Assembly (NCBI RefSeq): GCF_036226465.1
Contig: NZ_CP108476.1
Location: forward strand, 4,960,001 to 5,024,000
Length of the DNA: 64,000 nucleotides
Source of the DNA: Kitasatospora sp. NBC_01250
GTDB lineage: Bacteria; Actinomycetota; Actinomycetes; Streptomycetales; Streptomycetaceae
Reading direction: 5' to 3'
The position numbers and the translations under genes were made by a program. The notes beneath the pieces were generated by a model. It did not search any database and was not told the origin of the DNA. It was given only the letters and a program-made list of their open reading frames with translations. Each line of letters starts with the position of its first letter. Position 1 is the stretch's first letter. This document shows, one piece after another, positions 1-64,000 of the stretch.

Positions 1-619
1 GGTGGTTGTCACCGAGCCAGGCCACGATGGACGTCTTGTCCGCCCCGGTCGGCGAGGAGACCCGCCCGGGCCGGCCGATCAGCACGAAGCGGGTGATCGC
101 GTTCTGCGCGTCGTGGATGTCGGTGACCAGCGGCTCCAGCCCGTAGAGCGCGGCGGCGAACTCGCCCGCGAAGGCGCCGTCGGCCTGCCCGTCCTGCACC
201 AGCCGCGCCCCGTCCGCATTCGAGGCGGCGGCCTCCCAGCGGGCGTGCGGCAGGTGCTCGCCCAGCCAGCGGCGCACCTGCGGCTGGGCGACGGGGTGGC
301 TGGTGACGGTCTTGATGTCGGCCAGCGCGGTGCCGGGGCGTACCAGCAGCGCGAAGCTGATCGGCAGCAGCACCTCGCGGTAGATCATCAGCGGTGCGCC
401 GCCCGCCAGTTCGTCGGCGGTCGCGGTGACCGCGCCCTCCACAGAGTTCTCGATGGCCACGAAGGCCCCGGCGGCCTCGCCGGCGCGCACCGCGTCCAGT
501 GCCGCCTGCACCGAGGGCAGCGGCACCAGTTCCCGGGTCGCCGCCTCCGGCAGCGTGTGCAGGGCGGCCTCGGTAAAGGTGCCGGCGGGCCCGAGGTAGG
601 TGTAGCGGGTAGCCGACAT
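1..619 (-). CDS. pheA: Prephenate dehydratase, N-terminal part (runs off the left edge)
   Basis: Converts prephenate to phenylpyruvate in phenylalanine biosynthesis (cytoplasm). About 206 residues are visible and the gene continues past base 1. The protein opens YLGPAGTFTEAAL, then has IENSVEG, a TSHPVAQPQ motif and NAITRF, which are the hallmark blocks of the periplasmic-binding-protein-like catalytic domain. The C-terminal ACT regulatory domain would lie outside the window. The ATG at 619 is chosen because a GGAGG sits 7 bases upstream. The neighbouring gene upstream on the same strand is dtpA, with a 105-base gap. This pheA/dtpA/copper order is known from Streptomyces. Confidence 0.95.
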   Translation of the reverse strand, partial: MSATRYTYLGPAGTFTEAALHTLPEAATRELVPLPSVQAALDAVRAGEAAGAFVAIENSVEGAVTATADELAGGAPLMIYREVLLPISFALLVRPGTALADIKTVTSHPVAQPQVRRWLGEHLPHARWEAAASNADGARLVQDGQADGAFAGEFAAALYGLEPLVTDIHDAQNAITRFVLIGRPGRVSSPTGADKTSIVAWLGDNH

Positions 620-724
620 GCCGCGCCTCCATGAGCTTCGGTACCGATACCAGACGTGCCACCTTAGCCACTTCGGACCGCCCGCGGTGCCGCCGTCCCA
701 CGAGCTGGGCCCGCCCGCGGCCGG

Positions 725-1975
725 CTACCCCTCCAGCAGCGCCTGCCCCAGGTACCCCGCGTCGCCCTGGACACCGGGCGGCACCGCGTACAGCCCGCTG
801 GCCTCGTGGCGCAGGAAGCGGGTCAGGCCGTCGCCGCGTGCCAGCTTCTGCTGCACGGGGACGAAGCCGCGCGCCGGGTCCGCCTGGAACGCGAGGAAGA
901 GCAGGCCCGCGTCCGGCGAGCCGTCCGGCAGCACCCCGTCCGCGTAGGAGAAGCCGCGCCGCAGCATCGCGGCCCCGCCGTTGGCGGCCGGCGCCGCCAC
1001 CCGGATGTGCGCGTCGGCGGGGATCGCCAGGGTGCCGTCCGGGTTCTGCTTCGTCAGGTCGACGGGCGTGGTCTCGGTGCCGCCGGACAGCGGGGCGCCG
1101 TCCGACTTGCGCCGTCCGACGAACCGCTCCTGACGGTCCGTCGACAGGTTCTCCCAGTCGTCCAGCAGCATCCGGATCCGCCGCAGCACCAGGTAGCTGC
1201 CGCCGGCCATCCAGTCCGGCCCGGTGGCGAAGACCTTGGCGGCGAAGTCGGCGTCGGTCGGCTTGGGGTTGTTGGTCCCGTCGACCTGGCCCATCAGGTT
1301 GCGCCCGGTCATCGGCCTGGCAGTGGCGCCGGGGGTGCGGGCGAAGCCGGCCATCTGCCAGCGGACGGCGGCGGTGCCGGCCGCCTGCTGCTGGAGCACC
1401 CGCAGCGCGTGGAAGGCCACCAGCGCGTCGTCCGCGCCGATCTGCACCCACAGGTCGCCGTCGCTGCGCGAGCGGTCGATGGCGTCCTGCGGGAAGTCCG
1501 GCAGCGGGTTCAGCTGCGGCGGCCGGCGATCGGCCAGGCCCACCTTGTCGAACAGGGTGGCGCCGAAGCCCACCGTGACGGTCAGCGAGCTGGGCCCGGC
1601 GTCCAGCGCGATCTGGTTCTCGTGGCTGGGGGCGGGCTCGCCGACCGCCAGCCGGGCCGCGGTCTGCGACCAGAGCTTGAGCAGCGCCTGCAGCCCGGCC
1701 CGCCCGGCGTTCGGCGCCAGGTCGAAGGCGGCCAACTGCACGCGGGCCTGCGCCGGTTGGACGATCCCGGCCTGGTGCGGCCCCTGGAAGCCGACCTTGG
1801 CGGCCCCGAGCGCGGGCGCGCGGTCGCCTCCGTCGGCGCTCGCCCCCTGGGCGAGCATCCCGCCGGCCGCGCCGACGGCGAGGGAGGCCCCGGCGCCCGC
1901 GAACAGCGTCCGGCGCGAGAAGCCGCCCGCGCTCTGCCGAGCGGTCGGCGCACCACCTGTCTCCTGCGTGGACAT
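725..1975 (-). CDS. dtpA: Tat-exported Dyp-type heme peroxidase (DtpA/EfeB family)
   Basis: A 416-residue dye-decolourising peroxidase. The N-terminus carries a twin-arginine signal (SRRTLF, Arg21-Arg22) followed by an Ala/Gly-rich hydrophobic stretch, so it should be exported folded with heme already bound. The family GxxDG motif is seen as GQVDG at about 229-233, and the C-terminal half has the expected Dyp fold blocks. The start has a GAGG 7 bases upstream and lies 9 bases after the CopC-CopD stop, so it belongs to the sco-ecuC-copCD-dtpA transcription unit. In Streptomyces lividans the homologue DtpA works with Sco and ECuC in maturation of the copper oxidase GlxA; that role here is inferred from synteny. 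Confidence 0.93.
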   Translation of the reverse strand: MSTQETGGAPTARQSAGGFSRRTLFAGAGASLAVGAAGGMLAQGASADGGDRAPALGAAKVGFQGPHQAGIVQPAQARVQLAAFDLAPNAGRAGLQALLKLWSQTAARLAVGEPAPSHENQIALDAGPSSLTVTVGFGATLFDKVGLADRRPPQLNPLPDFPQDAIDRSRSDGDLWVQIGADDALVAFHALRVLQQQAAGTAAVRWQMAGFARTPGATARPMTGRNLMGQVDGTNNPKPTDADFAAKVFATGPDWMAGGSYLVLRRIRMLLDDWENLSTDRQERFVGRRKSDGAPLSGGTETTPVDLTKQNPDGTLAIPADAHIRVAAPAANGGAAMLRRGFSYADGVLPDGSPDAGLLFLAFQADPARGFVPVQQKLARGDGLTRFLRHEASGLYAVPPGVQGDAGYLGQALLEG

Positions 1976-1984
1976 ACCCGTACC

Positions 1985-3976
1985 TCAGCCGATCGTCAGT
2001 TGCTTGGTCTCGGTGTCCTGGTCGATGTCCGAGGAACGGACGACGACCGCGGCCACCCACTCGCCCGCCAGCGGCAGTTGGGCGGTGCCGGTCCAGCGCC
2101 CGGTGCCGGCCTTGGTCAGCGGTACCGCCAGCGGGCCCAGATCGCGGTCCGGCAGGGTGAAGGAGACCTGGGTCTCGGGCACGTCCACCGGCTGCCCCGA
2201 GCCGTCGGTGACCAGCAGCGTCAGCCGGCTGCTGCCGGTGGCGGCCGGGTCGACGGTGAGCACGGCGGTGCCCTTGGCGCCCTTCTCGGTGCCACCGGTG
2301 TCGTAGGGCAGCTTGAGTTCCACGCTCTTCGCGGCCGTCTTCGGCGCCGGGGCGGCGGTGCCGCTGGCGGCGGCGACCTCGGCCGCCACCCGCCCGGGCG
2401 GCGAGTTGGTCAGCACCGTGGTCACCACCAGCACGCCGATCGCCACCGCCGCCTCGATCAGCACCGAGCGCCGCAGCCCCGCCTGCACCGGGGTGCCGTT
2501 CTGTGCCTTGCGCACCCCGGCCGCGGCCACCGCCGCCCGCTGGCGGGCCAGCTGCTCGCGCCGCACCGGGTCCGCCGCCGTGCCATCGGTCGCCGTCCCC
2601 GTCCCCGTCCCCGCCGCATCCGCGTCCGCGGCCTCGGCCGACCGGCCGCCGACCACAACGTCGACCTGCTCGACTTCCTGCGCCGGGGCCGTCCGCAGCC
2701 GCGCCGTCCACCGCCGCGAGAAGAAGGCGGTGCCCAGCATCACCAGCACCAGCCCGACCTTGATCAGCACCAGCTGCCCGTACTCGGTGTCCACCAGTGC
2801 GTCCCAGCTGCCCACGCCCCGCCAGGCCTGGTAGACGCCGGTGACCACCAGGCAGGCCACCGAGACCAGCGCGACCTTGGAGAACCGCTCGGCCACCGCC
2901 GCCCCGCCGCCGTGCCGCAGCGCGGCCACCAGGGTGACCAGTCCGCCCAGCCAGCAGGCCATCGCGAGCAGGTGCAGCAGGTCGAACGGCAGCGCCACCC
3001 AGACCTGGATCCCGACCGCCGCGTGGTCCGCCGCGGCCCAGGTGGCCGCGAGCGCCAGCGCCAGCACCAGCCCGCCCGCGCCCAGCGCCAGCCGCGCCTC
3101 GCGCAGCGGGCGCTCCGCGGCCCGCCGCTCCAGCCGGCGCAGCTCGTCCTCCTCGGCGTCCCCGGTGGAAGCGGCCTCGCCCGGCTCCGCGTCCTCCTCC
3201 TGGCCCAGCCGCCCGACCAGCAGCGACAGGAAGACCCCGCCCGCCGCCAGCAGCAGCAGCCGCGCGGCCAGCGCGGTGCCGAGCCGTTCGTCCAGCGTGC
3301 CGCGCACCAGCGACAGGTCGAAGACCTGGCCCAGCCCGCTCCCGCGCTCGTAGGGCCCGCGCAGCAGCAGCACCGCCACGGTGGCGGCCAGCAGCGCGAC
3401 CCAGCCGCCCATCAGCAGCCGCTGCACCGAGCGGTTCGCCGCCCCGCGCGGCCAGCACAGCAGTACGAAGGCCGCCGCCCCGACCAGCAGCGCGAACGCC
3501 CCGTACGCCACCGCCCGCCCGGTGCCGTAGAGCGCCGAGACCACCTCGTCGGCCTTGGCGCCGTTCGCCTGCGAGAGCGAGACCGAGGTGGTCGAGGGCG
3601 CGCCGACGGAGAACGTGAACGCCCCGCCGACCGGGTGCGTGTCCGCCGAGATGGCCCGCCAGGCCACTGTGTAGGTGCCGTTGCCCAGGCCCGGGCGCAG
3701 CCCGACGGTGGCGGTGTCGTCCTTGCCGCCGGCGTGCGCGGCGTTGCCGGTGTCCACCGGCTTGCCGGCCGGGTCGAGCACCCGGACCGCGTCGCCGTCG
3801 AGCGTCACCGCCTCGCTGAACGTCAGGGTCACGGAGGTGGGCGCGCTCGCCACCACCGAGTTCTGTGCCGGATCGGTCTGCAGCAGCGCCGCGTGCGCCG
3901 AGGCGGGTGCGGCGGTGCCCAGCAGCAGGAGCAGCAGGGTGCCCGCGGTGGTGAGCCAGGCCCAGGCTTTGCGCAT
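1985..3976 (-). CDS. CopC-CopD fusion copper protein with C-terminal YtkA-like domain
   Basis: 663 residues in three parts. A signal peptide ends at ASA, leaving His28 as the mature N-terminus, the copper ligand of CopC. The CopC domain runs to about 130 and ends in SADTHPVGGAFTFSVG. The middle (about 150-540) has many hydrophobic segments typical of CopD, with a charged cytoplasmic loop. The last 115 residues form an extracellular YtkA-like beta domain. It likely binds copper outside the membrane and moves or senses it. It starts 7 bases after the ECuC stop, which fits co-translation. CopC-CopD fusions are common in actinobacteria; direction of copper movement cannot be read from the sequence. 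Confidence 0.92.
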   Translation of the reverse strand: MRKAWAWLTTAGTLLLLLLGTAAPASAHAALLQTDPAQNSVVASAPTSVTLTFSEAVTLDGDAVRVLDPAGKPVDTGNAAHAGGKDDTATVGLRPGLGNGTYTVAWRAISADTHPVGGAFTFSVGAPSTTSVSLSQANGAKADEVVSALYGTGRAVAYGAFALLVGAAAFVLLCWPRGAANRSVQRLLMGGWVALLAATVAVLLLRGPYERGSGLGQVFDLSLVRGTLDERLGTALAARLLLLAAGGVFLSLLVGRLGQEEDAEPGEAASTGDAEEDELRRLERRAAERPLREARLALGAGGLVLALALAATWAAADHAAVGIQVWVALPFDLLHLLAMACWLGGLVTLVAALRHGGGAAVAERFSKVALVSVACLVVTGVYQAWRGVGSWDALVDTEYGQLVLIKVGLVLVMLGTAFFSRRWTARLRTAPAQEVEQVDVVVGGRSAEAADADAAGTGTGTATDGTAADPVRREQLARQRAAVAAAGVRKAQNGTPVQAGLRRSVLIEAAVAIGVLVVTTVLTNSPPGRVAAEVAAASGTAAPAPKTAAKSVELKLPYDTGGTEKGAKGTAVLTVDPAATGSSRLTLLVTDGSGQPVDVPETQVSFTLPDRDLGPLAVPLTKAGTGRWTGTAQLPLAGEWVAAVVVRSSDIDQDTETKQLTIG

Positions 3977-3983
3977 CTCTTCG

Positions 3984-4475
3984 TCAGCTCCCGGGGCGGT
4001 AGGTGAGGGGTTTCACCGGCACCTGGACGGCGATGGTGCCGCTGTGTGCGAAGGTCAGGTCCAGCTCCAGCTGGTCGCCGACGGCGGGTGGCTTCTGCCA
4101 CCCCATGATCATCAGGTGGGCACCGCCGCGGGTCAGCTGCAACGCGCCGTTCGCCGGCACCGGCAGGCTGTCCACCTCCTGCATGGTGGTCTCGGTGGAC
4201 CGGTGCATGCTCACCGAGCCGGCGCCGGGGCTGCTCACCCGCACCAGGGTGTCCGCCGTGCCGCCGGTGTTGCGCACCGTCAGGTACCCGGCGGCCATGC
4301 TGTCGCTGCCGGGGCTGCCGGCGGGCAGCGGGATGTACGAGTCCGCGATGCTGAGCCTGGCGCTCGACGCCTGGCTGCTGCCGCCGCCGCAGACCACGAC
4401 TATCGCGCCCGCGGTCAGCACGGCGGCGACCGCGGCCCCGGTCAGCGCGGTCTGCCGGAAGGTCCTGGCGCCCAT
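3984..4475 (-). CDS. ecuC: PCuAC-type extracellular copper chaperone (ECuC)
   Basis: 163 residues. A hydrophobic N-terminal segment is followed by Cys29 in a weak lipobox (VVVC), so it may be a lipoprotein or be anchored by that segment. The PCuAC copper site is visible: His91, Met98, then 21 residues, then His120-x-Met122. The ATG shares one base with the sco stop (TGATG), which indicates translational coupling. Known homologues pass Cu(I) to Sco and on to cytochrome oxidase CuA or GlxA. It is in another frame from the long open frame that covers it, so the start is set by the overlap with sco and the signal sequence. Confidence 0.92.
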   Translation of the reverse strand: MGARTFRQTALTGAAVAAVLTAGAIVVVCGGGSSQASSARLSIADSYIPLPAGSPGSDSMAAGYLTVRNTGGTADTLVRVSSPGAGSVSMHRSTETTMQEVDSLPVPANGALQLTRGGAHLMIMGWQKPPAVGDQLELDLTFAHSGTIAVQVPVKPLTYRPGS

Positions 4476-5146
4476 CAGGCGGCCACCCCCTTGGCCAGCA
4501 GCGGCAGGTCGTGGGCGAAGACGTCCTGCGAGGTGTTGCTCAGGTAGACCAGGTGCGCCTTGTTGTCGGAGGGCTGGAAGGCCAGCACCTGGGCGCCGTG
4601 CGAGGAGGTCACCGTGCCGTCCTTGTTGACCACCGGGTCCTCCACCAGGATGCCCAGGCTCAGTGCCGCCGCCTTGACCTTCTGCAGGTCGCCGGTCAGC
4701 CCGATGAAGTTCTTGTCGAAGGAGTCCAGCCAGGTCCGCAGCACCTTCGGGGTGTCGACCTGCGGGTCGGTCGAGACGAAGACCACGTTGATCTTCGCCT
4801 GCTCGTCCGCGGGCAGCTTCTGCATCGCCACGGCGATGTCGCCCATCGTGGTGGGGCAGACGTCCGGGCAGCTGGTGTAGCCGAAGAAGAGCAGCGTGGT
4901 CTTCCCGGCGGTGCGCTGGCGCAGGTCGAAGGGCTGGCCGCTGGTGTCGGGCAGCACCAGGTCGGGCATGTCGAAGTGCTTGGCCAGCACGGTGCCCTGG
5001 TAGGGCGAGTTCTGGGACTGCTGGGAGACGACGGCAGCGCCGGTGGTCGACTTGGTGCCCGAGCCGCAGGCGGTCAGCGCGAGGGCTGCGGTCAGGGCGA
5101 GGGCGGCGGCACCGGCGACGCGGCGGCCGGGGGAGAGCAGCTTCAT
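4475..5146 (-). CDS. sco: Sco/SenC copper-binding lipoprotein
   Basis: 223 residues with a clear lipoprotein signal (LTAC, Cys27) and a thioredoxin-like fold. The copper ligands are Cys93 and Cys97 in SCPDVC and His183 in SSHGAQ. Sco proteins deliver copper to the CuA site of cytochrome c oxidase and, in S. lividans, towards GlxA. It is the first gene of the sco-ecuC-copCD-dtpA unit: a strong hairpin (5189-5225) separates it from ycnI upstream, and it overlaps ecuC by one base. Confidence 0.95.
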   Translation of the reverse strand: MKLLSPGRRVAGAAALALTAALALTACGSGTKSTTGAAVVSQQSQNSPYQGTVLAKHFDMPDLVLPDTSGQPFDLRQRTAGKTTLLFFGYTSCPDVCPTTMGDIAVAMQKLPADEQAKINVVFVSTDPQVDTPKVLRTWLDSFDKNFIGLTGDLQKVKAAALSLGILVEDPVVNKDGTVTSSHGAQVLAFQPSDNKAHLVYLSNTSQDVFAHDLPLLAKGVAA

Positions 5147-5188
5147 GGTGGGGGTCCGTTCGTTCGGGCTCGTGGCGGTGGGTCGCCC

Positions 5189-5225
5189 GCCGGGGCCGGC
5201 CGTCCAGCGGAGGGCCGGCCCCGGC
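5189..5225 (-). terminator. Hairpin after ycnI, before sco
   Basis: Thirteen-base perfect arms (5189-5201 and 5213-5225) with an 11-base loop lie just 3' of the ycnI stop. No T-run follows, as is common in Streptomyces. It suggests sco is mainly expressed from its own promoter. Confidence 0.65.
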
Positions 5226-5233
5226 GACCGGCC

Positions 5234-5965
5234 TCAGGAGGCGGGGGTGCCGCTCTTGCGGCGCAGGCCGGCCACGCCGAGGGCGGTACCGATCACGCCG
5301 ACCACGAGGCCGGCGATGCCCAGCGCGCGGGCGGTGGAGTCGTCGGACGTGGCCGCGGCGGTGGTCGACTTGCCGTCCTGCGAGGCGCCGGCGGCGGCCG
5401 AGGGAGCGGTGCCGGTGGTGGTGGCGGCCGTCAGGCGCAGGGTCGGCGCGGGGTGCTGCGGCTCGGCCTGGCCGGGCTTGGCCTCGTCGATCCAGCGCAC
5501 CACGGTGCCGTCGTCGTAGGTCTGCAGCGCCTTGAAGACGATCTGGTCGGCGTCCTTCGGCAGCGGGCCGAGCGAGATCTTGAACTCCTGGAACTGGCCG
5601 GGGCCGATCTTGCCGGTGGCGTCGGCGGTCCAGGTGACCTTGCTGACCGCGTCGGTGACCTGGCCGTCGTCGGTGGTGACCGGGGTGGCCAGGTGGGTCT
5701 TGTCGACGGTCGCCGTCCAGCCGGGCACCGGCTGGGTGGAGAGCGAGACCACCGGGTGGTCGGTCGGCACGGTGACCTCCAGCTTGACCGTGCTCGCCTT
5801 GTCGCTCTCGTCCGGCACCCGGAACGCGACGGCGGTGTAGCCGCCCTGCGTGGCGGTGTTCGGGTTCACGGTGACGTGCGCGAAGGCGGGGACGGCGGAG
5901 GCCAGCACGGCACCGGCGGCGAGGACGGCGGCGGCGGTGGAACGGCGGGCGGTGAGCGAACGCAT
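5234..5965 (-). CDS. ycnI: YcnI-family (DUF1775) copper protein
   Basis: 243 residues. The signal peptide ends at AFA, exposing His30 (HVTVNPNTA), the N-terminal histidine used for copper binding in YcnI proteins. A DUF1775 beta domain follows, then an Ala/Ser/Thr-rich linker and one C-terminal membrane helix (about 213-235) with an RRK tail, so the domain faces outside. The ATG at 5965 was chosen because it gives the complete signal peptide; a longer open frame upstream has no signal. It is followed by a terminator and then sco. Confidence 0.93.
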   Translation of the reverse strand: MRSLTARRSTAAAVLAAGAVLASAVPAFAHVTVNPNTATQGGYTAVAFRVPDESDKASTVKLEVTVPTDHPVVSLSTQPVPGWTATVDKTHLATPVTTDDGQVTDAVSKVTWTADATGKIGPGQFQEFKISLGPLPKDADQIVFKALQTYDDGTVVRWIDEAKPGQAEPQHPAPTLRLTAATTTGTAPSAAAGASQDGKSTTAAATSDDSTARALGIAGLVVGVIGTALGVAGLRRKSGTPAS

Positions 5966-6095
5966 CGGTGGCGGTCTCCATCGGGAGCAGGACACACGGG
6001 TGCCCTGGACAGGTGGGGTGACGAGCTGCGGGGTACGCGGCGCCGACACCCGGCCCCGTCGGCCGACGCCGGGAAGGCGTGGCGATGACGGCGGG

Positions 6096-6899
6096 TCAGC
6101 GCGCGAAGGCCGCCACCGGCGGGCCACGGCGCACCACGCTGTGCCGCAGCACGGCCGCCACCGGCAGCCGGTGCTCCTCGCGGTCGGAGCGCGGTATCCG
6201 CACCCCGGCCCCGGTCACGCCGAGCAGGCCGCGCAGCACGGCGGCGACCAGCGCGAGCGCGCGCCCCAGCGGGGCGCTCCACTGCTGCAGTTCGCGGGCG
6301 GCGCTGCCGGCCAGCCGGATCAGCCGCCACAGCGCGGCCTCGCCGCGGCGCAGCCACCAGCCGGCCAGCACGGCGGCGGCCAGGTGACCGAGCAGCATCG
6401 CCGGGGTCAGCCCGAACAGCCACCAGGGACCGGCGGCCACCGCGTGGTAGCTGCGCGGGTCCAGGCCCGCGCTGTTGACCAGTTGGGCCGGGCTCACCCC
6501 GGGGGGCAGCACCCGGGCCATCCCGGGCATGTCGTTGCAGACCAGTCGCCCTGCCACTTGATCCAGGGTCATCCCGGGCATCGCGTGCGGACCAGCGCAG
6601 TGGAAGAGCAGGTGCAGCGCGAGCTGGCCGCCCCCCAGTGCCGCGGCGATCCCCGGCAGCGAGCGCTCCCGGCCGCCGAGCAGTGCCGCCAGCGCGGCCA
6701 CCACGGCGAAGCCGAGCAGCAGCGAGGGCAGCGCGACATCGCCGCCGCCGCTCAGGTTGTGGCCGAAGGCGGCCACCACCGTGCACACCACCGCGAACGG
6801 CACCGCGCGCAGCAGCCGCAGGTCCCACCCCGCGCGCAGCGCACCGGGGCGCGCCGGTTCGGCGGCGCCCGGCTGCGGGGCGGGGTGGTGGTCAGTCAT
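6096..6899 (-). CDS. Integral membrane protein with His/Met/Cys-rich extracytoplasmic loop
   Basis: 267 residues with about five to six hydrophobic segments. Between helices is a loop (roughly 100-140) rich in potential copper ligands: FHCAGPHAMPGMT and then CNDMPGMARVLPPG. The N-terminus is short and His/Pro-rich (MTDHHPAP). I do not recognise a named family. Its position 130 bases upstream of ycnI on the same strand, at the head of a copper gene block, together with the paired HCxxxHxMPGM and CxDMPGM patterns, makes a role in copper binding or transport a reasonable inference. Confidence 0.8.
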   Translation of the reverse strand: MTDHHPAPQPGAAEPARPGALRAGWDLRLLRAVPFAVVCTVVAAFGHNLSGGGDVALPSLLLGFAVVAALAALLGGRERSLPGIAAALGGGQLALHLLFHCAGPHAMPGMTLDQVAGRLVCNDMPGMARVLPPGVSPAQLVNSAGLDPRSYHAVAAGPWWLFGLTPAMLLGHLAAAVLAGWWLRRGEAALWRLIRLAGSAARELQQWSAPLGRALALVAAVLRGLLGVTGAGVRIPRSDREEHRLPVAAVLRHSVVRRGPPVAAFAR

Positions 6900-7156
6900 G
6901 GCCGGGCCATCATCTCATCGGGCCCCGGCCCGATCGGGGCGGGGTGCGAAAGTGCCGGAGCGTCAGCGGGAGTGGCCCCGGACCGGCCGTAACTCCAACG
7001 GCCCCGGCGTGTGGTGGCAGATGCGCGCCGTTCGGCACAACGCGCCGCGCTCGTCCATCCGCCGAATGGGCGGACCGCCCGCAGCGCGACGGTTCACGGC
7101 CCGATCCCTCGGAAATACCTAGTTGTATGTGGAGCCCCAGCCAGGAGGGACCGGTC

Positions 7157-7801
7157 GTGGACATCTGGTGGACTCTGCATCTCAAGCGCGAGCTGGCCAG
7201 CGTGCCGCTGGCCAGGCGCTTCCTGCTCGGCACCATGGAGAGCGCCGGGGTCGACCCGGGCATCGCCCACGACCTCGGCCTCGCGCTGACCGAGGCCTGC
7301 GCGAACGCGGTGGAGCACGCGGGCCCCGGCCACCCCAGGGCCGACGACGGCTTCCAGGTGACCGCCACGCTCGACGGCGACCTGCTGCGGATCGAGGTGA
7401 TCGACTCCGGCCCGGGCCTGCCCGCCGCACCCCGGCTGGTCCCGGCCCGCCGCCCGCTGTCCGCCCCGCCGGAGCGCCCCCTGCCGGAGGCCGGGCACGC
7501 CCGCCCGCGCCGCCGCCGCGGCCGGGCCACCCTGCCGGGCCCCGCCGCCCTCGGCCCGGCCCGCCGCTCCCGTCCCACCCCCTACGACACCCACGTACTG
7601 CCGCCGGGCCGCCCGCACACCGCCCCGCCCCGGCTGCCCGACCTGGACGTGCTGCCGGACCTGCTGGGCGAGAGCGGCCGGGGCCTGTTCCTGATCCGCG
7701 CCCTGACCGACCACGTCCACCTGCGCAACCACCCCCAGCGCGGCGCGATCGTCAGCTTCGACAAGCTGCTCAACCGCCAGGCCCTGCGGGTGGCCTCCTG
7801 A
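7157..7801 (+). CDS. RsbW-like HATPase (anti-sigma type) with long basic insertion
   Basis: 214 residues. The GHKL ATPase N box is EACANAVEHA and the G1 box VIDSGPGLP; the G2 box GESGRGLFLIRALTDHV sits near the C-terminus. Between G1 and G2 there is an unusual insertion of about 85 residues that is Pro/Arg-rich. The GTG at 7157 is preferred because AGGAGG lies 8 bases upstream; an in-frame ATG at 7127 lacks a ribosome site. Such proteins phosphorylate or sequester anti-anti-sigma factors; no sigma or STAS partner is adjacent, so its target is unknown. Confidence 0.85.
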   Translation: MDIWWTLHLKRELASVPLARRFLLGTMESAGVDPGIAHDLGLALTEACANAVEHAGPGHPRADDGFQVTATLDGDLLRIEVIDSGPGLPAAPRLVPARRPLSAPPERPLPEAGHARPRRRRGRATLPGPAALGPARRSRPTPYDTHVLPPGRPHTAPPRLPDLDVLPDLLGESGRGLFLIRALTDHVHLRNHPQRGAIVSFDKLLNRQALRVAS

Positions 7802-7871
7802 AGCGCAGGGCCCGGCCGTCCGCCGGCCCGCTCGCCTGGCGCCCGCACCGGGCCGGGGGCACTGTGGAGAT

Positions 7872-8141
7872 ATGTTGCATCGGATGCACGCCGAGTACGG
7901 CGACCAGGGCCGATCCGGCCCGGTGAAGCAGTGGCACATGGTCCAGGACCAGCAGCTGGTCGGGCTGTGCGGACGTGAGCTGGCCGAGGGGGCGGCCACC
8001 TTGGAACCGACCGAGTGGGGGCGGACCAAGGAGCCCTGCTGCCGGTCCTGCGGGGTGGTCTGGTTCCAGTCGGTGCCCTTCCTGGCGGACGAGCACGACC
8101 GGTCGACCTACCTCCCGGACAGCCACGCCGCGGAGGGCTGA
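7872..8141 (+). CDS. Small Cys-containing conserved hypothetical protein
   Basis: 89 residues. It contains QWHMVQDQQLVGLCGRELAEG and later CCRSCG, so one His and four Cys residues that could bind zinc. No named family is recognised. The ATG at 7872 has GGAG very close by; an ATG at 7884 is the alternative start. It ends 6 bases from the convergent acyl-CoA dehydrogenase gene. Coding is supported by strong third-position GC and the ordered Cys pattern. Confidence 0.7.
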   Translation: MLHRMHAEYGDQGRSGPVKQWHMVQDQQLVGLCGRELAEGAATLEPTEWGRTKEPCCRSCGVVWFQSVPFLADEHDRSTYLPDSHAAEG

Positions 8142-8147
8142 GCCGGC

Positions 8148-9338
8148 TCAGCGGTAGGCCGACTCGCCGGTGATCGCCTCGCCCAGCACCAGGGTGTGGA
8201 TCTCGCTGGTCCCCTCGTAGGTCAGCACCGACTCCAGGTTGTTGGCGTGCCGCAGCACCGGGTAGTCCGTGGTGATCCCGTTGGCCCCCAGCACGGTCCG
8301 GGCGCTGCGCGCGATCGCCAGCGCGGAGCGCACGTTGTTGAGCTTGCCGAAGCTCACCTGAGCCGCCTTCGCGCGACCGGCCTCCTTCAGCCGCCCGATC
8401 CGCCAGGCGACCAGGTAGGCCTTCTCCAGCTCCACGGCCATCTCCACCAGCTTCTCCTGGGTGAGCTGGAAGCCGGCGATCGGACGGCCGAACTGGATGC
8501 GGCTCTTGGCGTACGACAGCGCGGCCTCGTAGCAGTCCCGGGCGGCGCCGACCGTGCCCCAGAGGATCCCGTAGCGGGCCTCGTTGAGGCAGGACAGCGG
8601 CCCGCGCAGCCCGACCACGCCGGGCAGCACCGCGTCGCCCGGCAGCAGCAGCTCCTCGAAGCTCAGCCCGCTGGTCACCGAGGCCCGCAGCGAGAGCTTG
8701 CCGGGCACGTCGGTGGCGGTGAACCCGGGGGTGTCGGTGGGCACCACGAAGCCGCGCACCCCCTCCTCGGTCTGCGCCCAGACGACGGCGACGTCCGCCA
8801 CGCTGCCGTTGGTGATCCACATCTTGCTGCCGGAGAGCACCCAGTCCGCGCCCTTGCGCCGGGCCGTGGTGCGCATGCCGGCCGGGTCGGAGCCGAAGTC
8901 CGGTTCGGTCAGCGCGAAGCAGCCGATCGCCCGTCCCGCCGCCAGCTCCGGCAGCCAGCGCTGCTTCTGCTCCTCGGAGCCGAAGGCGTGGATCGCCCGC
9001 ATCGCCAGCGAGCCCTGGACCGAGACGAAGCTGCGCAGCCCCGAGTCGGCGGCCTCCACCTCCATGCAGGCCACGCCGTACGCCACCGCCCCGGCCCCGG
9101 CGCAGCCGTAGCCCTCCAGGTGCATCCCGAGCAGGCCCAGCTCGCCCAGTGCGGGGGCCAGTTCGCGGGCCGGGAAGGTGCCGCGCTCGAACCACTCGGC
9201 GATGTGCGGGCGGATCCGGTCGTCGGTGAAGCGGCGGACGGTGTCGCGGATCAGCCGCTCCTCGTCGGTGAGCAGCTCGCCCACGGCGAGCAGGTCGAGC
9301 GGGTCGGCGGCGCCCGGACGGGCAGCGGTGGCGGACAT
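8148..9338 (-). CDS. Acyl-CoA dehydrogenase, glutaryl-CoA dehydrogenase-like
   Basis: 396 residues, usual family length. It oxidises a CoA thioester using FAD in the cytoplasm. The FAD/substrate block CFALTEPDFGSDP and the C-terminal catalytic glutamate in LTYEGTSEIHTL are present. The segment SGLRSFVSVQGSLAM resembles the substrate-arginine region of glutaryl-CoA dehydrogenases, so glutaryl-CoA to crotonyl-CoA plus CO2 is the best guess for its reaction. The ATG at 9338 has AGGAG 6 bases upstream. A TetR gene is divergent 123 bases away and is the likely regulator. Confidence 0.9.
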   Translation of the reverse strand: MSATAARPGAADPLDLLAVGELLTDEERLIRDTVRRFTDDRIRPHIAEWFERGTFPARELAPALGELGLLGMHLEGYGCAGAGAVAYGVACMEVEAADSGLRSFVSVQGSLAMRAIHAFGSEEQKQRWLPELAAGRAIGCFALTEPDFGSDPAGMRTTARRKGADWVLSGSKMWITNGSVADVAVVWAQTEEGVRGFVVPTDTPGFTATDVPGKLSLRASVTSGLSFEELLLPGDAVLPGVVGLRGPLSCLNEARYGILWGTVGAARDCYEAALSYAKSRIQFGRPIAGFQLTQEKLVEMAVELEKAYLVAWRIGRLKEAGRAKAAQVSFGKLNNVRSALAIARSARTVLGANGITTDYPVLRHANNLESVLTYEGTSEIHTLVLGEAITGESAYR

Positions 9339-9461
9339 GCGGCGCTCCTGGAGGGTTTCGCGGGTGGTGGCGAGGTTGCGCGGTGCCGGACCATCCGTAT
9401 CAGGCTTTACGCTGGCCGGAAAGCAGTCGCCGGGCGGTCCCTGGGAAGACGGTGGTGTGCA

Positions 9462-10145
9462 GTGACGGAATCCACGAACCACGCGCCGGGCCCGGCCCTG
9501 GACACCGCGGTCGACTCCACCGACGGCCGGGTCCAGAAGGGCAACGAGACGCGCCGCCTGGTGCTGGCCAGGGCGGTCTCGATCGCCTCGGTCGAGGGGC
9601 TCGGCGGGCTCTCGCTCGGGCGCCTGGCGAGCGAGCTGTCGCTGAGCAAGAGCGGGGTGTTCGCGCTCTTCGGCTCCAAGGAGGAGCTGCAGCTGGCCAC
9701 CGTGCGCGCCGCCCAGCGGATCTACCGGGACACCGTGATCGAGCCGGTGCGCCGGCTGCCGTCCGGGGTGGGGCAGGTGTGGGAGCTGGCGCTGCGCTGG
9801 CTGGAGTACTCGCGCGGGCGGGTCTTCGCGGGCGGGTGCTTCTTCTACGCGGTGGGCGCCGAGTTCGACGCCCAGCCGGGGCGGGTGCGCGACGTGCTGG
9901 CCGAGGGCAGCCTGCGCTGGCACCGCATCGTGCTGGACCTGCTCGAATCGGCCCGTGCGGCGGGGGAGTTGCACGCGGACGCCGATCTGGAGCAGCTCGC
10001 CTTCGAGATGATCAGCTTCCTGGAGTACGCCAACGCGATGTCCCTGCTGCACGAGGACGAGGCGCCGTACGCGCGGGCCCGGCGCGCGGTGCTGCTGCTG
10101 CTCCGCTCCGAGTCGGTCGACGGCTCGCTGCTGCCGGCGGCCTGA
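9462..10145 (+). CDS. TetR-family transcriptional regulator
   Basis: 227 residues. The N-terminal helix-turn-helix is seen at GLGGLSLGRLASELSLSKSG and FALFGSKEELQLATV, and the C-terminal ligand domain has GGCFFYAVGAEFD, a pattern of one TetR C-terminal family. The GTG at 9462 is used; its ribosome site is weak (GGTGGTG). It is divergent from the glutaryl-CoA dehydrogenase-like gene, so it probably represses that gene and itself in response to an acyl-CoA or related ligand (inference). Confidence 0.9.
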   Translation: MTESTNHAPGPALDTAVDSTDGRVQKGNETRRLVLARAVSIASVEGLGGLSLGRLASELSLSKSGVFALFGSKEELQLATVRAAQRIYRDTVIEPVRRLPSGVGQVWELALRWLEYSRGRVFAGGCFFYAVGAEFDAQPGRVRDVLAEGSLRWHRIVLDLLESARAAGELHADADLEQLAFEMISFLEYANAMSLLHEDEAPYARARRAVLLLLRSESVDGSLLPAA

Positions 10146-10189
10146 CCGCCCGCGCGGGGCACGGCAGGTCGGTCCGCACCCTAAAACTG

Positions 10190-10203
10190 ACCGAACGATC
10201 GTG
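10190..10203. promoter_or_regulatory. TetR-like palindrome upstream of the TIGR03086 gene
   Basis: ACCGAACGATCGTG contains the perfect 8-bp palindrome ACGATCGT (10195-10202), and GCTAAT right after it could be a -10 box. ACCGAACG-type half sites are common in TetR operators. It lies 66 bases before the 10269 start. Confidence 0.45.
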
Positions 10204-10268
10204 CTAATGTCCGCCGGGAGAGGTCACGCGTTCTTCCCACCGGCCACTAGCTGACGGAGGCACCACCA

Positions 10269-10895
10269 ATGACGACCCTGACGACCCGGCCGGTACTCGC
10301 GCCGCTGCACGCCGAAGCGCTCGCCCTGATCGCGCCGCTGGTGGCCGGGATCCGGGTCGACCGGCTCGATCTGCCCACCCCGTGCGCAGGCTGGCCGCTG
10401 CGCCGGCTGCTGGCGCACCTGATCGGCCAGCAGTACGGCTTCGCGGCCGCGGCCCGGGGTGACGGCGCGGACCTGGCGGTCTGGGCGGACCGGCCGGTGG
10501 CGGCCGGCCCGGGCGCTGCGCTGTCGGTGCTGGCGGGCTTCGCCGACTCGGCGACCGAACTGGTCGGGGCCTTCGCGGCCGCCGAGGCGCGCGGCGCGCT
10601 GTTCGCGCTGCCCCAGGTCCTGCCCGGTCACGGCTTCCCGGCCGCCCAGGCGATCGGGTTCCACCTGCTCGACACCCTGGTGCACGGCTGGGACCTGGCG
10701 GCCACCCTCGGGGTGCCGTTCGACTGCCCGCCGGAGCTGGCCGAGCTGACCCTGCGGATCGCCGAGCAGGTCCCGTCCGACGCCGGGTCCCGCGGCCCCG
10801 GGCACGCCTTCGCGCCCGTGCGGCCGGGCGGGGCGGGTGCGCCCTTCGACGGCGCACTGCTGCTGCTCGGCCGCGATCCGCACTGGCGGCCGTAG
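10269..10895 (+). CDS. TIGR03086-type metal-binding (DinB/MDMPI-like) protein
   Basis: 208 residues. The N-terminal part has the four-helix DinB/maleylpyruvate-isomerase-like pattern: LDLPTPCAGWPLRRLLAHLIGQQ, then GFHLLDTLVHGWDLA, whose histidines are the usual metal ligands. Proteins of this type are mycothiol-dependent enzymes or close relatives; the substrate is unknown. GGAGG lies 8 bases before the ATG. A palindrome sits in its promoter region and a bidirectional terminator follows. Confidence 0.88.
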   Translation: MTTLTTRPVLAPLHAEALALIAPLVAGIRVDRLDLPTPCAGWPLRRLLAHLIGQQYGFAAAARGDGADLAVWADRPVAAGPGAALSVLAGFADSATELVGAFAAAEARGALFALPQVLPGHGFPAAQAIGFHLLDTLVHGWDLAATLGVPFDCPPELAELTLRIAEQVPSDAGSRGPGHAFAPVRPGGAGAPFDGALLLLGRDPHWRP

Positions 10896-10922
10896 CGATC
10901 TCCGGCGATCCCCGGGGCACGA

Positions 10923-10959
10923 CGCGGGGCCGGCACCCGCCCCGGGTGCCGGCCCCGCG
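10923..10959. terminator. Bidirectional hairpin between converging genes
   Basis: A perfect 17-bp stem (10923-10939 and 10943-10959) with a 3-base loop sits between the ends of the TIGR03086 gene and the DUF5302 gene. Confidence 0.85.
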
Positions 10960-10971
10960 AACCCCGGGGGG

Positions 10972-11193
10972 TCAGCCGCTCTTGCGGCGGAAGGTGCGCT
11001 TGCCGCCGGCGGCGCTGTGCGCGCCGTGGACCTTGGACTCGTTGCCGGGGCCGCCGGCGGCCCCGTCCGTCTTCACACCGTGCTTGCGCTGCAGTGCGGC
11101 GAGGAACTTCGCCTTCACATCGTCCTGGTCGGCCGCGGCGGTGGGCTCGGGGTTCTCCTCGCTTGCCACGGATGCTGCGTCGCTGCTGCTCAT
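10972..11193 (-). CDS. DUF5302 family small protein
   Basis: 73 residues. The C-terminus has the DUF5302 pattern: [16 protein letters not shown], then [20 protein letters not shown]. The acidic Ser/Ala-rich N-terminus looks disordered. Function is unknown; the family is confined to actinobacteria. The ATG at 11193 has a perfect AGGAGG 5 bases upstream, which rules out the longer open frame. Confidence 0.9.
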
Positions 11194-11266
11194 ACGGACC
11201 TCCTGGACGGGTTGGTGCATGGTCGTGCCGCCTGCCACTGTGTCACGCCCGGCGGCCGACGCGCCG

Positions 11267-11386
11267 TCAGTTCCGGCGTCCGTCGGGCGCGCGGTCGCGC
11301 CAGTTCGGGCCGCCGATGAAGAAGAGCAGCGCCATGGTCGGAAACACGAACGAAGCCACGGTCAGCACGATCGCCTGCCACCACAT
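11267..11386 (-). CDS. 39-residue single-pass membrane peptide
   Basis: The peptide starts [20 protein letters not shown], one hydrophobic helix, then ends in a hydrophilic tail [19 protein letters not shown] lies 6 bases before the ATG. It is too short for usual gene calls, but codon use matches the neighbours. It lies 73 bases upstream of the DUF5302 gene on the same strand. Function unknown. Confidence 0.7.
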
Positions 11387-11526
11387 GCCAGTCTCCGCCT
11401 CTGTCGTACCGATATGCCCGATATGTGACGCTAGGTGAAAAGTGGGGCCCCTGCCACCGCACCTCGTTCGGGCGAACCCGTGCCGAGGACTGTCCGCCGG
11501 GTGCCCCGGCGCCGCACACTGGCGGC

Positions 11527-12348
11527 ATGCAGGTACGACTGGCCGGTGAGCCGGGGCAACCGGGCCACCAGAACGAGGACTTCGCCGCGGGCACCCCCGA
11601 GGCCCTGGTGCTGCTCGACGGGTCGGGCTCGCCCGCGGGCATGGAGTCGGGCTGCCGGCACGGCACCGCCTGGTACGTCCGCCGGCTGGGCGTGCACCTG
11701 CTCGCCCGGCTGACCGACCGGCCGGACCGCAGCATCGCCGAGTGCCTGGCCGACGCCCTCGCGGAGACCGCCGCGCTGCACGGCGCCCGCTGCGACCTGG
11801 CGCATCCCGGCACCCCGGCCGCCTCCGTGGTCGCGGCCCGGCTGCACGGCGCCTCGCTGGAGTACCTGGTGCTCGGCGACGCGCTGCTGCTGCTGGAGCC
11901 GCGCGACGGGCCGGTGCGGGTGGTCGGCGACAACCAGCCGTACCCGGCCGGGCAGGAACTGCGCCGGGCGCTGCACGCGGCCGAGCCGGGCAGCGACGAG
12001 CGCGCCGCGCTGCGGCTGCGGTACGCGCTGGCGGTGCGCGCGGTGCGCAACACCGGGAACGGGCCGTGGATCGCCGCCGCCAGCCCGAAGGCCGCCGCCC
12101 GGGCCGAGACGGGCTTCGTCAAGCTGACCGCCCTGCGCTCGCTGGGCGCCGTCACGGGCGGGGCGGCCCGGTACGCCGTGCCGTTCGCGCTCGGCGACTG
12201 GCCCGCGGCGCTGCGGCTGCTGGCCGAGGCCGGTCCGGCCGCGCTGATCGCCCGGGTGCGCGAGGCCGAGGCACTGGACCCGCGCTGCGAGCGCTGGCCG
12301 CGCGACCCGGCCCGCGAGGACGCCACCGCGCTCTACGCGCTGATCTGA
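11527..12348 (+). CDS. PP2C-like serine/threonine phosphatase domain protein
   Basis: 273 residues. It begins GEPGQPGHQNEDFA and has LLDGSGSP in place of the usual DGMGG block, ending EDATALYALI, where the acidic pair matches the last metal site of PP2C enzymes. The middle motifs are weak, so it may be a divergent phosphatase or a non-catalytic relative. The ATG at 11527 is chosen because the protein begins directly with the PP2C fold there. Confidence 0.75.
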   Translation: MQVRLAGEPGQPGHQNEDFAAGTPEALVLLDGSGSPAGMESGCRHGTAWYVRRLGVHLLARLTDRPDRSIAECLADALAETAALHGARCDLAHPGTPAASVVAARLHGASLEYLVLGDALLLLEPRDGPVRVVGDNQPYPAGQELRRALHAAEPGSDERAALRLRYALAVRAVRNTGNGPWIAAASPKAAARAETGFVKLTALRSLGAVTGGAARYAVPFALGDWPAALRLLAEAGPAALIARVREAEALDPRCERWPRDPAREDATALYALI

Positions 12349-12379
12349 CCGCTCTCGACCAGCCGCACCGCCGGGCCGG

Positions 12380-13072
12380 TCACCACGGGATCTTCCGCCG
12401 GTCGCGGAAGAAGCCGCCGGTCGGGCCGCCGCCGGGCAGGGTGGCGGCCCAGACCACGCCGGCCGCCCCCTCGGCGACCGGGCGGCCGCCGCCCCCGCCC
12501 ATGTCGGTGTCGACCCAGCCCGGGCAGACCGCGTTCACCAGGATCCGGTCGTGGCGCAGGTCGCGCGCGAGCATCAGGGTCAGCCCGTTCAGCGCCAGCT
12601 TGGTGATCGAGTAGGCCGGGGTGCCCGCGCCCAGGTCGTCGATCGCACCGGCGCCACTGGAGACGTTGACGATCCGCGCCTGCCGGGAGGCGCGCAGCAG
12701 CGGGAGCAGCGCCTGGACCAACTGCCAGGGCCCGTACACGTTCGTCTCGGCGGCCTCGCGCACCTGGTGCAGGTCGGCGGTCGAGACCCGCTGCCAGGTG
12801 TCGTAGCCGATCGCCGCGTTGTTGACCAGCACGTCCAGCCGGCCGTACCGGTCGGCGAGGTGCTCGGCCAGCGCGGTGGCGTCCGTGACGCTGGTGACGT
12901 CCAGCCGGTGGGCCTCGACCCCGGCGCCCAGCTTGCGCGCGGCGGCCTCGCCCTTGGCGGCGTCCCGGGCGGTCAGCACCACCCGGTGGCCCAGCGCGGC
13001 CAGTTGGCGGCAGGTCTCCAGGCCGATGCCGCGGTTTCCGCCGGTGACCACGGCCACGGGTGCGTCGCTCAT
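12380..13072 (-). CDS. Short-chain dehydrogenase/reductase
   Basis: 230 residues, classical SDR. The cofactor motif TGGNRGIG is at about 10-17, NNAAIGY in the middle, NVSSGAG carries the catalytic Ser, and YSITK gives the Tyr and Lys. The C-terminal VNAVCPGWVDTDMGG fits. It is most like the carbonyl-reductase type of SDR; the substrate is unknown. The start ATG at 13072 follows directly before VAVVTGG, as usual. Confidence 0.92.
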   Translation of the reverse strand: MSDAPVAVVTGGNRGIGLETCRQLAALGHRVVLTARDAAKGEAAARKLGAGVEAHRLDVTSVTDATALAEHLADRYGRLDVLVNNAAIGYDTWQRVSTADLHQVREAAETNVYGPWQLVQALLPLLRASRQARIVNVSSGAGAIDDLGAGTPAYSITKLALNGLTLMLARDLRHDRILVNAVCPGWVDTDMGGGGGRPVAEGAAGVVWAATLPGGGPTGGFFRDRRKIPW

Positions 13073-13108
13073 GCTCCCAGAGTGGATCACCACCGGGCGG
13101 CTGTCCAG

Positions 13109-13132
13109 CGTCAATTGAGGCTACGTCAGTTG
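13109..13132. promoter_or_regulatory. Direct repeat upstream of the SDR gene
   Basis: CGTCAATTG (13109-13117) and CGTCAGTTG (13124-13132) repeat 15 bases apart; on the minus strand they include TTGACG, which may be a -35 box. Candidate operator; no regulator is adjacent. Confidence 0.35.
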
Positions 13133-13158
13133 CATCGGGGCCCTGGTCGATCTGCGTC

Positions 13159-13180
13159 CTAGTGCCTGACGCGGCACTAG
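13159..13180. repeat. CTAGTGC inverted repeat over the LLM gene stop; 16-mer repeated at 54388
   Basis: CTAGTGC and GCACTAG arms flank an 8-base loop and overlap the stop codon at 13177. The 16 bases at 13165-13180 recur exactly, inverted, at 54388-54403 (CTAGTGCCGCGTCAGG). It could act as a terminator or be a remnant of an insertion-sequence end. Confidence 0.55.
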
Positions 13181-14058
13181 CCGATCTGCGCCAGCCGGGG
13201 CAGCAGGTGCTCGGCGATCTCCTCGGCGAACTCCACCGGGTTGCGGCCCGCCTCCGGCACCACCTGCAGCTCGGTGACGCCCAGCTTCGCCAGTTGCTCC
13301 GCCTCGCCGAGGAAGGCGTCCAGCTCGCCCAGCACCGGACGGCGGCTGCACATCACGGTCTTCTCGATCGCCTCGTAGTCGCGGCCCGCGTCCGCGCAGT
13401 GCGCCCGCAGCACGTCCAGCTTGTGGGCGACCTCCGCGACGCCGGTGCCGAACAGGTTGCACGCGTCGCCGTACCGGGCGACCAGCCGCAGCGTCTTCTT
13501 CTCGCCGCTGCCGCCGATGACGATCGGCGGGCGCGGGCTGCGCAGCGGGCGCGGCACGCAGAGCGTCTCGGCCAGCTGGTAGTGCCGGCCCTGGTACGGG
13601 CCGTCGTCGTCGCTCCACATCTGCAGGCAGATCTGCAGCGTCTCCTCCAGCCGCTCGAAGCGCTCGCTCATCGGCACCACCGGCACCCCGAGGGCCCGCT
13701 GCTCCCGCTCGTACCAGGAGGCCCCGAGGCCCAGCTGCGCCCGGCCGCCGGAGAGCACGTCCAGGGTGGTGACGATCTTCGCCAGCAGGCCCGGGTAGCG
13801 GTACATCACGCCGGTGACCATCAGGTTGAGCTGCATCCGCTCGGTGACCGCGGCGACGTAGCCGAGGGTGGTGTAGCCCTCCAGCATCGGCTCGGTGGCC
13901 ACCGAGTGCGGCGTCTCCATCTGGAAGTAGTGGTCCATCACGGTGAACCGGGCGACCCCCGCCTGCTCGGCGATCCGGGCGGTGCGCGCGAGGGTCGGGG
14001 CGATCAGCGCCGGGTCCTCGGGGGTGGTGTACTTCCAGTAGTGCAGGCCGAGCTTCAT
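13177..14058 (-). CDS. LLM-class F420-dependent oxidoreductase (TIGR03560-like)
   Basis: 293 residues, luciferase-like barrel. It opens MKLGLHYWKY and contains RFTVMDHYFQ, LMVTGVMYRYPGLLAK and GGRAQLGLGASW, the pattern of the TIGR03560 group, which uses deazaflavin F420. Substrate unknown. The start follows an upstream gene on the same strand (14105-14587) by 46 bases. Confidence 0.9.
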   Translation of the reverse strand: MKLGLHYWKYTTPEDPALIAPTLARTARIAEQAGVARFTVMDHYFQMETPHSVATEPMLEGYTTLGYVAAVTERMQLNLMVTGVMYRYPGLLAKIVTTLDVLSGGRAQLGLGASWYEREQRALGVPVVPMSERFERLEETLQICLQMWSDDDGPYQGRHYQLAETLCVPRPLRSPRPPIVIGGSGEKKTLRLVARYGDACNLFGTGVAEVAHKLDVLRAHCADAGRDYEAIEKTVMCSRRPVLGELDAFLGEAEQLAKLGVTELQVVPEAGRNPVEFAEEIAEHLLPRLAQIG

Positions 14059-14104
14059 GTCGGTGCCCCCAATAGGGTCGGGTGAATGGTCAGCGGGCTC
14101 GACG

Positions 14105-14587
14105 CTATCGTGCCTGACGGAAGGTCAGATGCCATGACCCGCACAGTTCGTGGCGCACCATGTCGTCGGCGATCGGTCCGTTGGCCGGCGTCCGGAACCA
14201 CCACCAGGCGCGGCCGGCCAGCTCCAGCTGCGCGACCTGCGCCATCCGCCGGCCGTCGTCGACCACGGTGAACGAGCGGTAGCGGTCGTCGGCCTGCTGG
14301 ACGGCGAGCTGCTCCAGTCGTGCGCGCAGCTGCGGGGGGAGCTTGACGAGCGCCGTGGCCAGGTGGTCCCGCAGGAAGAGGGCACCGGCCAGGTCGTAGG
14401 CGTTCCACGCGTCGCGGTCGAAGGGCGGCAGCGCACGGTCGGCGTCGATCCGCGCGACCTGCTCGCCCCAGGCGGCGGCCAGCTCGACGGCATCCAACTC
14501 GGCACCGACCCCGAACGGCACCCGGTGCGCGGCGAGCTGCGCCAACTCGTCCTCGGTGAACTGGGATCGTAGCTGCGCTTGGGCCAT
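14105..14587 (-). CDS. Hypothetical protein, family not recognised
   Basis: 160 residues with a regular, probably mixed alpha/beta make-up and no signal or membrane segment. Visible features are FTEDELAQLAAHRVPFG near the N-terminus and a Trp-rich AGRAWWWFRTP towards the C-terminus. GGGAGG lies 10 bases before the ATG. It is followed after 46 bases by the F420-dependent oxidoreductase on the same strand and may be co-transcribed. Confidence 0.75.
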   Translation of the reverse strand: MAQAQLRSQFTEDELAQLAAHRVPFGVGAELDAVELAAAWGEQVARIDADRALPPFDRDAWNAYDLAGALFLRDHLATALVKLPPQLRARLEQLAVQQADDRYRSFTVVDDGRRMAQVAQLELAGRAWWWFRTPANGPIADDMVRHELCGSWHLTFRQAR

Positions 14588-14809
14588 CGACGGGTCGCCT
14601 CCCGAGTTGAATCGGACGCTCAGCTAGGAGGACGAGCAGCGATTCCGTTTAGTTCGCGCCTTGAGCCCGACTTGAGCCTTGGCTGCTCCAAAGGTCTTCG
14701 GGCGGACCCGCGTCGCCGGGCAGGGTCATGGCGGAGAGCAGTGTCGGCGCACTTGACCGCATCGATCTGCTGTCAGTGTTCTGGACCGGACTGAAGGAGC
14801 GAGAGTTTG

Positions 14810-15022
14810 ATGAAGAAGGCAGCGCGGACGCCGGCTGCGCAGGCGCAGCCGGCGGTTCCCGGCGAGAAGCTCATGTGGGCGTCGATGGTCGGCTGCCTGG
14901 CAGCCGCACTCGCCGCCCCGCTGTTCGGGGACGACCCGACGGGCGTGGTGATTCCCGTGCTGATGGCGACATCCATCGGCGGACGCCTCGCCTGGTTCCG
15001 GAGGCAGCGGGGGCAGGCGTAG
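14810..15022 (+). CDS. 70-residue small membrane protein
   Basis: A basic N-terminus (MKKAARTPAAQ) is followed by two hydrophobic segments and a basic end FRRQRGQA, so probably two membrane helices with both ends inside. A GGAG lies 10 bases upstream; a TTG three bases earlier could also start it. The base composition of the upstream 220 bases is less GC-biased than the surrounding genes. Function unknown. Confidence 0.6.
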   Translation: MKKAARTPAAQAQPAVPGEKLMWASMVGCLAAALAAPLFGDDPTGVVIPVLMATSIGGRLAWFRRQRGQA

Positions 15023-15117
15023 GCCTGGGATCTGCGGCAGGCCGTCGGTCCCAGGCTCATCCGGGTAAGGACGGTACCCCCGAGCTCGGTGCCGCCGCGG
15101 GCGGCGGCTCGGTGCGG

Positions 15118-16074
15118 TCAGCCCGCGCCGGCCGGGATGGTGCCCAGGCGGCCGGCCTGGAAGTCCTCCATGGCCTGCTGCAGTTCGCGGTGGCTGTTCA
15201 TCACGAACGGGCCGTAGTGGGCGACCGGTTCGCGGATCGGCTGGCCGCCGAGCAGCACCACCTCGAAGTTGGCGCTCCGGGAGTCCTGGGTCTCGTCCGC
15301 CCGGATGGTGAGGGAGTCGCCCTCGCCGAAGACGACGGCCTGGCCCAGGTGGAACGGGCGCCGCTCCTCGCCGGCCGAGCCGCTGCCCGCGAGGCCGTAG
15401 GCCAGGCCGTTGAAGTCGGGGCGCCAGGGCAGGGTGACCTCGGCGCCGGGGTTCACGGACACGTGGATCATCGTGATCGGGGTGTGGGTGGCACCGGGGC
15501 CCTGGTGGCCCGCGATGTCGCCGGCGATGAGCCGCACCAGCGCGCCGCCGTCGGGCGAGGCGAGCAGCTTCACGCTGCTGCCGCGGATGTCCTGGTACTT
15601 GGGCGCGATCATCTTGTCCGCGGCGGGCAGGTTCACCCACAGCTGCAGCCCGTGGAACAGGCCGCCGGACATCACCAGCGACTCCGGCGGGGCCTCGATG
15701 TGCAGCAGGCCGGAGCCGGCCGTCATCCACTGGGTGTCGCCGTCGGTGATGACGCCGCCACCGCCGTGCGAGTCCTGGTGCACGAAGGTCCCGTCGATCA
15801 GGTACGTGACGGTCTCGAAGCCGCGGTGCGGGTGCCAGGGGGTCCCCTTCGGCTCGCCGGCCGCGTAGTCCACCTCGCCCATCTGGTCCATCATGATGAA
15901 CGGGTCCAGGTACTTCTGGTTGATCTTGGCGAAGGCCCGGCGGACCGGGAAGCCCTCGCCCTCGAAGCCGCTGAGCGCGGTCGACACGGCCAGCACGGGC
16001 CGCGGCCGGGCGCCTTCGGCGGGGGATGCGATGCGCGGCAGAACAAGCGGGTTCTCGACGGTCACGGCTGGCAT
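15118..16074 (-). CDS. Pirin-family bicupin protein
   Basis: 318 residues. The N-terminal cupin has the pirin metal site: His81 and His83 in HPHRGFE, then His125 and Glu127 in GSGLLHIEAP. A second cupin follows. Pirins act as quercetinases or redox-sensitive regulators; which applies here is unknown. AAGGAGG lies 6 bases before the ATG. Two MarR-like palindromes lie 45-81 bases upstream, pointing to repression by a MarR protein encoded elsewhere. Confidence 0.93.
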   Translation of the reverse strand: MPAVTVENPLVLPRIASPAEGARPRPVLAVSTALSGFEGEGFPVRRAFAKINQKYLDPFIMMDQMGEVDYAAGEPKGTPWHPHRGFETVTYLIDGTFVHQDSHGGGGVITDGDTQWMTAGSGLLHIEAPPESLVMSGGLFHGLQLWVNLPAADKMIAPKYQDIRGSSVKLLASPDGGALVRLIAGDIAGHQGPGATHTPITMIHVSVNPGAEVTLPWRPDFNGLAYGLAGSGSAGEERRPFHLGQAVVFGEGDSLTIRADETQDSRSANFEVVLLGGQPIREPVAHYGPFVMNSHRELQQAMEDFQAGRLGTIPAGAG

Positions 16075-16118
16075 GTCGGCCTCCTTCTGAGGTGCTCGGG
16101 CCTACCTCTGCGAGGTTA

Positions 16119-16155
16119 GTTCAATGCTCAACAAGAAGCAAGTTGAACGTTCAAC
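16119..16155. promoter_or_regulatory. Two MarR-like operators upstream of pirin
   Basis: GTTGAACGTTCAAC (16142-16155) is a perfect 14-bp palindrome. A second, imperfect copy, GTTCAATGCTCAAC (16119-16132), lies 23 bases away on the pirin side. TTGAAC/GTTCAA half sites are typical of MarR-family operators. Confidence 0.65.
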
Positions 16156-16210
16156 CATGATGGGCGGGTCGGCCGGGACGAGTCCCGGCGGGAGCCGGGC
16201 GCGGGGTGGG

Positions 16211-16747
16211 TCAGCCGTACATCCGCCGCATGGTGAAGTCGACCATCTGCTCCACGGCCTTGGCGTCGAACACCATCCGGTGCTCGCCCTCCATGTCCAG
16301 GGCGAAGCCGTAGCCGGTCGGCAGCAGGTCCAGCACCTCGGCGCCGGAGACGGTGAAGTGCTTGGAGTCCTTGCCCGCGTACCGGCGCAGCTCCTTGAGC
16401 GAGCTGAACATCGGGATCACCGGCGTCGGCGTGTTGTGCAGGGCCAGGAAGCCGGGGCGGTCGCCGCGCGGGCAGTGCACCTTCGAGGTGATGAAGATCG
16501 CCTGGAAGTCCTCCACCGGCATCGAGCCGGTGGTGAAGGCGCGCACGGCGTCCGCGAGCGAGGGCGGCGAGGGCTCGGGGTAGAGCGACTGACCGGCGGC
16601 CTGCGGCTGCTCGCCGTACCCTCCGGCTCCGCCGGCCTGCGCGCCGTAGCCCTGCTGCCCGTAGCCGCCGCCCATGCCCTGCTGCCCCGCCTGCTGGTAG
16701 GGGTCGCCGGGGTAGCCGCCGTTCGCGCTCTGCTCGTAGCCGTACAC
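16211..16747 (-). CDS. SseB-family protein with low-complexity N-terminus
   Basis: 178 residues. Residues 1 to about 60 are rich in Gly, Gln and Tyr (GYGQQGYGAQAGG) and are likely disordered. From about 65 on there is an SseB domain: LADAVRAFTTGSMPVEDFQAIF, a Pro-rich strand IPMFSSLKEL, and GYGFALDMEGEHRMVF. Function in actinobacteria is not established. The GTG at 16747 is the only in-frame start that includes the whole low-complexity part; a start further in cannot be excluded. Confidence 0.85.
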   Translation of the reverse strand: MYGYEQSANGGYPGDPYQQAGQQGMGGGYGQQGYGAQAGGAGGYGEQPQAAGQSLYPEPSPPSLADAVRAFTTGSMPVEDFQAIFITSKVHCPRGDRPGFLALHNTPTPVIPMFSSLKELRRYAGKDSKHFTVSGAEVLDLLPTGYGFALDMEGEHRMVFDAKAVEQMVDFTMRRMYG

Positions 16748-16912
16748 ACGGACAGGCTAGCGAACCGGGCCCGCCCCGCGGGGCGGTCGGATCGGACAAC
16801 GTGCGGTGGGATGGTCCTGTCGGGAACTGACGGCGCGTGGGTCCGGTGGGGGAGTACCGCCCTGGACGTGACTACGTTCACGCCGGATTAACGGTGAAAG
16901 GCTTGAAGAAGT

Positions 16913-16950
16913 TACTAACCGGTAGCATCATGATGTCTACTGGCGGGTAG
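16913..16950. promoter_or_regulatory. Paired TACTnnCNGGTAG operator-like sites upstream of fadE5
   Basis: TACTAACCGGTAG (16913-16925) and TACTGGCGGGTAG (16938-16950) are near-identical 13-mers spaced 25 bases centre to centre, each with partial dyad symmetry. They lie 57-94 bases upstream of the FadE5 start, in the expected promoter region, and look like a TetR-family operator pair. Confidence 0.55.
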
Positions 16951-17006
16951 GTGCGTTCAGGAAACCTTAGCGGCGCACCCGGAAGCGACGAACCGGAGAA
17001 ACGGCC

Positions 17007-18836
17007 ATGGGTCACTACAAGTCCAACCTGCGGGACGTGGAGTTCAACCTCTTCGAGGTGCTCGGCCGCGACCAGGTGTACGGCACCGGTCCGTTCGCCG
17101 ACATGGACGTCGACACCGCGAAGAGCATCCTCAGCGAGATCTCGCGCCTGGCCGAGAACGACCTCGCCGCCTCCTTCGCGGACACCGACCGCAACCCGCC
17201 GGTCTTCGACCCGGAGACCAACACCGCGCCGATCCCGGCCGCCTTCAAGAAGAGCTACGACGCCTACATGGACGCCGAGTGGTGGCGGCTGGGCATCCCG
17301 ACCGAGATCGGCGGCCAGGTCACCCCGTCCTCGCTGATCTGGGCCTACGCCGAGCAGATCCTGGGCTCGAACCCGGCAATCTGGATGTACTCCTCCGGCC
17401 CGGCCTTCGCCGGCGTCGTCTTCGACGAGGGCACCGAGGAGCAGCAGAAGATCGCCAAGCTCATGACCGAGCGGCTCTGGGGCGCCACCATGGTGCTGAC
17501 CGAGCCGGACGCGGGCTCCGACGTGGGCGCCGGCCGCACCAAGGCGATCAAGCAGGAGGACGGCTCCTGGCACATCGAGGGTGTGAAGCGCTTCATCACC
17601 TCGGGCGAGCACGACATGTCCGAGAACATCATCCACCTGGTGCTGGCCCGCCCCGAGGGCGGCAAGCCGGGCACCAAGGGCCTGGGCCTCTACATCGTCC
17701 CCAAGTTCGACTTCGACTGGGAGACCGGCGAGCTGGGCGAGCGCAACGGCGCCTACGCCACCAACGTCGAGCACAAGATGGGCCTCAAGGCCTCCAACAC
17801 CTGCGAGATGACCTTCGGCGCCAAGCACCCGGCCAAGGGCTGGCTGGTCGGCGAGAAGATCGACGGCATCCGCCAGATGTTCAAGATCATCGAGTTCGCC
17901 CGGATGATGGTCGGCACGAAGGCCATCGCCACCCTCTCCACCGGCTACCTGAACGCGCTGGAGTACGCCAAGGAGCGCGTGCAGGGCGCCGACATCGCCA
18001 ACTTCCTGGACAAGACCGCCCCGCGCGTGACCATCACGCACCACCCGGACGTGCGCCGCTCGCTGCTGACCCAGAAGGCCTACGCCGAGGGCATGCGCGC
18101 CCTGGTCCTCTACACCGCCTCGGTCCAGGACGACATGCTCGCCGCCCGCCTGCGCGGCGAGCAGGACGAGGCCGCCGAGCGCCTCAACGACCTGCTGCTG
18201 CCGATCGTCAAGGGCTACGGCTCGGAGAAGTCCTACGAGCAGCTCGCCCAGTCCCTGCAGACCTTCGGTGGCTCCGGCTACCTGCAGGAGTACCCGATCG
18301 AGCAGTACATCCGGGACGCCAAGATCGACACCCTCTACGAGGGCACCACCGCGATCCAAGGCCTGGACTTCTTCTTCCGCAAGATCGTCAAGGACGGCGG
18401 CCAGGCGCTCACCTCGGTCTCCGAGCAGATCCAGAAGTTCCTCGGCGCCGGTGAGGGCGGCGACGCCCTGGCCGCCGAGCGCGAGCTGCTCGCCAAGGCC
18501 GCCGGCGACCTGGAGGCCATCGTCGGCAAGGTCCTCAGCGACCTGTCCGCGGTCGAGCAGGACGTGAAGAACATGCACAAGGTGGGCCTGAACACCACCC
18601 GCCTGCTGCTGGTCTGTGGCGATGTGGTGGTCGGCTGGCTGCTGCTGCGCCAGGCCGTCGTGGCCCAGGCCAAGATCGAGGCCGGCGCCACCGGCAAGGA
18701 CCTCGCCTTCTACCAGGGCAAGGTGGCCGGCGCCCGGTTCTTCGCCCGCAACATCCTGCCGACCATCAGCGCCCAGCGCCTGATCGCCGAGGGCATCGAC
18801 CTGGACGTCATGGAGCTGGCCGAGGACGCGTTCTGA
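17007..18836 (+). CDS. fadE5: FadE5-type acyl-CoA dehydrogenase
   Basis: 609 residues, the length of the FadE5 group rather than the ~390 of standard enzymes. It begins [18 protein letters not shown] and contains the FAD block [27 protein letters not shown] and a catalytic Glu445 in LYEGTTAIQ; a C-terminal domain of about 150 residues follows. The match in order and wording of motifs to Mycobacterium FadE5 is close. It catalyses the first step of beta-oxidation over a broad acyl-CoA chain range. GGAG lies upstream of the ATG. Two operator-like repeats precede it and a strong terminator follows. Confidence 0.95.
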
Positions 18837-18862
18837 TCCCGTTGACCGCCTGACACACCCTC

Positions 18863-18904
18863 AGCACTGTGGGGCCCGCGCTTGCGTGCGGGCCCCACAG
18901 TGCT
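18863..18904. terminator. Terminator after fadE5
   Basis: A perfect 17-bp stem (18863-18879 and 18888-18904) with an 8-base loop lies 27 bases after the stop. Confidence 0.85.
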
Positions 18905-19128
18905 GTCCCGGTGCCGGACGCCCTCCCGGTGTCCGGGGATCGTTCGGCCCCGAGCGGCCCGGTTCCCAGGTACCGGACAGTAGGTGAACAGGGCGGTGAT
19001 GATGGCGCATCAGCCACTCCGGACCAATACCAACTCTTGACCGTCCTGACGGTGTACGGGCATATGCTCGGGTGGGAGGGCGCCTTCGCACCGCCGGCTC
19101 TCCGCACTTCCCTCGACCCAGGAGCAGC

Positions 19129-20436
19129 ATGTCCACCGCCGACCGACCGGTGTTCTTCGACCGGACCCACACCGACGACCTGATCGCCTTTCTGGCCGCC
19201 GCACCGTCCCCGTACCACGCGGTGGCCGGCGCGGCCGAGCGGCTGGAGAAGGCGGGTTTCCGGCAGGTGGCGGAGACCGACGGGTGGGAGGGCACCGCCG
19301 GCGGGCGGTACGTCATCCGGGGTGGCGCGCTGATCGCCTGGTACGTGCCCAAGAGCGCAGGCCCGGCCACACCGTTCCGGGTGGTCGGCACCCACACCGA
19401 CTCGCCCAACCTGCGGGTCAAGCCGCTGCCCGACACCGGCGCGGCCGGCTGGCGGCAGGTCGCGGTGGAGATCTACGGCGGCGTGCCGCTGAACACCTGG
19501 CTGGACCGGGACCTGGGTCTGTCCGGCCGGCTGGTGCTGCGGGACGGCTCGACCCGGCTGGTGCAGCTGGACGAGCCGCTGCTGCGCGTCCCGCAGCTGG
19601 CGATCCACCTGGACCGGCAGGTCAACGACGGGCTGAAGCTGGACAAGCAGCGGCATCTGACCCCCGTCTGGGGGCTGGGCAAGGTGGACGAGGGCGGCCT
19701 GATCGCCTACGTCGCCGAGCGCGCCCAGCTGGACGCGAGCGCGGTGGTGGGCTGGGACTTGATGACCCACGACGTCCAGCCGCCGTCGTACCTGGGCCGG
19801 GACCGCGAGCTGCTGGCCGCCCCGCGGCTGGACAACCTGCTCTCGGTGCACGCGGCGACCGCCGCGCTGGCCGCCGCCGTCAGCGCGGAGGGCGCCGACC
19901 AGCTGCCGTACATCCCGGTGCTGGCCGCCTTCGACCACGAGGAGACGGGCAGCGAGTCGGACACCGGCGCGCAGGGCCCGCTGCTCGGCAACGTGCTGGA
20001 GCGCAGCATCAACGCCCGCGGCGGCACCCTGGAGGACCGGGCCAGGGCGCTGGCCGGCACCGTCTGCCTCTCCTCCGACATGGGGCACGCCGTGCACCCC
20101 AACTACAGCGAGCGGCACGAGCCCGGCCACCAGCCGGTCCCCAACGGCGGGCCGATCCTCAAGGTCAACGTCAACAACCGGTACGCGACCGACGGCGTGG
20201 GCCGGGCGGTCTTCGCCGCCGCCTGCGAGCGGGCCGGCGTGCCGTGGCAGACCTTCGTCTCCAACAACGCGATGCCGTGCGGCACCACGATCGGCCCGAT
20301 CACCGCGGCCCGGCTCGGGATCACCACGGTGGACTGCGGGATCGCCGCGCTCTCCATGCACTCGGCGCGCGAGCTGTGCGGCGCCGAGGACCCGTACCTG
20401 CTGGCCTCGGCGCTGAAGGCGTTCCTCGAAGGCTGA
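19129..20436 (+). CDS. apeB: M18-family aminopeptidase
   Basis: 435 residues, usual family length. It is a cytoplasmic dinuclear zinc peptidase that trims N-terminal, often acidic, residues. Zinc-site motifs seen are GTHTDSPNLRVKP, DNLLSVHA, FDHEETGSES and SSDMGHAVHPNY. The ATG at 19129 has AGGAG 5 bases upstream, so the 19-residue longer open frame is not used. Confidence 0.95.
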   Translation: MSTADRPVFFDRTHTDDLIAFLAAAPSPYHAVAGAAERLEKAGFRQVAETDGWEGTAGGRYVIRGGALIAWYVPKSAGPATPFRVVGTHTDSPNLRVKPLPDTGAAGWRQVAVEIYGGVPLNTWLDRDLGLSGRLVLRDGSTRLVQLDEPLLRVPQLAIHLDRQVNDGLKLDKQRHLTPVWGLGKVDEGGLIAYVAERAQLDASAVVGWDLMTHDVQPPSYLGRDRELLAAPRLDNLLSVHAATAALAAAVSAEGADQLPYIPVLAAFDHEETGSESDTGAQGPLLGNVLERSINARGGTLEDRARALAGTVCLSSDMGHAVHPNYSERHEPGHQPVPNGGPILKVNVNNRYATDGVGRAVFAAACERAGVPWQTFVSNNAMPCGTTIGPITAARLGITTVDCGIAALSMHSARELCGAEDPYLLASALKAFLEG

Positions 20437-20452
20437 CGCCCGGCGCGGACGC

Positions 20453-20482
20453 GGTCAGGGGCGGCTCCGGCCGCCCCTGACC
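20453..20482. terminator. Bidirectional hairpin between apeB and the NHL-thioredoxin gene
   Basis: Perfect 13-bp arms (20453-20465 and 20470-20482) with a TCCG loop between two converging genes. Confidence 0.85.
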
Positions 20483-20489
20483 CGTCGCG

Positions 20490-22319
20490 TCACTCCATCC
20501 CGGCCAGCACCAGCGGCAGCCGGCTCGCGCCGCCCGCCACCAGCTTCACCGGCACGCCCCAGTCCTGCTGGTGCACGTGGCAGGCCGGGTACTCGATCGC
20601 CGGGTCGTCGTCGCAGGAGGCCGCCATCGCCGAGACGTGCAGCACGCCCTCGGTCAGCTCGGCCGAGAGCACCAGCTCGCGGGAGAGCGCGCTGTCCGCG
20701 CCGGCGCCGGAGACCAGCAGCTCGGGCGGGGTGGCGCTGACCAGCAGGCGGGTGGAGGGGCCGTAGCGCTCGTCCAGCTTCTGGCCGCTGGGCGCGGTGA
20801 AGACCACGTCCAGCCGCAGCGTGCCCGGGGCCACTTCAGTAGCGGCGCGCTGGGTGCGGTGCGCGACGGACTCCACCCGCACCGCCTCCTCGGGCAGCCG
20901 CAGCCGGGTCAGCCGGTGCCGGGCCGACTCCACCACCACGATGTCCTCGCCGGCCAGCACCGCCCCCGAGGGTTCGCGCAGGTCGGTGGCCAGCGTGCTG
21001 ACCTCGTTCGTCGCCGGGTCGAAGCGGCGCAGCGCGTGGTTGTAGGTGTCGGCGACCGCCACCGACCCGTCCGGCAGCACGGTGACGCCGAGCGGGTGCT
21101 GGAGCAGCGCCTGCTCGGCGGTGCCGTCCCGGTGGCCGAAGTCGAAGAGGCCGGTGCCGATCGCACTGTGTACGGACTGTGTTTCACGTGAAACCCAGCG
21201 CAGCGCCGAGGTCTCCGAGTCCGCCACCCAGAGCCGCTCGCCGTCCGCGGAGACCGCCAGGCCCGAGGGCTGGGCGAACCAGGCCTCGGTCACCGGGCCG
21301 TCGACCAGGCCCTCGTTGGTGGTGCCGGCCGCCACCGCGACCGTGCCGGTGGCCGGGTCGTAGGCCCACAGCTGGTGCACGCCCGCCATCGCGATCCACA
21401 CCCGGCCGTCGAAGAAGGCGACGTCCCACGGCGAGGAGAGGTCCACCTCGTGCGCCGGGCCCTCGGTCGGCGAGCCCTGCCACCACTGCCGGCCGGTGCC
21501 GGCCAGCGTGGTCACCGTGCCGTCGGCCAGCCGCACCCCGCGCAGCGCGTGGTTGACGGTGTCGGCCACCACCACGTCGTAGCCCAGGTCCAGCCCCTCG
21601 GGTACCAGCGCCAGGCCCTGCGGCTCGCTGAACCGCGGCGCCGTGCCGTCGGCGCTGTCCAGGAAGCCCCGCTCGCCGTCGCCGATCCGGCGCACCACGC
21701 TCTCGCCGTCCTCGGCCAGCTCGACCAGCGAGTGGTGCCCGGAGTCGGCCACCAGGAACCCGCCACCGGGCAGCCGCACCGCCTTGCCGGGGAACTTCAG
21801 CGCCCCGGCCACCGGCTCCGGCGCCACGTACGGGCCGTCACCGCGGCGCAGCGTGCCCTTCGCGGCGTGCTCCGCCTCCAGCTCCTCGACCAGCCGCTCG
21901 ATCGCGTGCGCATGCCCCTCGCCGGCGTGCTGGGCGACCACGTACCCCTCGGGGTCGATCACCACCAGCGTCGGCCAGGCCCGCACCGCGTACTGCTTCC
22001 AGGTGGCGAGCTGCGGGTCGTCCAGCACCGGGTGCTCGACCTCGTAGCGCGCCACCGCGTCCACCACGGCCTGGTGGTCGGCCTCGTGCACGAACTTGGG
22101 CGAGTGCACCCCGACGATCACCACGGTGTCGCGGTGCTTCTCCTCCAGCTCCCGCAGCTCGTCCAGGACGTGCAGACAGTTGATGCAGCAGAAGGTCCAG
22201 AAATCGGCGATCACGATCTTGCCCCTGAGGTCCGCCAGGGTCAGATCCTTGCCGCCGGTGTTCAGCCAGCCGCCGGCGCCGATGAGTTCGGGGGCGCGGA
22301 CGCGTGCACGAGAAGCCAT
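20490..22319 (-). CDS. NHL-repeat protein with N-terminal thioredoxin-like domain
   Basis: 609 residues. Residues 1 to about 155 form a TlpA-like thioredoxin domain with FWTFCCINCLHVLDEL, whose CxxC is the redox pair. From about 165 to 490 there are repeated NHL beta-propeller blades (VADSGHHSLVEL, VADTVNHALRGV, VADTYNHALRRF). A C-terminal beta domain ends with a Cys-containing strand. It is cytoplasmic by sequence, as no signal is seen. The family is widespread; the reaction is not defined. The ATG at 22319 is preferred to one at 22337 because homologous proteins begin close to the domain. The coding sequence carries a parS site. Confidence 0.9.
   Translation of the reverse strand: MASRARVRAPELIGAGGWLNTGGKDLTLADLRGKIVIADFWTFCCINCLHVLDELRELEEKHRDTVVIVGVHSPKFVHEADHQAVVDAVARYEVEHPVLDDPQLATWKQYAVRAWPTLVVIDPEGYVVAQHAGEGHAHAIERLVEELEAEHAAKGTLRRGDGPYVAPEPVAGALKFPGKAVRLPGGGFLVADSGHHSLVELAEDGESVVRRIGDGERGFLDSADGTAPRFSEPQGLALVPEGLDLGYDVVVADTVNHALRGVRLADGTVTTLAGTGRQWWQGSPTEGPAHEVDLSSPWDVAFFDGRVWIAMAGVHQLWAYDPATGTVAVAAGTTNEGLVDGPVTEAWFAQPSGLAVSADGERLWVADSETSALRWVSRETQSVHSAIGTGLFDFGHRDGTAEQALLQHPLGVTVLPDGSVAVADTYNHALRRFDPATNEVSTLATDLREPSGAVLAGEDIVVVESARHRLTRLRLPEEAVRVESVAHRTQRAATEVAPGTLRLDVVFTAPSGQKLDERYGPSTRLLVSATPPELLVSGAGADSALSRELVLSAELTEGVLHVSAMAASCDDDPAIEYPACHVHQQDWGVPVKLVAGGASRLPLVLAGME
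21181..21194. promoter_or_regulatory. parS site (ParB binding)
   Basis: GTTTCACGTGAAAC is a perfect 14-bp palindrome identical to the Streptomyces parS consensus. It lies inside the NHL-thioredoxin gene, where it encodes VSRET on the minus strand between two propeller blades. It marks a centromere-like ParB loading point and suggests the window is near oriC. Confidence 0.9.
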
Positions 22320-22376
22320 GCCCACATCCAACCCCATCGGCTGCCGGAAGCATTCCGCCGCCCACGGGGCGCGGCG

Positions 22377-22724
22377 CTACAGGGCGAGGTGCAGGCGCAG
22401 GGCCGCGTCGAGCCGGGCCAGCGCAGCCGGTGGGACCGAGCCGATCCGGTGCAGCAGGCGCTCGATCGCCACGGCCCGGACCTGTTCGGCCTGTGCTTTG
22501 GAATCCCGCTCCAGGCCGCAGGACGCAGCGTCGAGCAGGACCTGGAAGGGGAAGACCCGGTCGGTGTTCGAGGTGATCGGTACGACGGTCAAGACGCCGC
22601 GGCCGTGCCTGGCCGCGGATCGGTTCGCCGAGTCGTTGGAGACGATGACGGCCGGCCGGGCCTTGTAGGCCTCGCTCCCGCGCACGGGGTCGAAGTCGAT
22701 CAGGTAGATGTCACCGCGCAGCAT
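22377..22724 (-). CDS. MazF/PemK-type endoribonuclease toxin
   Basis: 115 residues. MLRGDIYLIDFDPVRGSEAYKARPAVIVSND is the MazF N-terminal block, with the RG/ARPAVIVSN core, and VVPITSNTDRVFPFQVLL the second. It should cleave mRNA when free of antitoxin. The ATG at 22724 gives a 14-base overlap with the antitoxin gene, as expected for a coupled pair. A longer open frame upstream is only the antitoxin read in another frame. Confidence 0.92.
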   Translation of the reverse strand: MLRGDIYLIDFDPVRGSEAYKARPAVIVSNDSANRSAARHGRGVLTVVPITSNTDRVFPFQVLLDAASCGLERDSKAQAEQVRAVAIERLLHRIGSVPPAALARLDAALRLHLAL

Positions 22725-22941
22725 CGGTGAGGCCGTCCTCGGTCGTGGCCTCCCAGCCGGCGGCGGACTCGTCCTGCTCCCACTCCTGCCATGCCTGCTG
22801 GTAGTCGTCCTCCAGCTGGGCGCCACGGAGCAGTTCGATGGCGGTGTGGATCACGGCGGACCGGGAATCGGTCGAGGTCCTGGCCCCGTACTCGTCGAGG
22901 AAGGCGACGTCCGCCTCGGGGAGGCTGACACTGATCTTCAT
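22711..22941 (-). CDS. Ribbon-helix-helix antitoxin (MazE-like)
   Basis: 76 residues. KISVSLPEADVAFLDEYG is a ribbon-helix-helix DNA-binding N-terminus; the acidic C-terminus (QAWQEWEQDESAAGWEATTEDG) would wrap the toxin. The ATG at 22941 overlaps the stop of the HxlR gene by four bases (ATGA), so all three genes are translationally linked. Confidence 0.92.
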   Translation of the reverse strand: MKISVSLPEADVAFLDEYGARTSTDSRSAVIHTAIELLRGAQLEDDYQQAWQEWEQDESAAGWEATTEDGLTDAAR

Positions 22942-23408
22942 ACCATGGAGGGTACCCGAGTGCTACCAGCAGTGCTACCGAATGAGCCTCTGGGTGGCAC
23001 CGCCGGGCGGGCTGGGGTGGCACGGCGGCGGCGGAGCTCGGTGACACCGGGGTCGTCGGTGCGGGCGTCGTAGGCGCGCTGGTGGGCCTCGACGGTGGGC
23101 TGGTGGTCGTCGATCCAGCTCCGGATGGCGCTCAGCGGCTCGGCCAGGCTGTGGCCGAGCGGGCTCAGCTCGTAGCGGACCTTGACCACGGAGTCGGCCA
23201 GCACGGTCCGGATGACCAGGCCGTCGCGCTCCAGGCTGCGCAGGGTCTGGGCGAGGATCTTGCGGCTGATGTCACCGATCCGGCGCAGCAGGTCGCCGTA
23301 GTGGGCGGGGCCCTCCTGCAGGGTGACCAGCAGCAGCACCGACCAGCGGTCGCCGAGGCGGTCCAGCAGCGGTCGGCAGGGGCAGCGGTCCTGGTCACTC
23401 TCGTTCAT
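22938..23408 (-). CDS. HxlR-family winged-helix regulator with extended C-terminus
   Basis: 156 residues. The HxlR core is clear: CPCRPLLDRLGDRWSVLLLVTL, ISRKILAQTLRSLERDGLV and VRYELSPLGHSL. The Cys pair near the N-terminus may sense redox or electrophiles. The core ends at about 120; a further 35 or so Arg/Pro/Ser-rich residues run into the antitoxin start. It is divergent from the oxidoreductase gene at 23505 and probably controls it. Its stop overlaps the antitoxin start (ATGA). Confidence 0.9.
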   Translation of the reverse strand: MNESDQDRCPCRPLLDRLGDRWSVLLLVTLQEGPAHYGDLLRRIGDISRKILAQTLRSLERDGLVIRTVLADSVVKVRYELSPLGHSLAEPLSAIRSWIDDHQPTVEAHQRAYDARTDDPGVTELRRRRATPARPAVPPRGSFGSTAGSTRVPSMV

Positions 23409-23440
23409 GATCTCGGCAACCGCGCAGCCTGCGGCGGGTA

Positions 23441-23472
23441 TTCCGGCAGGTTTCCGCCAGGTTCCGTCTGGC
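23441..23472. repeat. Three tandem 11-bp repeats in the HxlR/oxidoreductase promoter
   Basis: TTCCGGCAGGT, TTCCGCCAGGT and TTCCGTCTGG follow one another directly (23441, 23452, 23463), one helical turn each, in the 96-base space between two divergent genes. Candidate HxlR operator. Confidence 0.55.
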
Positions 23473-23504
23473 CGCGGTGCGGTGCGCGGCGGCAGCCTGG
23501 AGCC

Positions 23505-24464
23505 ATGACGACACAGATGAACGCGGTGACCCAGGACCACTTCGGCGCCCCCGACGAGGTGCTGCGGATCGCCCGAACCGAGCGCCCCGCGCCCGGCCCG
23601 ACCGAGGTGCTGGTCAAGGTGCACGCGGCCGGGATCAACCCGGTCGACGTGAAGACCAGCCGCGGCGAGGGGCTGTCCTGGTACTACGGCGAGCCGCCCT
23701 ACACGCTGGGCTGGGACGTCAGCGGCACGGTGGAGGCGGTCGGCTTCGGGGTGACGACGCTCGAGGTGGGCGACGAGGTGCTCGGGATGCCGAACTTCCC
23801 CCGGCTGGCCGGCGGCTTCGCCGAGTACGTCACGGCGCCTTCGCGGCACTGGGTGCGCAAGCCCGCCGCGCTGAGCCACGCCGAGGCGGCCGGGCTGCCG
23901 CTGGCAGGCCTGACGGCCTGGCAGATCATCGTGGAAACCGCCGAGGTGACGGCCGGCCAGCGGGTGCTGGTGCACGCGGCGGCCGGCGGGGTGGGCCACC
24001 TCGCGGTGCAGATCGCCAAGGCCCGCGGCGCGTACGTGATCGGCACGGCCCGCGCGGCCAAGCACGACTTCCTGCGCTCGATCGGCGTGGACCAGGTGCT
24101 GGACTACACGGCTCGCCCGTTCGAGGAGGTGGTCGCGGAGCTCGACCTGGTGGTCGACAACATCGGCGACCCCGAGCACCAGCTGCGCTCGCTGCGCACC
24201 CTGCGCGAGGGCGGCCTGCTGGTGGCGGTGCCGGGCGGGGTGGACCCGGCGGCGGCCGAGCAGGCGCGGGCGACCGGCCGGCGGATCACCGACGTGCTGG
24301 TCGAGCCGGACCTGGCCGGGCTGCGCGGCCTGGTCGAGCTGATCGACCGCAAGGAGCTGCGGGTGGAGATCGCCGAGCAGCTGCCGCTGGCCGAGGTGGC
24401 GCGGGCCTTCGAGCTGGTGGGCTCGGGACGGGTCCAGGGCAAGGTGGTCCTCACCCTGGAGTGA
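23505..24464 (+). CDS. NADP-dependent zinc-free alcohol dehydrogenase/quinone oxidoreductase-like enzyme
   Basis: 319 residues, medium-chain reductase. VLVKVHAAGINPVDVKTSRG and TLGWDVSGTVEAVG form the catalytic domain; the NADP motif is HAAAGGVGHLAVQIAKARGA. No zinc ligands are seen, as in quinone oxidoreductases (zeta-crystallin type). GGAG precedes the ATG at 23505. The divergent HxlR gene and the tandem 11-bp repeats between them suggest induction by an electrophile or quinone (inference). Confidence 0.93.
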   Translation: MTTQMNAVTQDHFGAPDEVLRIARTERPAPGPTEVLVKVHAAGINPVDVKTSRGEGLSWYYGEPPYTLGWDVSGTVEAVGFGVTTLEVGDEVLGMPNFPRLAGGFAEYVTAPSRHWVRKPAALSHAEAAGLPLAGLTAWQIIVETAEVTAGQRVLVHAAAGGVGHLAVQIAKARGAYVIGTARAAKHDFLRSIGVDQVLDYTARPFEEVVAELDLVVDNIGDPEHQLRSLRTLREGGLLVAVPGGVDPAAAEQARATGRRITDVLVEPDLAGLRGLVELIDRKELRVEIAEQLPLAEVARAFELVGSGRVQGKVVLTLE

Positions 24465-24488
24465 CCGAACACCGCACCGCGCCCGCCC

Positions 24489-24552
24489 CGCTCAGCCCCC
24501 TGCCCCGCGGCGCCCGCGCCCGCTCAGCCCCCTGCCCCGCCGCGCCCGCTCC
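24489..24552. repeat. Two-copy tandem repeat of 32 bp
   Basis: The unit starts CGCTCAGCCCCCTGCCCCGC; copies at 24489-24520 and 24521-24552 differ at about four positions. It lies between two converging genes. No function is evident. Confidence 0.7.
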
Positions 24553-24564
24553 TGCCCCCGGCGC

Positions 24565-25158
24565 TCAGCCGGCCGCGAGCCGCTCGGTCAGCCGCTGCTT
24601 GGCCGCGGGCCACTCCTCGGCCAGCATCGAGAAGTACACGGTGTCCCGCCAGGTGCCGTCCGGCCGGCGCCGGGCCCGGCGGAAGGTGCCCTCGTACTGC
24701 GCGCCGAGCCGCTTGATGGCGTTCTGCGAGCGCTCGTTGAGGTTGTCGGTCTTCCACATCACCCGGCCCATGCCGAGCTCCTCGAAGGCATGAGTGAGCA
24801 GGAGCAGCTTGGCCTCGGTGTTGACGGCACTGCGCCAGACCGAGCGCCCGTACCAGGTGCCGCCGATCTCCACCCACTCCTCGCGGGCGTTGCAGTCGTA
24901 GTAGCAGGTGATGCCCACCGCGCGCCCCGAGTCGGCCGCGATCACGGCGAACGGCTCGCAGCCGGCGTTGGTCAGGTAGCCCTCCACGATCGCGGCGACG
25001 TCCGACTCGTGCTGCGGCGCGCTCCAGGACAGCCAGCGGAACACCTCCTCGTCCTTGTGGGCCACCGCGAAGAGGTCGGCGACGTGGTGGCGGCCCAGCG
25101 GCTCCAGGCGGACGTGGCTGCCGGTGAGGGTGACGGGGGCGGGAGTCTTGGCGGTCAT
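24565..25158 (-). CDS. GNAT-family N-acetyltransferase (RimJ/RimL type)
   Basis: 197 residues. VRLEPLGRHHVADLFAVA starts the fold; VEIGGTWYGRSVWRSAVNTEAKLLLLTHAFEELGM holds the acetyl-CoA region, and NLNERSQNAIKRLGAQYEGTFRR the C-terminal block of RimJ/RimL acetyltransferases. It would acetylate an N-terminus or small molecule. The ATG at 25158 is the closest start to the fold; an inverted repeat (25181-25214) sits just upstream. Confidence 0.9.
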   Translation of the reverse strand: MTAKTPAPVTLTGSHVRLEPLGRHHVADLFAVAHKDEEVFRWLSWSAPQHESDVAAIVEGYLTNAGCEPFAVIAADSGRAVGITCYYDCNAREEWVEIGGTWYGRSVWRSAVNTEAKLLLLTHAFEELGMGRVMWKTDNLNERSQNAIKRLGAQYEGTFRRARRRPDGTWRDTVYFSMLAEEWPAAKQRLTERLAAG

Positions 25159-25180
25159 GATCAGCACGGTAGCGCCGATA

Positions 25181-25214
25181 TGCACTAGCTGCAATAGGTC
25201 ATTGATCTAGTGCA
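25181..25214. promoter_or_regulatory. TGCACTAG inverted repeat upstream of the GNAT gene
   Basis: Perfect 8-bp arms TGCACTAG (25181-25188) and CTAGTGCA (25207-25214) with an 18-base spacer. The stretch is locally AT-richer than its flanks. Likely an operator in the GNAT promoter. Confidence 0.55.
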
Positions 25215-25234
25215 ATGATTCCGGATCTGGGCCG

Positions 25235-25288
25235 GCCACGCGAAGGGCCCCGCACCATCAACCGATGGTGCGGGGCCCTTCGCGTGGC
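25235..25288. terminator. Very long perfect hairpin after purA
   Basis: Perfect 25-bp arms (25235-25259 and 25264-25288) with a 4-base loop end 11 bases from the purA stop. Confidence 0.9.
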
Positions 25289-25299
25289 GGTTCAGGCGA

Positions 25300-26688
<1,389 letters not shown>

Positions 26689-26709
26689 TTACCTGAGGAA
26701 GGACCGGTC

Positions 26710-27540
26710 GTGTCGTCCCTGTCCACGCCCGCCCCCCGACCCTCCGACGCCGCCGGGCCGCCCGGCGGCGCCCCGCTGCTGGTGCTGCTGGACCCGGCCG
26801 CCAAGGAGGCCGACGGCGAGGCGGTGCGGATCGCCCGGGACGTCCTGGCCGGGGGCGCGGACGTCAAGGTGGTGGTGCCGGAGAGCGCCGGTGAGCTGGA
26901 CCGGGTGCTCGCGCACCGGGGCAGGCGCCGTCCGGTGGTGATCGGCTCCGACCTCGCGCTCCAGCGCGTGGTGCAGGCCCTGCACCAGCAGCGCGAGTTG
27001 GGCGCCGGGCCGCTCGGCCTGGTCCCGGTCGGGCACGGCCGGGCGGTGCTGCTGGCCCGCTCGCTCGGGGTGCCGCTGGAGCCGGTGGCGGCGGCCCGGG
27101 CGGTGCTCGCGGGGGCGCCCAGGCAACTGGGCCTGCTGCTGGACGACGGCGACGGGGTGGTGCTGGGCGAGGTGCGGATCCCGGGTCGGCGGCAGAGCCA
27201 ACCGGGGGGATGGCGTTCGCTGTGGGCGAAACTGATTGCAGCCGAGCAGGTGGATCCCTCGCCCGACCGGCTCCGGGTCGAGGCGGACGGTCGGGCGCTG
27301 GCCGAGGCGGGGCGAGAGCTGCGGCTGGTCGCGCTGCGGCTGCCCGCGGGCTCGGCGCTGGCCGAGGTGCTGGTGCGGCCCTCGGGCCCCGGCGGCGCGC
27401 TGCTGCGGGTGCGGGCGGCCAGCGTCACGGTCGACGGGCGCACCTTCGGTTACGAGGCCGACGGCTGCCCGGCGGGCCCGGTCCCCACCCGCACCTGGCT
27501 GGCCAAACCGGACGCCTGGGGCCTGCTGCTGCCGGCATGA
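26710..27540 (+). CDS. Degenerate diacylglycerol-kinase-like protein
   Basis: 276 residues. Overall spacing follows the DAG/lipid kinase catalytic fold: VVIGSDLALQRVVQAL stands where GGDGTxxEV is usual, and LGLVPVGHGRAVLLARSLGVPL where GxIPxGTGNDFARxLGIP is usual. Both nucleotide motifs have lost key residues, so kinase activity is doubtful. The GTG at 26710 follows a GGAAGGA. It pairs divergently with purA. The protein may bind a nucleotide or lipid without phosphorylating it (inference). Confidence 0.75.
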   Translation: MSSLSTPAPRPSDAAGPPGGAPLLVLLDPAAKEADGEAVRIARDVLAGGADVKVVVPESAGELDRVLAHRGRRRPVVIGSDLALQRVVQALHQQRELGAGPLGLVPVGHGRAVLLARSLGVPLEPVAAARAVLAGAPRQLGLLLDDGDGVVLGEVRIPGRRQSQPGGWRSLWAKLIAAEQVDPSPDRLRVEADGRALAEAGRELRLVALRLPAGSALAEVLVRPSGPGGALLRVRAASVTVDGRTFGYEADGCPAGPVPTRTWLAKPDAWGLLLPA

Positions 27541-27702
27541 CCGAGCGTGACGAGGGTCACGCCGCGCCGACCGTTGTCCCTGTGCCACCTGCCCGAGCGC
27601 CGTGGTAAGGGGTTCGATCTACGCGCGTTGCCGGTCAAATCGCCAGTCCAGGCGCCTTCCCGGGCTTCGGAACTCGGTCTCAACTGCCCTAGACTCGAAG
27701 GC

Positions 27703-29283
27703 GTGCCACGTGGTGACGGAAGACTCAACCACGATCTTCTTCCCGGTGAGAAAGGCCCCCAGGACGCTTGCGGCGTCTTCGGTGTCTGGGCTCCCGGCGA
27801 GGAGGTCGCCAAGCTCACGTACTTCGGCCTTTACGCCCTGCAGCACCGCGGACAGGAATCCGCCGGTATCGCGGTGAGCAATGGCTCCCAGATTCTCGTC
27901 TTCAAGGACATGGGACTCGTCTCCCAGGTCTTCGACGAGGCCTCGCTGGGATCCCTGCACGGGCATATCGCCGTCGGACATGCCCGCTACTCGACCACCG
28001 GGTCCTCGGTCTGGGAGAACGCCCAGCCGACCTTCCGGGCAACCGCTCACGGTTCGCTGGCCCTCGGCCACAACGGAAACCTGGTCAACACCGCCGAACT
28101 CGCAGCGATGGTCGCCGAGCTGCCCGGAGCCGAGCACGTCTCGCGCTCGGGCCGCACCGCGGCGACCAACGACACCGACCTGGTGACCGCGCTGCTGGCC
28201 GGCAATCCCGACCTGTCCATCGAGGAGACCGCCCGGCAGATCCTGCCGAAGGTCAAGGGCGCCTTCTCGCTGGTCTTCATGGACGAGCACACCCTCTACG
28301 CGGCCCGCGACCCGCAGGGCATCCGCCCGCTGGTGCTCGGCCGCCTGGAGCGCGGCTGGGTGGTCGCCTCCGAGACGGCGGCGCTCGACATCTGCGGCGC
28401 CAGCTTCATCCGCGAGGTGGAGCCGGGCGAGCTGATCGCCATCGACGAGAACGGCATGCGCTCCTCGCGCTTCGCCGAGGCCAGGCCCAAGGGCTGCGTC
28501 TTCGAGTACGTCTACCTGGCCCGCCCCGACACCACCATCGCCGGGCGCAACGTGCACCTGTCGCGGGTGGAGATGGGCCGCCGGCTGGCCGTCGAGGCGC
28601 CGGTCGAGGCCGACATGGTGATAGCCACTCCCGAGTCCGGCACCCCCGCCGCGATCGGCTACGCCGAGGCCAGCGGGATCCCCTACGGCTCCGGCCTGGT
28701 GAAGAACGCCTACGTCGGGCGCACCTTCATCCAGCCCAGTCAGACGATCCGTCAGCTCGGCATCCGGCTCAAGCTCAACCCGCTGCGCGAGGTCATCGCC
28801 GGCAAGCGGCTGGTGGTCGTGGACGACTCGATCGTGCGCGGCAACACCCAGCGCGCGCTGGTGCGGATGCTGCGCGAGGCGGGCGCCGCCGAGGTGCACA
28901 TCCGCATCTCCTCGCCGCCGGTGAAGTGGCCGTGCTTCTTCGGCATCGACTTCGCCACCCGCGCGGAGCTGATCGCCAACGGCATGACGGTCGAGGAGAT
29001 CGGCAAGACGCTCGGCGCCGACTCGCTCGCCTACATCTCGATCGACGGCATGATCGAGGCCACCAAGCAGCCCAAGGACCGGCTCTGCCGGGCCTGCTTC
29101 GACGGCGAGTACCCGATGGAGCTGCCCGACCCGGCGCTGCTCGGCAAGCTCCTGCTCGAAGCGGAGATCGCCGGCAGCAAGCAGCAGCCCCCCGTCCGCG
29201 GCAAGCCGACCGGCTCCGACCTGGACGGCGTCCAGTCGCTGCTCGGCGGTCACGGCGCGGCCGACGCGCTGCGCCGCCCGTAG
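27703..29283 (+). CDS. purF: Amidophosphoribosyltransferase
   Basis: 526 residues. First committed step of purine synthesis: PRPP and glutamine to phosphoribosylamine. A 22-residue propeptide precedes the catalytic Cys23 (DACGVFGVW), which becomes the N-terminus after cleavage. The PRPP site is VVVDDSIVRGNT, and Cys residues in KWPCFFGID and CRACFDGEY fit the Fe-S cluster form. The GTG at 27703 matches the known Streptomyces N-terminus (VPRGDGRLNHDL), so the longer open frame from 27547 is rejected. purM follows after a terminator. Confidence 0.97.
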   Translation: MPRGDGRLNHDLLPGEKGPQDACGVFGVWAPGEEVAKLTYFGLYALQHRGQESAGIAVSNGSQILVFKDMGLVSQVFDEASLGSLHGHIAVGHARYSTTGSSVWENAQPTFRATAHGSLALGHNGNLVNTAELAAMVAELPGAEHVSRSGRTAATNDTDLVTALLAGNPDLSIEETARQILPKVKGAFSLVFMDEHTLYAARDPQGIRPLVLGRLERGWVVASETAALDICGASFIREVEPGELIAIDENGMRSSRFAEARPKGCVFEYVYLARPDTTIAGRNVHLSRVEMGRRLAVEAPVEADMVIATPESGTPAAIGYAEASGIPYGSGLVKNAYVGRTFIQPSQTIRQLGIRLKLNPLREVIAGKRLVVVDDSIVRGNTQRALVRMLREAGAAEVHIRISSPPVKWPCFFGIDFATRAELIANGMTVEEIGKTLGADSLAYISIDGMIEATKQPKDRLCRACFDGEYPMELPDPALLGKLLLEAEIAGSKQQPPVRGKPTGSDLDGVQSLLGGHGAADALRRP

Positions 29284-29290
29284 TACCTCA

Positions 29291-29324
29291 GGCGGGGCCC
29301 CGACCGGGGCCCCGCCGCTGTTTT
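29291..29324 (+). terminator. Intrinsic terminator between purF and purM
   Basis: Eleven-base perfect arms (29291-29301 and 29306-29316) with a GACC loop, followed by GCTGTTTT. It should reduce read-through into purM. Confidence 0.8.
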
Positions 29325-29354
29325 GGCAACCCCCACAGACCCGAAAGGGCCGCA

Positions 29355-30428
29355 GTGACCAGCACAGACAGTGGCGCCACCTACGCCGCAGCCGGAGTCG
29401 ACATCGAGGCGGGCGACCGCGCGGTCGAACTCATGAAGCAGTGGGTGAAGAAGACCAGCCGGCCCGAGGTGGTCGGCGGCCTCGGCGGCTTCGCCGGCCT
29501 CTTCGACATCTCCGCCCTGAAGCGCTACGAGCGCCCGCTGCTGGCCTCGGCCACCGACGGGGTGGGCACCAAGGTCGCGCTGGCCGCCGCGATGGACAAG
29601 CACGACACCATCGGCCACGACCTGGTCGGCATGGTCGTCGACGACCTGGTGGTCTGCGGCGCCGAGCCGCTCTTCATGACCGACTACATCTGCGTCGGCA
29701 AGGTCCACCCCGAGCGGGTCGCCCAGATCGTCAAGGGCATCGCCGAGGGCTGCGTGCTGGCCGGCTGCGCGCTGGTCGGCGGCGAGACCGCCGAGCACCC
29801 GGGCCTGCTGGGCCCGGACGAGTACGACGTCGCGGGCGCCGGCACCGGCGTGGTCGAGGCGGACGCGCTGCTGGGCGCCGAGCGGGTGCGGGCCGGCGAC
29901 GTGGTGATCGCGATGGCCGCCTCCGGGCTGCACTCCAACGGCTACTCGCTGGTGCGCCACGTGCTGCTGAACGAGGCCGGCTGGAAGCTGGACCGGGAGG
30001 TGGCCGAGTTCGGCCGCACGCTCGGCGAGGAACTGCTGGAGCCGACCCGGATCTACTCGCTGGACTGCCTGGCGCTCACCCGGGCCACCGAGGTGCACGC
30101 CTTCTCGCACGTCACCGGTGGTGGCCTGGCGGCCAACCTGGCCCGGGTGATCCCGGACCACCTGCACGCCCGCCTGGACCGCGGCACCTGGACCCCGCTG
30201 CCGGTCTTCCAGACCGTCGCCTCGGTCGGCCGGATGCAGACCCTGGAGATCGAGAAGACCCTCAACATGGGCATCGGCATGGTCGCCGTGGTCCCGCCGG
30301 AGTCGGTCGACGTGGTGCTCGCCATCCTGGAGGACCGCGACGTGGAGGCCTGGCTGCTGGGCGACATCGTGGCCCGCGACGCCGGGCACGAGGCCGGCGC
30401 GGCGCTGTACGGGGAGTACGCGAACTGA
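29355..30428 (+). CDS. purM: Phosphoribosylformylglycinamidine cyclo-ligase (AIR synthetase)
   Basis: 357 residues. Fifth step of purine synthesis, ATP-dependent ring closure to AIR. EVVGGLGGFAGLFD, ASATDGVGTK and HVTGGGLAANLARV are family blocks. The GTG at 29355 has GAAAGG 6 bases upstream. It lies 71 bases after purF with a terminator between them. Confidence 0.97.
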   Translation: MTSTDSGATYAAAGVDIEAGDRAVELMKQWVKKTSRPEVVGGLGGFAGLFDISALKRYERPLLASATDGVGTKVALAAAMDKHDTIGHDLVGMVVDDLVVCGAEPLFMTDYICVGKVHPERVAQIVKGIAEGCVLAGCALVGGETAEHPGLLGPDEYDVAGAGTGVVEADALLGAERVRAGDVVIAMAASGLHSNGYSLVRHVLLNEAGWKLDREVAEFGRTLGEELLEPTRIYSLDCLALTRATEVHAFSHVTGGGLAANLARVIPDHLHARLDRGTWTPLPVFQTVASVGRMQTLEIEKTLNMGIGMVAVVPPESVDVVLAILEDRDVEAWLLGDIVARDAGHEAGAALYGEYAN

Positions 30429-30437
30429 GGTGGTGAG

Positions 30438-30480
30438 GCTGCGGCCCCCTGCTCCCGGCCCGGGAGCAGGGGGCCGCAGC
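30438..30480. terminator. Terminator after purM
   Basis: Perfect 20-bp stem (30438-30457 and 30461-30480) with a 3-base loop, 10 bases after the stop. Confidence 0.9.
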
Positions 30481-30578
30481 CGTTCACAGCACCGGGTGAA
30501 ACGGGGTGTCCGAAAGGCCCCGGGAACGCCGAAAACCGGCCCGGCGCGGTCTCGCGCTGGGCCGGGTCAGGGCGTGAG

Positions 30579-30833
30579 CTACGCTCGGCGGCGGGCCTGC
30601 TGGTGCGAGGCGCCCGCCTCCTCGTCGTCGTCCTCGTCGTCGTCCGCGTAGTAGTTCGCGTACGCCGCGTAGGGATCGTCGTCCTCGTCCTCGACCACCG
30701 GCTCAGGGTTGATCGATGGAACGGGTGAAACGCCCAGCTCGCTGGACAGACGGTTAGCGTCGAAGCCGCCGCTGTTGTACTTCAGCTCGCGGGCGACCTT
30801 CGTCTGCTTGGCCTTGGCCCGGCCGCGCCCCAT
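30579..30833 (-). CDS. DUF3073 family protein
   Basis: 84 residues. MGRGRAKAKQTKVARELKY and GGFDANRLSSELG are the DUF3073 signature. The middle is strongly acidic (Asp/Glu runs and YAAYANYYADDD), the tail basic. Function unknown; the family is restricted to actinobacteria and usually follows purM, as here. Confidence 0.95.
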   Translation of the reverse strand: MGRGRAKAKQTKVARELKYNSGGFDANRLSSELGVSPVPSINPEPVVEDEDDDPYAAYANYYADDDEDDDEEAGASHQQARRRA

Positions 30834-31191
30834 GGGTCGACCCCCTCAACGATGGGGCTCACGGCCCCGAGTCTGACACGTGTTCATGATCAGGAGCGGC
30901 TTGCCCGAAGTGGGAGAGCCGTCCCTTGGAGCATCAACGGTACCTGTTTCCGCCCTCGGACGGTACGTCGCCGGTGTGACGTGGCGCGCACAGTTGCCCC
31001 CCAGGACCAGGTCTCACCTGGTCGGGCGGGGGTTCCCAGGCATTCGCAGGGTGCCCGGGGGTGGCCGGGACCGTCGTTCCGCGACCGATTATCCCCCGAC
31101 CGTGGGCCTGTGGGGCGCCCGATCGGGGGACAACCGGGAATCCGGTTCCACATTGTGATCCGGAGGTCGCCCATCCGGATCAATCGGCCGC
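30834..31191. other. Intergenic stretch without a supported gene
   Basis: Between the DUF3073 start and the vdh 3' end. Only short open frames with no ribosome sites. It holds the DUF3073 promoter region and one inverted repeat (TCCCCCGA at 31092-31099 with TCGGGGGA at 31123-31130). Confidence 0.6.
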
Positions 31192-31229
31192 CGACCGGTG
31201 ACCGATGGCACTCCACCGGTCACCGGTCG
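31192..31229 (-). terminator. Hairpin after vdh
   Basis: Perfect 11-bp arms CGACCGGTGAC (31192-31202) and GTCACCGGTCG (31219-31229) with a 16-base loop, just past the vdh stop. Confidence 0.6.
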
Positions 31230-31236
31230 CAGACGA

Positions 31237-32430
31237 TCAGCCCTTGCGGGCGCCCGGGAGCAGGACGCTGCGCAGCGCGCTTATCTCGCGCATCCGGCGC
31301 TCGGCCAACCGGTCGGCGGCCACGGCCGGCGGCACGCCGTCGGAGGTGGCCAGCGTGAAGATCTCCAGGGTGGTGTCGAAGATCCGGGTGGCCTTGGTCT
31401 TGGCCCGCTCGAAGCTGTAGCCCTGGTGCGCCTTGGTGGCCTCGTACTCGTCGGCCACCTGGATCACGCCGCCGGAGTTCACCAGGTAGTCGGGGGCGTA
31501 GAGGATGCCGCGGTCGGCCAGGTCCTTCTCCACGCCCGGGTGGGCCAGCTGGTTGTTGGCCGCGCCGCAGACCACGGAGGTGCCGGCCGCGGTCAGCTGG
31601 GCGACCGTCTCGTCGTCCAGCGCGCCGCCCAGCGCGCACGGGGCGTACACGTCCAGCGCGGCGCCGAGCAGCGCCCGGGTGTCGGCGACCACCTCGACGT
31701 CCGGGTGGGCGGCCCGCACCCGGTTGACGGCGGCCTCGGAGACGTCGGTGATCACCACGGTGGCGCCGTCGGCGACCAGGTGGCCGACCAGGTAGTGGCC
31801 GACCTTGCCGACGCCCGCGACGCCGACCCGCTTGCCGCGCAGGGTCGGCTGGCCCCAGCGGGCCTGGGCCGAGGCCCGCATGCCCTGGAAGACGCCGAAG
31901 GCGGTGAGGATCGAGGAGTCGCCCGCGCCGCCCTGCTCGGGGGAGCGGCCGGTGACGAAGTCGCTCTCGCGCGCGACCACGTCCATGTCCTGGACGTAGG
32001 TGCCCACGTCGCAGGCCGTGACGTAGCGGCCGGCCAGCGACTGCACGAAGCGGCCGTAGGCGCGCAGCAGGGCCTCGGACTTGTCGCCGCCCTCGGTCTT
32101 GGCCCGCGGGTCGCCGATGATCACGGCCTTGCCGCCGCCGAGGTCGAGCCCGGCGAGCGCGTTCTTGTAGCTCATGCCGCGCGACAGGCGCAGCGCGTCC
32201 TCCAGGGCCTCCTCCTCGGTGGCGTACTGGTGGAAGCGGGTGCCGCCCAGGGCGGGGCCCAGCGCGGTGGAGTGGATGGCGATGATCGCCTTGAGGCCGG
32301 AGGTCCGGTCGTGGCAGAGCACGACCTGCTCGTGCCCGTCGCCCGGGGCGCCGTCCTGCTCGGTACGGAAGATCCGGCTCAGCACACCTGGTGCGGGGTG
32401 CGATGCGGTCTCAGTGCGTACGTCGGTCAC
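31237..32430 (-). CDS. vdh: Valine (branched-chain amino acid) dehydrogenase
   Basis: 397 residues, somewhat longer than Streptomyces Vdh (about 364). NAD-dependent oxidative deamination of valine, leucine and isoleucine. [16 protein letters not shown] and [14 protein letters not shown] (substrate and catalytic Lys), [13 protein letters not shown], and the NAD motif [13 protein letters not shown] are present; [12 protein letters not shown] is typical of the family. The GTG at 32430 has GGAG 8 bases upstream. The extra length is a longer N-terminus plus a C-terminal tail. It feeds branched starter units and amino acid catabolism. Confidence 0.95.
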
Positions 32431-32594
32431 TGTGGTGACTCCAGTATCTGCTGGCCCGCTGCTGTGGTGCGGGCATCTACGGCGAAGCGTAGTGCGAGCC
32501 ACCGGCCGGGGATGCCCCCTTGTCCGGATCGTGAACGGACCGCATCGGACGGATCCCTCCCGGTGTGCCGGTGGCGCGTGCGACGATGCAGGGC

Positions 32595-33497
32595 GTGACC
32601 GCTGTGCACACCTCCGTGTTGCCGCCCTACGCCGCCCACCTGCGGGTGTACGAGCCGCTGGCGGCGTACCCCGAACCCGAGCGGGCCCGCTGGCAGGCCT
32701 ACGTGGCCGAGCGGGGACCTGACGCGGCGTCGGCCGCCGAGCCGGTGGCGCAGGCGGCGCTGGAGGCCCAGCGGGGGGCGCTGGCCGAGCTGCTCGCCCG
32801 GACCCCGCGGGCACTGCCGGAGCAGGAGAGCGAGCGGGCCTTCGTGCGGGTGGTCGACTCGGTCACCTATGTCTGCCCGTGGGCGACCAGGCTGCGCAGC
32901 TGGCAGGCCCTGGACGAGCTGCGCGACTCGCTGCCGGTGGCGCTGCTGGACACGGTGCTGCCGACGGCGGTGCGGGAGCAGGCGCAGGCGGCCCAGGCCC
33001 GCTGGCGGGCTTCCCACCCCGATGCCCGGCCGTGGATCCTGACCAGTCGCTGGGAGGTCCCGGTGCGCTGGTTCCTGCCGTTCGGGGCGGACGAGCGGCA
33101 GTACCGCCCGGCCGACCCCGGGGGCGCGCAGCGGGCCGACGCGGCGGCGCGGCCGGCCGCGCTCTTCTACCTGACCTCGATGGCGCAGGCCAGGCGGCGG
33201 GTGGCGCGGGGCTACCGGGTGCTGCGCGAGCAGGTGAAGGGGACACCGCTGGCGCTCGGGGCGGAGGAGGTGGGGCGCTGGCTGGAGGAGTTCCATCCGC
33301 GCTCGCTGGTGGAACTGGACTACGGGGGGCTGGTGCACCTGCTCGGTCCCCAGCGGCTGGCCGCCGACCGGTCGGCCGCCGAGGTGGCCGAAGGACTGGC
33401 CGCGCTGCGGGTGGGGGACACTCAGGGAGCGGCCCGGGCGTACGAGGCCGTGGTCGAGCGCTGGCGCGAGGTGCTGGCGCTGCGGCAGGCGAACTGA
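32595..33497 (+). CDS. Conserved hypothetical protein next to vdh
   Basis: About 300 residues, soluble, with no signal. It opens [31 protein letters not shown] and has [23 protein letters not shown] in the middle and a Tyr/Gly-containing [13 protein letters not shown] near the end. I cannot assign a family; the same gene lies beside vdh in other streptomycetes as far as I recall. The GTG at 32595 is preferred; an in-frame ATG at 32586 is an alternative. Confidence 0.8.
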
Positions 33498-33560
33498 GCG
33501 CAGGTGTGCCGGGGGGCATGCCGGAGCCGTGGCGGGGGGATACCCGGGGACAGCCGTATC

Positions 33561-33633
33561 TGACGGGGGATCAACGCGGGGACGCGGCGCGGGGGCAGCC
33601 GGGCGCGGCGGGGGATGTGACGGGGGATCAACG
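33561..33633. repeat. 16-bp direct repeat in a G-rich intergenic stretch
   Basis: TGACGGGGGATCAACG occurs at 33561-33576 and again exactly at 33618-33633, 57 bases apart, within a strand-asymmetric G-rich tract upstream of the bldC leader. Could be protein-binding iterons or a relic; a peptide read through it has no ribosome site. Confidence 0.6.
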
Positions 33634-33734
33634 GGGTTACCAGCAACCGGCGGTGTCAGCGGCGTGTTCGGCATGCCCGGGACCAAGGTCCCGGTTCGGG
33701 TCAATACCCCCCGAACGTGACACTACTCACTGTT

Positions 33735-34114
33735 GACGCGAAGTAGCAGTGAAAGGTAAAAATGGGACAACCAGCCCAACTCTCCTCAGTCTTGCCCACT
33801 TTTGGGTGGATCTGGGGTTGGTGTGCCCTTTGGGGGGAATCGATGGGTCTGGCCTCTCCATCACCGGTTGTCACGATATGATGACTGTCCGCTATGGGGT
33901 GGTCCATCGCCTTCCGTCGCTCTTGAACCCGTGAGGGGCCAATTTTGGCGGTTTGGTCGATAGGGCTGGACGGATGGTGTAGTTGTAGACACCAGGACAA
34001 GCCGTTCGTCCTATAACCGACTCGGTCCGTCTGTGCCATTTCGGGCATCGCGGGCCAAGGTGCAGAATTTGAAGGATAGAACCGCCCTGGTTCGGTTCTC
34101 CGAGGAGGCCGCTC
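33735..34114 (+). promoter_or_regulatory. Long bldC upstream/leader region
   Basis: About 380 bases of clearly lower GC than the genes around it, with no supported ORF. A 7-bp hairpin, AGAACCG (34078-34084) with CGGTTCT (34093-34099), ends just before the GAGGAGG ribosome site of bldC and could affect its translation. The length suggests more than one promoter. Confidence 0.55.
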
Positions 34115-34321
34115 ATGACCGCTCGTACCCCAGACGCTGAGCCCCTGCTGACGCCGGCAGAGGTAGCCACCATGTTCCGCGTGGACCCCAAGACGGTGAC
34201 GCGATGGGCCAAGGCCGGCAAGCTCACGTCCATCCGCACGCTCGGCGGCCACCGCCGCTACCGGGAGGCGGAGGTGCGGGCTCTGTTGGCCGGGATTCCG
34301 GCCCAGCGCACCGAAGCCTGA
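34115..34321 (+). CDS. bldC: Developmental regulator BldC (MerR-like DNA-binding protein)
   Basis: 68 residues, a single winged helix-turn-helix domain: LLTPAEVATMFRVDPKTVTRWAKAGKL and GGHRRYREAEVRALL. It binds direct repeats as a filament and delays sporulation and controls antibiotic genes in Streptomyces. The sequence matches BldC almost throughout. GAGGAGG lies 7 bases upstream. Confidence 0.98.
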   Translation: MTARTPDAEPLLTPAEVATMFRVDPKTVTRWAKAGKLTSIRTLGGHRRYREAEVRALLAGIPAQRTEA

Positions 34322-34377
34322 CGGGCCTCCCGGGGCGGCTGCCGTACCGCTCGCGGGAATGCTTGTAGAAGTGGAAA

Positions 34378-34428
34378 GGGATCGCCTCCAGGACTCCGCC
34401 GGGTCCGGGAGGCGATCCCCTTTTCTTT
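34378..34428 (+). terminator. Intrinsic terminator after bldC
   Basis: Twelve-base arms (34378-34389 and 34408-34419), an inner GGAC/GTCC pairing, and a following CTTTTCTTT run. Confidence 0.9.
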
Positions 34429-34429
34429 G

Positions 34430-34810
34430 TCTTGACCGACATGAGCGTCAACCATTTCATGGCTGTTGATTGACCAGGAAATAGTCGACTGTCGGATAGC
34501 TATTGTGACTCCTGAGGTGGGGCGAAATCCAAGGGGCGAAACAGGGGGAATGCTGGGAGTCTGGTGGGAGCCAGTACAATTTTACATATTAAATCAGCGT
34601 ACGCTCAGGGGGGGTTCGACCTGACCAAGTTCAAGGAAAGATAAGTGACGACCGTCACAGGAGTGACTCTTGTGGCCTGGACCAATGCGTCGATAATGCC
34701 GACCTGACGTGTCGTCGACGGGGGGTCGACCCGCGCCGGGCCGTTCGACCTGCGCGGGAGCGGGGCCGGCGGTGGCAGTGGGGACGGCGGTTGGCGGTGG
34801 CGGCAACGGC
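34430..34810. other. AT-richer intergenic stretch without a gene
   Basis: No open frame has a convincing start. Around 34571-34597 there is an island (ACAATTTTACATATTAAATC) far more AT-rich than anything else in the window. It could be a promoter for an untranslated RNA, but no clear RNA structure is seen. Confidence 0.5.
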
Positions 34811-34844
34811 AAGAGGCCCGGAACCTGACGGTTCCGGGCCTCTT
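34811..34844 (-). terminator. Terminator of tRNA-Asp
   Basis: Perfect 15-bp arms (34811-34825 and 34830-34844) with a TGAC loop, 5 bases beyond the tRNA 3' end. Confidence 0.9.
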
Positions 34845-34849
34845 GTGGA

Positions 34850-34926
34850 TGGCGACCCTGACGGGACTTGAACCCGCGACCTCCACCTTGACAGGGTGGC
34901 GAGCTAACCAACTGCTCCACAGGGCC
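34850..34926 (-). tRNA. tRNA-Asp (GTC), CCA encoded
   Basis: Complete cloverleaf on the minus strand: acceptor GGCCCTG pairs with CAGGGTC, the anticodon loop CTGTCAA gives GTC, and the T arm is GCGGGTTCAAGTCCCGT. The 3' CCA is in the DNA. A second copy at 62291 differs in the acceptor stem. Confidence 0.97.
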
Positions 34927-35012
34927 AGGCATGTAACTGAGTTTCATCGCTGATTCCCAGTGTTTTTCCGCCGCTCGTGGCGGCGACAAGACAGATCGTA
35001 CTGCATCCGGGG

Positions 35013-35061
35013 GCCCCAGGTCGAACCGGCTGCGGGCGAGGCAGCCGGTTCGACCTGGGGC
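35013..35061 (-). terminator. Terminator after hrpA
   Basis: Perfect 21-bp stem (35013-35033 and 35041-35061) with a 7-base loop, 16 bases past the hrpA stop. Confidence 0.9.
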
Positions 35062-35077
35062 GGACCGCGGGCCCCGG

Positions 35078-38000
35078 TCAGAGCGTGGCCGCAGCCGCGT
35101 CCATCGCCTTGAGGATCCGCTTCTCCGACACCGGGGACGGCGTGCCCAGCGACTGGGCGAAGAAGCTGACCCGCAGCTCCTCGATCATCCAGCGGATCTG
35201 CCGGATCTCCGCGGACGGCTGCTGCCCGGCCGGCACCGCCGCCAGCAGCTCGCCGTAGGCCTGCTGCACGTCCTGCACCTTGCGCAGGTGCAGCAGGTCG
35301 CGCTGCGGGTGGTTGGGCAGCGCCTCCAGGCGCCGGTCCACCGCGACCAGGTAGCGCTTGACGTCGCCCAGGCGCTGCCAGCCGGTGTCGGTCACGAAGC
35401 CCGGGTGGACCAGCGAGGCCAGGTGCAGCTTGACGTCGTTCACCGCGGAGAGCAGCACCGGGCTGCTGACCGCCTTCAGCCGGCCCTGGGCCCGGTGGAA
35501 GGCGACCAGCGCCGAGGCGGTCTTCAAGGTGGTGTCCGCCGCCAGCTCGTACAGATCGGCCCGGACCTTGTCGTACAGCTTGGCGAAGGCCTCCTCCTCC
35601 CAGGCCGGCGCGCCGTTCAGCGCCATCAGCCGGTCGGCGGCGCAGGTGGTGATGTCCTCGAAGAGCGCCGGGATCGAACCGTGCGGGTTGTAGGACAGCG
35701 CCAGCTTCGCCTGGTTGCCCAGCCGGGCCTGGATCCCCTTGGCGGGGGAGTTGACGGTCAGCAGCAGCAGGCGGCGGGTGCCCGCCCACATGGCCTGCTG
35801 CTGCGCCTGCGGGGTGTCGTAGAGCTTGATCGCCACGCTGGCGCCCTCGTCGGTGAGGGCCGGGTAGGCGCGCAGCGAGTGGCCGCGGGAGCGCTGCTCG
35901 AAGGTGCGCTGGAGCAGCGGCAGGTCGGCGGGCCAGGCGGTCAGGCCGGTGCGCTCGATGCCCTGGCCGGAGGCGGCCGAGGAGAGGGTCTCCTTGAGCT
36001 TGGGCGTGAGCCCCCGCCGCAGCTCCTCCAGGTCCTTGGACTCGGCGAGCTTGCGCTTGCCGTCCACCACCCGGAAGGTCACCTTCAGGTGCTCCGGGAT
36101 CCGCTCGTCGTCCCAGGCCTCGGGCGGGATCGGCTGGCCGCCCATCCGGTGCAGGATCCGCTCCAGGGTGGGCAGCAGCGGCTCCTGGCGGTTGGTCAGC
36201 TCGCGCAGCGCGGCCTTGGCGTAGTCCGGCGCCGGTACGAAGTTGCGCCGGATCGCCTTGGGCAGCGAGCGGATCCAGGCGGTGACCAGCTCGCCGCGCA
36301 GGCCCGGGATCTGCCAGTCGAAGCCCTCGGAGGAGACCTGGTTGAGCACCGGCAGCGGGATGTGCACGGTCACGCCGTCCGCGTCGCTGCCCGGCTCGAA
36401 CTGGTAGGTCAGCTTGAAGCGGAGCTTGCCCTGCTGCCAGTAGTCCGGGTAGTCGGCCTCGGTGATGCCGTCGGCGGCATCGTTGATCAGCATCGACTTC
36501 TCGAAGTTGAGCAGGTCGGGCGTGTCGTGCCGGGCCTTCTTCCACCAGGCGTCGAAGTGCCGGGTGGAGACGACGGTCTCCGGCAGCCGCGCGTCGTAGA
36601 AGTCGAAGAGGGTCTGGTCGTCGACCAGGATGTTGCGCCGGCGGGCGCGGGTCTCCAGCTCCTCGACCTCCGAGAGGAGCTTGCGGTTGGCGGCGAAGAA
36701 GTGGTGGTGGGTCTCCCAGTCGCCCTCGACCAGGGCGTTGCGGATGAACAGCTCGCGGCAGAGCTCGGCGTCGATCCGGCCGTAGTTCACCTTGCGCTGG
36801 GCGACGATCGGCATCCCGTAGAGGGTGACCCGCTCGAAGGCCATCACCGCGCCGGCCTTCTTCTCCCAGTGCGGCTCGCTGTAGGTGCGCTTGATCAGGT
36901 GGGCGGCCAGCGGCTCGACCCACTCGGGCTCGATCTTCGCGTTGATCCGGGCCCAGAGCCGGGAGGTCTCCACCAGCTCGGCGGACATCACCCAGCGCGG
37001 CGGCTTCTTGAACAGGCCCGAGCCCGGGAAGACCGCGAACCGGGCGCCGCGGGCGCCGCCGTACTCGCGCTTCTCCACGTCGTACAGGCCCAGGTGGGAG
37101 AGCAGGCCGGCCAGCAGCGACTGGTGGATCCGGTCGGCGTCCGGCTCGGCATCAGGGTGCGGCTCGTCGATGGTGACGCCCAACTGCTTGGCGACCGTGC
37201 GCAGCTGGGTGTAGATGTCCTGCCACTCCCGTATCCGCAGGTAGTTGAGGAACTCCGACTTGCACATCCGGCGGAAGGCCGAGGAGGAGAGCTCCTTCTG
37301 CTGCTCCCTGACGTAGCGCCACATCGCCAGGTAGGAGAGGAAGTCCGAGGTCTCGGAGTTGAACCGGCGGTGCCGCTCGTCGGCCGCCTGCCGCTTCTCG
37401 GTGGGGCGTTCGCGCGGGTCCTGGATGGAGAGCGCGGCGGCGATCACCATGACGTCGCGCACGCAGCCGTTCTTGTCCGCCTCCAGCACCATCCGGGCCA
37501 GCCGCGGGTCCACGGGCAGCTGGGCGAGCTTGCGGCCCAGCTGGGTCAGGCGCTTGCGCGGGTCCTTCTCCTGCGGGTCGAGCGCGCCCAGCTCCTGGAG
37601 CAGGCTGACGCCGTCCTTGATGTTGCGTGAGTCCGGCGGGTCGAGGAACGGGAAGGCGGCGATGTCGCCGAGGCCGGCCGCGGTCATCTGCAGGATGACG
37701 GAGGCCAGGTTGGTGCGCAGGATCTCGGCGTCGGTGAACTCGGGCCGGGCGAGGAAGTCCTCCTCCGAGTAGAGCCGGATGCAGATGCCGTCGCTGGTCC
37801 GGCCGCAGCGGCCCTTGCGCTGGTTGGCGCTCGCCTGGCTGATCGCCTCGATCGGCAGCCGCTGCACCTTGGTGCGGTGGCTGTAGCGGGAGATCCGGGC
37901 GGTGCCGGGGTCGATCACGTACTTGATGCCGGGAACGGTCAGCGAGGTCTCGGCCACGTTGGTCGCCAGCACGATCCGGCGCGAGTTGGAGCGCTGGAAG

Positions 38001-39046
38001 ACCCGGTGCTGCTCGGCGGAGGAGAGCCGGGCGTAGAGCGGCAGCACCTCGGTGAACTTCAGGTTCAGTTTGTTCAGCGCGTCCGCGGTGTCGCGGATCT
38101 CGCGTTCGCCGGAGAGGAAGACCAGGATGTCGCCCGGTCCCTCGGCCTGCAGCTCCTGGGCCGCCTCGCAGATCGCCTGGATCTGGTCGCGGTCGCGGTC
38201 GACCTCGGAGTCGTCCTCGTCCAGTGCCTCGTTGTCGTCGACCAGCGGGCGGTAGCGGACCTCCACCGGATAGGTGCGGCCCGAGACCTCCACGATCGGG
38301 GCGTCGCCGAAGTGGCGGGCGAAGCGCTCCGGGTCGATGGTCGCCGAGGTGATCACGACCTTGAGGTCGGGCCGGCGGGGCAGCAGCTGCTTCAGGTAGC
38401 CGAGGATGAAGTCGATGTTGAGGCTGCGCTCGTGCGCCTCGTCGATGATCAGGGTGTCGTACTGGCGCAGCTCGCGGTCGGTCTGGATCTCGGCCAGCAG
38501 GATGCCGTCGGTCATCAGCTTGACCAGGGTGTCCTGGCCGACCTGGTCGGTGAACCGGACCTTCCAGCCGACCGCTTCGCCCAGCGCGGTGTTCAGCTCC
38601 TCGGCCACCCGGTCGGCCACCGTGCGGGCGGCGATCCGGCGGGGCTGGGTGTGGCCGATCAGGCCCTTGACGCCGCGGCCCAGCTCCAGGCAGATCTTGG
38701 GGATCTGGGTGGTCTTGCCGGAGCCGGTCTCACCCGCCACGATCACCACCTGGTGGTCGCGGATGGCGGCGAGGATGTCGTCCTTCTTCTGGCTGACGGG
38801 CAGCTCCGCCGGGTAGCCGATCACCGGCACCGCCGCGCGGCGCTGCTCCAGGCGCTGCTCGGCCTTGGCGATGTCGGCGGCCAGCTCGGCGGCGATCTTC
38901 TGGCGGGCGTCGGCCGCGCGGACCCGGCGGGCACCGTCCAGGCGGCGGCCGATGCGCTGCTGGTCGCGCAGCATCAGCTCGGGCAGCCGGGTGGCCAGCT
39001 CGCCGATGGTGGGCGCGTCGGCCGGCTGGACAGCGGGGGAACTCAT
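35078..39046 (-). CDS. hrpA: ATP-dependent RNA helicase HrpA (DEAH family)
   Basis: 1322 residues, the usual size of full-length HrpA. Walker A GETGSGKT at about 105-112, DEAH at 202-205, SATID as motif III, and QRKGRCGR as motif VI are visible. HA2/OB-fold regions and the long HrpA-specific C-terminal part follow. It remodels RNA, possibly on stalled ribosomes. The ATG at 39046 has GAGGG 9 bases upstream; longer open-frame starts lack a site. Confidence 0.96.
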   Translation of the reverse strand: MSSPAVQPADAPTIGELATRLPELMLRDQQRIGRRLDGARRVRAADARQKIAAELAADIAKAEQRLEQRRAAVPVIGYPAELPVSQKKDDILAAIRDHQVVIVAGETGSGKTTQIPKICLELGRGVKGLIGHTQPRRIAARTVADRVAEELNTALGEAVGWKVRFTDQVGQDTLVKLMTDGILLAEIQTDRELRQYDTLIIDEAHERSLNIDFILGYLKQLLPRRPDLKVVITSATIDPERFARHFGDAPIVEVSGRTYPVEVRYRPLVDDNEALDEDDSEVDRDRDQIQAICEAAQELQAEGPGDILVFLSGEREIRDTADALNKLNLKFTEVLPLYARLSSAEQHRVFQRSNSRRIVLATNVAETSLTVPGIKYVIDPGTARISRYSHRTKVQRLPIEAISQASANQRKGRCGRTSDGICIRLYSEEDFLARPEFTDAEILRTNLASVILQMTAAGLGDIAAFPFLDPPDSRNIKDGVSLLQELGALDPQEKDPRKRLTQLGRKLAQLPVDPRLARMVLEADKNGCVRDVMVIAAALSIQDPRERPTEKRQAADERHRRFNSETSDFLSYLAMWRYVREQQKELSSSAFRRMCKSEFLNYLRIREWQDIYTQLRTVAKQLGVTIDEPHPDAEPDADRIHQSLLAGLLSHLGLYDVEKREYGGARGARFAVFPGSGLFKKPPRWVMSAELVETSRLWARINAKIEPEWVEPLAAHLIKRTYSEPHWEKKAGAVMAFERVTLYGMPIVAQRKVNYGRIDAELCRELFIRNALVEGDWETHHHFFAANRKLLSEVEELETRARRRNILVDDQTLFDFYDARLPETVVSTRHFDAWWKKARHDTPDLLNFEKSMLINDAADGITEADYPDYWQQGKLRFKLTYQFEPGSDADGVTVHIPLPVLNQVSSEGFDWQIPGLRGELVTAWIRSLPKAIRRNFVPAPDYAKAALRELTNRQEPLLPTLERILHRMGGQPIPPEAWDDERIPEHLKVTFRVVDGKRKLAESKDLEELRRGLTPKLKETLSSAASGQGIERTGLTAWPADLPLLQRTFEQRSRGHSLRAYPALTDEGASVAIKLYDTPQAQQQAMWAGTRRLLLLTVNSPAKGIQARLGNQAKLALSYNPHGSIPALFEDITTCAADRLMALNGAPAWEEEAFAKLYDKVRADLYELAADTTLKTASALVAFHRAQGRLKAVSSPVLLSAVNDVKLHLASLVHPGFVTDTGWQRLGDVKRYLVAVDRRLEALPNHPQRDLLHLRKVQDVQQAYGELLAAVPAGQQPSAEIRQIRWMIEELRVSFFAQSLGTPSPVSEKRILKAMDAAAATL

Positions 39047-39476
39047 CGCGGGCATCCCTCTAGGGTCGCAAGGAGCGGCTGCGGACCGCATCCCGTTTCT
39101 TGGGCCGGCGCGGTGGGGCGGCGGCCGGTCGGTCTTAAGTGTCACACCTGGGTAGCGCCAAGGAATTTCTCATCCGCCGGGTCGATGCTGTGGGACTGCT
39201 GGACGCGGCGGTCGGGCCGTACCGGGCCGTACCGGCCCTCGCGGCGGGCCGACGGCGGCCGGCACCGGTGGGGCTGTTGGGTTTCCGTCAGCAACCTGGG
39301 CAGTCGTTCGGGTGGCGATACCATCAACCGGGTGTGACATCCCTGTGACGGTTCGTGTGAGCGCAGTCACAGGTGGTGGACGGCGGTGCGATGAGCGTAT
39401 CGAGACTGGATACCTGGGACACGTCGCGCCGACCGTTCGCACCCGGGCTCCACGCATGAGAGGCAGTAGCAGAAGG
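39047..39476. other. Intergenic region between hrpA and the GT87 gene
   Basis: No supported gene. Three TGTGA words occur at 39333, 39344 and 39356 (11-12 bases apart) and are followed by GTCACA at 39366, making a CTGTGAC/GTCACAG dyad. It probably holds the promoter of the 39529 gene. Confidence 0.5.
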
Positions 39477-39536
39477 ATGTCCACGACCACGCGGCAGTGC
39501 TCAGTGACCCCGGACCCTGCGGCGTCTCGTGGGTGA
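39477..39536 (+). CDS. Possible 19-residue leader peptide overlapping the next start
   Basis: ATG at 39477 follows AGAAGG and encodes MSTTTRQCSVTPDPAASRG, ending in TGA at 39534, eight bases inside the next gene, whose GTG is at 39529. Translation of this short frame could couple to the next start. No homologue is known to me, so it is tentative. Confidence 0.35.
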   Translation: MSTTTRQCSVTPDPAASRG

Positions 39537-40839
39537 CCGCACCGAGCCGGAGCGGCTCGCCCGGACCCGCTCGTTCCTGTCGGGTTCCACCGGCACGGCG
39601 GCCGTCGCGGCCCTGATCTCACTGGGCGTCTTCGCGATCCTGCGGCACTTCCAGGCGTTCTCGATGGTGGACATGATCGTCTACCGGGCCGAGGGCCAGG
39701 CCGTCGTCAGCGGGCACGACCTCTACACGATGCGGGTGCCGGTCTGGGACCTGGCCGCCACCTACCCGCCGTTCGCGGCGATGCTCTTCGTGCCGAGCAC
39801 CTGGTTCGACATCTCCGCGCTGCGCGCGCTGGTGACGCTGGCCAACGTCGGCCTGCTCGGGCTGCTGGGCTGGTACTCCTTCACCCTGGCCGGCTGGCCG
39901 CGCCGGCGCTTCCGCCCGGCCGCGACGGTGCTGGTGGCCGGCTTCGGGGTCTGGCTGGAGCCCGTCTTCACCACGATCCAGTACGGCCAGGTCAACCTGG
40001 GCATCGCCTGCCTGGTGCTGTACGACCTGACCCGCCCCGACCAGCACCGTGGCAAGGGCATCGCGATCGGCATCGCCGCGGGCATCAAGCTGACCCCCGG
40101 CCTCTTCGCGGTCTACCTGCTGCTCACCGGCCGGGTACGCGCCGCGATGGTGGCCGGCGGCACCTTCCTGGCCACCGCGCTGATCGGCGTGGTCGCGCTG
40201 CCCGGCGCCTCCTGGGGCTTCTGGACCAAGTACGTCTGGGACTCCAGCCGGGTCGGCGTCACCGAGCTGGTCGACGACCAGTCGATGCGCGGGGCGGTGG
40301 CCCGGCTGCTCAGCAAGCACGCCCCGGGCCTGATCGCCACCCTGGCCAGCGGTCTGTGCCTGGTACTGGGCCTGACCATCGCGGTGCTGGCCGCCCGGGC
40401 CACCCGGGAGATCCGGCGGGCCGAGGCCTGGGGCGTGGTCTGCACGGCGATCACCGCGCTGCTGCTGTCGCCGATCAGCTGGACCCACCACTGGATCTGG
40501 TGCGTGCCGCTGCTGGTCCTGCTCGCCGCCGAGGTCTCCCAGGAGCTGCGCCTGCCGCGCGGGATACGCCGGCTGCGCTGGCGGCTGGTGCTGGCCGGCA
40601 CCGCGCTGGTCTTCCTCTCCTACGCGATGTGGCTGGTGCCGCAAGCAGGCGGGTTGGGCGTCCCCTGGTACTGGCAGCTACCCTCGTCGGTCTATCCGGT
40701 GACCGGGGTCGTGGTGCTGGCCGTGACGGGCCTGCGACTGCTGCGGATCCACCGACCGTCCCTGGCCCGCCGCATCCGCAGTGAGTCCGGGCCGGCCGAC
40801 CTGAGCGCGCAGGACGCCTCCCTGACAAGGCAGAGCTGA
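39529..40839 (+). CDS. GT87/DUF2029 membrane glycosyltransferase (mannosyltransferase-like)
   Basis: 436 residues with about ten hydrophobic segments. The first extracytoplasmic loop holds MIVYRAEGQAVVSGHDLYTM, where a conserved Asp and Tyr lie near the first helix, followed by TYPPFAAMLFVP; ISWTHHWIWCVPLLVLL later matches the family. Such GT-C enzymes use polyprenyl-phosphate mannose to glycosylate lipids or proteins. The GTG at 39529 is used. The stop TGA shares a base with the ATG of the DUF2079 gene. Confidence 0.88.
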   Translation: MGDRTEPERLARTRSFLSGSTGTAAVAALISLGVFAILRHFQAFSMVDMIVYRAEGQAVVSGHDLYTMRVPVWDLAATYPPFAAMLFVPSTWFDISALRALVTLANVGLLGLLGWYSFTLAGWPRRRFRPAATVLVAGFGVWLEPVFTTIQYGQVNLGIACLVLYDLTRPDQHRGKGIAIGIAAGIKLTPGLFAVYLLLTGRVRAAMVAGGTFLATALIGVVALPGASWGFWTKYVWDSSRVGVTELVDDQSMRGAVARLLSKHAPGLIATLASGLCLVLGLTIAVLAARATREIRRAEAWGVVCTAITALLLSPISWTHHWIWCVPLLVLLAAEVSQELRLPRGIRRLRWRLVLAGTALVFLSYAMWLVPQAGGLGVPWYWQLPSSVYPVTGVVVLAVTGLRLLRIHRPSLARRIRSESGPADLSAQDASLTRQS

Positions 40840-42530
40840 TGACCTCCCCGACCGACAGCCAGACCGACGGGCCGACCGAGAGCCGGACCGACGGGCCGAG
40901 CGCCCGCGCCGAGCGCACCGACCTGCGGCCGGCAGCCGCGGTCCCCGGGCAGCGGACCCGGCCGCCGGCGCTCGGGCCGGTGCTCGCCCAGGTCTCCTCC
41001 GAGCGCGGCCGGACCGTGCTGCTGAGCCTGATCTGCTTCGCCGCCTGCTTCGCGATCGGCCTGCAGCAGTGGACCTCCGTCCAGCTCGGCGGCTTCGACC
41101 TGGGGATCTTCGACCAGGGGGTGCGCGGCTACGCCCACTTCGGGCTGCCGTTGTCCACGGTCAAGAGCGTGCACCACGAGTTCCCGCCCGGCTTCTCGAT
41201 CCTGGGCGACCACTTCTCGCCGGTGCTGGCGCTGCTCGCACCGCTCTACTGGATCTGGGACGACCCGCGCTCGCTGCTGCTCGGCCAGGCCCTGCTCTTC
41301 GCCGCCGGGGTGCCGCTCATCCGGCGGATCACCGCGATAGCCTTCGCCGCAGCCGAGCCGAAGGCCCGGCTGCGGGCCAAGGACCTGGCCGCGCTCGCCT
41401 ACGGGCTGGGCTGGCCGCTGCTGGTCGCCTCCCGGGTCGGCTTCCACGAGGTGGCCTTCGCCGTCCCGCTGACCCTGCTGATGCTGGAGCGCTCGATGGC
41501 GCGCCGGTACGGCACCGCCGCCCTCGCCGCGCTGCTGATCTGCTGCACCAAGGAAGACCTCGGGCTGATGGTCGGCGCCTACGGACTGGTGCTGATCCTG
41601 CGCAGCCGGCGCGCCGCCGACCGGCGCGGGCTGCGCCTGGGGGCCGGGCTGCTGGTGGCGGGACCGGTGGCCTCGGTGGTCGCGATCCAGTGGCTGATTC
41701 CCGCGATGGGCGGCGAGCGCGGCTACTACTGGAACTACCAGGAGCTGGGCGCCAACGTCGGCGACGCCGCCCGCCACGTGCTGACCGACCCCTGGCTGCT
41801 GGTCCAGGGCTCGTTCAACGAGACGCTCAAGCCGCTGCTGGTGCTCTGGCTCTTCGGCACCCTGCTGCTGCTCCCGCTGCGCTCGCTGACCGTGCTGGCG
41901 GCCGTGCCGCTGCTCGCCGAGCGGATCCTGTCGACCAACCCCAACCACTGGTCGATCGCCCGGCACTACGACTCCTTCATCTGGCCGATCCTGCTGACCG
42001 CCTCGATCGAGACGCTCGGCCGGCTCCACGCCGGCGAGCGGCACCGCAGGCTCGCCCAGCGGCTCGGTGTGGCCACCGCCGCGATCACGGTGGCGCTCGC
42101 CGTGCCGCTCGGGCTGTACTACCTGGCGCAGCCCGGCTACTGGAAGGCCAAGCCGACCGAGGCCGCGATGCTGCGGGCCAGCAAGCTGATCCCCGACGGC
42201 GCCACGGTGGAGGCCGACAACCAGGTGGTGCCGCGGCTGACCTCCCGCACCCACGTGGTGCTGGTCGACCAGACGCCGCGCGGCATGGACTACGTGCTGA
42301 TCCGCCCCGACGAGCGGGCCTTCCCCTTCGCCACCTCCCAGGAGCAGGCCGACCGGGTGAAGCTGCTGCTGGCCAACGGCTACCAGCAGATCTGGGCGCA
42401 GGACGGCGTGGTGCTGCTGCACCGGGTCGGCGATGCGCCGATCCCCGGCGAGGCGATGCCCGGCAAGGGCAGCAAGCCGATCCAGGACGTGGTGCCGCCG
42501 GACGTGGGGCACAACCTGTTCCAGGGCTAG
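40839..42530 (+). CDS. DUF2079 polytopic membrane protein (GT-C-like)
   Basis: 563 residues. A disordered 45-residue N-terminus rich in Asp, Thr and Gly precedes about nine to ten membrane helices. GGFDLGIFDQGVRGYAHFG followed by HHEFPPGFSILGDHFSPVLALLAP is the DUF2079 signature, with conserved Asp and His in the first large loop as in GT-C glycosyltransferases. The C-terminal soluble part holds DGATVEADNQVVPRLTSR. It starts by TGATG overlap with the GT87 gene, so both are made together and may work on one glycan. Confidence 0.88.
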   Translation: MTSPTDSQTDGPTESRTDGPSARAERTDLRPAAAVPGQRTRPPALGPVLAQVSSERGRTVLLSLICFAACFAIGLQQWTSVQLGGFDLGIFDQGVRGYAHFGLPLSTVKSVHHEFPPGFSILGDHFSPVLALLAPLYWIWDDPRSLLLGQALLFAAGVPLIRRITAIAFAAAEPKARLRAKDLAALAYGLGWPLLVASRVGFHEVAFAVPLTLLMLERSMARRYGTAALAALLICCTKEDLGLMVGAYGLVLILRSRRAADRRGLRLGAGLLVAGPVASVVAIQWLIPAMGGERGYYWNYQELGANVGDAARHVLTDPWLLVQGSFNETLKPLLVLWLFGTLLLLPLRSLTVLAAVPLLAERILSTNPNHWSIARHYDSFIWPILLTASIETLGRLHAGERHRRLAQRLGVATAAITVALAVPLGLYYLAQPGYWKAKPTEAAMLRASKLIPDGATVEADNQVVPRLTSRTHVVLVDQTPRGMDYVLIRPDERAFPFATSQEQADRVKLLLANGYQQIWAQDGVVLLHRVGDAPIPGEAMPGKGSKPIQDVVPPDVGHNLFQG

Positions 42531-42552
42531 GTACAGAACTGCCCGGCGGTGA

Positions 42553-43818
42553 TCAGGTGAGGCCGGGCCGCCGGCGGCTGATCACCGCCGCGCCCAGCAG
42601 GGTGCCGGCGGCCAGGGTGCCCCAGAGCAGGCCGCTGCCCGCGGCGAGCAGGGCGGTGAGCACGGTGGGGGCCAGCGCCCGGCCCAGCCCGTTGGACAGC
42701 TCCCAGCGGGCGAGCGCGCGGCCCAGGCGCTCGGGCGGGGCGGTGGCCACCACCAGGGCCGTCCCGCTGCCTGCGTAGCCGATCTCGCCGCAGGTGTAGA
42801 GCACCGCCACCAGCGCCACGGCCGCCGGCGCGCCCACCCCGCCCAGCCGCTCGGCCAGCCAGAAACCGGCGTAGGACAGGGCCAGCAGCACGCCGGAGCC
42901 GGCCAGCACCGAGCGGCGCGAGCGGTGCGCCAGCCGGGTCACCACCGCGACCTGGGCGATGATCACCAGCGCGGTGTTGCCCACGAAGATGCCCGAGGAC
43001 CAGGCCGGCGAGGCGTGCAGGTGGGTGACCAGCAGCACCGGAAGCGCGACCTCCAGGACGTCGAAGCAGAGCGCGAAGGGCAGGTTCGCCAGCCCGAGCA
43101 CGGTCATCCCGGGCAGGGCGGGCGACTGCCCTGCCCGCCGGGTGATGGCCCGTCGGGCGGGCGTGGTCGGTGGCGTGGCCGGTGGGGCGGTGACCCGCAG
43201 CGACCAGGCCAGGGCCGCCGCCAGCAGGTACCCCGCCGCCGTGAGCAGCGCCAGGCCGCGCAGCGTGCCGGCACCCCCGGCCAGCGCCAGCGTGGCGATC
43301 AGCGCGCCGGCGCCGAGCCCGGCGTTGCGCAGCGAGCGGCCGGCGGCCAGCGCGGTGTCCCGGGCCCGGCCCTCGACCAGGGTGGCCACCAGCGCGGCGT
43401 GGGCGGTCGGCCAGGTCTGGGTGCCGGTGCCCAGCAGCGCCGCGGCGAGCACGAAGCCGGTGGTGCCGGGCGCGGCGAGCAGCGCGCCGACGCCCGCGGC
43501 CCGGGTCAGCAGGGTCGCGGTGACCACCTGGGAGCGCGCGCCCCGGTCGATCCAGCGGCCCAGCGGGGCCACCGCCGCGAGCCCCACCAGCATCCCTGCG
43601 GAGAGCGCGAGTCCGGCCACCGAGGCCCCCAGGTGCAGCACCCCGATCGCGTAGAGCAGTAGGAAGGGGCGCAGCAGGCCGGCACCGAGCGCGTCCACCA
43701 CCAGCGCGGTCGCGTACCTCGGGCCGCCGGGCAGCGGCCCCAGCAGCCGCCCGATGCGTTCGGGGCGGGGGAGGGGAGGAGTCGCGGGCGGTGCCGCCGG
43801 GGTTCTGGTCGAGGTCAT
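42553..43818 (-). CDS. MFS transporter
   Basis: 421 residues with twelve hydrophobic segments. The motif GRWIDRGARSQVV after helix 2 is the MFS motif A equivalent. The substrate is unknown. It is divergent from an ArsR-type regulator with a perfect inverted repeat between them, so it is likely an efflux system controlled by that regulator. The ATG at 43818 is used; an in-frame GTG at 43827 is possible. Confidence 0.9.
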   Translation of the reverse strand: MTSTRTPAAPPATPPLPRPERIGRLLGPLPGGPRYATALVVDALGAGLLRPFLLLYAIGVLHLGASVAGLALSAGMLVGLAAVAPLGRWIDRGARSQVVTATLLTRAAGVGALLAAPGTTGFVLAAALLGTGTQTWPTAHAALVATLVEGRARDTALAAGRSLRNAGLGAGALIATLALAGGAGTLRGLALLTAAGYLLAAALAWSLRVTAPPATPPTTPARRAITRRAGQSPALPGMTVLGLANLPFALCFDVLEVALPVLLVTHLHASPAWSSGIFVGNTALVIIAQVAVVTRLAHRSRRSVLAGSGVLLALSYAGFWLAERLGGVGAPAAVALVAVLYTCGEIGYAGSGTALVVATAPPERLGRALARWELSNGLGRALAPTVLTALLAAGSGLLWGTLAAGTLLGAAVISRRRPGLT

Positions 43819-43856
43819 GCCCGACACGCTGCGCCCGCTGCCCCGCCGCGGTCACG

Positions 43857-43881
43857 TCGATTGACGCCGTGCGTCAATCGA
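43857..43881. promoter_or_regulatory. Operator-like perfect inverted repeat between MFS and ArsR genes
   Basis: TCGATTGACGC and GCGTCAATCGA are perfect 11-bp arms around a 3-base centre, 36 bases before the ArsR gene and 38 before the MFS gene. Typical of an ArsR-family site. Confidence 0.75.
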
Positions 43882-43917
43882 TCCGTCCACACCCGCCGGA
43901 CCTGCGACGATCGCTGG

Positions 43918-45003
43918 ATGAGCGTGATCATCGAGACCGCCGGACTGCCGCCCGAGCGGCTGCTCTTCACCCCCTCGCCGCTGGCCGAGCTGACCGCGAT
44001 GCTGCACGTGCTCGCCGAGCCGGCGCACCATCCGGCGCTGCACGGCTGGGCGGGCACCACTGCCGCCGCGCTGCGCCCCGAGCTGGCGGACCGGCTGCTG
44101 GAGGCGGACTTCCTCTGGCGCTCGTCGCGCGCCGACTTCCTGCTCCCGGCCATCCCCGGGGCCTCGCTGGCCGAGGAACTGGACGCGATCGACCGGCTCG
44201 ACGACGAGCGCTACGTGGCCGGTGCGCTGATCGCCAGCTGCGGATTGAACCGGCTCGCGCTGCGCCCCCACTCGCCGCTGACCGACCCGGTGGAGCGGGA
44301 GCGGGCCATCGAGCTGGCGAACGCCCGCGGGCCCAGGCAGGCGGCCTTCGCCGACCGGCTGCTCTCCGATCCGGCTGCCGTCCGGGCCATCGTGCGCCGC
44401 CTGCTGGAGGACTGCGCCGAGGCCTTCTTCGCGGACGCCTGGGCCCGGGTGCTGCCGGTGCTGGCCGCCGACGCCCGGCACAAGGCCGACCTGCTGGCCC
44501 ACCGTGGCCTGGCCGAGGCGCTGGCGGCCGTCTCCCCGGCGGTGGGCTACGACGCCCGGCAGGGGCGGATCGTCATCGACAAGCTGCAGTCCAGCTCGAC
44601 CAGTGCGGCGAGCACCGGCCTGACCTTCGTGCCCACCGTGTTCGGACGTCCGCACCTGGTGGTGGTGTACGCCGCGGGCTGGCGCCCGGTGGTGCAGTAC
44701 CCGGTCGCGGAGTCCGGGGTGCAGGCGCCGGCCGCGCTGGACCGGGTGCAGCAGCGGCTGGAGGCGCTCGCCAATCCGGCCAGGCTCCGGCTCGCCCGCA
44801 CCCTGGCGCGTGGTGAGCACACCACCGGCGAGCTGGCCGCGGCCTGGCAGCTGACCGAGCCGGAGGTCTCCCGGCACCTCGCGGTGCTGCGCAGGGCCGA
44901 GCTGGTGCTCAGCCGGCGGCGTGGCCGATATGTGCTGTACCGCCTGGACTTGGGTGTCAGTGCCCGATTGGGGACCGACCTGCTGGAAGCCGTGCTGCGC
45001 TAG
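43918..45003 (+). CDS. ArsR-family regulator with large N-terminal (DUF5937-like) domain
   Basis: 361 residues. The last 90 or so form an ArsR winged helix: RLEALANPARLRLARTLARGEHTTGELAAAWQLTEPEVSRHLAVLRRAELV. The first 260 residues form an alpha-helical domain (ESDR-type, DUF5937-like) that opens VIIETAGLPPERLLF. No metal-binding cysteines are seen, so it probably senses a small molecule. It likely represses itself and the MFS gene through the 43857-43881 repeat. Confidence 0.88.
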   Translation: MSVIIETAGLPPERLLFTPSPLAELTAMLHVLAEPAHHPALHGWAGTTAAALRPELADRLLEADFLWRSSRADFLLPAIPGASLAEELDAIDRLDDERYVAGALIASCGLNRLALRPHSPLTDPVERERAIELANARGPRQAAFADRLLSDPAAVRAIVRRLLEDCAEAFFADAWARVLPVLAADARHKADLLAHRGLAEALAAVSPAVGYDARQGRIVIDKLQSSSTSAASTGLTFVPTVFGRPHLVVVYAAGWRPVVQYPVAESGVQAPAALDRVQQRLEALANPARLRLARTLARGEHTTGELAAAWQLTEPEVSRHLAVLRRAELVLSRRRGRYVLYRLDLGVSARLGTDLLEAVLR

Positions 45004-45274
45004 GTGTTCTGACCCGTGAGGTTGGGGGCGCGATCGGGCACCGGGGCGAGGATCGGACAGGGTTGGCCGGAAATCGCCCCTGGTCGCACAGGGGTGCCGC
45101 CGGGTCATCGGTTCGTTTACGCAGGACCTCGCCGCTGCTCGGGACGGTGGGGGGACGGCGGTCGGGACACGGAGCGGGTCCGGCCGCGGGTTCATGCTTT
45201 TCCAGCCGTCCTGGCTTTTCAGGAACGCCGTCCAGGGGCGCGCGTTTAACACGCCGTTATTGCTCTCGCAAGGC
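45004..45274. other. Intergenic region upstream of lanKC
   Basis: No supported gene. An open frame that runs through it into lanKC (from 45194) starts before the promoter at 45275 and has no ribosome site. Confidence 0.6.
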
Positions 45275-45304
45275 TTGAGTCCGGCCGGGAGACCCGGCTA
45301 TAAA
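45275..45304 (+). promoter_or_regulatory. Promoter of lanKC
   Basis: TTGAGT (45275-45280), an 18-base spacer and TATAAA (45299-45304) fit a housekeeping sigma promoter well. Transcription would start near 45311, giving a leader of about 90 bases. Confidence 0.65.
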
Positions 45305-45400
45305 TCCGACCCAACACCGGGCCACAAACGGGCCCGGTCGGTGGAGAAGGCCGGGCACCATCCCGCACGGCCCGTCGAGAGCGTGTGGAGGGATCTCCCG

Positions 45401-47986
45401 GTGCGGCCTTCGGACTACGAGCAGTTCTGCCAGGCGGATCCCGTCTTCTACGACGACCCCGGCGCCCGGGACGACGCCCAGAGCCTCTACCCGCCGGCCG
45501 TCGCCCCGGTCCCCGAGGGCTGGCGCCGCAGCGGCGACAGCGTCTGGGTCTACCTGCACCCCGACGGCCAGACGCTGCCCGACCAGGGCTGGAAGGTGCA
45601 CGTCTCCGGCACCCTCGACGAGGCGCCCGAGATCATCGACATCGTCCTCGATTTCTGTCATGAACAGGAACTGAGCGTCAAATTCCTGCGCAGCCGGGAA
45701 ACCGTGCTGAAGGCGAATTCGAAATACGCACCGCGAGGTTCCAGCGGAAAGCTGCTGACCCTCTACCCGCGGGACGAGACCGAACTGCACCGCACGCTCA
45801 CCGGCCTGGAGCCGCTGCTGGCCGGCCGGCGGGGTCCCTACATCCTCAGTGACCTGCGCTGGCGCGACAGCCTGCTCTACGTCCGCTACGGCGCCTACCG
45901 CCAGCTGTACTGCCTGGACGAGCAGGGCCGCACGGTCTCCGCGCTGCGCGACGCGAACGGCACGCTCGTCCCGGACCTGCGCCGCCCGGTCTTCGCGGTC
46001 CCCGAGTGGATCACCGTCCCCGACTTCCTGCGCGAGCAGATCGAGGCCAGGAGCGACGCCGCTCCCGAGGACTTCCCCTACGACATCGAGAAGGCGCTGC
46101 ACTTCTCCAACGGCGGCGGCGTCTACAAGGCGCGCGACCGGCGCACCGGAGAGGTGGTGGTGCTGCGCGAGGCCCGCCCGATGGCCGGGCTCGACCACCG
46201 CGGCACCGACGCCGTCGAGCGGCTGCACCGCGAACGCGACGTGCTGCGCCGGCTCTCCGGCCTGGACTTCGTGCCCGCGCTGCACGAGCACCTGGTGGTC
46301 TGGGAGCACGAGTACCTGGTCGAGGAGTTCATCGAGGGCGAGAAGCTGGAGCGGCACCTGTTCACCGGCCGCTACCCGCTGCTGCGCGCCGAGCCGGACG
46401 CCGCCACGCTGGCCGAGTACACCGCGCTGGCGCTGGACTACGGCGAGCAGCTGGCCGCCATGCTGCGCACCCTGCACGAGCACGGGGTGGCCTTCGGCGA
46501 CCTCCACCCGGGCAACGTGCTGGTCCGGCCCGACGGCCGGCTCGCCCTGGTCGACTTCGAGCTGGCCTTCGACCTGGTCGACGGGACACCGCCCGGTTTC
46601 GGGGCGCCCGGCTTCATCTCGCACGCCGCCCGCACCGGCACCGCGATCGACAGCTACGCGCTGGCCTGCATGCGGCTGTTCCTCTTCCTGCCGCTGACCT
46701 TCCTGATCGAGCTGGACTCGGGCAAGGCCGAGGCGCTGGCCGAGGCCGCCGCCGAGCGCTTCGCACTGCCCGAAGGCTGGGCCGCGCAGCTGGTGGCCGA
46801 CCTGCGCGCGGCGACCGGCGGGCAGCTGCCGGCCGGCACCACCGAGCGCACCGGGACCGGGCGCCCGCTCGTCGTGCCGGACGGCGCCTCGGACGACGCC
46901 TGGCGGCGGGTGATGGACGAACTGGCCGAGGGCATCCTGGCCGCCGCCACCCCCGAGCGCACCAGCCGGCTCTACCCCGGCGACCCGGAGCAGTTCAACC
47001 GCAACGGCATCGACCTGGCGCACGGCGCCGCCGGCGTGATCTACGCGCTGGCGGAGAGCGGCTACCCGGTGCCCGAGCAGCACGTGGAGTGGCTGCTGCA
47101 GGCGGCCCGCGACCCCAAGGTGGTCCGGCCCGGCCTCTACGACGGCCTGCACGGCACGGCCATTGCCCTGGACCGGCTCGGACTGACCGCCGAGGCCGGC
47201 GAGATCCTGGACCGTGCCCGCGAGCTGACCGAGACCCGGCAGCGGCTCGGGGTCTTCGGCGCCGACCTCGCCGGGGGTCTGGCCGGCATCGGCCTGAGCC
47301 TGCTGCACTTCGCCGACCGGCGCGGCGAGGTCGCCCTGGCCGAGCAGGCACGGGAGTACGGCGAGCGGTTGGCCGCCGGCGCCCCGCTCGGCAGGGGCCG
47401 GGTCGGGCTGCTGCACGGCGGCGCGGGCGTGGCGCTCTTCCTGACCCGGCTGCACGAGCACACCGGCGAGGAGCGCTGGCTGGATCTCGCCTTCGCCGCG
47501 CTCGGCCGCGACCTGGCCGGTGCGCAGGTGGACGAGAAGGGCATGCTGCTCACCCAGGACGGCCAGGGCACCGCCTACCTCGGCGCCGGTTCGGCGGGTG
47601 CGGCGCTGGTCGCCCGCGGGCTGCTGCGGCACCGCGAGGACGCCGCGCTGGCCCAGGCCGTGCCCCTGCTGGACCAGGCCTGTGCGGCCGAATTCCTCCT
47701 GATGCCGGGGCTGTTCGAGGGCCGGGCCGGTATGGTCTGCGCACTCGCGGCGGCCGGCGGTGACGGGCGGCAGCTGGAGCGGCAGGTGTCACTGCTCTCC
47801 TGGCACCTGGTCCGCCACCAGGACCGCGCGGCCTTCCCCGGCCAGCTCCTCTACCGGCTCTCCACCGACCTGGCCACCGGCTCGGCCGGCATCCTGCTGG
47901 CGCTGCACGCGGCGTCGGCCCGGAAGGGCACCGCCCTTCCCCTCCTGGACCACCACGGCGCTCCGGTGTCCGCGGTGCACAAGTAA
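45401..47986 (+). CDS. lanKC: Class III lanthionine synthetase (LanKC/RamC type)
   Basis: 861 residues. Residues 1 to about 215 form the lyase-like N-terminal domain (SDYEQFCQADPVFYD). About 225-430 is a kinase domain: GGGVYKAR as the glycine loop, GDLHPGNVLV with Asp367, and VDFELAF with Asp385; the usual Lys after the loop reads Arg (VLREARP). From about 545 to 850 there is a LanC-like cyclase with YDGLHGTAIAL, LLHGGAGVAL and LFEGRAGMV, which lacks the Cys-Cys-His zinc ligands, as is normal for class III. It phosphorylates and eliminates Ser/Thr and forms (methyl)lanthionine or labionin rings. The GTG at 45401 has GGAGGG 8 bases upstream. The precursor gene follows 62 bases later. Confidence 0.93.
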   Translation: MRPSDYEQFCQADPVFYDDPGARDDAQSLYPPAVAPVPEGWRRSGDSVWVYLHPDGQTLPDQGWKVHVSGTLDEAPEIIDIVLDFCHEQELSVKFLRSRETVLKANSKYAPRGSSGKLLTLYPRDETELHRTLTGLEPLLAGRRGPYILSDLRWRDSLLYVRYGAYRQLYCLDEQGRTVSALRDANGTLVPDLRRPVFAVPEWITVPDFLREQIEARSDAAPEDFPYDIEKALHFSNGGGVYKARDRRTGEVVVLREARPMAGLDHRGTDAVERLHRERDVLRRLSGLDFVPALHEHLVVWEHEYLVEEFIEGEKLERHLFTGRYPLLRAEPDAATLAEYTALALDYGEQLAAMLRTLHEHGVAFGDLHPGNVLVRPDGRLALVDFELAFDLVDGTPPGFGAPGFISHAARTGTAIDSYALACMRLFLFLPLTFLIELDSGKAEALAEAAAERFALPEGWAAQLVADLRAATGGQLPAGTTERTGTGRPLVVPDGASDDAWRRVMDELAEGILAAATPERTSRLYPGDPEQFNRNGIDLAHGAAGVIYALAESGYPVPEQHVEWLLQAARDPKVVRPGLYDGLHGTAIALDRLGLTAEAGEILDRARELTETRQRLGVFGADLAGGLAGIGLSLLHFADRRGEVALAEQAREYGERLAAGAPLGRGRVGLLHGGAGVALFLTRLHEHTGEERWLDLAFAALGRDLAGAQVDEKGMLLTQDGQGTAYLGAGSAGAALVARGLLRHREDAALAQAVPLLDQACAAEFLLMPGLFEGRAGMVCALAAAGGDGRQLERQVSLLSWHLVRHQDRAAFPGQLLYRLSTDLATGSAGILLALHAASARKGTALPLLDHHGAPVSAVHK

Positions 47987-48048
47987 CACCAAACCCCCCG
48001 CCGGCGGCACCACAGAGCCCCGGCAGCTACGAAGAAATGAGGTGTGTC

Positions 48049-48147
48049 ATGGCTTTCATCCTCGACCTCCAGGGCCTGCACGAGGAGTCCGAGTCGATCG
48101 TCGAGTCGATCTTCTGCAGCCACTGGTCCTCGCGCACCTGCATGTGA
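48049..48147 (+). CDS. lanA: Class III lanthipeptide precursor peptide, 32 residues
   Basis: A short gene right after lanKC with GAGGTG 5 bases before its ATG. The leader MAFILDLQGLHEE carries the LxLQ-type recognition motif of class III precursors. The C-terminal part contains SHWSSRTC, which fits the SxxSxxxC ring motif (Ser24, Ser27, Cys31), and an upstream Ser20-x-x-Cys23 that could form a lanthionine; one Met follows the last Cys. At 32 residues it is shorter than RamS (42), with a very short leader. It has one Trp (Trp26). A 16-bp terminator hairpin follows. Confidence 0.85.
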   Translation: MAFILDLQGLHEESESIVESIFCSHWSSRTCM

Positions 48148-48180
48148 CGTTCGCGCACATGACGGTCGTGCAGACCTGAC

Positions 48181-48219
48181 AGCGGTGCCCACCCGAGCCT
48201 CAATCGGGTGGGCACCGCT
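48181..48219 (+). terminator. Terminator after the precursor gene
   Basis: Perfect 16-bp arms (48181-48196 and 48204-48219) with a 7-base loop, 34 bases after the stop. It ends the lanKC-lanA unit. Confidence 0.9.
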
Positions 48220-48293
48220 GCGTGCGGTCACCAGCTCGTGGCCGGCTGCCACCTTATCCCCGGTCGCGCACGGCACGGGTCGATCCGGCCCGG

Positions 48294-48310
48294 CCTGACA
48301 TACCATCAGG
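48294..48310. promoter_or_regulatory. CCTGA-n7-TCAGG inverted repeat upstream of the StyA-like gene
   Basis: The repeat spans 48294-48310 and overlaps a possible -10 box (TACCAT). It lies 44 bases before the 48354 start and may be an operator. Confidence 0.4.
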
Positions 48311-48353
48311 TCGCTGTTCGACCCCTCGTCCCCACCCCTCCTCGGGAGACCCC

Positions 48354-49574
48354 ATGCGCCGGATCGCCGTCGTCGGAGCGGGCCAGGCCGGGCTGCACCT
48401 CGCGCTCGGCCTGCTGGCGGCCGGGTACCAGGTCACCCTGGTCGCCGCGCGTACCCCGGAGCAACTGCGCGGTGGGCGGGTGCTGTCCACCCAGGCGCTG
48501 TTCGGGCCCGCGCTGCGGATCGAGCGGGCCGCAGGCCTGGACCTCTGGGCGGACCGGGCCCCGGCGGTGCACTCGGTGGACGCCGTCCTCGCCGCCCCGC
48601 CCGGTGTGCGGGCGCTGGCGTACACCATGACCCTGGACGAGCCGGCGCAGTCGGTCGACCAGCGGCTGAAGATGGCCGGCTGGCTGGAGCTGTTCGCCGA
48701 GCGCGGCGGTCGCACCGAGTACCGCACGGTCGACCGCGCCGCCCTCCAACAGATCGCCGAAGCACACGAGTTGACCGTGGTGGCGAGCGGTCGGGGCGAG
48801 CTCGCCGAGCTCTTCGCCCGGGACGCCGCGCGCTCGGCCCCGCAGCCTCGGCGCACGCTCTGCTGCCTCTACGCGCACGGGGTCGGCTCGCCGGACCCGG
48901 GCGCCGGGCCGCGGGCGCGGATGAACGCGATCCCGCAGGGCGGCGAGCTCTACCTGCAGCCCGCGCTGACCCTCTCCGGCCCCTGCGCGATCCTGCTCTG
49001 GGAGGCGGTGCCGGGCGGGCCGCTGGACTGCTTTCCCGACCGCCCCGGACCGGTGGAGCAACTCGACCGGATGCGCGGCCTGTTGCGCGACTTCCTGCCC
49101 TGGGAGTACGAGCTGTGGGCCGAGGCCGAGCCCACCGACGCGCTCGGCAACCTCTACGGCGCGGTGACCCCGACGGTGCGGCACCCGGTGGCCGAACTCG
49201 ACCACGGCTGCCACGTGCTGGGCATCGGCGACACGGTGGTGCTGAACGACCCGATCACCGGCCAGGGCGCCAACAATGCGACGCGGGCCGCCGCGCGCTA
49301 CCTGCGGGCGATCACCGAGCACGGCGAGGCGGCGTTCACCCCGGACTGGATGCGGCGGACCTTCGACCTGCACTGGCGTGAAGAGGCCCGCCACAGCGTG
49401 GAGTTCACCGCCACCATGCTCGACATGCCGGAGCACCTGCAGCGGGTGTTCGGCGCGGCGGCCGAACACCCGCAGGTGGCCCGGCGGTTGGCCAACACCT
49501 ACGCCGAGCCGGGCGACTACGCGAACTGGCTCGCCACGCCCGAGCTGACCGCGGCGTACCTGGCCTCGCTCTGA
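48354..49574 (+). CDS. StyA-like (styrene/indole) FAD-dependent monooxygenase
   Basis: 406 residues. The FAD motif GAGQAGLHLALGLL is at about 8-21 and the second FAD block GIGDTVVLNDPITGQGANNATRAA at about 281-304. The order and wording follow styrene monooxygenase StyA, a two-component enzyme needing reduced FAD from a separate reductase; no reductase gene is adjacent. Such enzymes epoxidise styrene or indole or oxidise sulfides. GGGAG precedes the ATG. It has its own likely promoter after the lanthipeptide terminator, so a tailoring role for the Trp- and Cys-containing peptide is possible but only inferred. Confidence 0.85.
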   Translation: MRRIAVVGAGQAGLHLALGLLAAGYQVTLVAARTPEQLRGGRVLSTQALFGPALRIERAAGLDLWADRAPAVHSVDAVLAAPPGVRALAYTMTLDEPAQSVDQRLKMAGWLELFAERGGRTEYRTVDRAALQQIAEAHELTVVASGRGELAELFARDAARSAPQPRRTLCCLYAHGVGSPDPGAGPRARMNAIPQGGELYLQPALTLSGPCAILLWEAVPGGPLDCFPDRPGPVEQLDRMRGLLRDFLPWEYELWAEAEPTDALGNLYGAVTPTVRHPVAELDHGCHVLGIGDTVVLNDPITGQGANNATRAAARYLRAITEHGEAAFTPDWMRRTFDLHWREEARHSVEFTATMLDMPEHLQRVFGAAAEHPQVARRLANTYAEPGDYANWLATPELTAAYLASL

Positions 49575-49615
49575 GGGCCCGGCACCCGTGAGTCCGGCGC
49601 CGTGGGGCCGCTCTT

Positions 49616-49681
49616 GTGGGCCCGGATCCGTGGGCCCGGATCCGTGGGCCCGGATCCGTGGGCCCGGCTCCGTGGGCTCGG
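49616..49681. repeat. 14-bp tandem repeat
   Basis: GTGGGCCCGGATCC occurs three times in a row from 49616, then once with one change (49658-49671) and a partial fifth copy that merges with the terminator arm. It lies between converging genes. Confidence 0.85.
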
Positions 49682-49701
49682 CCGCTACCGGCCGAGCCCA
49701 C
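49672..49701. terminator. Hairpin between converging StyA-like and DUF1348 genes
   Basis: Perfect 13-bp arms (49672-49684 and 49689-49701) with a CTAC loop; the loop contains the DUF1348 stop codon. Confidence 0.8.
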
Positions 49702-50101
49702 GGTCGCCCGCGCCGATCGCCAGGTCGTTGATGCTCGCGTAGCGGCGGCGCATCAGGCCGTTGCCGTCGAACTCCCACTGCTCGTTGCCGTAGCTGCGCC
49801 ACCACTGCTCGCACGCGTCGTGCCACTCGTACTCGAAGCGCACCGAGATCCGGTTGCCGGTGTACGCCCACAGCTCCTTGCGCAGCCGGTAGTCCAGCTC
49901 GCGCTCCCACTTGGCGCGCAGGAAGGCGACGATCTCCGGGCGCCCGCGCAGGAAGACGTCGCGGTTGCGCCACTCGGAGTCCTCGGTGTAGGCGAGCGCG
50001 ACCCGTTCGGGATCACGGCTGTTCCAGGCGTCCTCGGCGGCCTGGACCTTGAGCAGGGCGGTGGCCTCGGTGAAGGGGGGAACGGGCGGTCGCTGCGTCA
50101 T
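49685..50101 (-). CDS. DUF1348 (NTF2/SnoaL-like) family protein
   Basis: 138 residues. [52 protein letters not shown] and [18 protein letters not shown] are DUF1348 signatures, a cone-like NTF2 fold with a pocket. Biochemical function unknown. The start lies 122 bases from the divergent GlxA-type regulator. Confidence 0.93.
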
Positions 50102-50223
50102 GGGAGCTCCTTCGGTGGTCCTGCCGTCCCCACCGACACTCGCAGCAAGGGGTGCTCCGCCGCCATGTCCGGACGGACGGCCGACCCACAGATCCTGCCG
50201 TCGCCGCGCCGTATGCTCGGGGG

Positions 50224-51171
50224 ATGACCACTGTGCGCGCGCCGCGGGTCGCCGTGCTCGCCTACGACGGGGTGCGGCTGCTGGACCTGGCCGCGCCGCT
50301 GGAGGTGTTCGGCACCGCCGGGGCCTACCAGGTGACGCTCTGCTCGCCCGGCGGCGGCGCCGTCACCGCCTCGACCGGGACCGTCCTGTCGGTGGCGGCC
50401 GACGCCTTCGCCGTCCGCGCGGACACCGTCCTGGTGCCCGGGTCGCCGACCCTGCCGGAGGGACGCGTCCCCGAGGGCGTGGTGGCCGCGGCCGCCGCGC
50501 TGGCGGCTTCGGCGAGCCGGGTCGCCTCGGTGTGCACCGGCGCCTTCGTGCTGGCCGAGACCGGGTTGCTGGACGGTCGCCGGGCCACCACGCACTGGCG
50601 GCACACGGCGGCCCTCGGCCGGCGCTACCCGCGGATCACCGTCGAGCCGGACTCGATCTACGTCCGCGACGGCCACCTGCTGACCTCGGCCGGCGTCAGT
50701 GCCGGGCTGGACCTCGCGCTCGCCCTGGTGGAGGACGACCTCGGCCCGCAGGCCGCCCGCGAAGTCGCCCGTGACCTGGTGGTCTTCATGCAGCGTTCCG
50801 GTGGCCAGTCGCAGTTCTCGGTGCCCGCCCGCACCCCGCGCCCCCGCCACGACGCGCTGCGCGCCGCCCTCGACGCGGTCGCCGCCGACCCGGCCGCCGA
50901 CCACTCGGCGGCCGCCCTCGGCGCGCGGGTCGGCCTGAGCGCCCGTCAGCTGGCCCGGTTGTTCAGGGCGCAGCTCGACACCACCCCCTCGCGCCACGTC
51001 GAGCAGGTGCGCCTGGAGGCGGCCCGTGGCCTGCTGGAGGCGGGCGAGTCGGTGACCGGCGCGGCCCACCGCTCGGGTCTGGGCAGCGACGAGACCCTGC
51101 GCCGCGTCTTCCTGCGCCACCTCGGTGTCGCGCCCTCCGCCTACGCGGCACGGTTCCGCACCACCAGGTGA
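50224..51171 (+). CDS. GlxA-type AraC-family regulator with DJ-1/PfpI domain
   Basis: 315 residues. An N-terminal DJ-1/PfpI-like domain ([46 protein letters not shown] with the Cys) is joined to a C-terminal AraC double helix-turn-helix ([36 protein letters not shown]). Ligand unknown. It may control the divergent DUF1348 gene. A terminator hairpin follows. Confidence 0.92.
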
Positions 51172-51191
51172 GAACGGCCCGGTTGCCGGAC

Positions 51192-51240
51192 CCGCACGGC
51201 CCCGCGGACGTCGCTCGGGACGTACCGCGGGGCCGTGCGG
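51192..51240. terminator. Terminator after the GlxA-type gene
   Basis: Perfect 16-bp arms (51192-51207 and 51225-51240) around a 17-base loop that itself can pair. Between converging genes. Confidence 0.8.
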
Positions 51241-51270
51241 GGCGATGGGAGCCGGCACGGTCGACCGGTG

Positions 51271-52983
51271 TCAGCTGTGCGCGCCTGCCTTGCGACGGCG
51301 GACGACGAAGGTCAGCACGCCGCCGAGGGTGAGCGCGCCGACACCGAGGCCGGTCATGGTGCCGATGCCCTGGGCGCCGGTGAACGCCAGGGCGTCGGCG
51401 GCGGCGGTGCTGCTCGCGGTGGCGCGGGCGGCGCCGCTCGGGGTGGCGGTGCTCGGGGTGGCGGCGCCGGTGTCCGCGGCCGGGGCCGTGGTGCCACCGG
51501 TGCCACGGGACGGCGTGGCCGCCGCGGCCGAGGTCGGGGCGGCCGTGGCCGGTGCCGTCGGGGGCACCGGCACGACGGTGGTCCCGCCGGTGGGAACCGA
51601 GCCGGAGGCCTGGCTGCCGAGCGCCACGGTGGAGGTGTTGTCGGCCTTGTTCGGGTCCCACGGCATGCCGCTGTCCTGGTCGCCCTCGTCGAGGGAGGAG
51701 AGCGACACGACGGCCGAGGCGCCCGCGGCGGGGTCGGCCTGCAGGGTGAAGTCGAAGGAGCCCTTGAAACCGGCCGGAACGAGCGGCGAGGTCTGGCAGA
51801 TGTAGCGGGTCTGCGTGTCGCTCTTGAACTGCGTGTCCGGGCGGCACTTGTCGGGCGCCGAGACGACCTTGACCTGCTTGGGCAGGGTCACCGCGACGTC
51901 GCCCGGGTCGTCGCCGGCGCGCCAGTAGATGGTGGCGGGGCCGCTGCTGGTCATGCCGACGGTGAGCTTGCCCGGCTTGCCGTCCGCTCCCGGGGCCCAG
52001 GCGCCGAACGTGGCGAAGTCGGTGGTGTTCGGGACCTCGGCCTGCAGACTGAAGCCGCCGCCGTTCGGGGTCAGGTCCATGACCTGGCCGGGCTGCGGCG
52101 TGCTCTCCGGCTTGCCGACGGTCAGCCGGGGGCTGCCGGCCGGGCCCGGGGTGAAGTGGAAGCTGCGCACCCAGGAGTCCGGGGCGGGGGCCTGCGGCAG
52201 GACCGAGATGTCCTCGTAGGCGTAGTAGGCCGAGGGCTCCACACCGATCTCGACGGGGTCCAGACGGGCCGTCCCGCCGGGGGCGAGGGGCGAGTCGACC
52301 GTGCAGATGACGGCTTCCCCACTGGCGTTGGTGCCGTACTCGCAGTTGGCGAAGCGGGACTTGAAGTCCAGCCCCATGCCGCCGGTGAAGACGTACACCA
52401 GCTGCGGGGCGGTCACCTGGCCCTTGTTGGTCACCACCAGGTCGGGCTTCCAGACGTCCCCGGGCTTGAGGCTCTTGTTGAGCGGAACGTCCTGGCCGGT
52501 GAGCCGGGTGCCGCCCAGCATGACCTTGGTGTCGGCGGTCACCGCGGGGGCGTCGCCCTGCTGCAGGTGCGCACTGACGTGCAGGCTGCCGGTGGCGCCG
52601 ACGGTGCCGCCCTTCGCCGGGGTCAGCTTGAGGTCCAGCCGGGTCTGGCCCTGGTAGACCGGGATCTGGGGGCAGGTCAGGAGGGTGCCCGCGAGGGTGC
52701 AGCCGCTCGGGGGCTGCACGTCCGCGATGCCCTTGAGGCCGCTGACGTCGATCTGGGCGACGACCCAGGGCGACTGCGTCCCGCTGTTCGCCACGTTCAG
52801 GTTCAGCGACACCTGCTGGTTCCACGAGTCACTGGCGTCGGGCGTCGGGTCGACCGCGACGAAACCGGGTGCGGTGACGGTCAGCGTGGGTTCGGCTGCG
52901 TGGGCCGGGACGGCGAAAGCCCCCACGGCGAGTGCGCAGACGGCTGAGGAAAGGCCGAAGAGGCGGGCGCGCGCGATGCGCAT
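51271..52983 (-). CDS. Secreted cell-wall-anchored protein (LAFTG sortase substrate)
   Basis: 570 residues. A Sec signal ends at AHA (about residue 29). The main part has beta-rich repeats with paired cysteines (SGCTLAGTLLTCPQ, FANCEYGTNASGEAVIC, DKCRPDTQFKS to ICQT). A Thr/Ala/Pro-rich stalk of about 90 residues follows, then LAFTG, a hydrophobic helix and RRRK. LAxTG is the class E sortase motif, used in Streptomyces for chaplin-type anchoring. No sortase gene is adjacent. The ATG at 52983 is set by the signal and a GGGGGAA 5 bases upstream. Ligand unknown. Confidence 0.85.
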   Translation of the reverse strand: MRIARARLFGLSSAVCALAVGAFAVPAHAAEPTLTVTAPGFVAVDPTPDASDSWNQQVSLNLNVANSGTQSPWVVAQIDVSGLKGIADVQPPSGCTLAGTLLTCPQIPVYQGQTRLDLKLTPAKGGTVGATGSLHVSAHLQQGDAPAVTADTKVMLGGTRLTGQDVPLNKSLKPGDVWKPDLVVTNKGQVTAPQLVYVFTGGMGLDFKSRFANCEYGTNASGEAVICTVDSPLAPGGTARLDPVEIGVEPSAYYAYEDISVLPQAPAPDSWVRSFHFTPGPAGSPRLTVGKPESTPQPGQVMDLTPNGGGFSLQAEVPNTTDFATFGAWAPGADGKPGKLTVGMTSSGPATIYWRAGDDPGDVAVTLPKQVKVVSAPDKCRPDTQFKSDTQTRYICQTSPLVPAGFKGSFDFTLQADPAAGASAVVSLSSLDEGDQDSGMPWDPNKADNTSTVALGSQASGSVPTGGTTVVPVPPTAPATAAPTSAAAATPSRGTGGTTAPAADTGAATPSTATPSGAARATASSTAAADALAFTGAQGIGTMTGLGVGALTLGGVLTFVVRRRKAGAHS

Positions 52984-53165
52984 GGTTCCCCCGGATGGTC
53001 CTGTAGTGGCGAGTTGAACTCGCACACCCTAGGACCACGGGTCTCCGGGCACCGCGTGATGAATGGGGTACTTGGGACGCTTGGTGCCTTAAGGCAGCGA
53101 AGCTTTGCCAAGGCGTGACCACAGTTCGCCCCGGAACGGCCACAAAGTCGACACATCTATGGGCC

Positions 53166-53193
53166 GGTTGGCGTCGAAGGGCGCGTCAACCGG
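53166..53193. repeat. GGTTGGCGTC inverted-repeat motif (outlier copy)
   Basis: GGTTGGCGTC and, 7 bases on, GCGTCAACCGG. The same layout occurs at the left ends of both tRNA-Phe islets (53749-53776 and 58505-58532). This copy lies about 460 bases outside them. Confidence 0.5.
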
Positions 53194-53195
53194 TG

Positions 53196-53223
53196 CCACC
53201 GGTGCCACCGTCGTCACCGGTGG
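53196..53223. terminator. Hairpin after the small Tudor-like gene
   Basis: Perfect 9-bp arms CCACCGGTG (53196-53204) and CACCGGTGG (53215-53223), 29 bases past the stop of the minus-strand gene. Confidence 0.5.
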
Positions 53224-53251
53224 GGGCTGTGCCGTACCTGCAGCGGCGTGC

Positions 53252-53479
53252 CTACAGCAGGAACAGCTTGGTGAAGGGGGCGACGATCCGGACCTGCCGG
53301 GAGCCGAAGTCGACGACCACTGCGGTCGTGCCCTCGCCCTCGACACTGATGGCCCGGCCGAGGCCGTACTGGTCGTGGGACACGCGGTCACCGGCGGCGA
53401 ACCGCTTGGCGGGCGCCGGGGTCTCGGCGCGGAAGGGACTGGTCGGCAGGTGGCGCCGGGGCGCGGATGAATTCGGCAT
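53252..53479 (-). CDS. Small Tudor-like (PcrA/UvrD C-terminal-like) protein
   Basis: 75 residues. After a disordered Pro-rich N-terminus comes FAAGDRVSHDQYGLGRAISVEG, then VVDFGSRQVRIVAPFTKLFLL, which looks like the C-terminal Tudor-type domain of PcrA/UvrD helicases that contacts RNA polymerase. Here it stands alone. The ATG at 53479 is taken as start. Function unknown; binding to RNA polymerase is a hypothesis. Confidence 0.75.
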   Translation of the reverse strand: MPNSSAPRRHLPTSPFRAETPAPAKRFAAGDRVSHDQYGLGRAISVEGEGTTAVVVDFGSRQVRIVAPFTKLFLL

Positions 53480-53575
53480 CCTGGCCAGTATGCGCCCCGC
53501 GCGGGGTTCCGGGGACCCCGAGGAGTATCTTTCCCGCCTTTCGAGTCGCGGCAGGACCGGCCGGGGTGACACGAA

Positions 53576-53607
53576 AAAGCCCCCGGCGATCTTCGCTCGG
53601 GGGCTTT
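53576..53607. terminator. Terminator beside the outer tRNA-Phe remnant
   Basis: Perfect 10-bp arms (53576-53585 and 53598-53607) with an inner GCGA/TCGC pairing. It lies 17 bases 3' of the remnant tRNA half in tRNA orientation, and is probably the original tRNA-Phe terminator. Confidence 0.75.
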
Positions 53608-53623
53608 CCGTGGGTCGTGCTGG

Positions 53624-53667
53624 TGGCCAGGGCCGGGGTCGAACCGGCGACCTTCCGCTTCTCAGGC
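53624..53667 (-). other. tRNA-Phe 3' half remnant (attachment site copy A)
   Basis: The 44 bases equal the 3' part of the tRNA-Phe gene from the anticodon loop to the discriminator base, with one difference (C for T in the anticodon loop). It forms the outer end of the tandem islets. Confidence 0.9.
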
Positions 53668-53748
53668 CAAGCCGGGGCGGTGAGGTGCCCCGGTTTGGAT
53701 GCTTCTGTCGTCCATGGAGGGCCGCCGCCGGACGCCATGGTTCGGGAC

Positions 53749-53776
53749 GGTTGGCGTCGGCGTTGGCGTCAACCGG
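53749..53776. repeat. TTGGCGTC repeats at the left end of islet 1
   Basis: GGTTGGCGTC at 53749-53758 and TTGGCGTCAACC at 53763-53774, two direct copies 12 bases apart, the second extended into a GGTT/AACC dyad. Possible arm-type recombinase or Xis sites. Confidence 0.55.
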
Positions 53777-53802
53777 CGGAGCTTCACATGTGCTGGGCGT
53801 GC

Positions 53803-54348
53803 TCAGTAGGGGAGCAGACCGGTGGTGACCAGCTCGAAGTCGAACGGCTCCGGGATATGGATGGTCTCGCCGAAAGCGATGTCCTCGCGGCGATGGTACT
53901 TCGTGCCGTCGGGTCGGCTGAAGAGCGTGACCGCCTTCTCCCTTGCGTCGATCACGAGGTAGAGAGGGATTCTCATGAGCGGGTAGTCCCGTACCTTCCC
54001 CACCCAGTCGTTCTCCGGGTTGGACGGTGAGACCAGTTCGACGGCAATCGCAGCAACTTCGGCAGGAACCTGGTTGTCCCTGGTCGTGAGTGCATCGTCC
54101 GGCAGGTACGTCAGGTCGGGATTGCGGCTCTTGCCGACATTGGGCGAGACGAGGTCCGTGTTCTCGCTGGGTAGTAGTCCTGCCGGGGCGTACGCGTCGA
54201 ACTGGCGGCGCACCACCAAGAGATTCCGTTGGTGAATCCCCGAGGGGCTGACCATCATGACGATGGTGTCGCCGGAGAGCTCGACCTTGAACCCGTCTGG
54301 CAGGCTCCTGCGGGCCTCTTCAAGGAGCGCGAAGTGCTCGGGGTTCAT
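53803..54348 (-). CDS. Uma2-family (PD-(D/E)xK nuclease-fold) protein
   Basis: 181 residues. KVELSGDTIVMMVSPSGIHQRN, RNPDLTYLP and AAIAVELVSPSNPENDWVGKVRDYPLMRIPLYLVIDA are the Uma2 blocks; Asp in NPD, Glu in AVELVS and Lys in GKVRDY match the nuclease-fold active site. Role unknown; Uma2 genes are common in streptomycetes and often sit in variable regions. The ATG at 54348 is used. It is the first gene inside islet 1. Confidence 0.93.
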   Translation of the reverse strand: MNPEHFALLEEARRSLPDGFKVELSGDTIVMMVSPSGIHQRNLLVVRRQFDAYAPAGLLPSENTDLVSPNVGKSRNPDLTYLPDDALTTRDNQVPAEVAAIAVELVSPSNPENDWVGKVRDYPLMRIPLYLVIDAREKAVTLFSRPDGTKYHRREDIAFGETIHIPEPFDFELVTTGLLPY

Positions 54349-54456
54349 GCGCGGTGCCCTTCCGGGTGAGTCGGCCGATGCTCCAGCCTAGTGCCGCGTC
54401 AGGTTCAGCCGAGAGTCCGAGCGTCGCGACGCCGCCCACCATGTGCGGGTCGGTCC

Positions 54457-54630
54457 AAGCAGGTGGCCCGCTACGACGACGCCGTGGCCCTCCTGGCCGA
54501 ACTCCGTGGCGCCTGTGACCATGTCGGGCGCGGCCTTCAGTTCCGGCGACGAGTGGCCGCGCTCCGCGAGCAGTACCGGCACCTGCCCGGCCTGTTGCGC
54601 CGGCTCGACGACCGGGCTCTGCGCGGTTGA
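54457..54630 (+). pseudogene. 3' fragment of the 377-residue islet protein gene
   Basis: 174 bases encode 57 residues, KQVARYDDAVALL to LDDRALRG, of which 51 match the last 57 residues of the protein at 59869-61002, ending at the same stop. Everything upstream of the fragment is unrelated, so it is a truncated copy left from recombination between related elements. Confidence 0.88.
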
Positions 54631-54813
54631 TGCCAGGCACTTCGCGAGGGACCACCATCCGCTGGGGGCACATCCCGGCCGAAGGCTGGGACGGAGGGCG
54701 TCTTCGGATGCCCTCGTCCACTTCGGTTCGCGTCGGCGTCAAGCGACGGCGGATGGTCCCTGGCTTCAAACCTCTGGTCCCGTCCCCGCTGGCGATTCAC
54801 TACGCTTGGTACG

Positions 54814-57237
54814 GTGAAAGCCGCACGAAGCCTCGCGATCTGGCTGGCCGACCGTACTCCTTCGCAGCTGACCGAACTGCTGGAACAGCGCGAACTTCCT
54901 TACGCGGCCGAGGTGGCGAGCCTGGCCGACCTGGCCGGCCACCTGCTGACGGATGCCTCGACGGCCCTGGGGCTGAGCGAGATCAGCCTCGGGGACCTTC
55001 AATTGCTGGTCGCTGTGGCGACCTTGGCCGAACGGTTGCACGGTCCGCTACCGGCCGTCCCGCCCGCTCATCACCTGTTCATGGGCTACGGCGGCCGTTC
55101 ACCACGGCTCGACGCGCCTACGGTCGACCCCGCTGACCGGTCCGTGACCCGGGACCAGCTCTTCCGATTCCTGCAACTCGACGGCGCCGGTCGGTCCGCA
55201 GCCGAGGCCGCGCTGTCCGGGCTGGCCGAGCGGGCCCTGGTACTGCCCTCGTCCGGAAGCAGGGTCATCGTTCCGATCCTGGTCCACCGTCAGGCGGGTG
55301 AAGGCGGCGGTTACGGCCGGCCCGCCGAACAACTGCTCACCGAGGCCTTCAACGCTCCGGAGATTCACCGCGTCGCGCTGGGGATGGGGCTCGCGAAGGC
55401 GCGGACCCGGGACGAGGCGCAGCGGCAGATCGTGGACGTGCTCAGGGACGCGAAGCGCGTGCGCGCCATGGCCGCCGAGGCGCCGCCCGCGGCTCTGGAC
55501 CTGCTGGACAAACTGGTCCCGGGCCCGCCACTGCTGCGCACGCACTGCTTCGTCTCCCGGTACCGCGGATTCTACCCGGGCTCCGGAGGTAAGTTCACCT
55601 TCCGGGAAGGCGGTTCGGGAGATCCCGGCACGGACTGGCTGGCCGCCCGCGGCCTGGTCGTTCCGGTGGACGAGGACCTGACGGAACTGCCGCGCGAGGT
55701 GGCCGACGCGTTGCGCGACCACGACCGCGCGCCGAGCTACCAGTCCGCCCCGCCCCCGGTCGAGGGCACGGTGGAGATCCCAGGTGGTGCAGTCGAGGGC
55801 CAGGCGCAGGCGGCGTTGGCCGAGGCGGCCTCGCGGGTCGAACTGATGCTCCGTCAGGTGGCCGTGCAGCCGCTCGCTGTGCGCAAGGCGGGCGGAATCG
55901 CAGTCCGGGACACCCGCCGGTTGGCGAAGGTGTCCGGCATGTCGGAGGAACAAGCCCGGCTGTGGCTCGACCTGGCGAACAACGCGGACCTGATCACCCC
56001 GTGCGCCGAGGAACCGGAGGCCCCGGCGGGAGGACGGGGCCGAGCGCGTCGGCCGGAATCCCAGCCACCTGCCCGGATGCTGCCCACCGAGCGGTACGAC
56101 GAGTGGCTGGCGGCTCCACCCGCTCAGCGGCTGCTGCCGCTCGTCGCCACCTGGGCGGTGGTGCCCGAGGTGTTCAGCCATTGGCCGGAGGAGAATGACA
56201 CCCCGGTCGCGCTGGTCACGCCGGAGGACGGCGAGGCCGTCGATCTGCGCTATGCCGTGCTGGAGGCTCTGGCCACCCTTCCGGCCGAGCACGGAGTGCC
56301 CACCGGCAAGTCCGCTCGCGCGCGGGCGACCGCTCTCGCCGGTCTCGTCGCCACGGCGGCCTGGTTCCGCCCGACCGCCCTCGCCCAAGGTTCGTGGGAG
56401 GCTGAGCGGGTCGAGGCGACCCTGGCGGAGGCGGAGATGCTCGGGGTCGTCGCCCACGGAGCGCTGACTACGCTCGGGCACGCCGTGCTCGGGCTCCTGA
56501 GGGCGGGTGCACACCGCCACTTCCCCGCCGTTCCGGGCGCCGGGCCGGCGCTGCGCGACCGTCCTGCTCTGGAGGACGCGGTTCGGCGGTTGTCCACAGC
56601 CCTGGACGCGCTGCTGCCCGTGCCGCAGACCACCGCCCGGTTCCAGGCGGACCTTACGGTCGTGGTCGCCGGAGCTGCCGCATCAGAGCTGACCGACCTG
56701 CTGGTCGCCTGTGCGGACCGGGAGTCGGAAGGCCATGCCGTGGTGTGGCGGATCACCCCTGCGGCGGTCCGCCGGGCGCTGGACTCCGGATTGGACGCCG
56801 CCGACCTGCTGGCTCGGCTGGCCGACGTCTCGGAGGGCGGGCGGCCGCTCCCGCAGCCCCTGGAGTACCTGATCAAGGACACCGCGCGGACCCACGGCCG
56901 GATGCGAGTGGTGCGCTCCGCCTGCTGCATCCGCTCCGACGACGTGGCACTGGTGGCGGAGCTCGCCGCGGCCCGTGCGCTGTCCAGGCTCGGGTTGCGA
57001 CGCATCGCGCCGACCGTGCTGATCAGCACAGTCGAGCCCGAAGCAACCCTTGCCGCGCTTCGGGCTGCCGGCTACGCCCCCGTGCAGGAGGCGGAGACCG
57101 GGACGACAGTCATCGAGAAGGCCCGCCAGGAACGCGGTCCCAAGCGCATGCCGTCACTGTCCGGAGCACGACCGCGCCACGGCAAGGCGCCGAGCACCGC
57201 ATCGGCGTTGGCGAGCGCGCTGCTGGCCGACCGCTGA
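54814..57237 (+). CDS. Helicase-associated (XPB/Ssl2-type Helicase_C_3) protein
   Basis: 807 residues, no signal. The N-terminal 80 residues (WLADRTPSQLTELLEQREL) and the C-terminal TARFQADLTVVVAGAAASELTDLLVACADRES with LEYLIKDTARTHGRMRVVRSACCIRSDD match the helicase-associated family that carries a domain found beside XPB-like helicases. There is no Walker A or DExH motif, so it is not a helicase alone. Middle regions are variable. The start is a GTG at 54814. Streptomycetes normally have a core copy of this family; a copy inside a tRNA islet is unusual. Confidence 0.8.
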   Translation: MKAARSLAIWLADRTPSQLTELLEQRELPYAAEVASLADLAGHLLTDASTALGLSEISLGDLQLLVAVATLAERLHGPLPAVPPAHHLFMGYGGRSPRLDAPTVDPADRSVTRDQLFRFLQLDGAGRSAAEAALSGLAERALVLPSSGSRVIVPILVHRQAGEGGGYGRPAEQLLTEAFNAPEIHRVALGMGLAKARTRDEAQRQIVDVLRDAKRVRAMAAEAPPAALDLLDKLVPGPPLLRTHCFVSRYRGFYPGSGGKFTFREGGSGDPGTDWLAARGLVVPVDEDLTELPREVADALRDHDRAPSYQSAPPPVEGTVEIPGGAVEGQAQAALAEAASRVELMLRQVAVQPLAVRKAGGIAVRDTRRLAKVSGMSEEQARLWLDLANNADLITPCAEEPEAPAGGRGRARRPESQPPARMLPTERYDEWLAAPPAQRLLPLVATWAVVPEVFSHWPEENDTPVALVTPEDGEAVDLRYAVLEALATLPAEHGVPTGKSARARATALAGLVATAAWFRPTALAQGSWEAERVEATLAEAEMLGVVAHGALTTLGHAVLGLLRAGAHRHFPAVPGAGPALRDRPALEDAVRRLSTALDALLPVPQTTARFQADLTVVVAGAAASELTDLLVACADRESEGHAVVWRITPAAVRRALDSGLDAADLLARLADVSEGGRPLPQPLEYLIKDTARTHGRMRVVRSACCIRSDDVALVAELAAARALSRLGLRRIAPTVLISTVEPEATLAALRAAGYAPVQEAETGTTVIEKARQERGPKRMPSLSGARPRHGKAPSTASALASALLADR

Positions 57238-57373
57238 CCAGGGGATCGCCCGAAGCGCTCGGGCGGGGCGATGTGCGTCGCGCCGCCGTGGTGAAGGCGC
57301 TTCGGAGCTCCCAGACCCCAGGTGGGAGCGCGGCACGCTGGGCGCGTTGAACCGGCAGCAAGGGCAGTGTGTG

Positions 57374-57799
57374 TCAGTGGCCCTCGGTCCAGAACTGCTG
57401 GAGTCGCGCGATCGCCTGGGCCTTGTCCAGCTCGGCGACCTGGTCCTCGGTGAGTCCGACGCGATTGATCAGCAGGTGGACCAGATCTACGGGAAGCGCC
57501 TCGCGTGGCGGCTCGGGCACACCTCGATCGGGAAGCGCGCCGTCCAGAACGCACGGCCAGAAGGCATCCTCCGTCACGTCCAGCTGATCGCGGAGGATGT
57601 GCGCCCATATGCTCGCGCCGTACACGGTGCGGTCGACCGGATGCGATACCCGAGTACGCAGGATCCGCCCGTCGGGGAGCCCGAACTCATAGGTGATGTG
57701 GTGGGTGCCGGTGCGGCCACGCGCGTCACGCACGCGCTCCCAGCTTTCGACCTTGCGGAACTGCTCGTGCCGTTCGCGTGTCGGTTGAGGCCAGGTCAC
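57374..57799 (-). CDS. Putative toxin of a type II toxin-antitoxin pair
   Basis: 141 residues. WPQPTRERHEQFRKVESWERVRDARGRTGTHHITYEF and RTRVSHPVDRTVYGASIWAHILRDQLDVTEDAFW are recognisable as a family annotated in streptomycetes as a cytotoxic translational repressor; I cannot name its catalytic residues. The GTG at 57799 overlaps the antitoxin stop by four bases (GTGA) and has GGAG 7 bases upstream, so it is preferred to a TTG at 57820. Confidence 0.7.
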   Translation of the reverse strand: MTWPQPTRERHEQFRKVESWERVRDARGRTGTHHITYEFGLPDGRILRTRVSHPVDRTVYGASIWAHILRDQLDVTEDAFWPCVLDGALPDRGVPEPPREALPVDLVHLLINRVGLTEDQVAELDKAQAIARLQQFWTEGH

Positions 57800-58212
57800 T
57801 TCGCGACTCCGAGCAGCCAATCACGAAGCTGTGCGTCGTCGCTGAGACCGATCAACTGAACCAGGCCCCAATTGTCACGATGATTGGGCGCGTTTAGAAG
57901 CCGGTCCTGCCAGTCCTCCGCGTACTCGCGAAGCGCGTCGATCATCTCGTCGATGGCCTCGTCGAACGTGGCGCCGTCCGCTGCGACCGGCAGGCCGGGG
58001 AGGAACACCGACCAGCCACCGCCCTCAGCGACCACCTCGGCCTTGGACGGACACAGCAGCGTCAGCGCGTGGTGCAGCCGCCCCGCGTCGACTACCGCCG
58101 CATACCCGGTGTCCCGGCGAACGGTCGCGACCCGGCCCTGCCCGGCTGCGTCCAGCAGATCCTTCAGGTGTGCGCGGGCTTCGGTGTAGCTCTCGTAGTG
58201 GACCGCTGTCAT
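57796..58212 (-). CDS. Antitoxin with Phd-like N-terminus and HicB-like C-terminus
   Basis: 138 residues. HYESYTEARAHLKDLLDAAGQGRVATVRRDTGYAAVV has the Phd/YefM pattern (a DNA-binding, toxin-neutralising fold). After about 75 residues, GGGWSVFLPGLPVAADGATFDEAIDEMIDALREYAEDW looks like HicB. The two parts together are unusual. It overlaps the toxin gene by GTGA. AAGTACGTC repeats upstream (58255-58278) may be its operator. Confidence 0.75.
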   Translation of the reverse strand: MTAVHYESYTEARAHLKDLLDAAGQGRVATVRRDTGYAAVVDAGRLHHALTLLCPSKAEVVAEGGGWSVFLPGLPVAADGATFDEAIDEMIDALREYAEDWQDRLLNAPNHRDNWGLVQLIGLSDDAQLRDWLLGVAK

Positions 58213-58254
58213 GGGGAGCCTCCCTGTCCGAGAACCAGGGTCGCGCCCGGCGCG

Positions 58255-58278
58255 AAGTACGTCAAGTACGTCAAGTAC
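58255..58278. promoter_or_regulatory. AAGTACGTC iterations upstream of the antitoxin
   Basis: AAGTACGTC twice in tandem, then AAGTAC. On the minus strand this gives TTGACG boxes and GTAC dyads, in the promoter position of the antitoxin gene, so autoregulation is likely. Confidence 0.55.
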
Positions 58279-58334
58279 TCGGGCAGGTGTACGGTGACCC
58301 TCCGCTGCGCCGTTGGCGTCAAGCCACGCAAAAA

Positions 58335-58363
58335 TGCCCCCGAAGCGAGCTGCTTCGAGGGCA
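58335..58363. terminator. Terminator at the right end of islet 1
   Basis: TGCCCCCGAAGC pairs with GCTTCGAGGGCA except at one position, and a T-run (AAAA on the plus strand) follows on the minus strand. The same hairpin occurs at 62141-62169. Confidence 0.8.
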
Positions 58364-58379
58364 TCGTGGTCAGACTGTG

Positions 58380-58423
58380 TGGCCAGGGCCGGGGTCGAAC
58401 CGGCGACCTTCCGCTTTTCAGGC
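58380..58423 (-). other. tRNA-Phe 3' half remnant (attachment site copy B)
   Basis: 44 bases identical to the 3' part of the tRNA-Phe gene at 62190-62233. It is the junction between islets 1 and 2. Confidence 0.92.
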
Positions 58424-58504
58424 CAAGCCGAGGCGTCTGGATGCCCTGTTTTGAGCGGTTCTGACGTCCGTGGAAGTGCGGCTGCGGACGTCATCGCGCA
58501 CGGC

Positions 58505-58532
58505 GGTTGGCGTCAGTGCTGGCGTCAACCGG
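58505..58532. repeat. TTGGCGTCA repeats at the left end of islet 2
   Basis: TTGGCGTCA at 58507-58515 and TGGCGTCAACC at 58520-58530, laid out as at the left end of islet 1. Single copies TTGGCGTCAA lie at both right ends (58313-58322 and 62119-62128). Confidence 0.55.
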
Positions 58533-58553
58533 ATTCACGGGATGGGACCCTGC

Positions 58554-59795
58554 TCACCAGCCGAGTGTGCGCAGCTGCCGGTTGGTCTCGCGCAGGTCGA
58601 AGTGGGCCGGGTCGAAGTCGGCTGCTGAGTCGAGACCGATCCAGCGCAGCAGGTCCTCGTGCTCCGGGTGGGCGGGGTCGCGGAGGGTCTGCTTGAGGTC
58701 TTCGTACCCGCCCGGGCCGCCGCAGTCCTCGGGTGGGCAGGCCCCCGCTCCGTCCACGCAGGCGGGATAGTGGTGGCCCGCCTCGGCTGTCATCCGGTGT
58801 TCGACGGTGATGCGGTGATCCCACGAGTCGCCGAAGTCGTAGGTGTAATCGAGGTGTGCCCCCTCCTTGGCGACAGTGTCCAGGGCGACGGTGGTCTCGT
58901 CGACGAAGTCGAGCTCGGACGAACGGCGCCCGTAGTCGATGCCGTTCGCGCTGAACGCGTGCAGGTGGCAGTTCTGCCGGCCCATCGCCGCCTGGACGAC
59001 CCGGTGCAGGTTGGCGAGGCGGATACCGGCCGGCACCTGGACGCGGCGCCACACCGCAGGCTGATCCACATCGGCGAGTTGGATGCGGAGCTGGTAGACC
59101 GGGTCGCCAGGGCGTGGCTCCCCGCGCAGCCGGGCCAGGGCTTTACGGCCGTCCGAGGTGAGCGTGACGGACTTGCCGGTCTGCTGGGTGGCCCCGCGGC
59201 CCTTGAACGTGGCGAGGAGGCGGTCCACGTCGCGGTCGTTGCTCTGACGCAGGAGGCGAAGGCGATCCTCGGGAAGGTCGTCGAGGACGAAGAACCCGGA
59301 CAGTGTCTCCCACACCGCAGTCCGCAGCTTCTGCTCCGGCGCCGGAAGGTCCGTGGCGTAGAGGCTCGTCAGCACCGCCCGCAGCCCGGCAGGGTACTCC
59401 TCCGCGAGCATGGAGCCGAGCCACCCGGAGGGGAGTACCGCCTCGCCGACGCGCGGCAGGGCTTCGAACAGCGCGTCGAGGACGCGCTCGGGATCCTCCA
59501 GTACGCGCGCGTTCTTCTTGACGGGCACCAGGCGGCCGGCGGTGACCCGCAGCAGCCGGGCTGCCTTGGCCCATTCGACCAGCAGGTTCAGGTGGTACAG
59601 CTCCTGGCTGGACTTGGTCTTGAAGGTCCTGTCACCGATGGCCGGGTCGATGGTGTCGCCGGTCTCCAGGAGTGTGACCAGGGTCCGCGCGTCCGCAAGG
59701 GTGACCTTGCCTGTCTGGGTGAGCTTGCGTCCCGCGCCGATCCAGCTGACGAGACCTCGGACCTGCTCGACGGTGCCTGGCTGCTCGGGTTCCAT
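58554..59795 (-). CDS. pRiA4b ORF-3-type protein with helical N-terminal extension
   Basis: 413 residues. The C-terminal 180 match the plasmid pRiA4b ORF-3 (IS1096 TnpR-like) family: YQLRIQLADVDQPAVWRRVQVP, LHAFSANGIDYG, YTYDFGDSWDHRITVEH and ACPPEDCGGPGGYEDL. The first 220 residues form a helical domain I do not recognise. The ATG at 59795 has AGGAAG 6 bases upstream; a longer start at 59849 is less likely. The biochemical role of the family is unknown. The gene pair 73 bases apart and divergent (59869) recurs as a block in the islet. Confidence 0.88.
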   Translation of the reverse strand: MEPEQPGTVEQVRGLVSWIGAGRKLTQTGKVTLADARTLVTLLETGDTIDPAIGDRTFKTKSSQELYHLNLLVEWAKAARLLRVTAGRLVPVKKNARVLEDPERVLDALFEALPRVGEAVLPSGWLGSMLAEEYPAGLRAVLTSLYATDLPAPEQKLRTAVWETLSGFFVLDDLPEDRLRLLRQSNDRDVDRLLATFKGRGATQQTGKSVTLTSDGRKALARLRGEPRPGDPVYQLRIQLADVDQPAVWRRVQVPAGIRLANLHRVVQAAMGRQNCHLHAFSANGIDYGRRSSELDFVDETTVALDTVAKEGAHLDYTYDFGDSWDHRITVEHRMTAEAGHHYPACVDGAGACPPEDCGGPGGYEDLKQTLRDPAHPEHEDLLRWIGLDSAADFDPAHFDLRETNRQLRTLGW

Positions 59796-59868
59796 CGCCG
59801 CTTCCTGCCTGCTCCGGGCTTGACGGATTCCATCAAGGAGGATCGGCATTCCCGCTAGGGTCGCAGCG

Positions 59869-61002
59869 ATGAGCGAGTACCAGTACTACGAGTTCCTGGC
59901 GATCGACCGACCGCTGACCAGCGACGAACAGGAGCAGCTGCGGTCGCTGTCCACCCGGGCCCGGATCACCGCGACCAGCTTCACCAACGAATATCAGTGG
60001 GGCAATTTCCGGGGCGACCCTCGACGGATGGTGGAGCAGTACTACGACGCCCACCTCTACCTGACCAACTGGGGCACCCGTCAGGTGATCCTGCGCCTGC
60101 CCAAGGGGCAGCTCCCGCTGCGGGCGCTGGAGCCGTACTGCTTCGACGAGTGCGTCGAGGCATGGATGACCAAGACCCACCTCGTCCTGGACCTGCGCAG
60201 CGAGGACGAGAGCGGGGACTGGGACGAGGGGGCCGAGGACTCGCTCGGTGCCATCGCCGGGGTGCGGGCTGAGCTGGCCGCCGGTGATCACCGCGCCCTG
60301 TACCTCGCATGGCTGTCCGCCATCGGCGCCTGGGCACTCCAGGAGGACGATGAGGAGGTCTACCGGGAAGCGGTCGAGCCCCCGGTCCCGGCCGGGCTCG
60401 ACCGGCTCACCGCACCGCAGCGGGCGCTCGCGGACTTCCTGCGCGTTGATGCCGACCTGCTGGCGGTCGCCGCCCAGGCCAGCCCGCCCGCTGCCGGGCC
60501 TCCGAAGCGGCCCGGGAAGAAGGAGCTGGAACCGCTGATCGCCGCACTCCCCGACAAGGAGAAGAACGACCTCCTGCTGCGCCTGGCCCTGGGCGGTGAG
60601 CCTCAGCTGGGAGCCGAGCTCCTGCGCCGCCTGCGCGGCGAACCGCCCGTCGCGACCGCGCCGGGGCAGCGATCCGCAGCCGAACTGCTGGACGCAGCGC
60701 ACGCGCGGGCCGCCGGGCGCCGACAGCGCGCCGAGCGGGTTCGAGACGAGGCGCGGGCAAAGAAGCTGACCGCCCTGGCCGCCGACGAGGAGGCGATCTG
60801 GCGGGAGGTCGAGAACCACGTCGCCCGCAAGCAGGTGGCCCGCTACGACGCCGCGGTGGCCCTTCTGGTCGAGCTCCGCGACGCCTGTGATCATGTCGGG
60901 CGCGGCCTTCAGTGCCGGCAACGAGTGGCCGCGCTCCGCGAGAAGTACCGGCACCTGCCCGGCCTGTTGCGCCGGCTCGACGACCGGGCCTTGCGCGGCT
61001 GA
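59869..61002 (+). CDS. 377-residue islet protein, family not named
   Basis: It opens SEYQYYEFLAIDRPLTSDEQEQLRSLSTRARITATSFTNEYQWGNFRGDP and has AHLYLTNWGTRQVILRLPKG and LVLDLRSEDESGDWDEG, a folded N-terminal part of about 220 residues. After a Pro-rich linker, residues 285-377 are Arg/Ala/Glu-rich and predicted helical or coiled. No catalytic motif is evident. The ATG at 59869 lies 73 bases from the divergent pRiA4b-type gene. Its 3' end is duplicated at 54457-54630. A link to a helicase or nuclease partner is possible but not shown. Confidence 0.75.
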   Translation: MSEYQYYEFLAIDRPLTSDEQEQLRSLSTRARITATSFTNEYQWGNFRGDPRRMVEQYYDAHLYLTNWGTRQVILRLPKGQLPLRALEPYCFDECVEAWMTKTHLVLDLRSEDESGDWDEGAEDSLGAIAGVRAELAAGDHRALYLAWLSAIGAWALQEDDEEVYREAVEPPVPAGLDRLTAPQRALADFLRVDADLLAVAAQASPPAAGPPKRPGKKELEPLIAALPDKEKNDLLLRLALGGEPQLGAELLRRLRGEPPVATAPGQRSAAELLDAAHARAAGRRQRAERVRDEARAKKLTALAADEEAIWREVENHVARKQVARYDAAVALLVELRDACDHVGRGLQCRQRVAALREKYRHLPGLLRRLDDRALRG

Positions 61003-61076
61003 CGCCACCCGCACGCACGGGACGCTTGAAACCGAACCGACGGCCCATACCATCTGCGTGATATACAGTGGCGGGT

Positions 61077-61454
61077 ATGGGCGAGCGCTACTCCATCGAG
61101 CTGGAAGCGGAGGTGCGTCTCTGGCTTGCGAGTCTCACCCCGCAGCACTATCGGCAGGTCGAGGAGAAGGCTGATCTCCTTGCCGAGTACCCGACCACGC
61201 TCGACGAACCGCACTCGCGGAACCTGGGTGATGGGGTGCGGGAACTGCGCCTCGGTCTGAGCGGGAACGCGGTGCGGATCAGCTACTGGCTGGCGCCTGG
61301 ACGCCGCATCGTTCTGCTCACCGTCTTTCGCAAGACCCGAATGCGTGAGGAGGCGGAGGTCAAGCGGGCCAAGGCCGCCAAGCTGGCGTGCGAGACGGGG
61401 CACCCGGAAGCTCATGAGATCTACAGTCGCAACACGGCGGAGGAGGAACGGTGA
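61077..61454 (+). CDS. RelE/HigB-type toxin
   Basis: 125 residues from the ATG at 61077. YSIELEAEVRLWLASLTPQHYRQVEEKADLLAEYP, RNLGDGVRELRLGLSGNAVRISYWLAPGRRIVLLTVFRKT and a basic C-terminus are the RelE/HigB (Gp49-like) pattern; it should cleave mRNA on the ribosome. TATACA (61062-61067) with an upstream TG lies 9 bases before the ATG and no ribosome site is seen, so the transcript may be leaderless; a GTG at 61068 is the alternative. Its stop overlaps the next gene by GTGA. Confidence 0.88.
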   Translation: MGERYSIELEAEVRLWLASLTPQHYRQVEEKADLLAEYPTTLDEPHSRNLGDGVRELRLGLSGNAVRISYWLAPGRRIVLLTVFRKTRMREEAEVKRAKAAKLACETGHPEAHEIYSRNTAEEER

Positions 61455-61786
61455 ACCACGCACGCTGGCAGCTGGCTCGGGACAAGCGCGCACTTCACAG
61501 GGAGATCGAGCCCCCCGCGATCATCGCCGAGCGAGAGCAGATTCGTCTGGCCATGGCACTCGGCCAGCTCGTCTACGACCGGCGTACCCAGCTGGGACTG
61601 AGCGAGGACGATCTGGCGGTTCGCCTCGGTAGCACCGCTGACGAGGTGGAACACATCGAGGTTGGTGGAGTCCTCCCGGTCACGTCCGACCTGCTTCTCC
61701 GGATTGCCGCGGCTCTGGAGGTGTCTGTGGACGTCCATCTGGCGACCTCGGGCACGGCAGTCAGCTTCGCCGCTCGCGCCGCATAG
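61451..61786 (+). CDS. XRE-family antitoxin (HigA-like)
   Basis: 111 residues. LGQLVYDRRTQLGLSEDDLAVRLGSTADEVEHIEVGG is a helix-turn-helix of the XRE type. The N-terminal 30 residues probably bind the toxin. GTG start overlapping the RelE stop by four bases, with GAGGAGGAA upstream. It should repress the operon. Confidence 0.88.
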   Translation: MNHARWQLARDKRALHREIEPPAIIAEREQIRLAMALGQLVYDRRTQLGLSEDDLAVRLGSTADEVEHIEVGGVLPVTSDLLLRIAAALEVSVDVHLATSGTAVSFAARAA

Positions 61787-61799
61787 CCAGGAGGAAGCC

Positions 61800-62060
61800 G
61801 TGGACTATGGGCAGCAGTTGTCGGCCGCTCTGCGGGACAGGCGAAGGCAACTGGGGATCTCCCAGACCGAACTCGCCCGGCGGGCCGGCATGACGCAGCC
61901 TGGCATCTCCCGCGTGGAACTGGGGGACACGACCCCGACCCTTCCCCTTCTGGCGCGGCTCGCCGAGGCGTTGGAGGCAGACCTCGACATCCGGCTGGCC
62001 CCCCTGGACGGAAGGACGACGATGCGCTTCGTGCCCCATCGTCACGCCGACGCGGCGTGA
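61800..62060 (+). CDS. Second small XRE-family DNA-binding protein
   Basis: 86 residues. LRDRRRQLGISQTELARRAGMTQPGISRVELGDTTPTLPLLARLAEAL is a complete XRE helix-turn-helix, closer to a standard Cro/CI repressor than the gene before it. AGGAGG lies 6 bases before the GTG. It follows 13 bases after the antitoxin, so it is the third gene of the unit. Confidence 0.85.
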   Translation: MDYGQQLSAALRDRRRQLGISQTELARRAGMTQPGISRVELGDTTPTLPLLARLAEALEADLDIRLAPLDGRTTMRFVPHRHADAA

Positions 62061-62140
62061 CGGCAGGGGTGGTGGCGCTGCGGCAAAGACGTGGAGGGTC
62101 TGACCGTCCGCTGTCCCGTTGGCGTCAAACGACGCGAAAA

Positions 62141-62169
62141 TGCCCCCGAAGCGAGCTGCTTCGAGGGCA
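62141..62169. terminator. Terminator of tRNA-Phe
   Basis: Same hairpin as at 58335-58363, here 21 bases past the tRNA-Phe 3' end, followed by TTTT on the minus strand. Confidence 0.85.
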
Positions 62170-62189
62170 TCATGGCTGGCCAAACTATG

Positions 62190-62263
62190 TGGCCAGGGCC
62201 GGGGTCGAACCGGCGACCTTCCGCTTTTCAGGCGGACGCTCGTACCAACTGAGCTACCTGGCC
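62190..62263 (-). tRNA. tRNA-Phe (GAA), intact; integration target
   Basis: Cloverleaf on the minus strand: acceptor GGCCAGG with CCTGGCC, anticodon loop CTGAAAA gives GAA, T arm GCCGGTTCGACCCCGGC. CCA is not encoded. Its 3' 44 bases recur at 58380 and 53624. Confidence 0.97.
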
Positions 62264-62290
62264 GTACTGCACCGTCCCTTGCGGGACGAG

Positions 62291-62364
62291 CGATCCTGAC
62301 GGGACTTGAACCCGCGACCTCCACCTTGACAGGGTGGCGAGCTAACCAACTGCTCCACAGGACC
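62291..62364 (-). tRNA. tRNA-Asp (GTC), second copy
   Basis: Same body as the copy at 34850, anticodon loop CTGTCAA. The acceptor stem is GGTCCTG with CAGGATC: the C3-G70 pair of the other copy has become T3-A70, a compensated change. No CCA encoded. Confidence 0.97.
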
Positions 62365-62417
62365 TCGACAGAGCCTTACGGCCCTGAACTGTACTACGTT
62401 TACTGCCTGGTACTGCG

Positions 62418-62490
62418 TGCCCCCAACGGGATTCGAACCCGTGCTACCGCCTTGAAAGGGCGACGTCCTGGGCCACTAGACGATGAGGGC
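62418..62490 (-). tRNA. tRNA-Glu (TTC)
   Basis: Acceptor GCCCTCA pairs with TGGGGGC (one G-U); anticodon loop CTTTCAA gives TTC; T arm CGGGTTCGAATCCCG. 73 bases, CCA not encoded. First of a Glu-Asp-Phe cluster, probably one transcript. Confidence 0.96.
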
Positions 62491-62645
62491 TTGCGGCCCG
62501 CCCGGCTGTTCTCCAGCGGTCGGGGACGTGAGAAGCATATGGGATGCGGGCGGGAACGCCAAAACGGGTTTGCCGGGGGCGGGCCGGGGGGTCGGGGCCG
62601 CGACCAGCGGTGTTGCGCAGCGCGCGGCCCGGGGTGCGGCGCGGG

Positions 62646-62987
62646 TCAGGACCAGCCGAGCTCGTGCAGCTCGTGATCGTCGAAGCCGAAGTGGTGGGCG
62701 ACCTCGTGGATCACGGTGGTGCGGACCTCGGCGACGACCAGCTCGCGGGTCTCGCACTGCCGCAGGGTCGGGCCGCGGTAGACGATGATCCGATCGGGCA
62801 GCACCCCGGCGTACCACTCGCCGCGCTCGGTGAGCGGGGTGCCTTCGTAGAGGCCGAGCAGGTCGGGGGTGGCGGGGTCGGGCTCGTCCTCGACGAAGAC
62901 GGCCACGTTGTCCATCATCGCCGCCAGTTGCGGGGGGATCTGGTCGAGGGCGTCGCTGACCAGCGTCTCGAATTCGTCCCGGCTCAT
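62646..62987 (-). CDS. Zincin-like metallopeptidase family protein
   Basis: 113 residues. FETLVSDALDQIPPQLAAMMDNVAVFVEDEPDP is the N-terminal block, and the zinc motif HEVAHHFG (HExxH) with FDDHELHELGW completes the site. Small cytoplasmic zincins of this type occur widely in actinobacteria; no substrate is known. The ATG at 62987 is used; a GTG 6 bases upstream is possible. Confidence 0.93.
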   Translation of the reverse strand: MSRDEFETLVSDALDQIPPQLAAMMDNVAVFVEDEPDPATPDLLGLYEGTPLTERGEWYAGVLPDRIIVYRGPTLRQCETRELVVAEVRTTVIHEVAHHFGFDDHELHELGWS

Positions 62988-63168
62988 GTCCACCCGGCCA
63001 TTGTCCCGGGCGGGCTGAAGCCGTGCCAGGTGATGGCGCCTCGGACCGGTGCGGTCGGCCGGATCCGCCGGGAGGGTGGCCGTGTCCCCGGGGCGCGACG
63101 GGCGTTGGGCACCGCAAGGGGCCGCCGGTCGGTGCGGCCAGGGTGGGGTGCGCGGAGAGGCGGCGGCA

Positions 63169-64000
63169 ATGGTTCCGACGGGTGCGAGCGGACAGCCGGA
63201 CGAGCAGTCGGGCGGGCGTTCGGGCGGTCCCCTGGGGCGGCGCGGGCGGTCCGCGGTGGCGCGGATCTCGGTGGCCGCCCGGGTGCGGGCGGCCCGGGCG
63301 GCCGCGGGGCAGGGGGCGGACGCCGCGGCTTCGCGCCGGGTGGCCCTGCGGTCGGTGGCGGCGCGGGCGGCGGCGCGCACGGCGGTGCTGGCGCTGGCCG
63401 GGCTGACCGCGACCGGCTGCATGGAGGTGGGGTCGGGGCAGGGACAGCAGCCGGTCGGCCACGTCTCGGGGGTGGCCAGTCCGAGCGGCAGGGCCAGCGG
63501 GGCCCCCGGCCAGCCGCGGGCCGGTGGCACCGCCGTCCGCCCGGAGCGCCCCGGCGGCCGGGTTGAGGGGGCGTCAGGGGCGCCCGGCGGGGCTCCGGCC
63601 GGCGCGGCCGGCGGCGAGGTGGCTCCGGTGAACGACCCGAGCCCGGGTGTGTCCCCGGCGCCCGGGGCCGGTGGGGGCGTGGTGGCGGTGCCCGCGCCGC
63701 CGCCCGAGCCGGGGGCGCCCGCGGCGGCGGGCGGTGCACCCGCGGCGGGCGGCGCGCAGGGTGGCGGGCCCGCCGCCGGTGCCACGGGCGGCATGGGCGG
63801 GGGCGCGGCCGGTACCGGCGGTGCGCAGGGCGGCGGCGGCACCGGCGGGCCGACCACGGGCGGCGCCACGGGTGCGGGTGGGGGCGGCACCGCGGGCACC
63901 GGCAGTGGCACGGGCGGCACCGGCGGCGGTGGGACGACGGCGAGCCCCGGCTCCTCCGCCGGGGCGGGCGGCACCGGCGGGGCGTCCGGCGGCGCCGCCA
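63169..64000 (+). CDS. Glycine-rich putative lipoprotein, N-terminal part (runs off the right edge)
   Basis: About 277 residues visible with no stop, so the gene continues beyond 64000. GGAGAGG lies 9 bases before the ATG. The first 80 residues are Arg/Ala-rich; then LALAGLTATGC gives a possible lipobox followed by MEVGSGQGQQPVG. From about residue 170 on it is almost only Gly, Ala, Thr and Pro (GGAAGTGGAQGGGGTGG). The long basic N-terminus before the lipobox is odd; a later start is possible. Function unknown; perhaps a surface spacer protein. Confidence 0.6.
   Translation, partial: MVPTGASGQPDEQSGGRSGGPLGRRGRSAVARISVAARVRAARAAAGQGADAAASRRVALRSVAARAAARTAVLALAGLTATGCMEVGSGQGQQPVGHVSGVASPSGRASGAPGQPRAGGTAVRPERPGGRVEGASGAPGGAPAGAAGGEVAPVNDPSPGVSPAPGAGGGVVAVPAPPPEPGAPAAAGGAPAAGGAQGGGPAAGATGGMGGGAAGTGGAQGGGGTGGPTTGGATGAGGGGTAGTGSGTGGTGGGGTTASPGSSAGAGGTGGASGGAA

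Follow-up and report, generated by a model that had tools for sequence, protein, structure and literature searches.

The lanKC-lanA pair

The window analyzed here, a 64,000-nucleotide stretch from Kitasatospora sp. NBC_01250, carries on its forward strand a class III lanthionine synthetase gene, lanKC (45401-47986), followed directly by lanA (48049-48147), which encodes the 32-residue precursor MAFILDLQGLHEESESIVESIFCSHWSSRTCM. An earlier, sequence-only reading had proposed just such a synthetase with a very small precursor directly downstream, and the comparisons below bear it out. LanKC is an 861-residue protein with a GTG start that scores 966 bits against NCBIfam model NF038151 ("class III lanthionine synthetase LanKC", cut-off 575) and 402 bits against the class IV model, under that model's cut-off of 650. 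The enzyme combines lyase, kinase and cyclase parts, with the Pfam domains RamC_N, Pkinase and LANC_like, and it matches LanKC chains in the PDB (e.g., 8sao and 8sap). In an alignment of the five genomes that carry the pair, the codon at 45401, just before the residues RPSDYE, is ATG or GTG in every case; a second in-frame start lies six codons 5' of it in the window and in genome G152.

The cyclase is without zinc ligands. The position of the Cys-His ligand pair is occupied by Phe777-Glu778 in the window enzyme (P0001 numbering) and by Phe-Glu in all seven clade members aligned; the third ligand position of the window enzyme is Gly735/Ser736. ThurKC, which PMC10604976 describes as a labionin maker, has Phe770-Asp771 aligned with Phe777-Glu778. 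Glutamate at position 778 occurs in eight of 70 LanKC rows, namely the seven of the window clade and L052; as a sequence marker of labionin formation Glu778 is only suggestive.

Several candidate regulatory signals accompany the two genes. Upstream of lanKC, the inverted repeat TAAC-N5-GTTA (45247-45259), possibly an operator, is identical in G003 and G028 and carries one or two differences in G020 and in G152. A putative forward-strand promoter, TTGAGT-N18-TATAAA, lies at 45275-45304. The earlier reading had given lanKC its own promoter; these elements are kept in G003 and G152, with a partial match in G028, but they are absent from G020 and from the output of a sigma-70 consensus scan. On the same strand, the likely ribosome-binding site of lanKC, GGAGGG (45387-45392), was read from the sequence, and a G-rich site is found there in all five genomes; that of lanA is probably GAGG (48039-48042), which lies 6-7 bases 5' of the ATG in each. 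Beyond lanA, a forward-strand hairpin with a 17-bp stem (48180-48220) likely ends transcription of the pair. Its sequence is kept in G003 and G152, and the 88-nucleotide stretch that contains it has a folding energy of -52.1 kcal/mol (z -5.3); a terminator scan did not report it because it has no T-run.

Conservation of the precursor

Four further genomes (G003, G028, G020 and G152) encode the same peptide directly 3' of lanKC. Its leader motif is LDLQ, of the LxLQ type, and codons 24-31 (48118-48141, forward strand) specify SHWSSRTC, a labionin-type S-x2-S-x3-C motif that is invariant in the five genomes save for residue 30 (T or A) and includes the invariant Trp26. Both motifs, and the extra cysteine at position 23, had been noticed in the sequence-only reading and are present in the peptide. 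Loss of the peptide from relatives that keep lanKC had been named in advance as a result that would refute the proposal; all four relatives with a LanKC of at least 67% identity retain it. In G028 and G020 the DNA 3' of the peptide gene fails to align, whereas the peptide codons do align, which argues that conservation of the peptide exceeds chance. Values of dN/dS are below 1 in all ten pairs (0.07-0.76), from small counts.

At 32 amino acids, lanA falls below the usual limits of ORF calling, and it might be a chance reading frame with the true precursor elsewhere. That is extremely improbable: the peptide and its ribosome-binding site are conserved beside lanKC in five genomes, lanA is the sole match in its own genome to a peptide profile (built from four peptides, which the profile then matched strongly), and 26 of its 32 positions are invariant over the five genomes, on which ground the explanation was rejected. 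The strings SHWSSRTC, CSHWSS, LDLQGLHEE and SHWSSRAC occur in none of the main texts of the literature searched.

A probable compact cassette and its neighbors

The pair occurs in five genomes spanning two genera. When the 41 gene calls of the window were compared with five related loci, lanKC was the only shared gene apart from one hit of 35% identity located far from lanKC. The earlier suggestion of a two-gene unit ending near 48219 is supported. We regard it as quite likely that lanKC and lanA form a self-contained class III lanthipeptide cassette. Since no other conserved neighbor was found and the most similar copy lies in another genus, sequence comparison further suggests a stand-alone unit of about 3 kb that has probably undergone horizontal transfer. 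Cassette DNA identity was set against that of a single housekeeping gene, which from its sequence we take to be purA: the respective values are 91% vs 90% for G152, 86% vs 96% for G003, 79% vs 92% for G028 and 73% vs 94% for G020. Plasmid origin was also considered and rejected; 21 plasmid records match LanKC at E <= 1e-60, all of them with less than 60% identity.

The two flanking genes adjoin the pair closely enough to raise the question of a larger cluster, in which a StyA-like monooxygenase (48354-49574) with a Smoa_sbd domain would act on Trp26, the invariant tryptophan of the peptide, and an ArsR/DUF5937 regulator (43861-45003) would also belong. This we consider very unlikely. In the five related loci lanKC has neither gene close by; in G003, G018, G020 and G053 the two are separated from it by more than 0.5 Mb or sit on different contigs. 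Within the genus they are widespread independently of this lanKC, the StyA-like gene in 38 of 70 genomes and the DUF5937 gene in 51 of 70, and homology to the G152 cassette ends at 48282. The larger cluster was rejected on this lack of linkage.

The absence of a transporter gene had been presented as a peculiarity of the locus. A scan limited to Walker A and signature motifs indeed detected no ABC ATPase motif in the 8 kb on either side of the window lanKC, but the absence is not distinctive. Such a motif was found within 8 kb in four of 23 other named class III loci (L050-L072, including the weak LanKC relatives L069-L071). Eight of the 23 have one flank shorter than 8 kb (L052, L054, L056, L061, L065, L068, L069 and L070); among the 15 whose two flanks both reach 8 kb, four have the motif and 11 do not. 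In G003, one of the relatives carrying the cassette, an ABC-like ORF lies 3.6 kb away.

Leader length and the ring-forming core

The sequence-only reading took the leader to be 13-15 residues long, shorter than that of RamS. This did not survive comparison with 80 class III precursors (ORFs selected for the motif and for passing a loose ribosome-binding-site filter; many come from close relatives and four from the window family itself), in which the canonical motif begins, with its first Ser/Thr, at Gln+11 to Gln+21, with a median of 16. The ring motif of lanA starts at exactly Gln+16, so that residues 9-22 stand where an ordinary leader would be and the idea of an unusually short one can be dismissed. 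Precursors of 32-33 residues are also found beside other LanKCs.

A short leader of 13-15 residues would leave a 17-residue core with two rings, SIVESIFC-SHWSSRTC-M, the first with the S-x3-S spacing of noursin. Each octet spans eight residues, starting with Ser and ending with Cys, Ser16, Glu19 and Ser20 are as invariant in the five genomes as the ring motif, which keeps this longer core in play, and an S-x3-S labionin is known from noursin (PMC10206099). Against it, Ser16 stands only at Gln+8, outside the 11-21 range of the 80 precursors, and in the sister clade the length of the stretch preceding the motif is variable. On balance the two-ring core appears unlikely. A more serious contender, if still short of probable, is just one ring, labionin or lanthionine, spanning residues 24-31, in which case Ser20 would stay unmodified and Cys23 would be either free or in a disulfide. 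The motif and its spacing fit it, and the Cys-less precursors of the sister clade have no equivalent of Cys23, which leaves the ring motif alone there; the invariance of Cys23 and Ser20 in the five genomes speaks against it.

The product is most likely a peptide with one ring, perhaps a labionin, made from Ser24, Ser27 and Cys31, while Cys23 is either free or part of a second, small ring. The calculated mass of the unmodified, untagged peptide including Met is 3684.67 Da, which two, three or four dehydrations would lower to 3648.65, 3630.64 or 3612.63 Da. By analogy with the family, LanKC would hold a helical LDLQ leader, phosphorylate Ser24 and Ser27, and possibly Ser20 and Ser28 as well, and eliminate phosphate to yield dehydroalanine. 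The Cys31 thiol would then add to Dha27, and attack of the resulting enolate on Dha24 would close a labionin ring spanning residues 24-31; if the enolate step did not follow, a plain lanthionine would form in its place. Depending on the peptide, the S-x2-S-x3-C motif yields lanthionine or labionin (PMC7268733). Cys23 could form a four-residue lanthionine with Dha20, or stay free for a disulfide. Leader removal and export would be carried out by proteins encoded elsewhere. The window family represents compact, apparently mobile class III precursors, and its five sequences offer a means of testing how far a class III leader extends.

A sister clade with Cys-less precursors

Seven Cys-less precursors were found with the sister LanKC clade, in four genomes (G053, G018, G040 and G170) of two genera. 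Across the seven, nothing beyond the leader is invariant except S-x2-S-x3-H, the labionin motif with His in place of Cys. These precursors are longer than the window peptide (40-49 residues, with a C-terminal extension, vs 32), and four of the seven share SHWS with it. In G053 a LuxR-type gene comes next. Shuffle tests of the two divergent octets gave 0.023 for the third G040 copy and 0.017 for G170, and these alone count as near-independent support; the product over all seven treats kin precursors as independent, and the motif was noticed in the same sequences before testing.

With a threshold of E <= 0.05, a profile search matched 17 genomes out of 297, and among the hits read (L111, L113-L120 and L129, with L121-L128 and L130 outside that reading and L128 the second G018 copy) Cys-less LxLQ precursors came only from the four genomes named. 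A later class-wide Cys-less profile search matched one of 296 genomes, in part (profile positions 1-28, E 3.6e-4). The G170 LanKC was kept outside the tree, the assembly being 76% complete and later matches falling in another frame, although it is also recorded as one open frame of 944 aa; the G040 LanKC ends at a contig end. So does a further LanKC of this clade in G103, which puts its precursor out of view.

It is conceivable, though we think it improbable, that this sister branch swapped its ring nucleophile from Cys to His; its ring would then be sulfur-free, a histidino-labionin or histidinoalanine, and the window peptide (SHWSS, Cys31) its thioether counterpart. Identity between Cys-type and Cys-less enzymes is 45% in the cyclase, 52% in the lyase and 63% in the kinase, and cyclase identity to AmfT-like enzymes is 44% for the Cys-less and 47% for the Cys-type; these values give no clear sign that the cyclase alone has diverged in the Cys-less clade. 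In the alignment, none of the positions conserved in at least 93% of the other LanKCs differs in both of the Cys-less rows, which leaves no enzyme residue as a marker of histidine chemistry. If the swap did take place, such peptides would escape precursor finders that discard ORFs without Cys. Whether a metal-free LanKC cyclase can close a ring by His alone is a testable question raised by this clade. For NorKC, the noursin enzyme, the answer was no: in PMC10206099 its C15H substrate was dehydrated with no cyclization, and a natural His-closed ring would therefore reveal how nucleophile choice is set.

Relation to known lanthipeptides

In a quick LanKC tree of 70 rows (L009-L012 dropped as copies, L075 as truncated, and L069-L071 as having no usable LanKC), the five cassette enzymes group with an SH-aLRT value of 100, and with those of the Cys-less sisters G053 and G018 at 99. 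The sequence-only reading had called for such a tree, together with comparison to precursors of the AmfS and RamS type; the window enzyme falls outside the clade of LanKCs with such precursors. The compared loci were assigned the names AmfS and SapB (RamS) from their sequences. With these systems the window shares the LanKC type, the LDLQ leader, a Gln-to-ring spacing of about 16 and S-x2-S-x3-C. They differ in having two ring motifs in about 41-45 residues; the window peptide, whose first octet reads S-x3-S-x2-C, has one canonical motif in 32. Their loci usually have adjacent ABC genes, where the motif scan found none within 8 kb of the window lanKC. SapB-like ring residues are LLL, in contrast to the less hydrophobic, polar or aromatic HW and SRT of the window peptide. 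We judge an antimicrobial or signaling use likelier than that of a SapB-type surfactant, and a SapB-like morphogen role would be a guess. Labyrinthopeptin A2 shares with the window peptide the ring octet S-x-W-S-x-x-x-C, in which Trp comes third; the window peptide has no C-terminal double Cys and no second canonical ring.

Noursin (NorA/NorKC) offers a precedent for histidine in such chemistry: according to PMC10206099, its labionin is formed with Cys, and His enters an additional crosslink with Dhb. It is a LanKC product with a His crosslink besides the labionin, whereas the window peptide has two Cys. Noursin-type peptides have Thr three residues before this His; the corresponding residue before His25 of the window peptide is Phe22. 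The Cys-less sisters of the window family carry His at the place of the Cys itself.

LanKC and the precursor gene

The window lies at 4,960,001-5,024,000 of a genome assembled as a single 9.0-Mb contig. Its lanKC gene (45401-47986, + strand) encodes a protein that scores 966 bits against NCBIfam NF038151 (cut-off 575), carries the Pfam domains RamC_N, Pkinase and LANC_like, and has solved LanKC structures among its best PDB matches. Each of the five genomes compared has ATG or GTG at the position of 45401, and an alternative in-frame start lies six codons upstream in the window and in G152, a genome of a different genus. The genome has no other strong LanKC match: the runner-up (L002, G000:C1:6370787-6373129; 29% identity, 34.7 bits), a 970-aa frame, is perhaps a lanthipeptide synthetase of another class. 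The Cys-His pair of cyclase zinc ligands is Phe-Glu in the window enzyme, aligned to Phe770-Asp771 of ThurKC, where, according to PMC10604976, neither F770A nor D771A gave a protected labionin fragment. Glu occupies this column in 8 of 70 LanKCs: seven of the window's clade, sisters included, and that of locus L052. On three Streptomyces plasmids (NZ_CP108358.1, NZ_CP108150.1 and NZ_CP108112.1), LanKC matches lie over features with annotations for both LanKC and the daptide metalloprotease mpaP, which may indicate a mixed RiPP locus.

The small precursor gene that the sequence-only reading placed after lanKC is upheld by comparison among genomes. The open reading frame at 48049-48147 (+ strand) encodes a 32-residue peptide, MAFILDLQGLHEESESIVESIFCSHWSSRTCM, and the same peptide lies directly 3' of lanKC in G003, G028 (Streptomyces sp. 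CB01881, locus L048), G020 (Streptomyces sp. NRRL WC-3742, locus L049) and G152, whose LanKCs are 93% down to 67% identical to the window enzyme. Across the five genomes 26 of 32 positions are invariant and GAGG precedes the ATG; in G028 and G020 alignment is kept over the peptide codons and lost in the DNA 3' of them. Judged by this conservation, the precursor gene is real. Residue 14 is Ser in the window and Asn in G003, so Ser14 is not an essential modification site. Strong matches to a precursor profile occur in 4 of 70 genus genomes (the window's own among them), the same four from which the profile was built, and weak ones in G009 and G053 (E about 0.09). A family search found LanKCs matching the G053 enzyme at E <= 1e-215 in 8 of 297 genomes, five with the window-type peptide, two with precursors that lack Cys, and one ended by a contig edge.

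Cassette boundaries and probable transfer

Among the 41 gene calls of the window, lanKC alone matches across five related loci (L037-L041), bar one match of 35% identity that lies far from it. The adjoining StyA-like flavin monooxygenase (Smoa_sbd, 48354-49574) and an ArsR/DUF5937 regulator were rejected as cassette partners: they are found in 38 and 51 of 70 genus genomes, respectively, without this lanKC alongside wherever positions are comparable. Elsewhere the cassette has unrelated neighbours: in G003 genes for peptidase S41 and a histidine kinase, in G028 one for an alpha/beta hydrolase, in G020 those for a xanthine/uracil-type permease and DUF4328, and in G152 those for an ammonium transporter and a flavodoxin-like protein. 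DNA homology to the window spans 45026-48282 in G152 and, in two pieces, 45151-48232 in G003. Within these limits lie an inverted repeat, TAAC-N5-GTTA (45247-45259), just 5' of a putative promoter, TTGAGT-N18-TATAAA (45275-45304), kept in G003 and G152, and a hairpin with a 17-bp stem (48180-48220) that closes the cassette; a consensus scan returned neither a + strand promoter at 45275-45304 nor a terminator at 48180-48220.

The most similar cassette is that of G152 (91% DNA identity), although G152 belongs to a different genus. Identity of purA (recognised from sequence) to that of the window runs 96% in G003, 94% in G020, 92% in G028 and 90% in G152; the opposite order of cassette similarity therefore points to horizontal transfer, with purA as the one yardstick gene. 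The lanKC-lanA pair is a real, stand-alone and probably mobile class III lanthipeptide cassette. Its missing transporter, earlier treated as distinctive, proves ordinary: by motif scan, 19 of 23 other named class III loci equally have no nearby ABC gene, as do 11 of the 15 whose flanks reach 8 kb or more on each side.

Precursors without cysteine in the sister clade

In a tree of 70 LanKCs (LG+G4, quick search, SH-aLRT support, no bootstrap), the five enzymes with the Cys-containing peptide form one clade (SH-aLRT 100), sister to those of G053 and G018 (99). Beside LanKC genes of this sister clade, precursors without Cys number one in G053 (L040), two in G018 (L041), three in tandem in G040 (L113) and one in G170 (L152), a member of another genus with a LanKC fragment that shares 60% identity with the G053 enzyme. 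All seven share leader residues M1, I4, L5, L7, Q8 and L10 in alignment, and past the leader only Ser, Ser and His, spaced S-x2-S-x3-H. This is the sole spacing present in 7/7 among 128 two-Ser/one-His spacings tested, the next best occurring in four. A scan of all collected loci for Cys-less LxLQ frames with a ribosome-binding site gave six, all with the motif (Ser or Thr); the second G040 copy fails the ribosome-binding-site filter and is not counted. Five of the seven octets are closely related (SHWSS twice, SHWST, SHTSS, SHWSG), and the divergent SFLSTQSH (G040) and SEISSFTH (G170) also fit (shuffle frequencies 0.023 and 0.017, respectively). Since the window-type octet is SHWSSRTC, the His occupies the place of Cys31. 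Convergent LuxR/GerE-type HTH genes follow the Cys-less precursors in L040 (8873-10042; Pfam) and on the minus strand of L113 (by similar sequence), and may regulate them.

From the shared position, a ring closed by His in place of Cys is possible. Against it, a NorKC substrate with Cys15 changed to His was dehydrated without ring formation, according to PMC10206099, and no residue in the LanKC alignment distinguishes the Cys-less clade. Alternatively, the products are linear dehydroalanine peptides, or the His binds metal. A survey pipeline dropped ORFs without Cys (PMC7268733) and would therefore conceal such precursors; among the papers that searches of an open-access library listed, none was seen to describe class III precursors that lack Cys and carry S-x2-S-x3-H. 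The Cys-to-His swap is a lead deserving bench work.

Ring pattern and comparison with known class III precursors

Ser24-His-Trp-Ser27-Ser-Arg-Thr-Cys31 is a canonical S-x2-S-x3-C motif. An unusually short leader of 13-15 residues had been proposed, a view that the spacing contradicts: the octet starts 16 residues past the leader Gln, exactly the median (range 11-21) for class III precursors. That median comes from 80 of 90 sequences, those with a locatable motif, and includes four from the window's own family. The leader is therefore of usual length and the core short (about residues 20-32). By analogy with the class III pathway described for ThurKC (PMC10604976) and noursin (PMC10206099), Ser24-Cys31 would form a labionin or lanthionine ring, and Ser20-x2-Cys23 could form a small lanthionine. 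Other class III precursors (L153 in G136, L155 in G126, L154 in G210, L156 in G332, and L052) have their sole Cys ahead of the Ser cluster, as in FCISGSWSHWSIHTA, PPCFSVAWSISDIFPEPM and NCVSWTSSNTAF, a layout that suggests rings closed in the reverse direction.

Precursors of 32-33 residues also adjoin other LanKCs (L053, L061, L063, L064, L065, L068, L072 and L135). Those of L061, L063, L064, L065, L068 and L072, from a distant LanKC clade, likewise carry an early Cys, end in SS-[RKS]-G-S-x-C and resemble the C...SSRTCM layout of the window peptide, which is a new core family within the known class III lanthipeptides.
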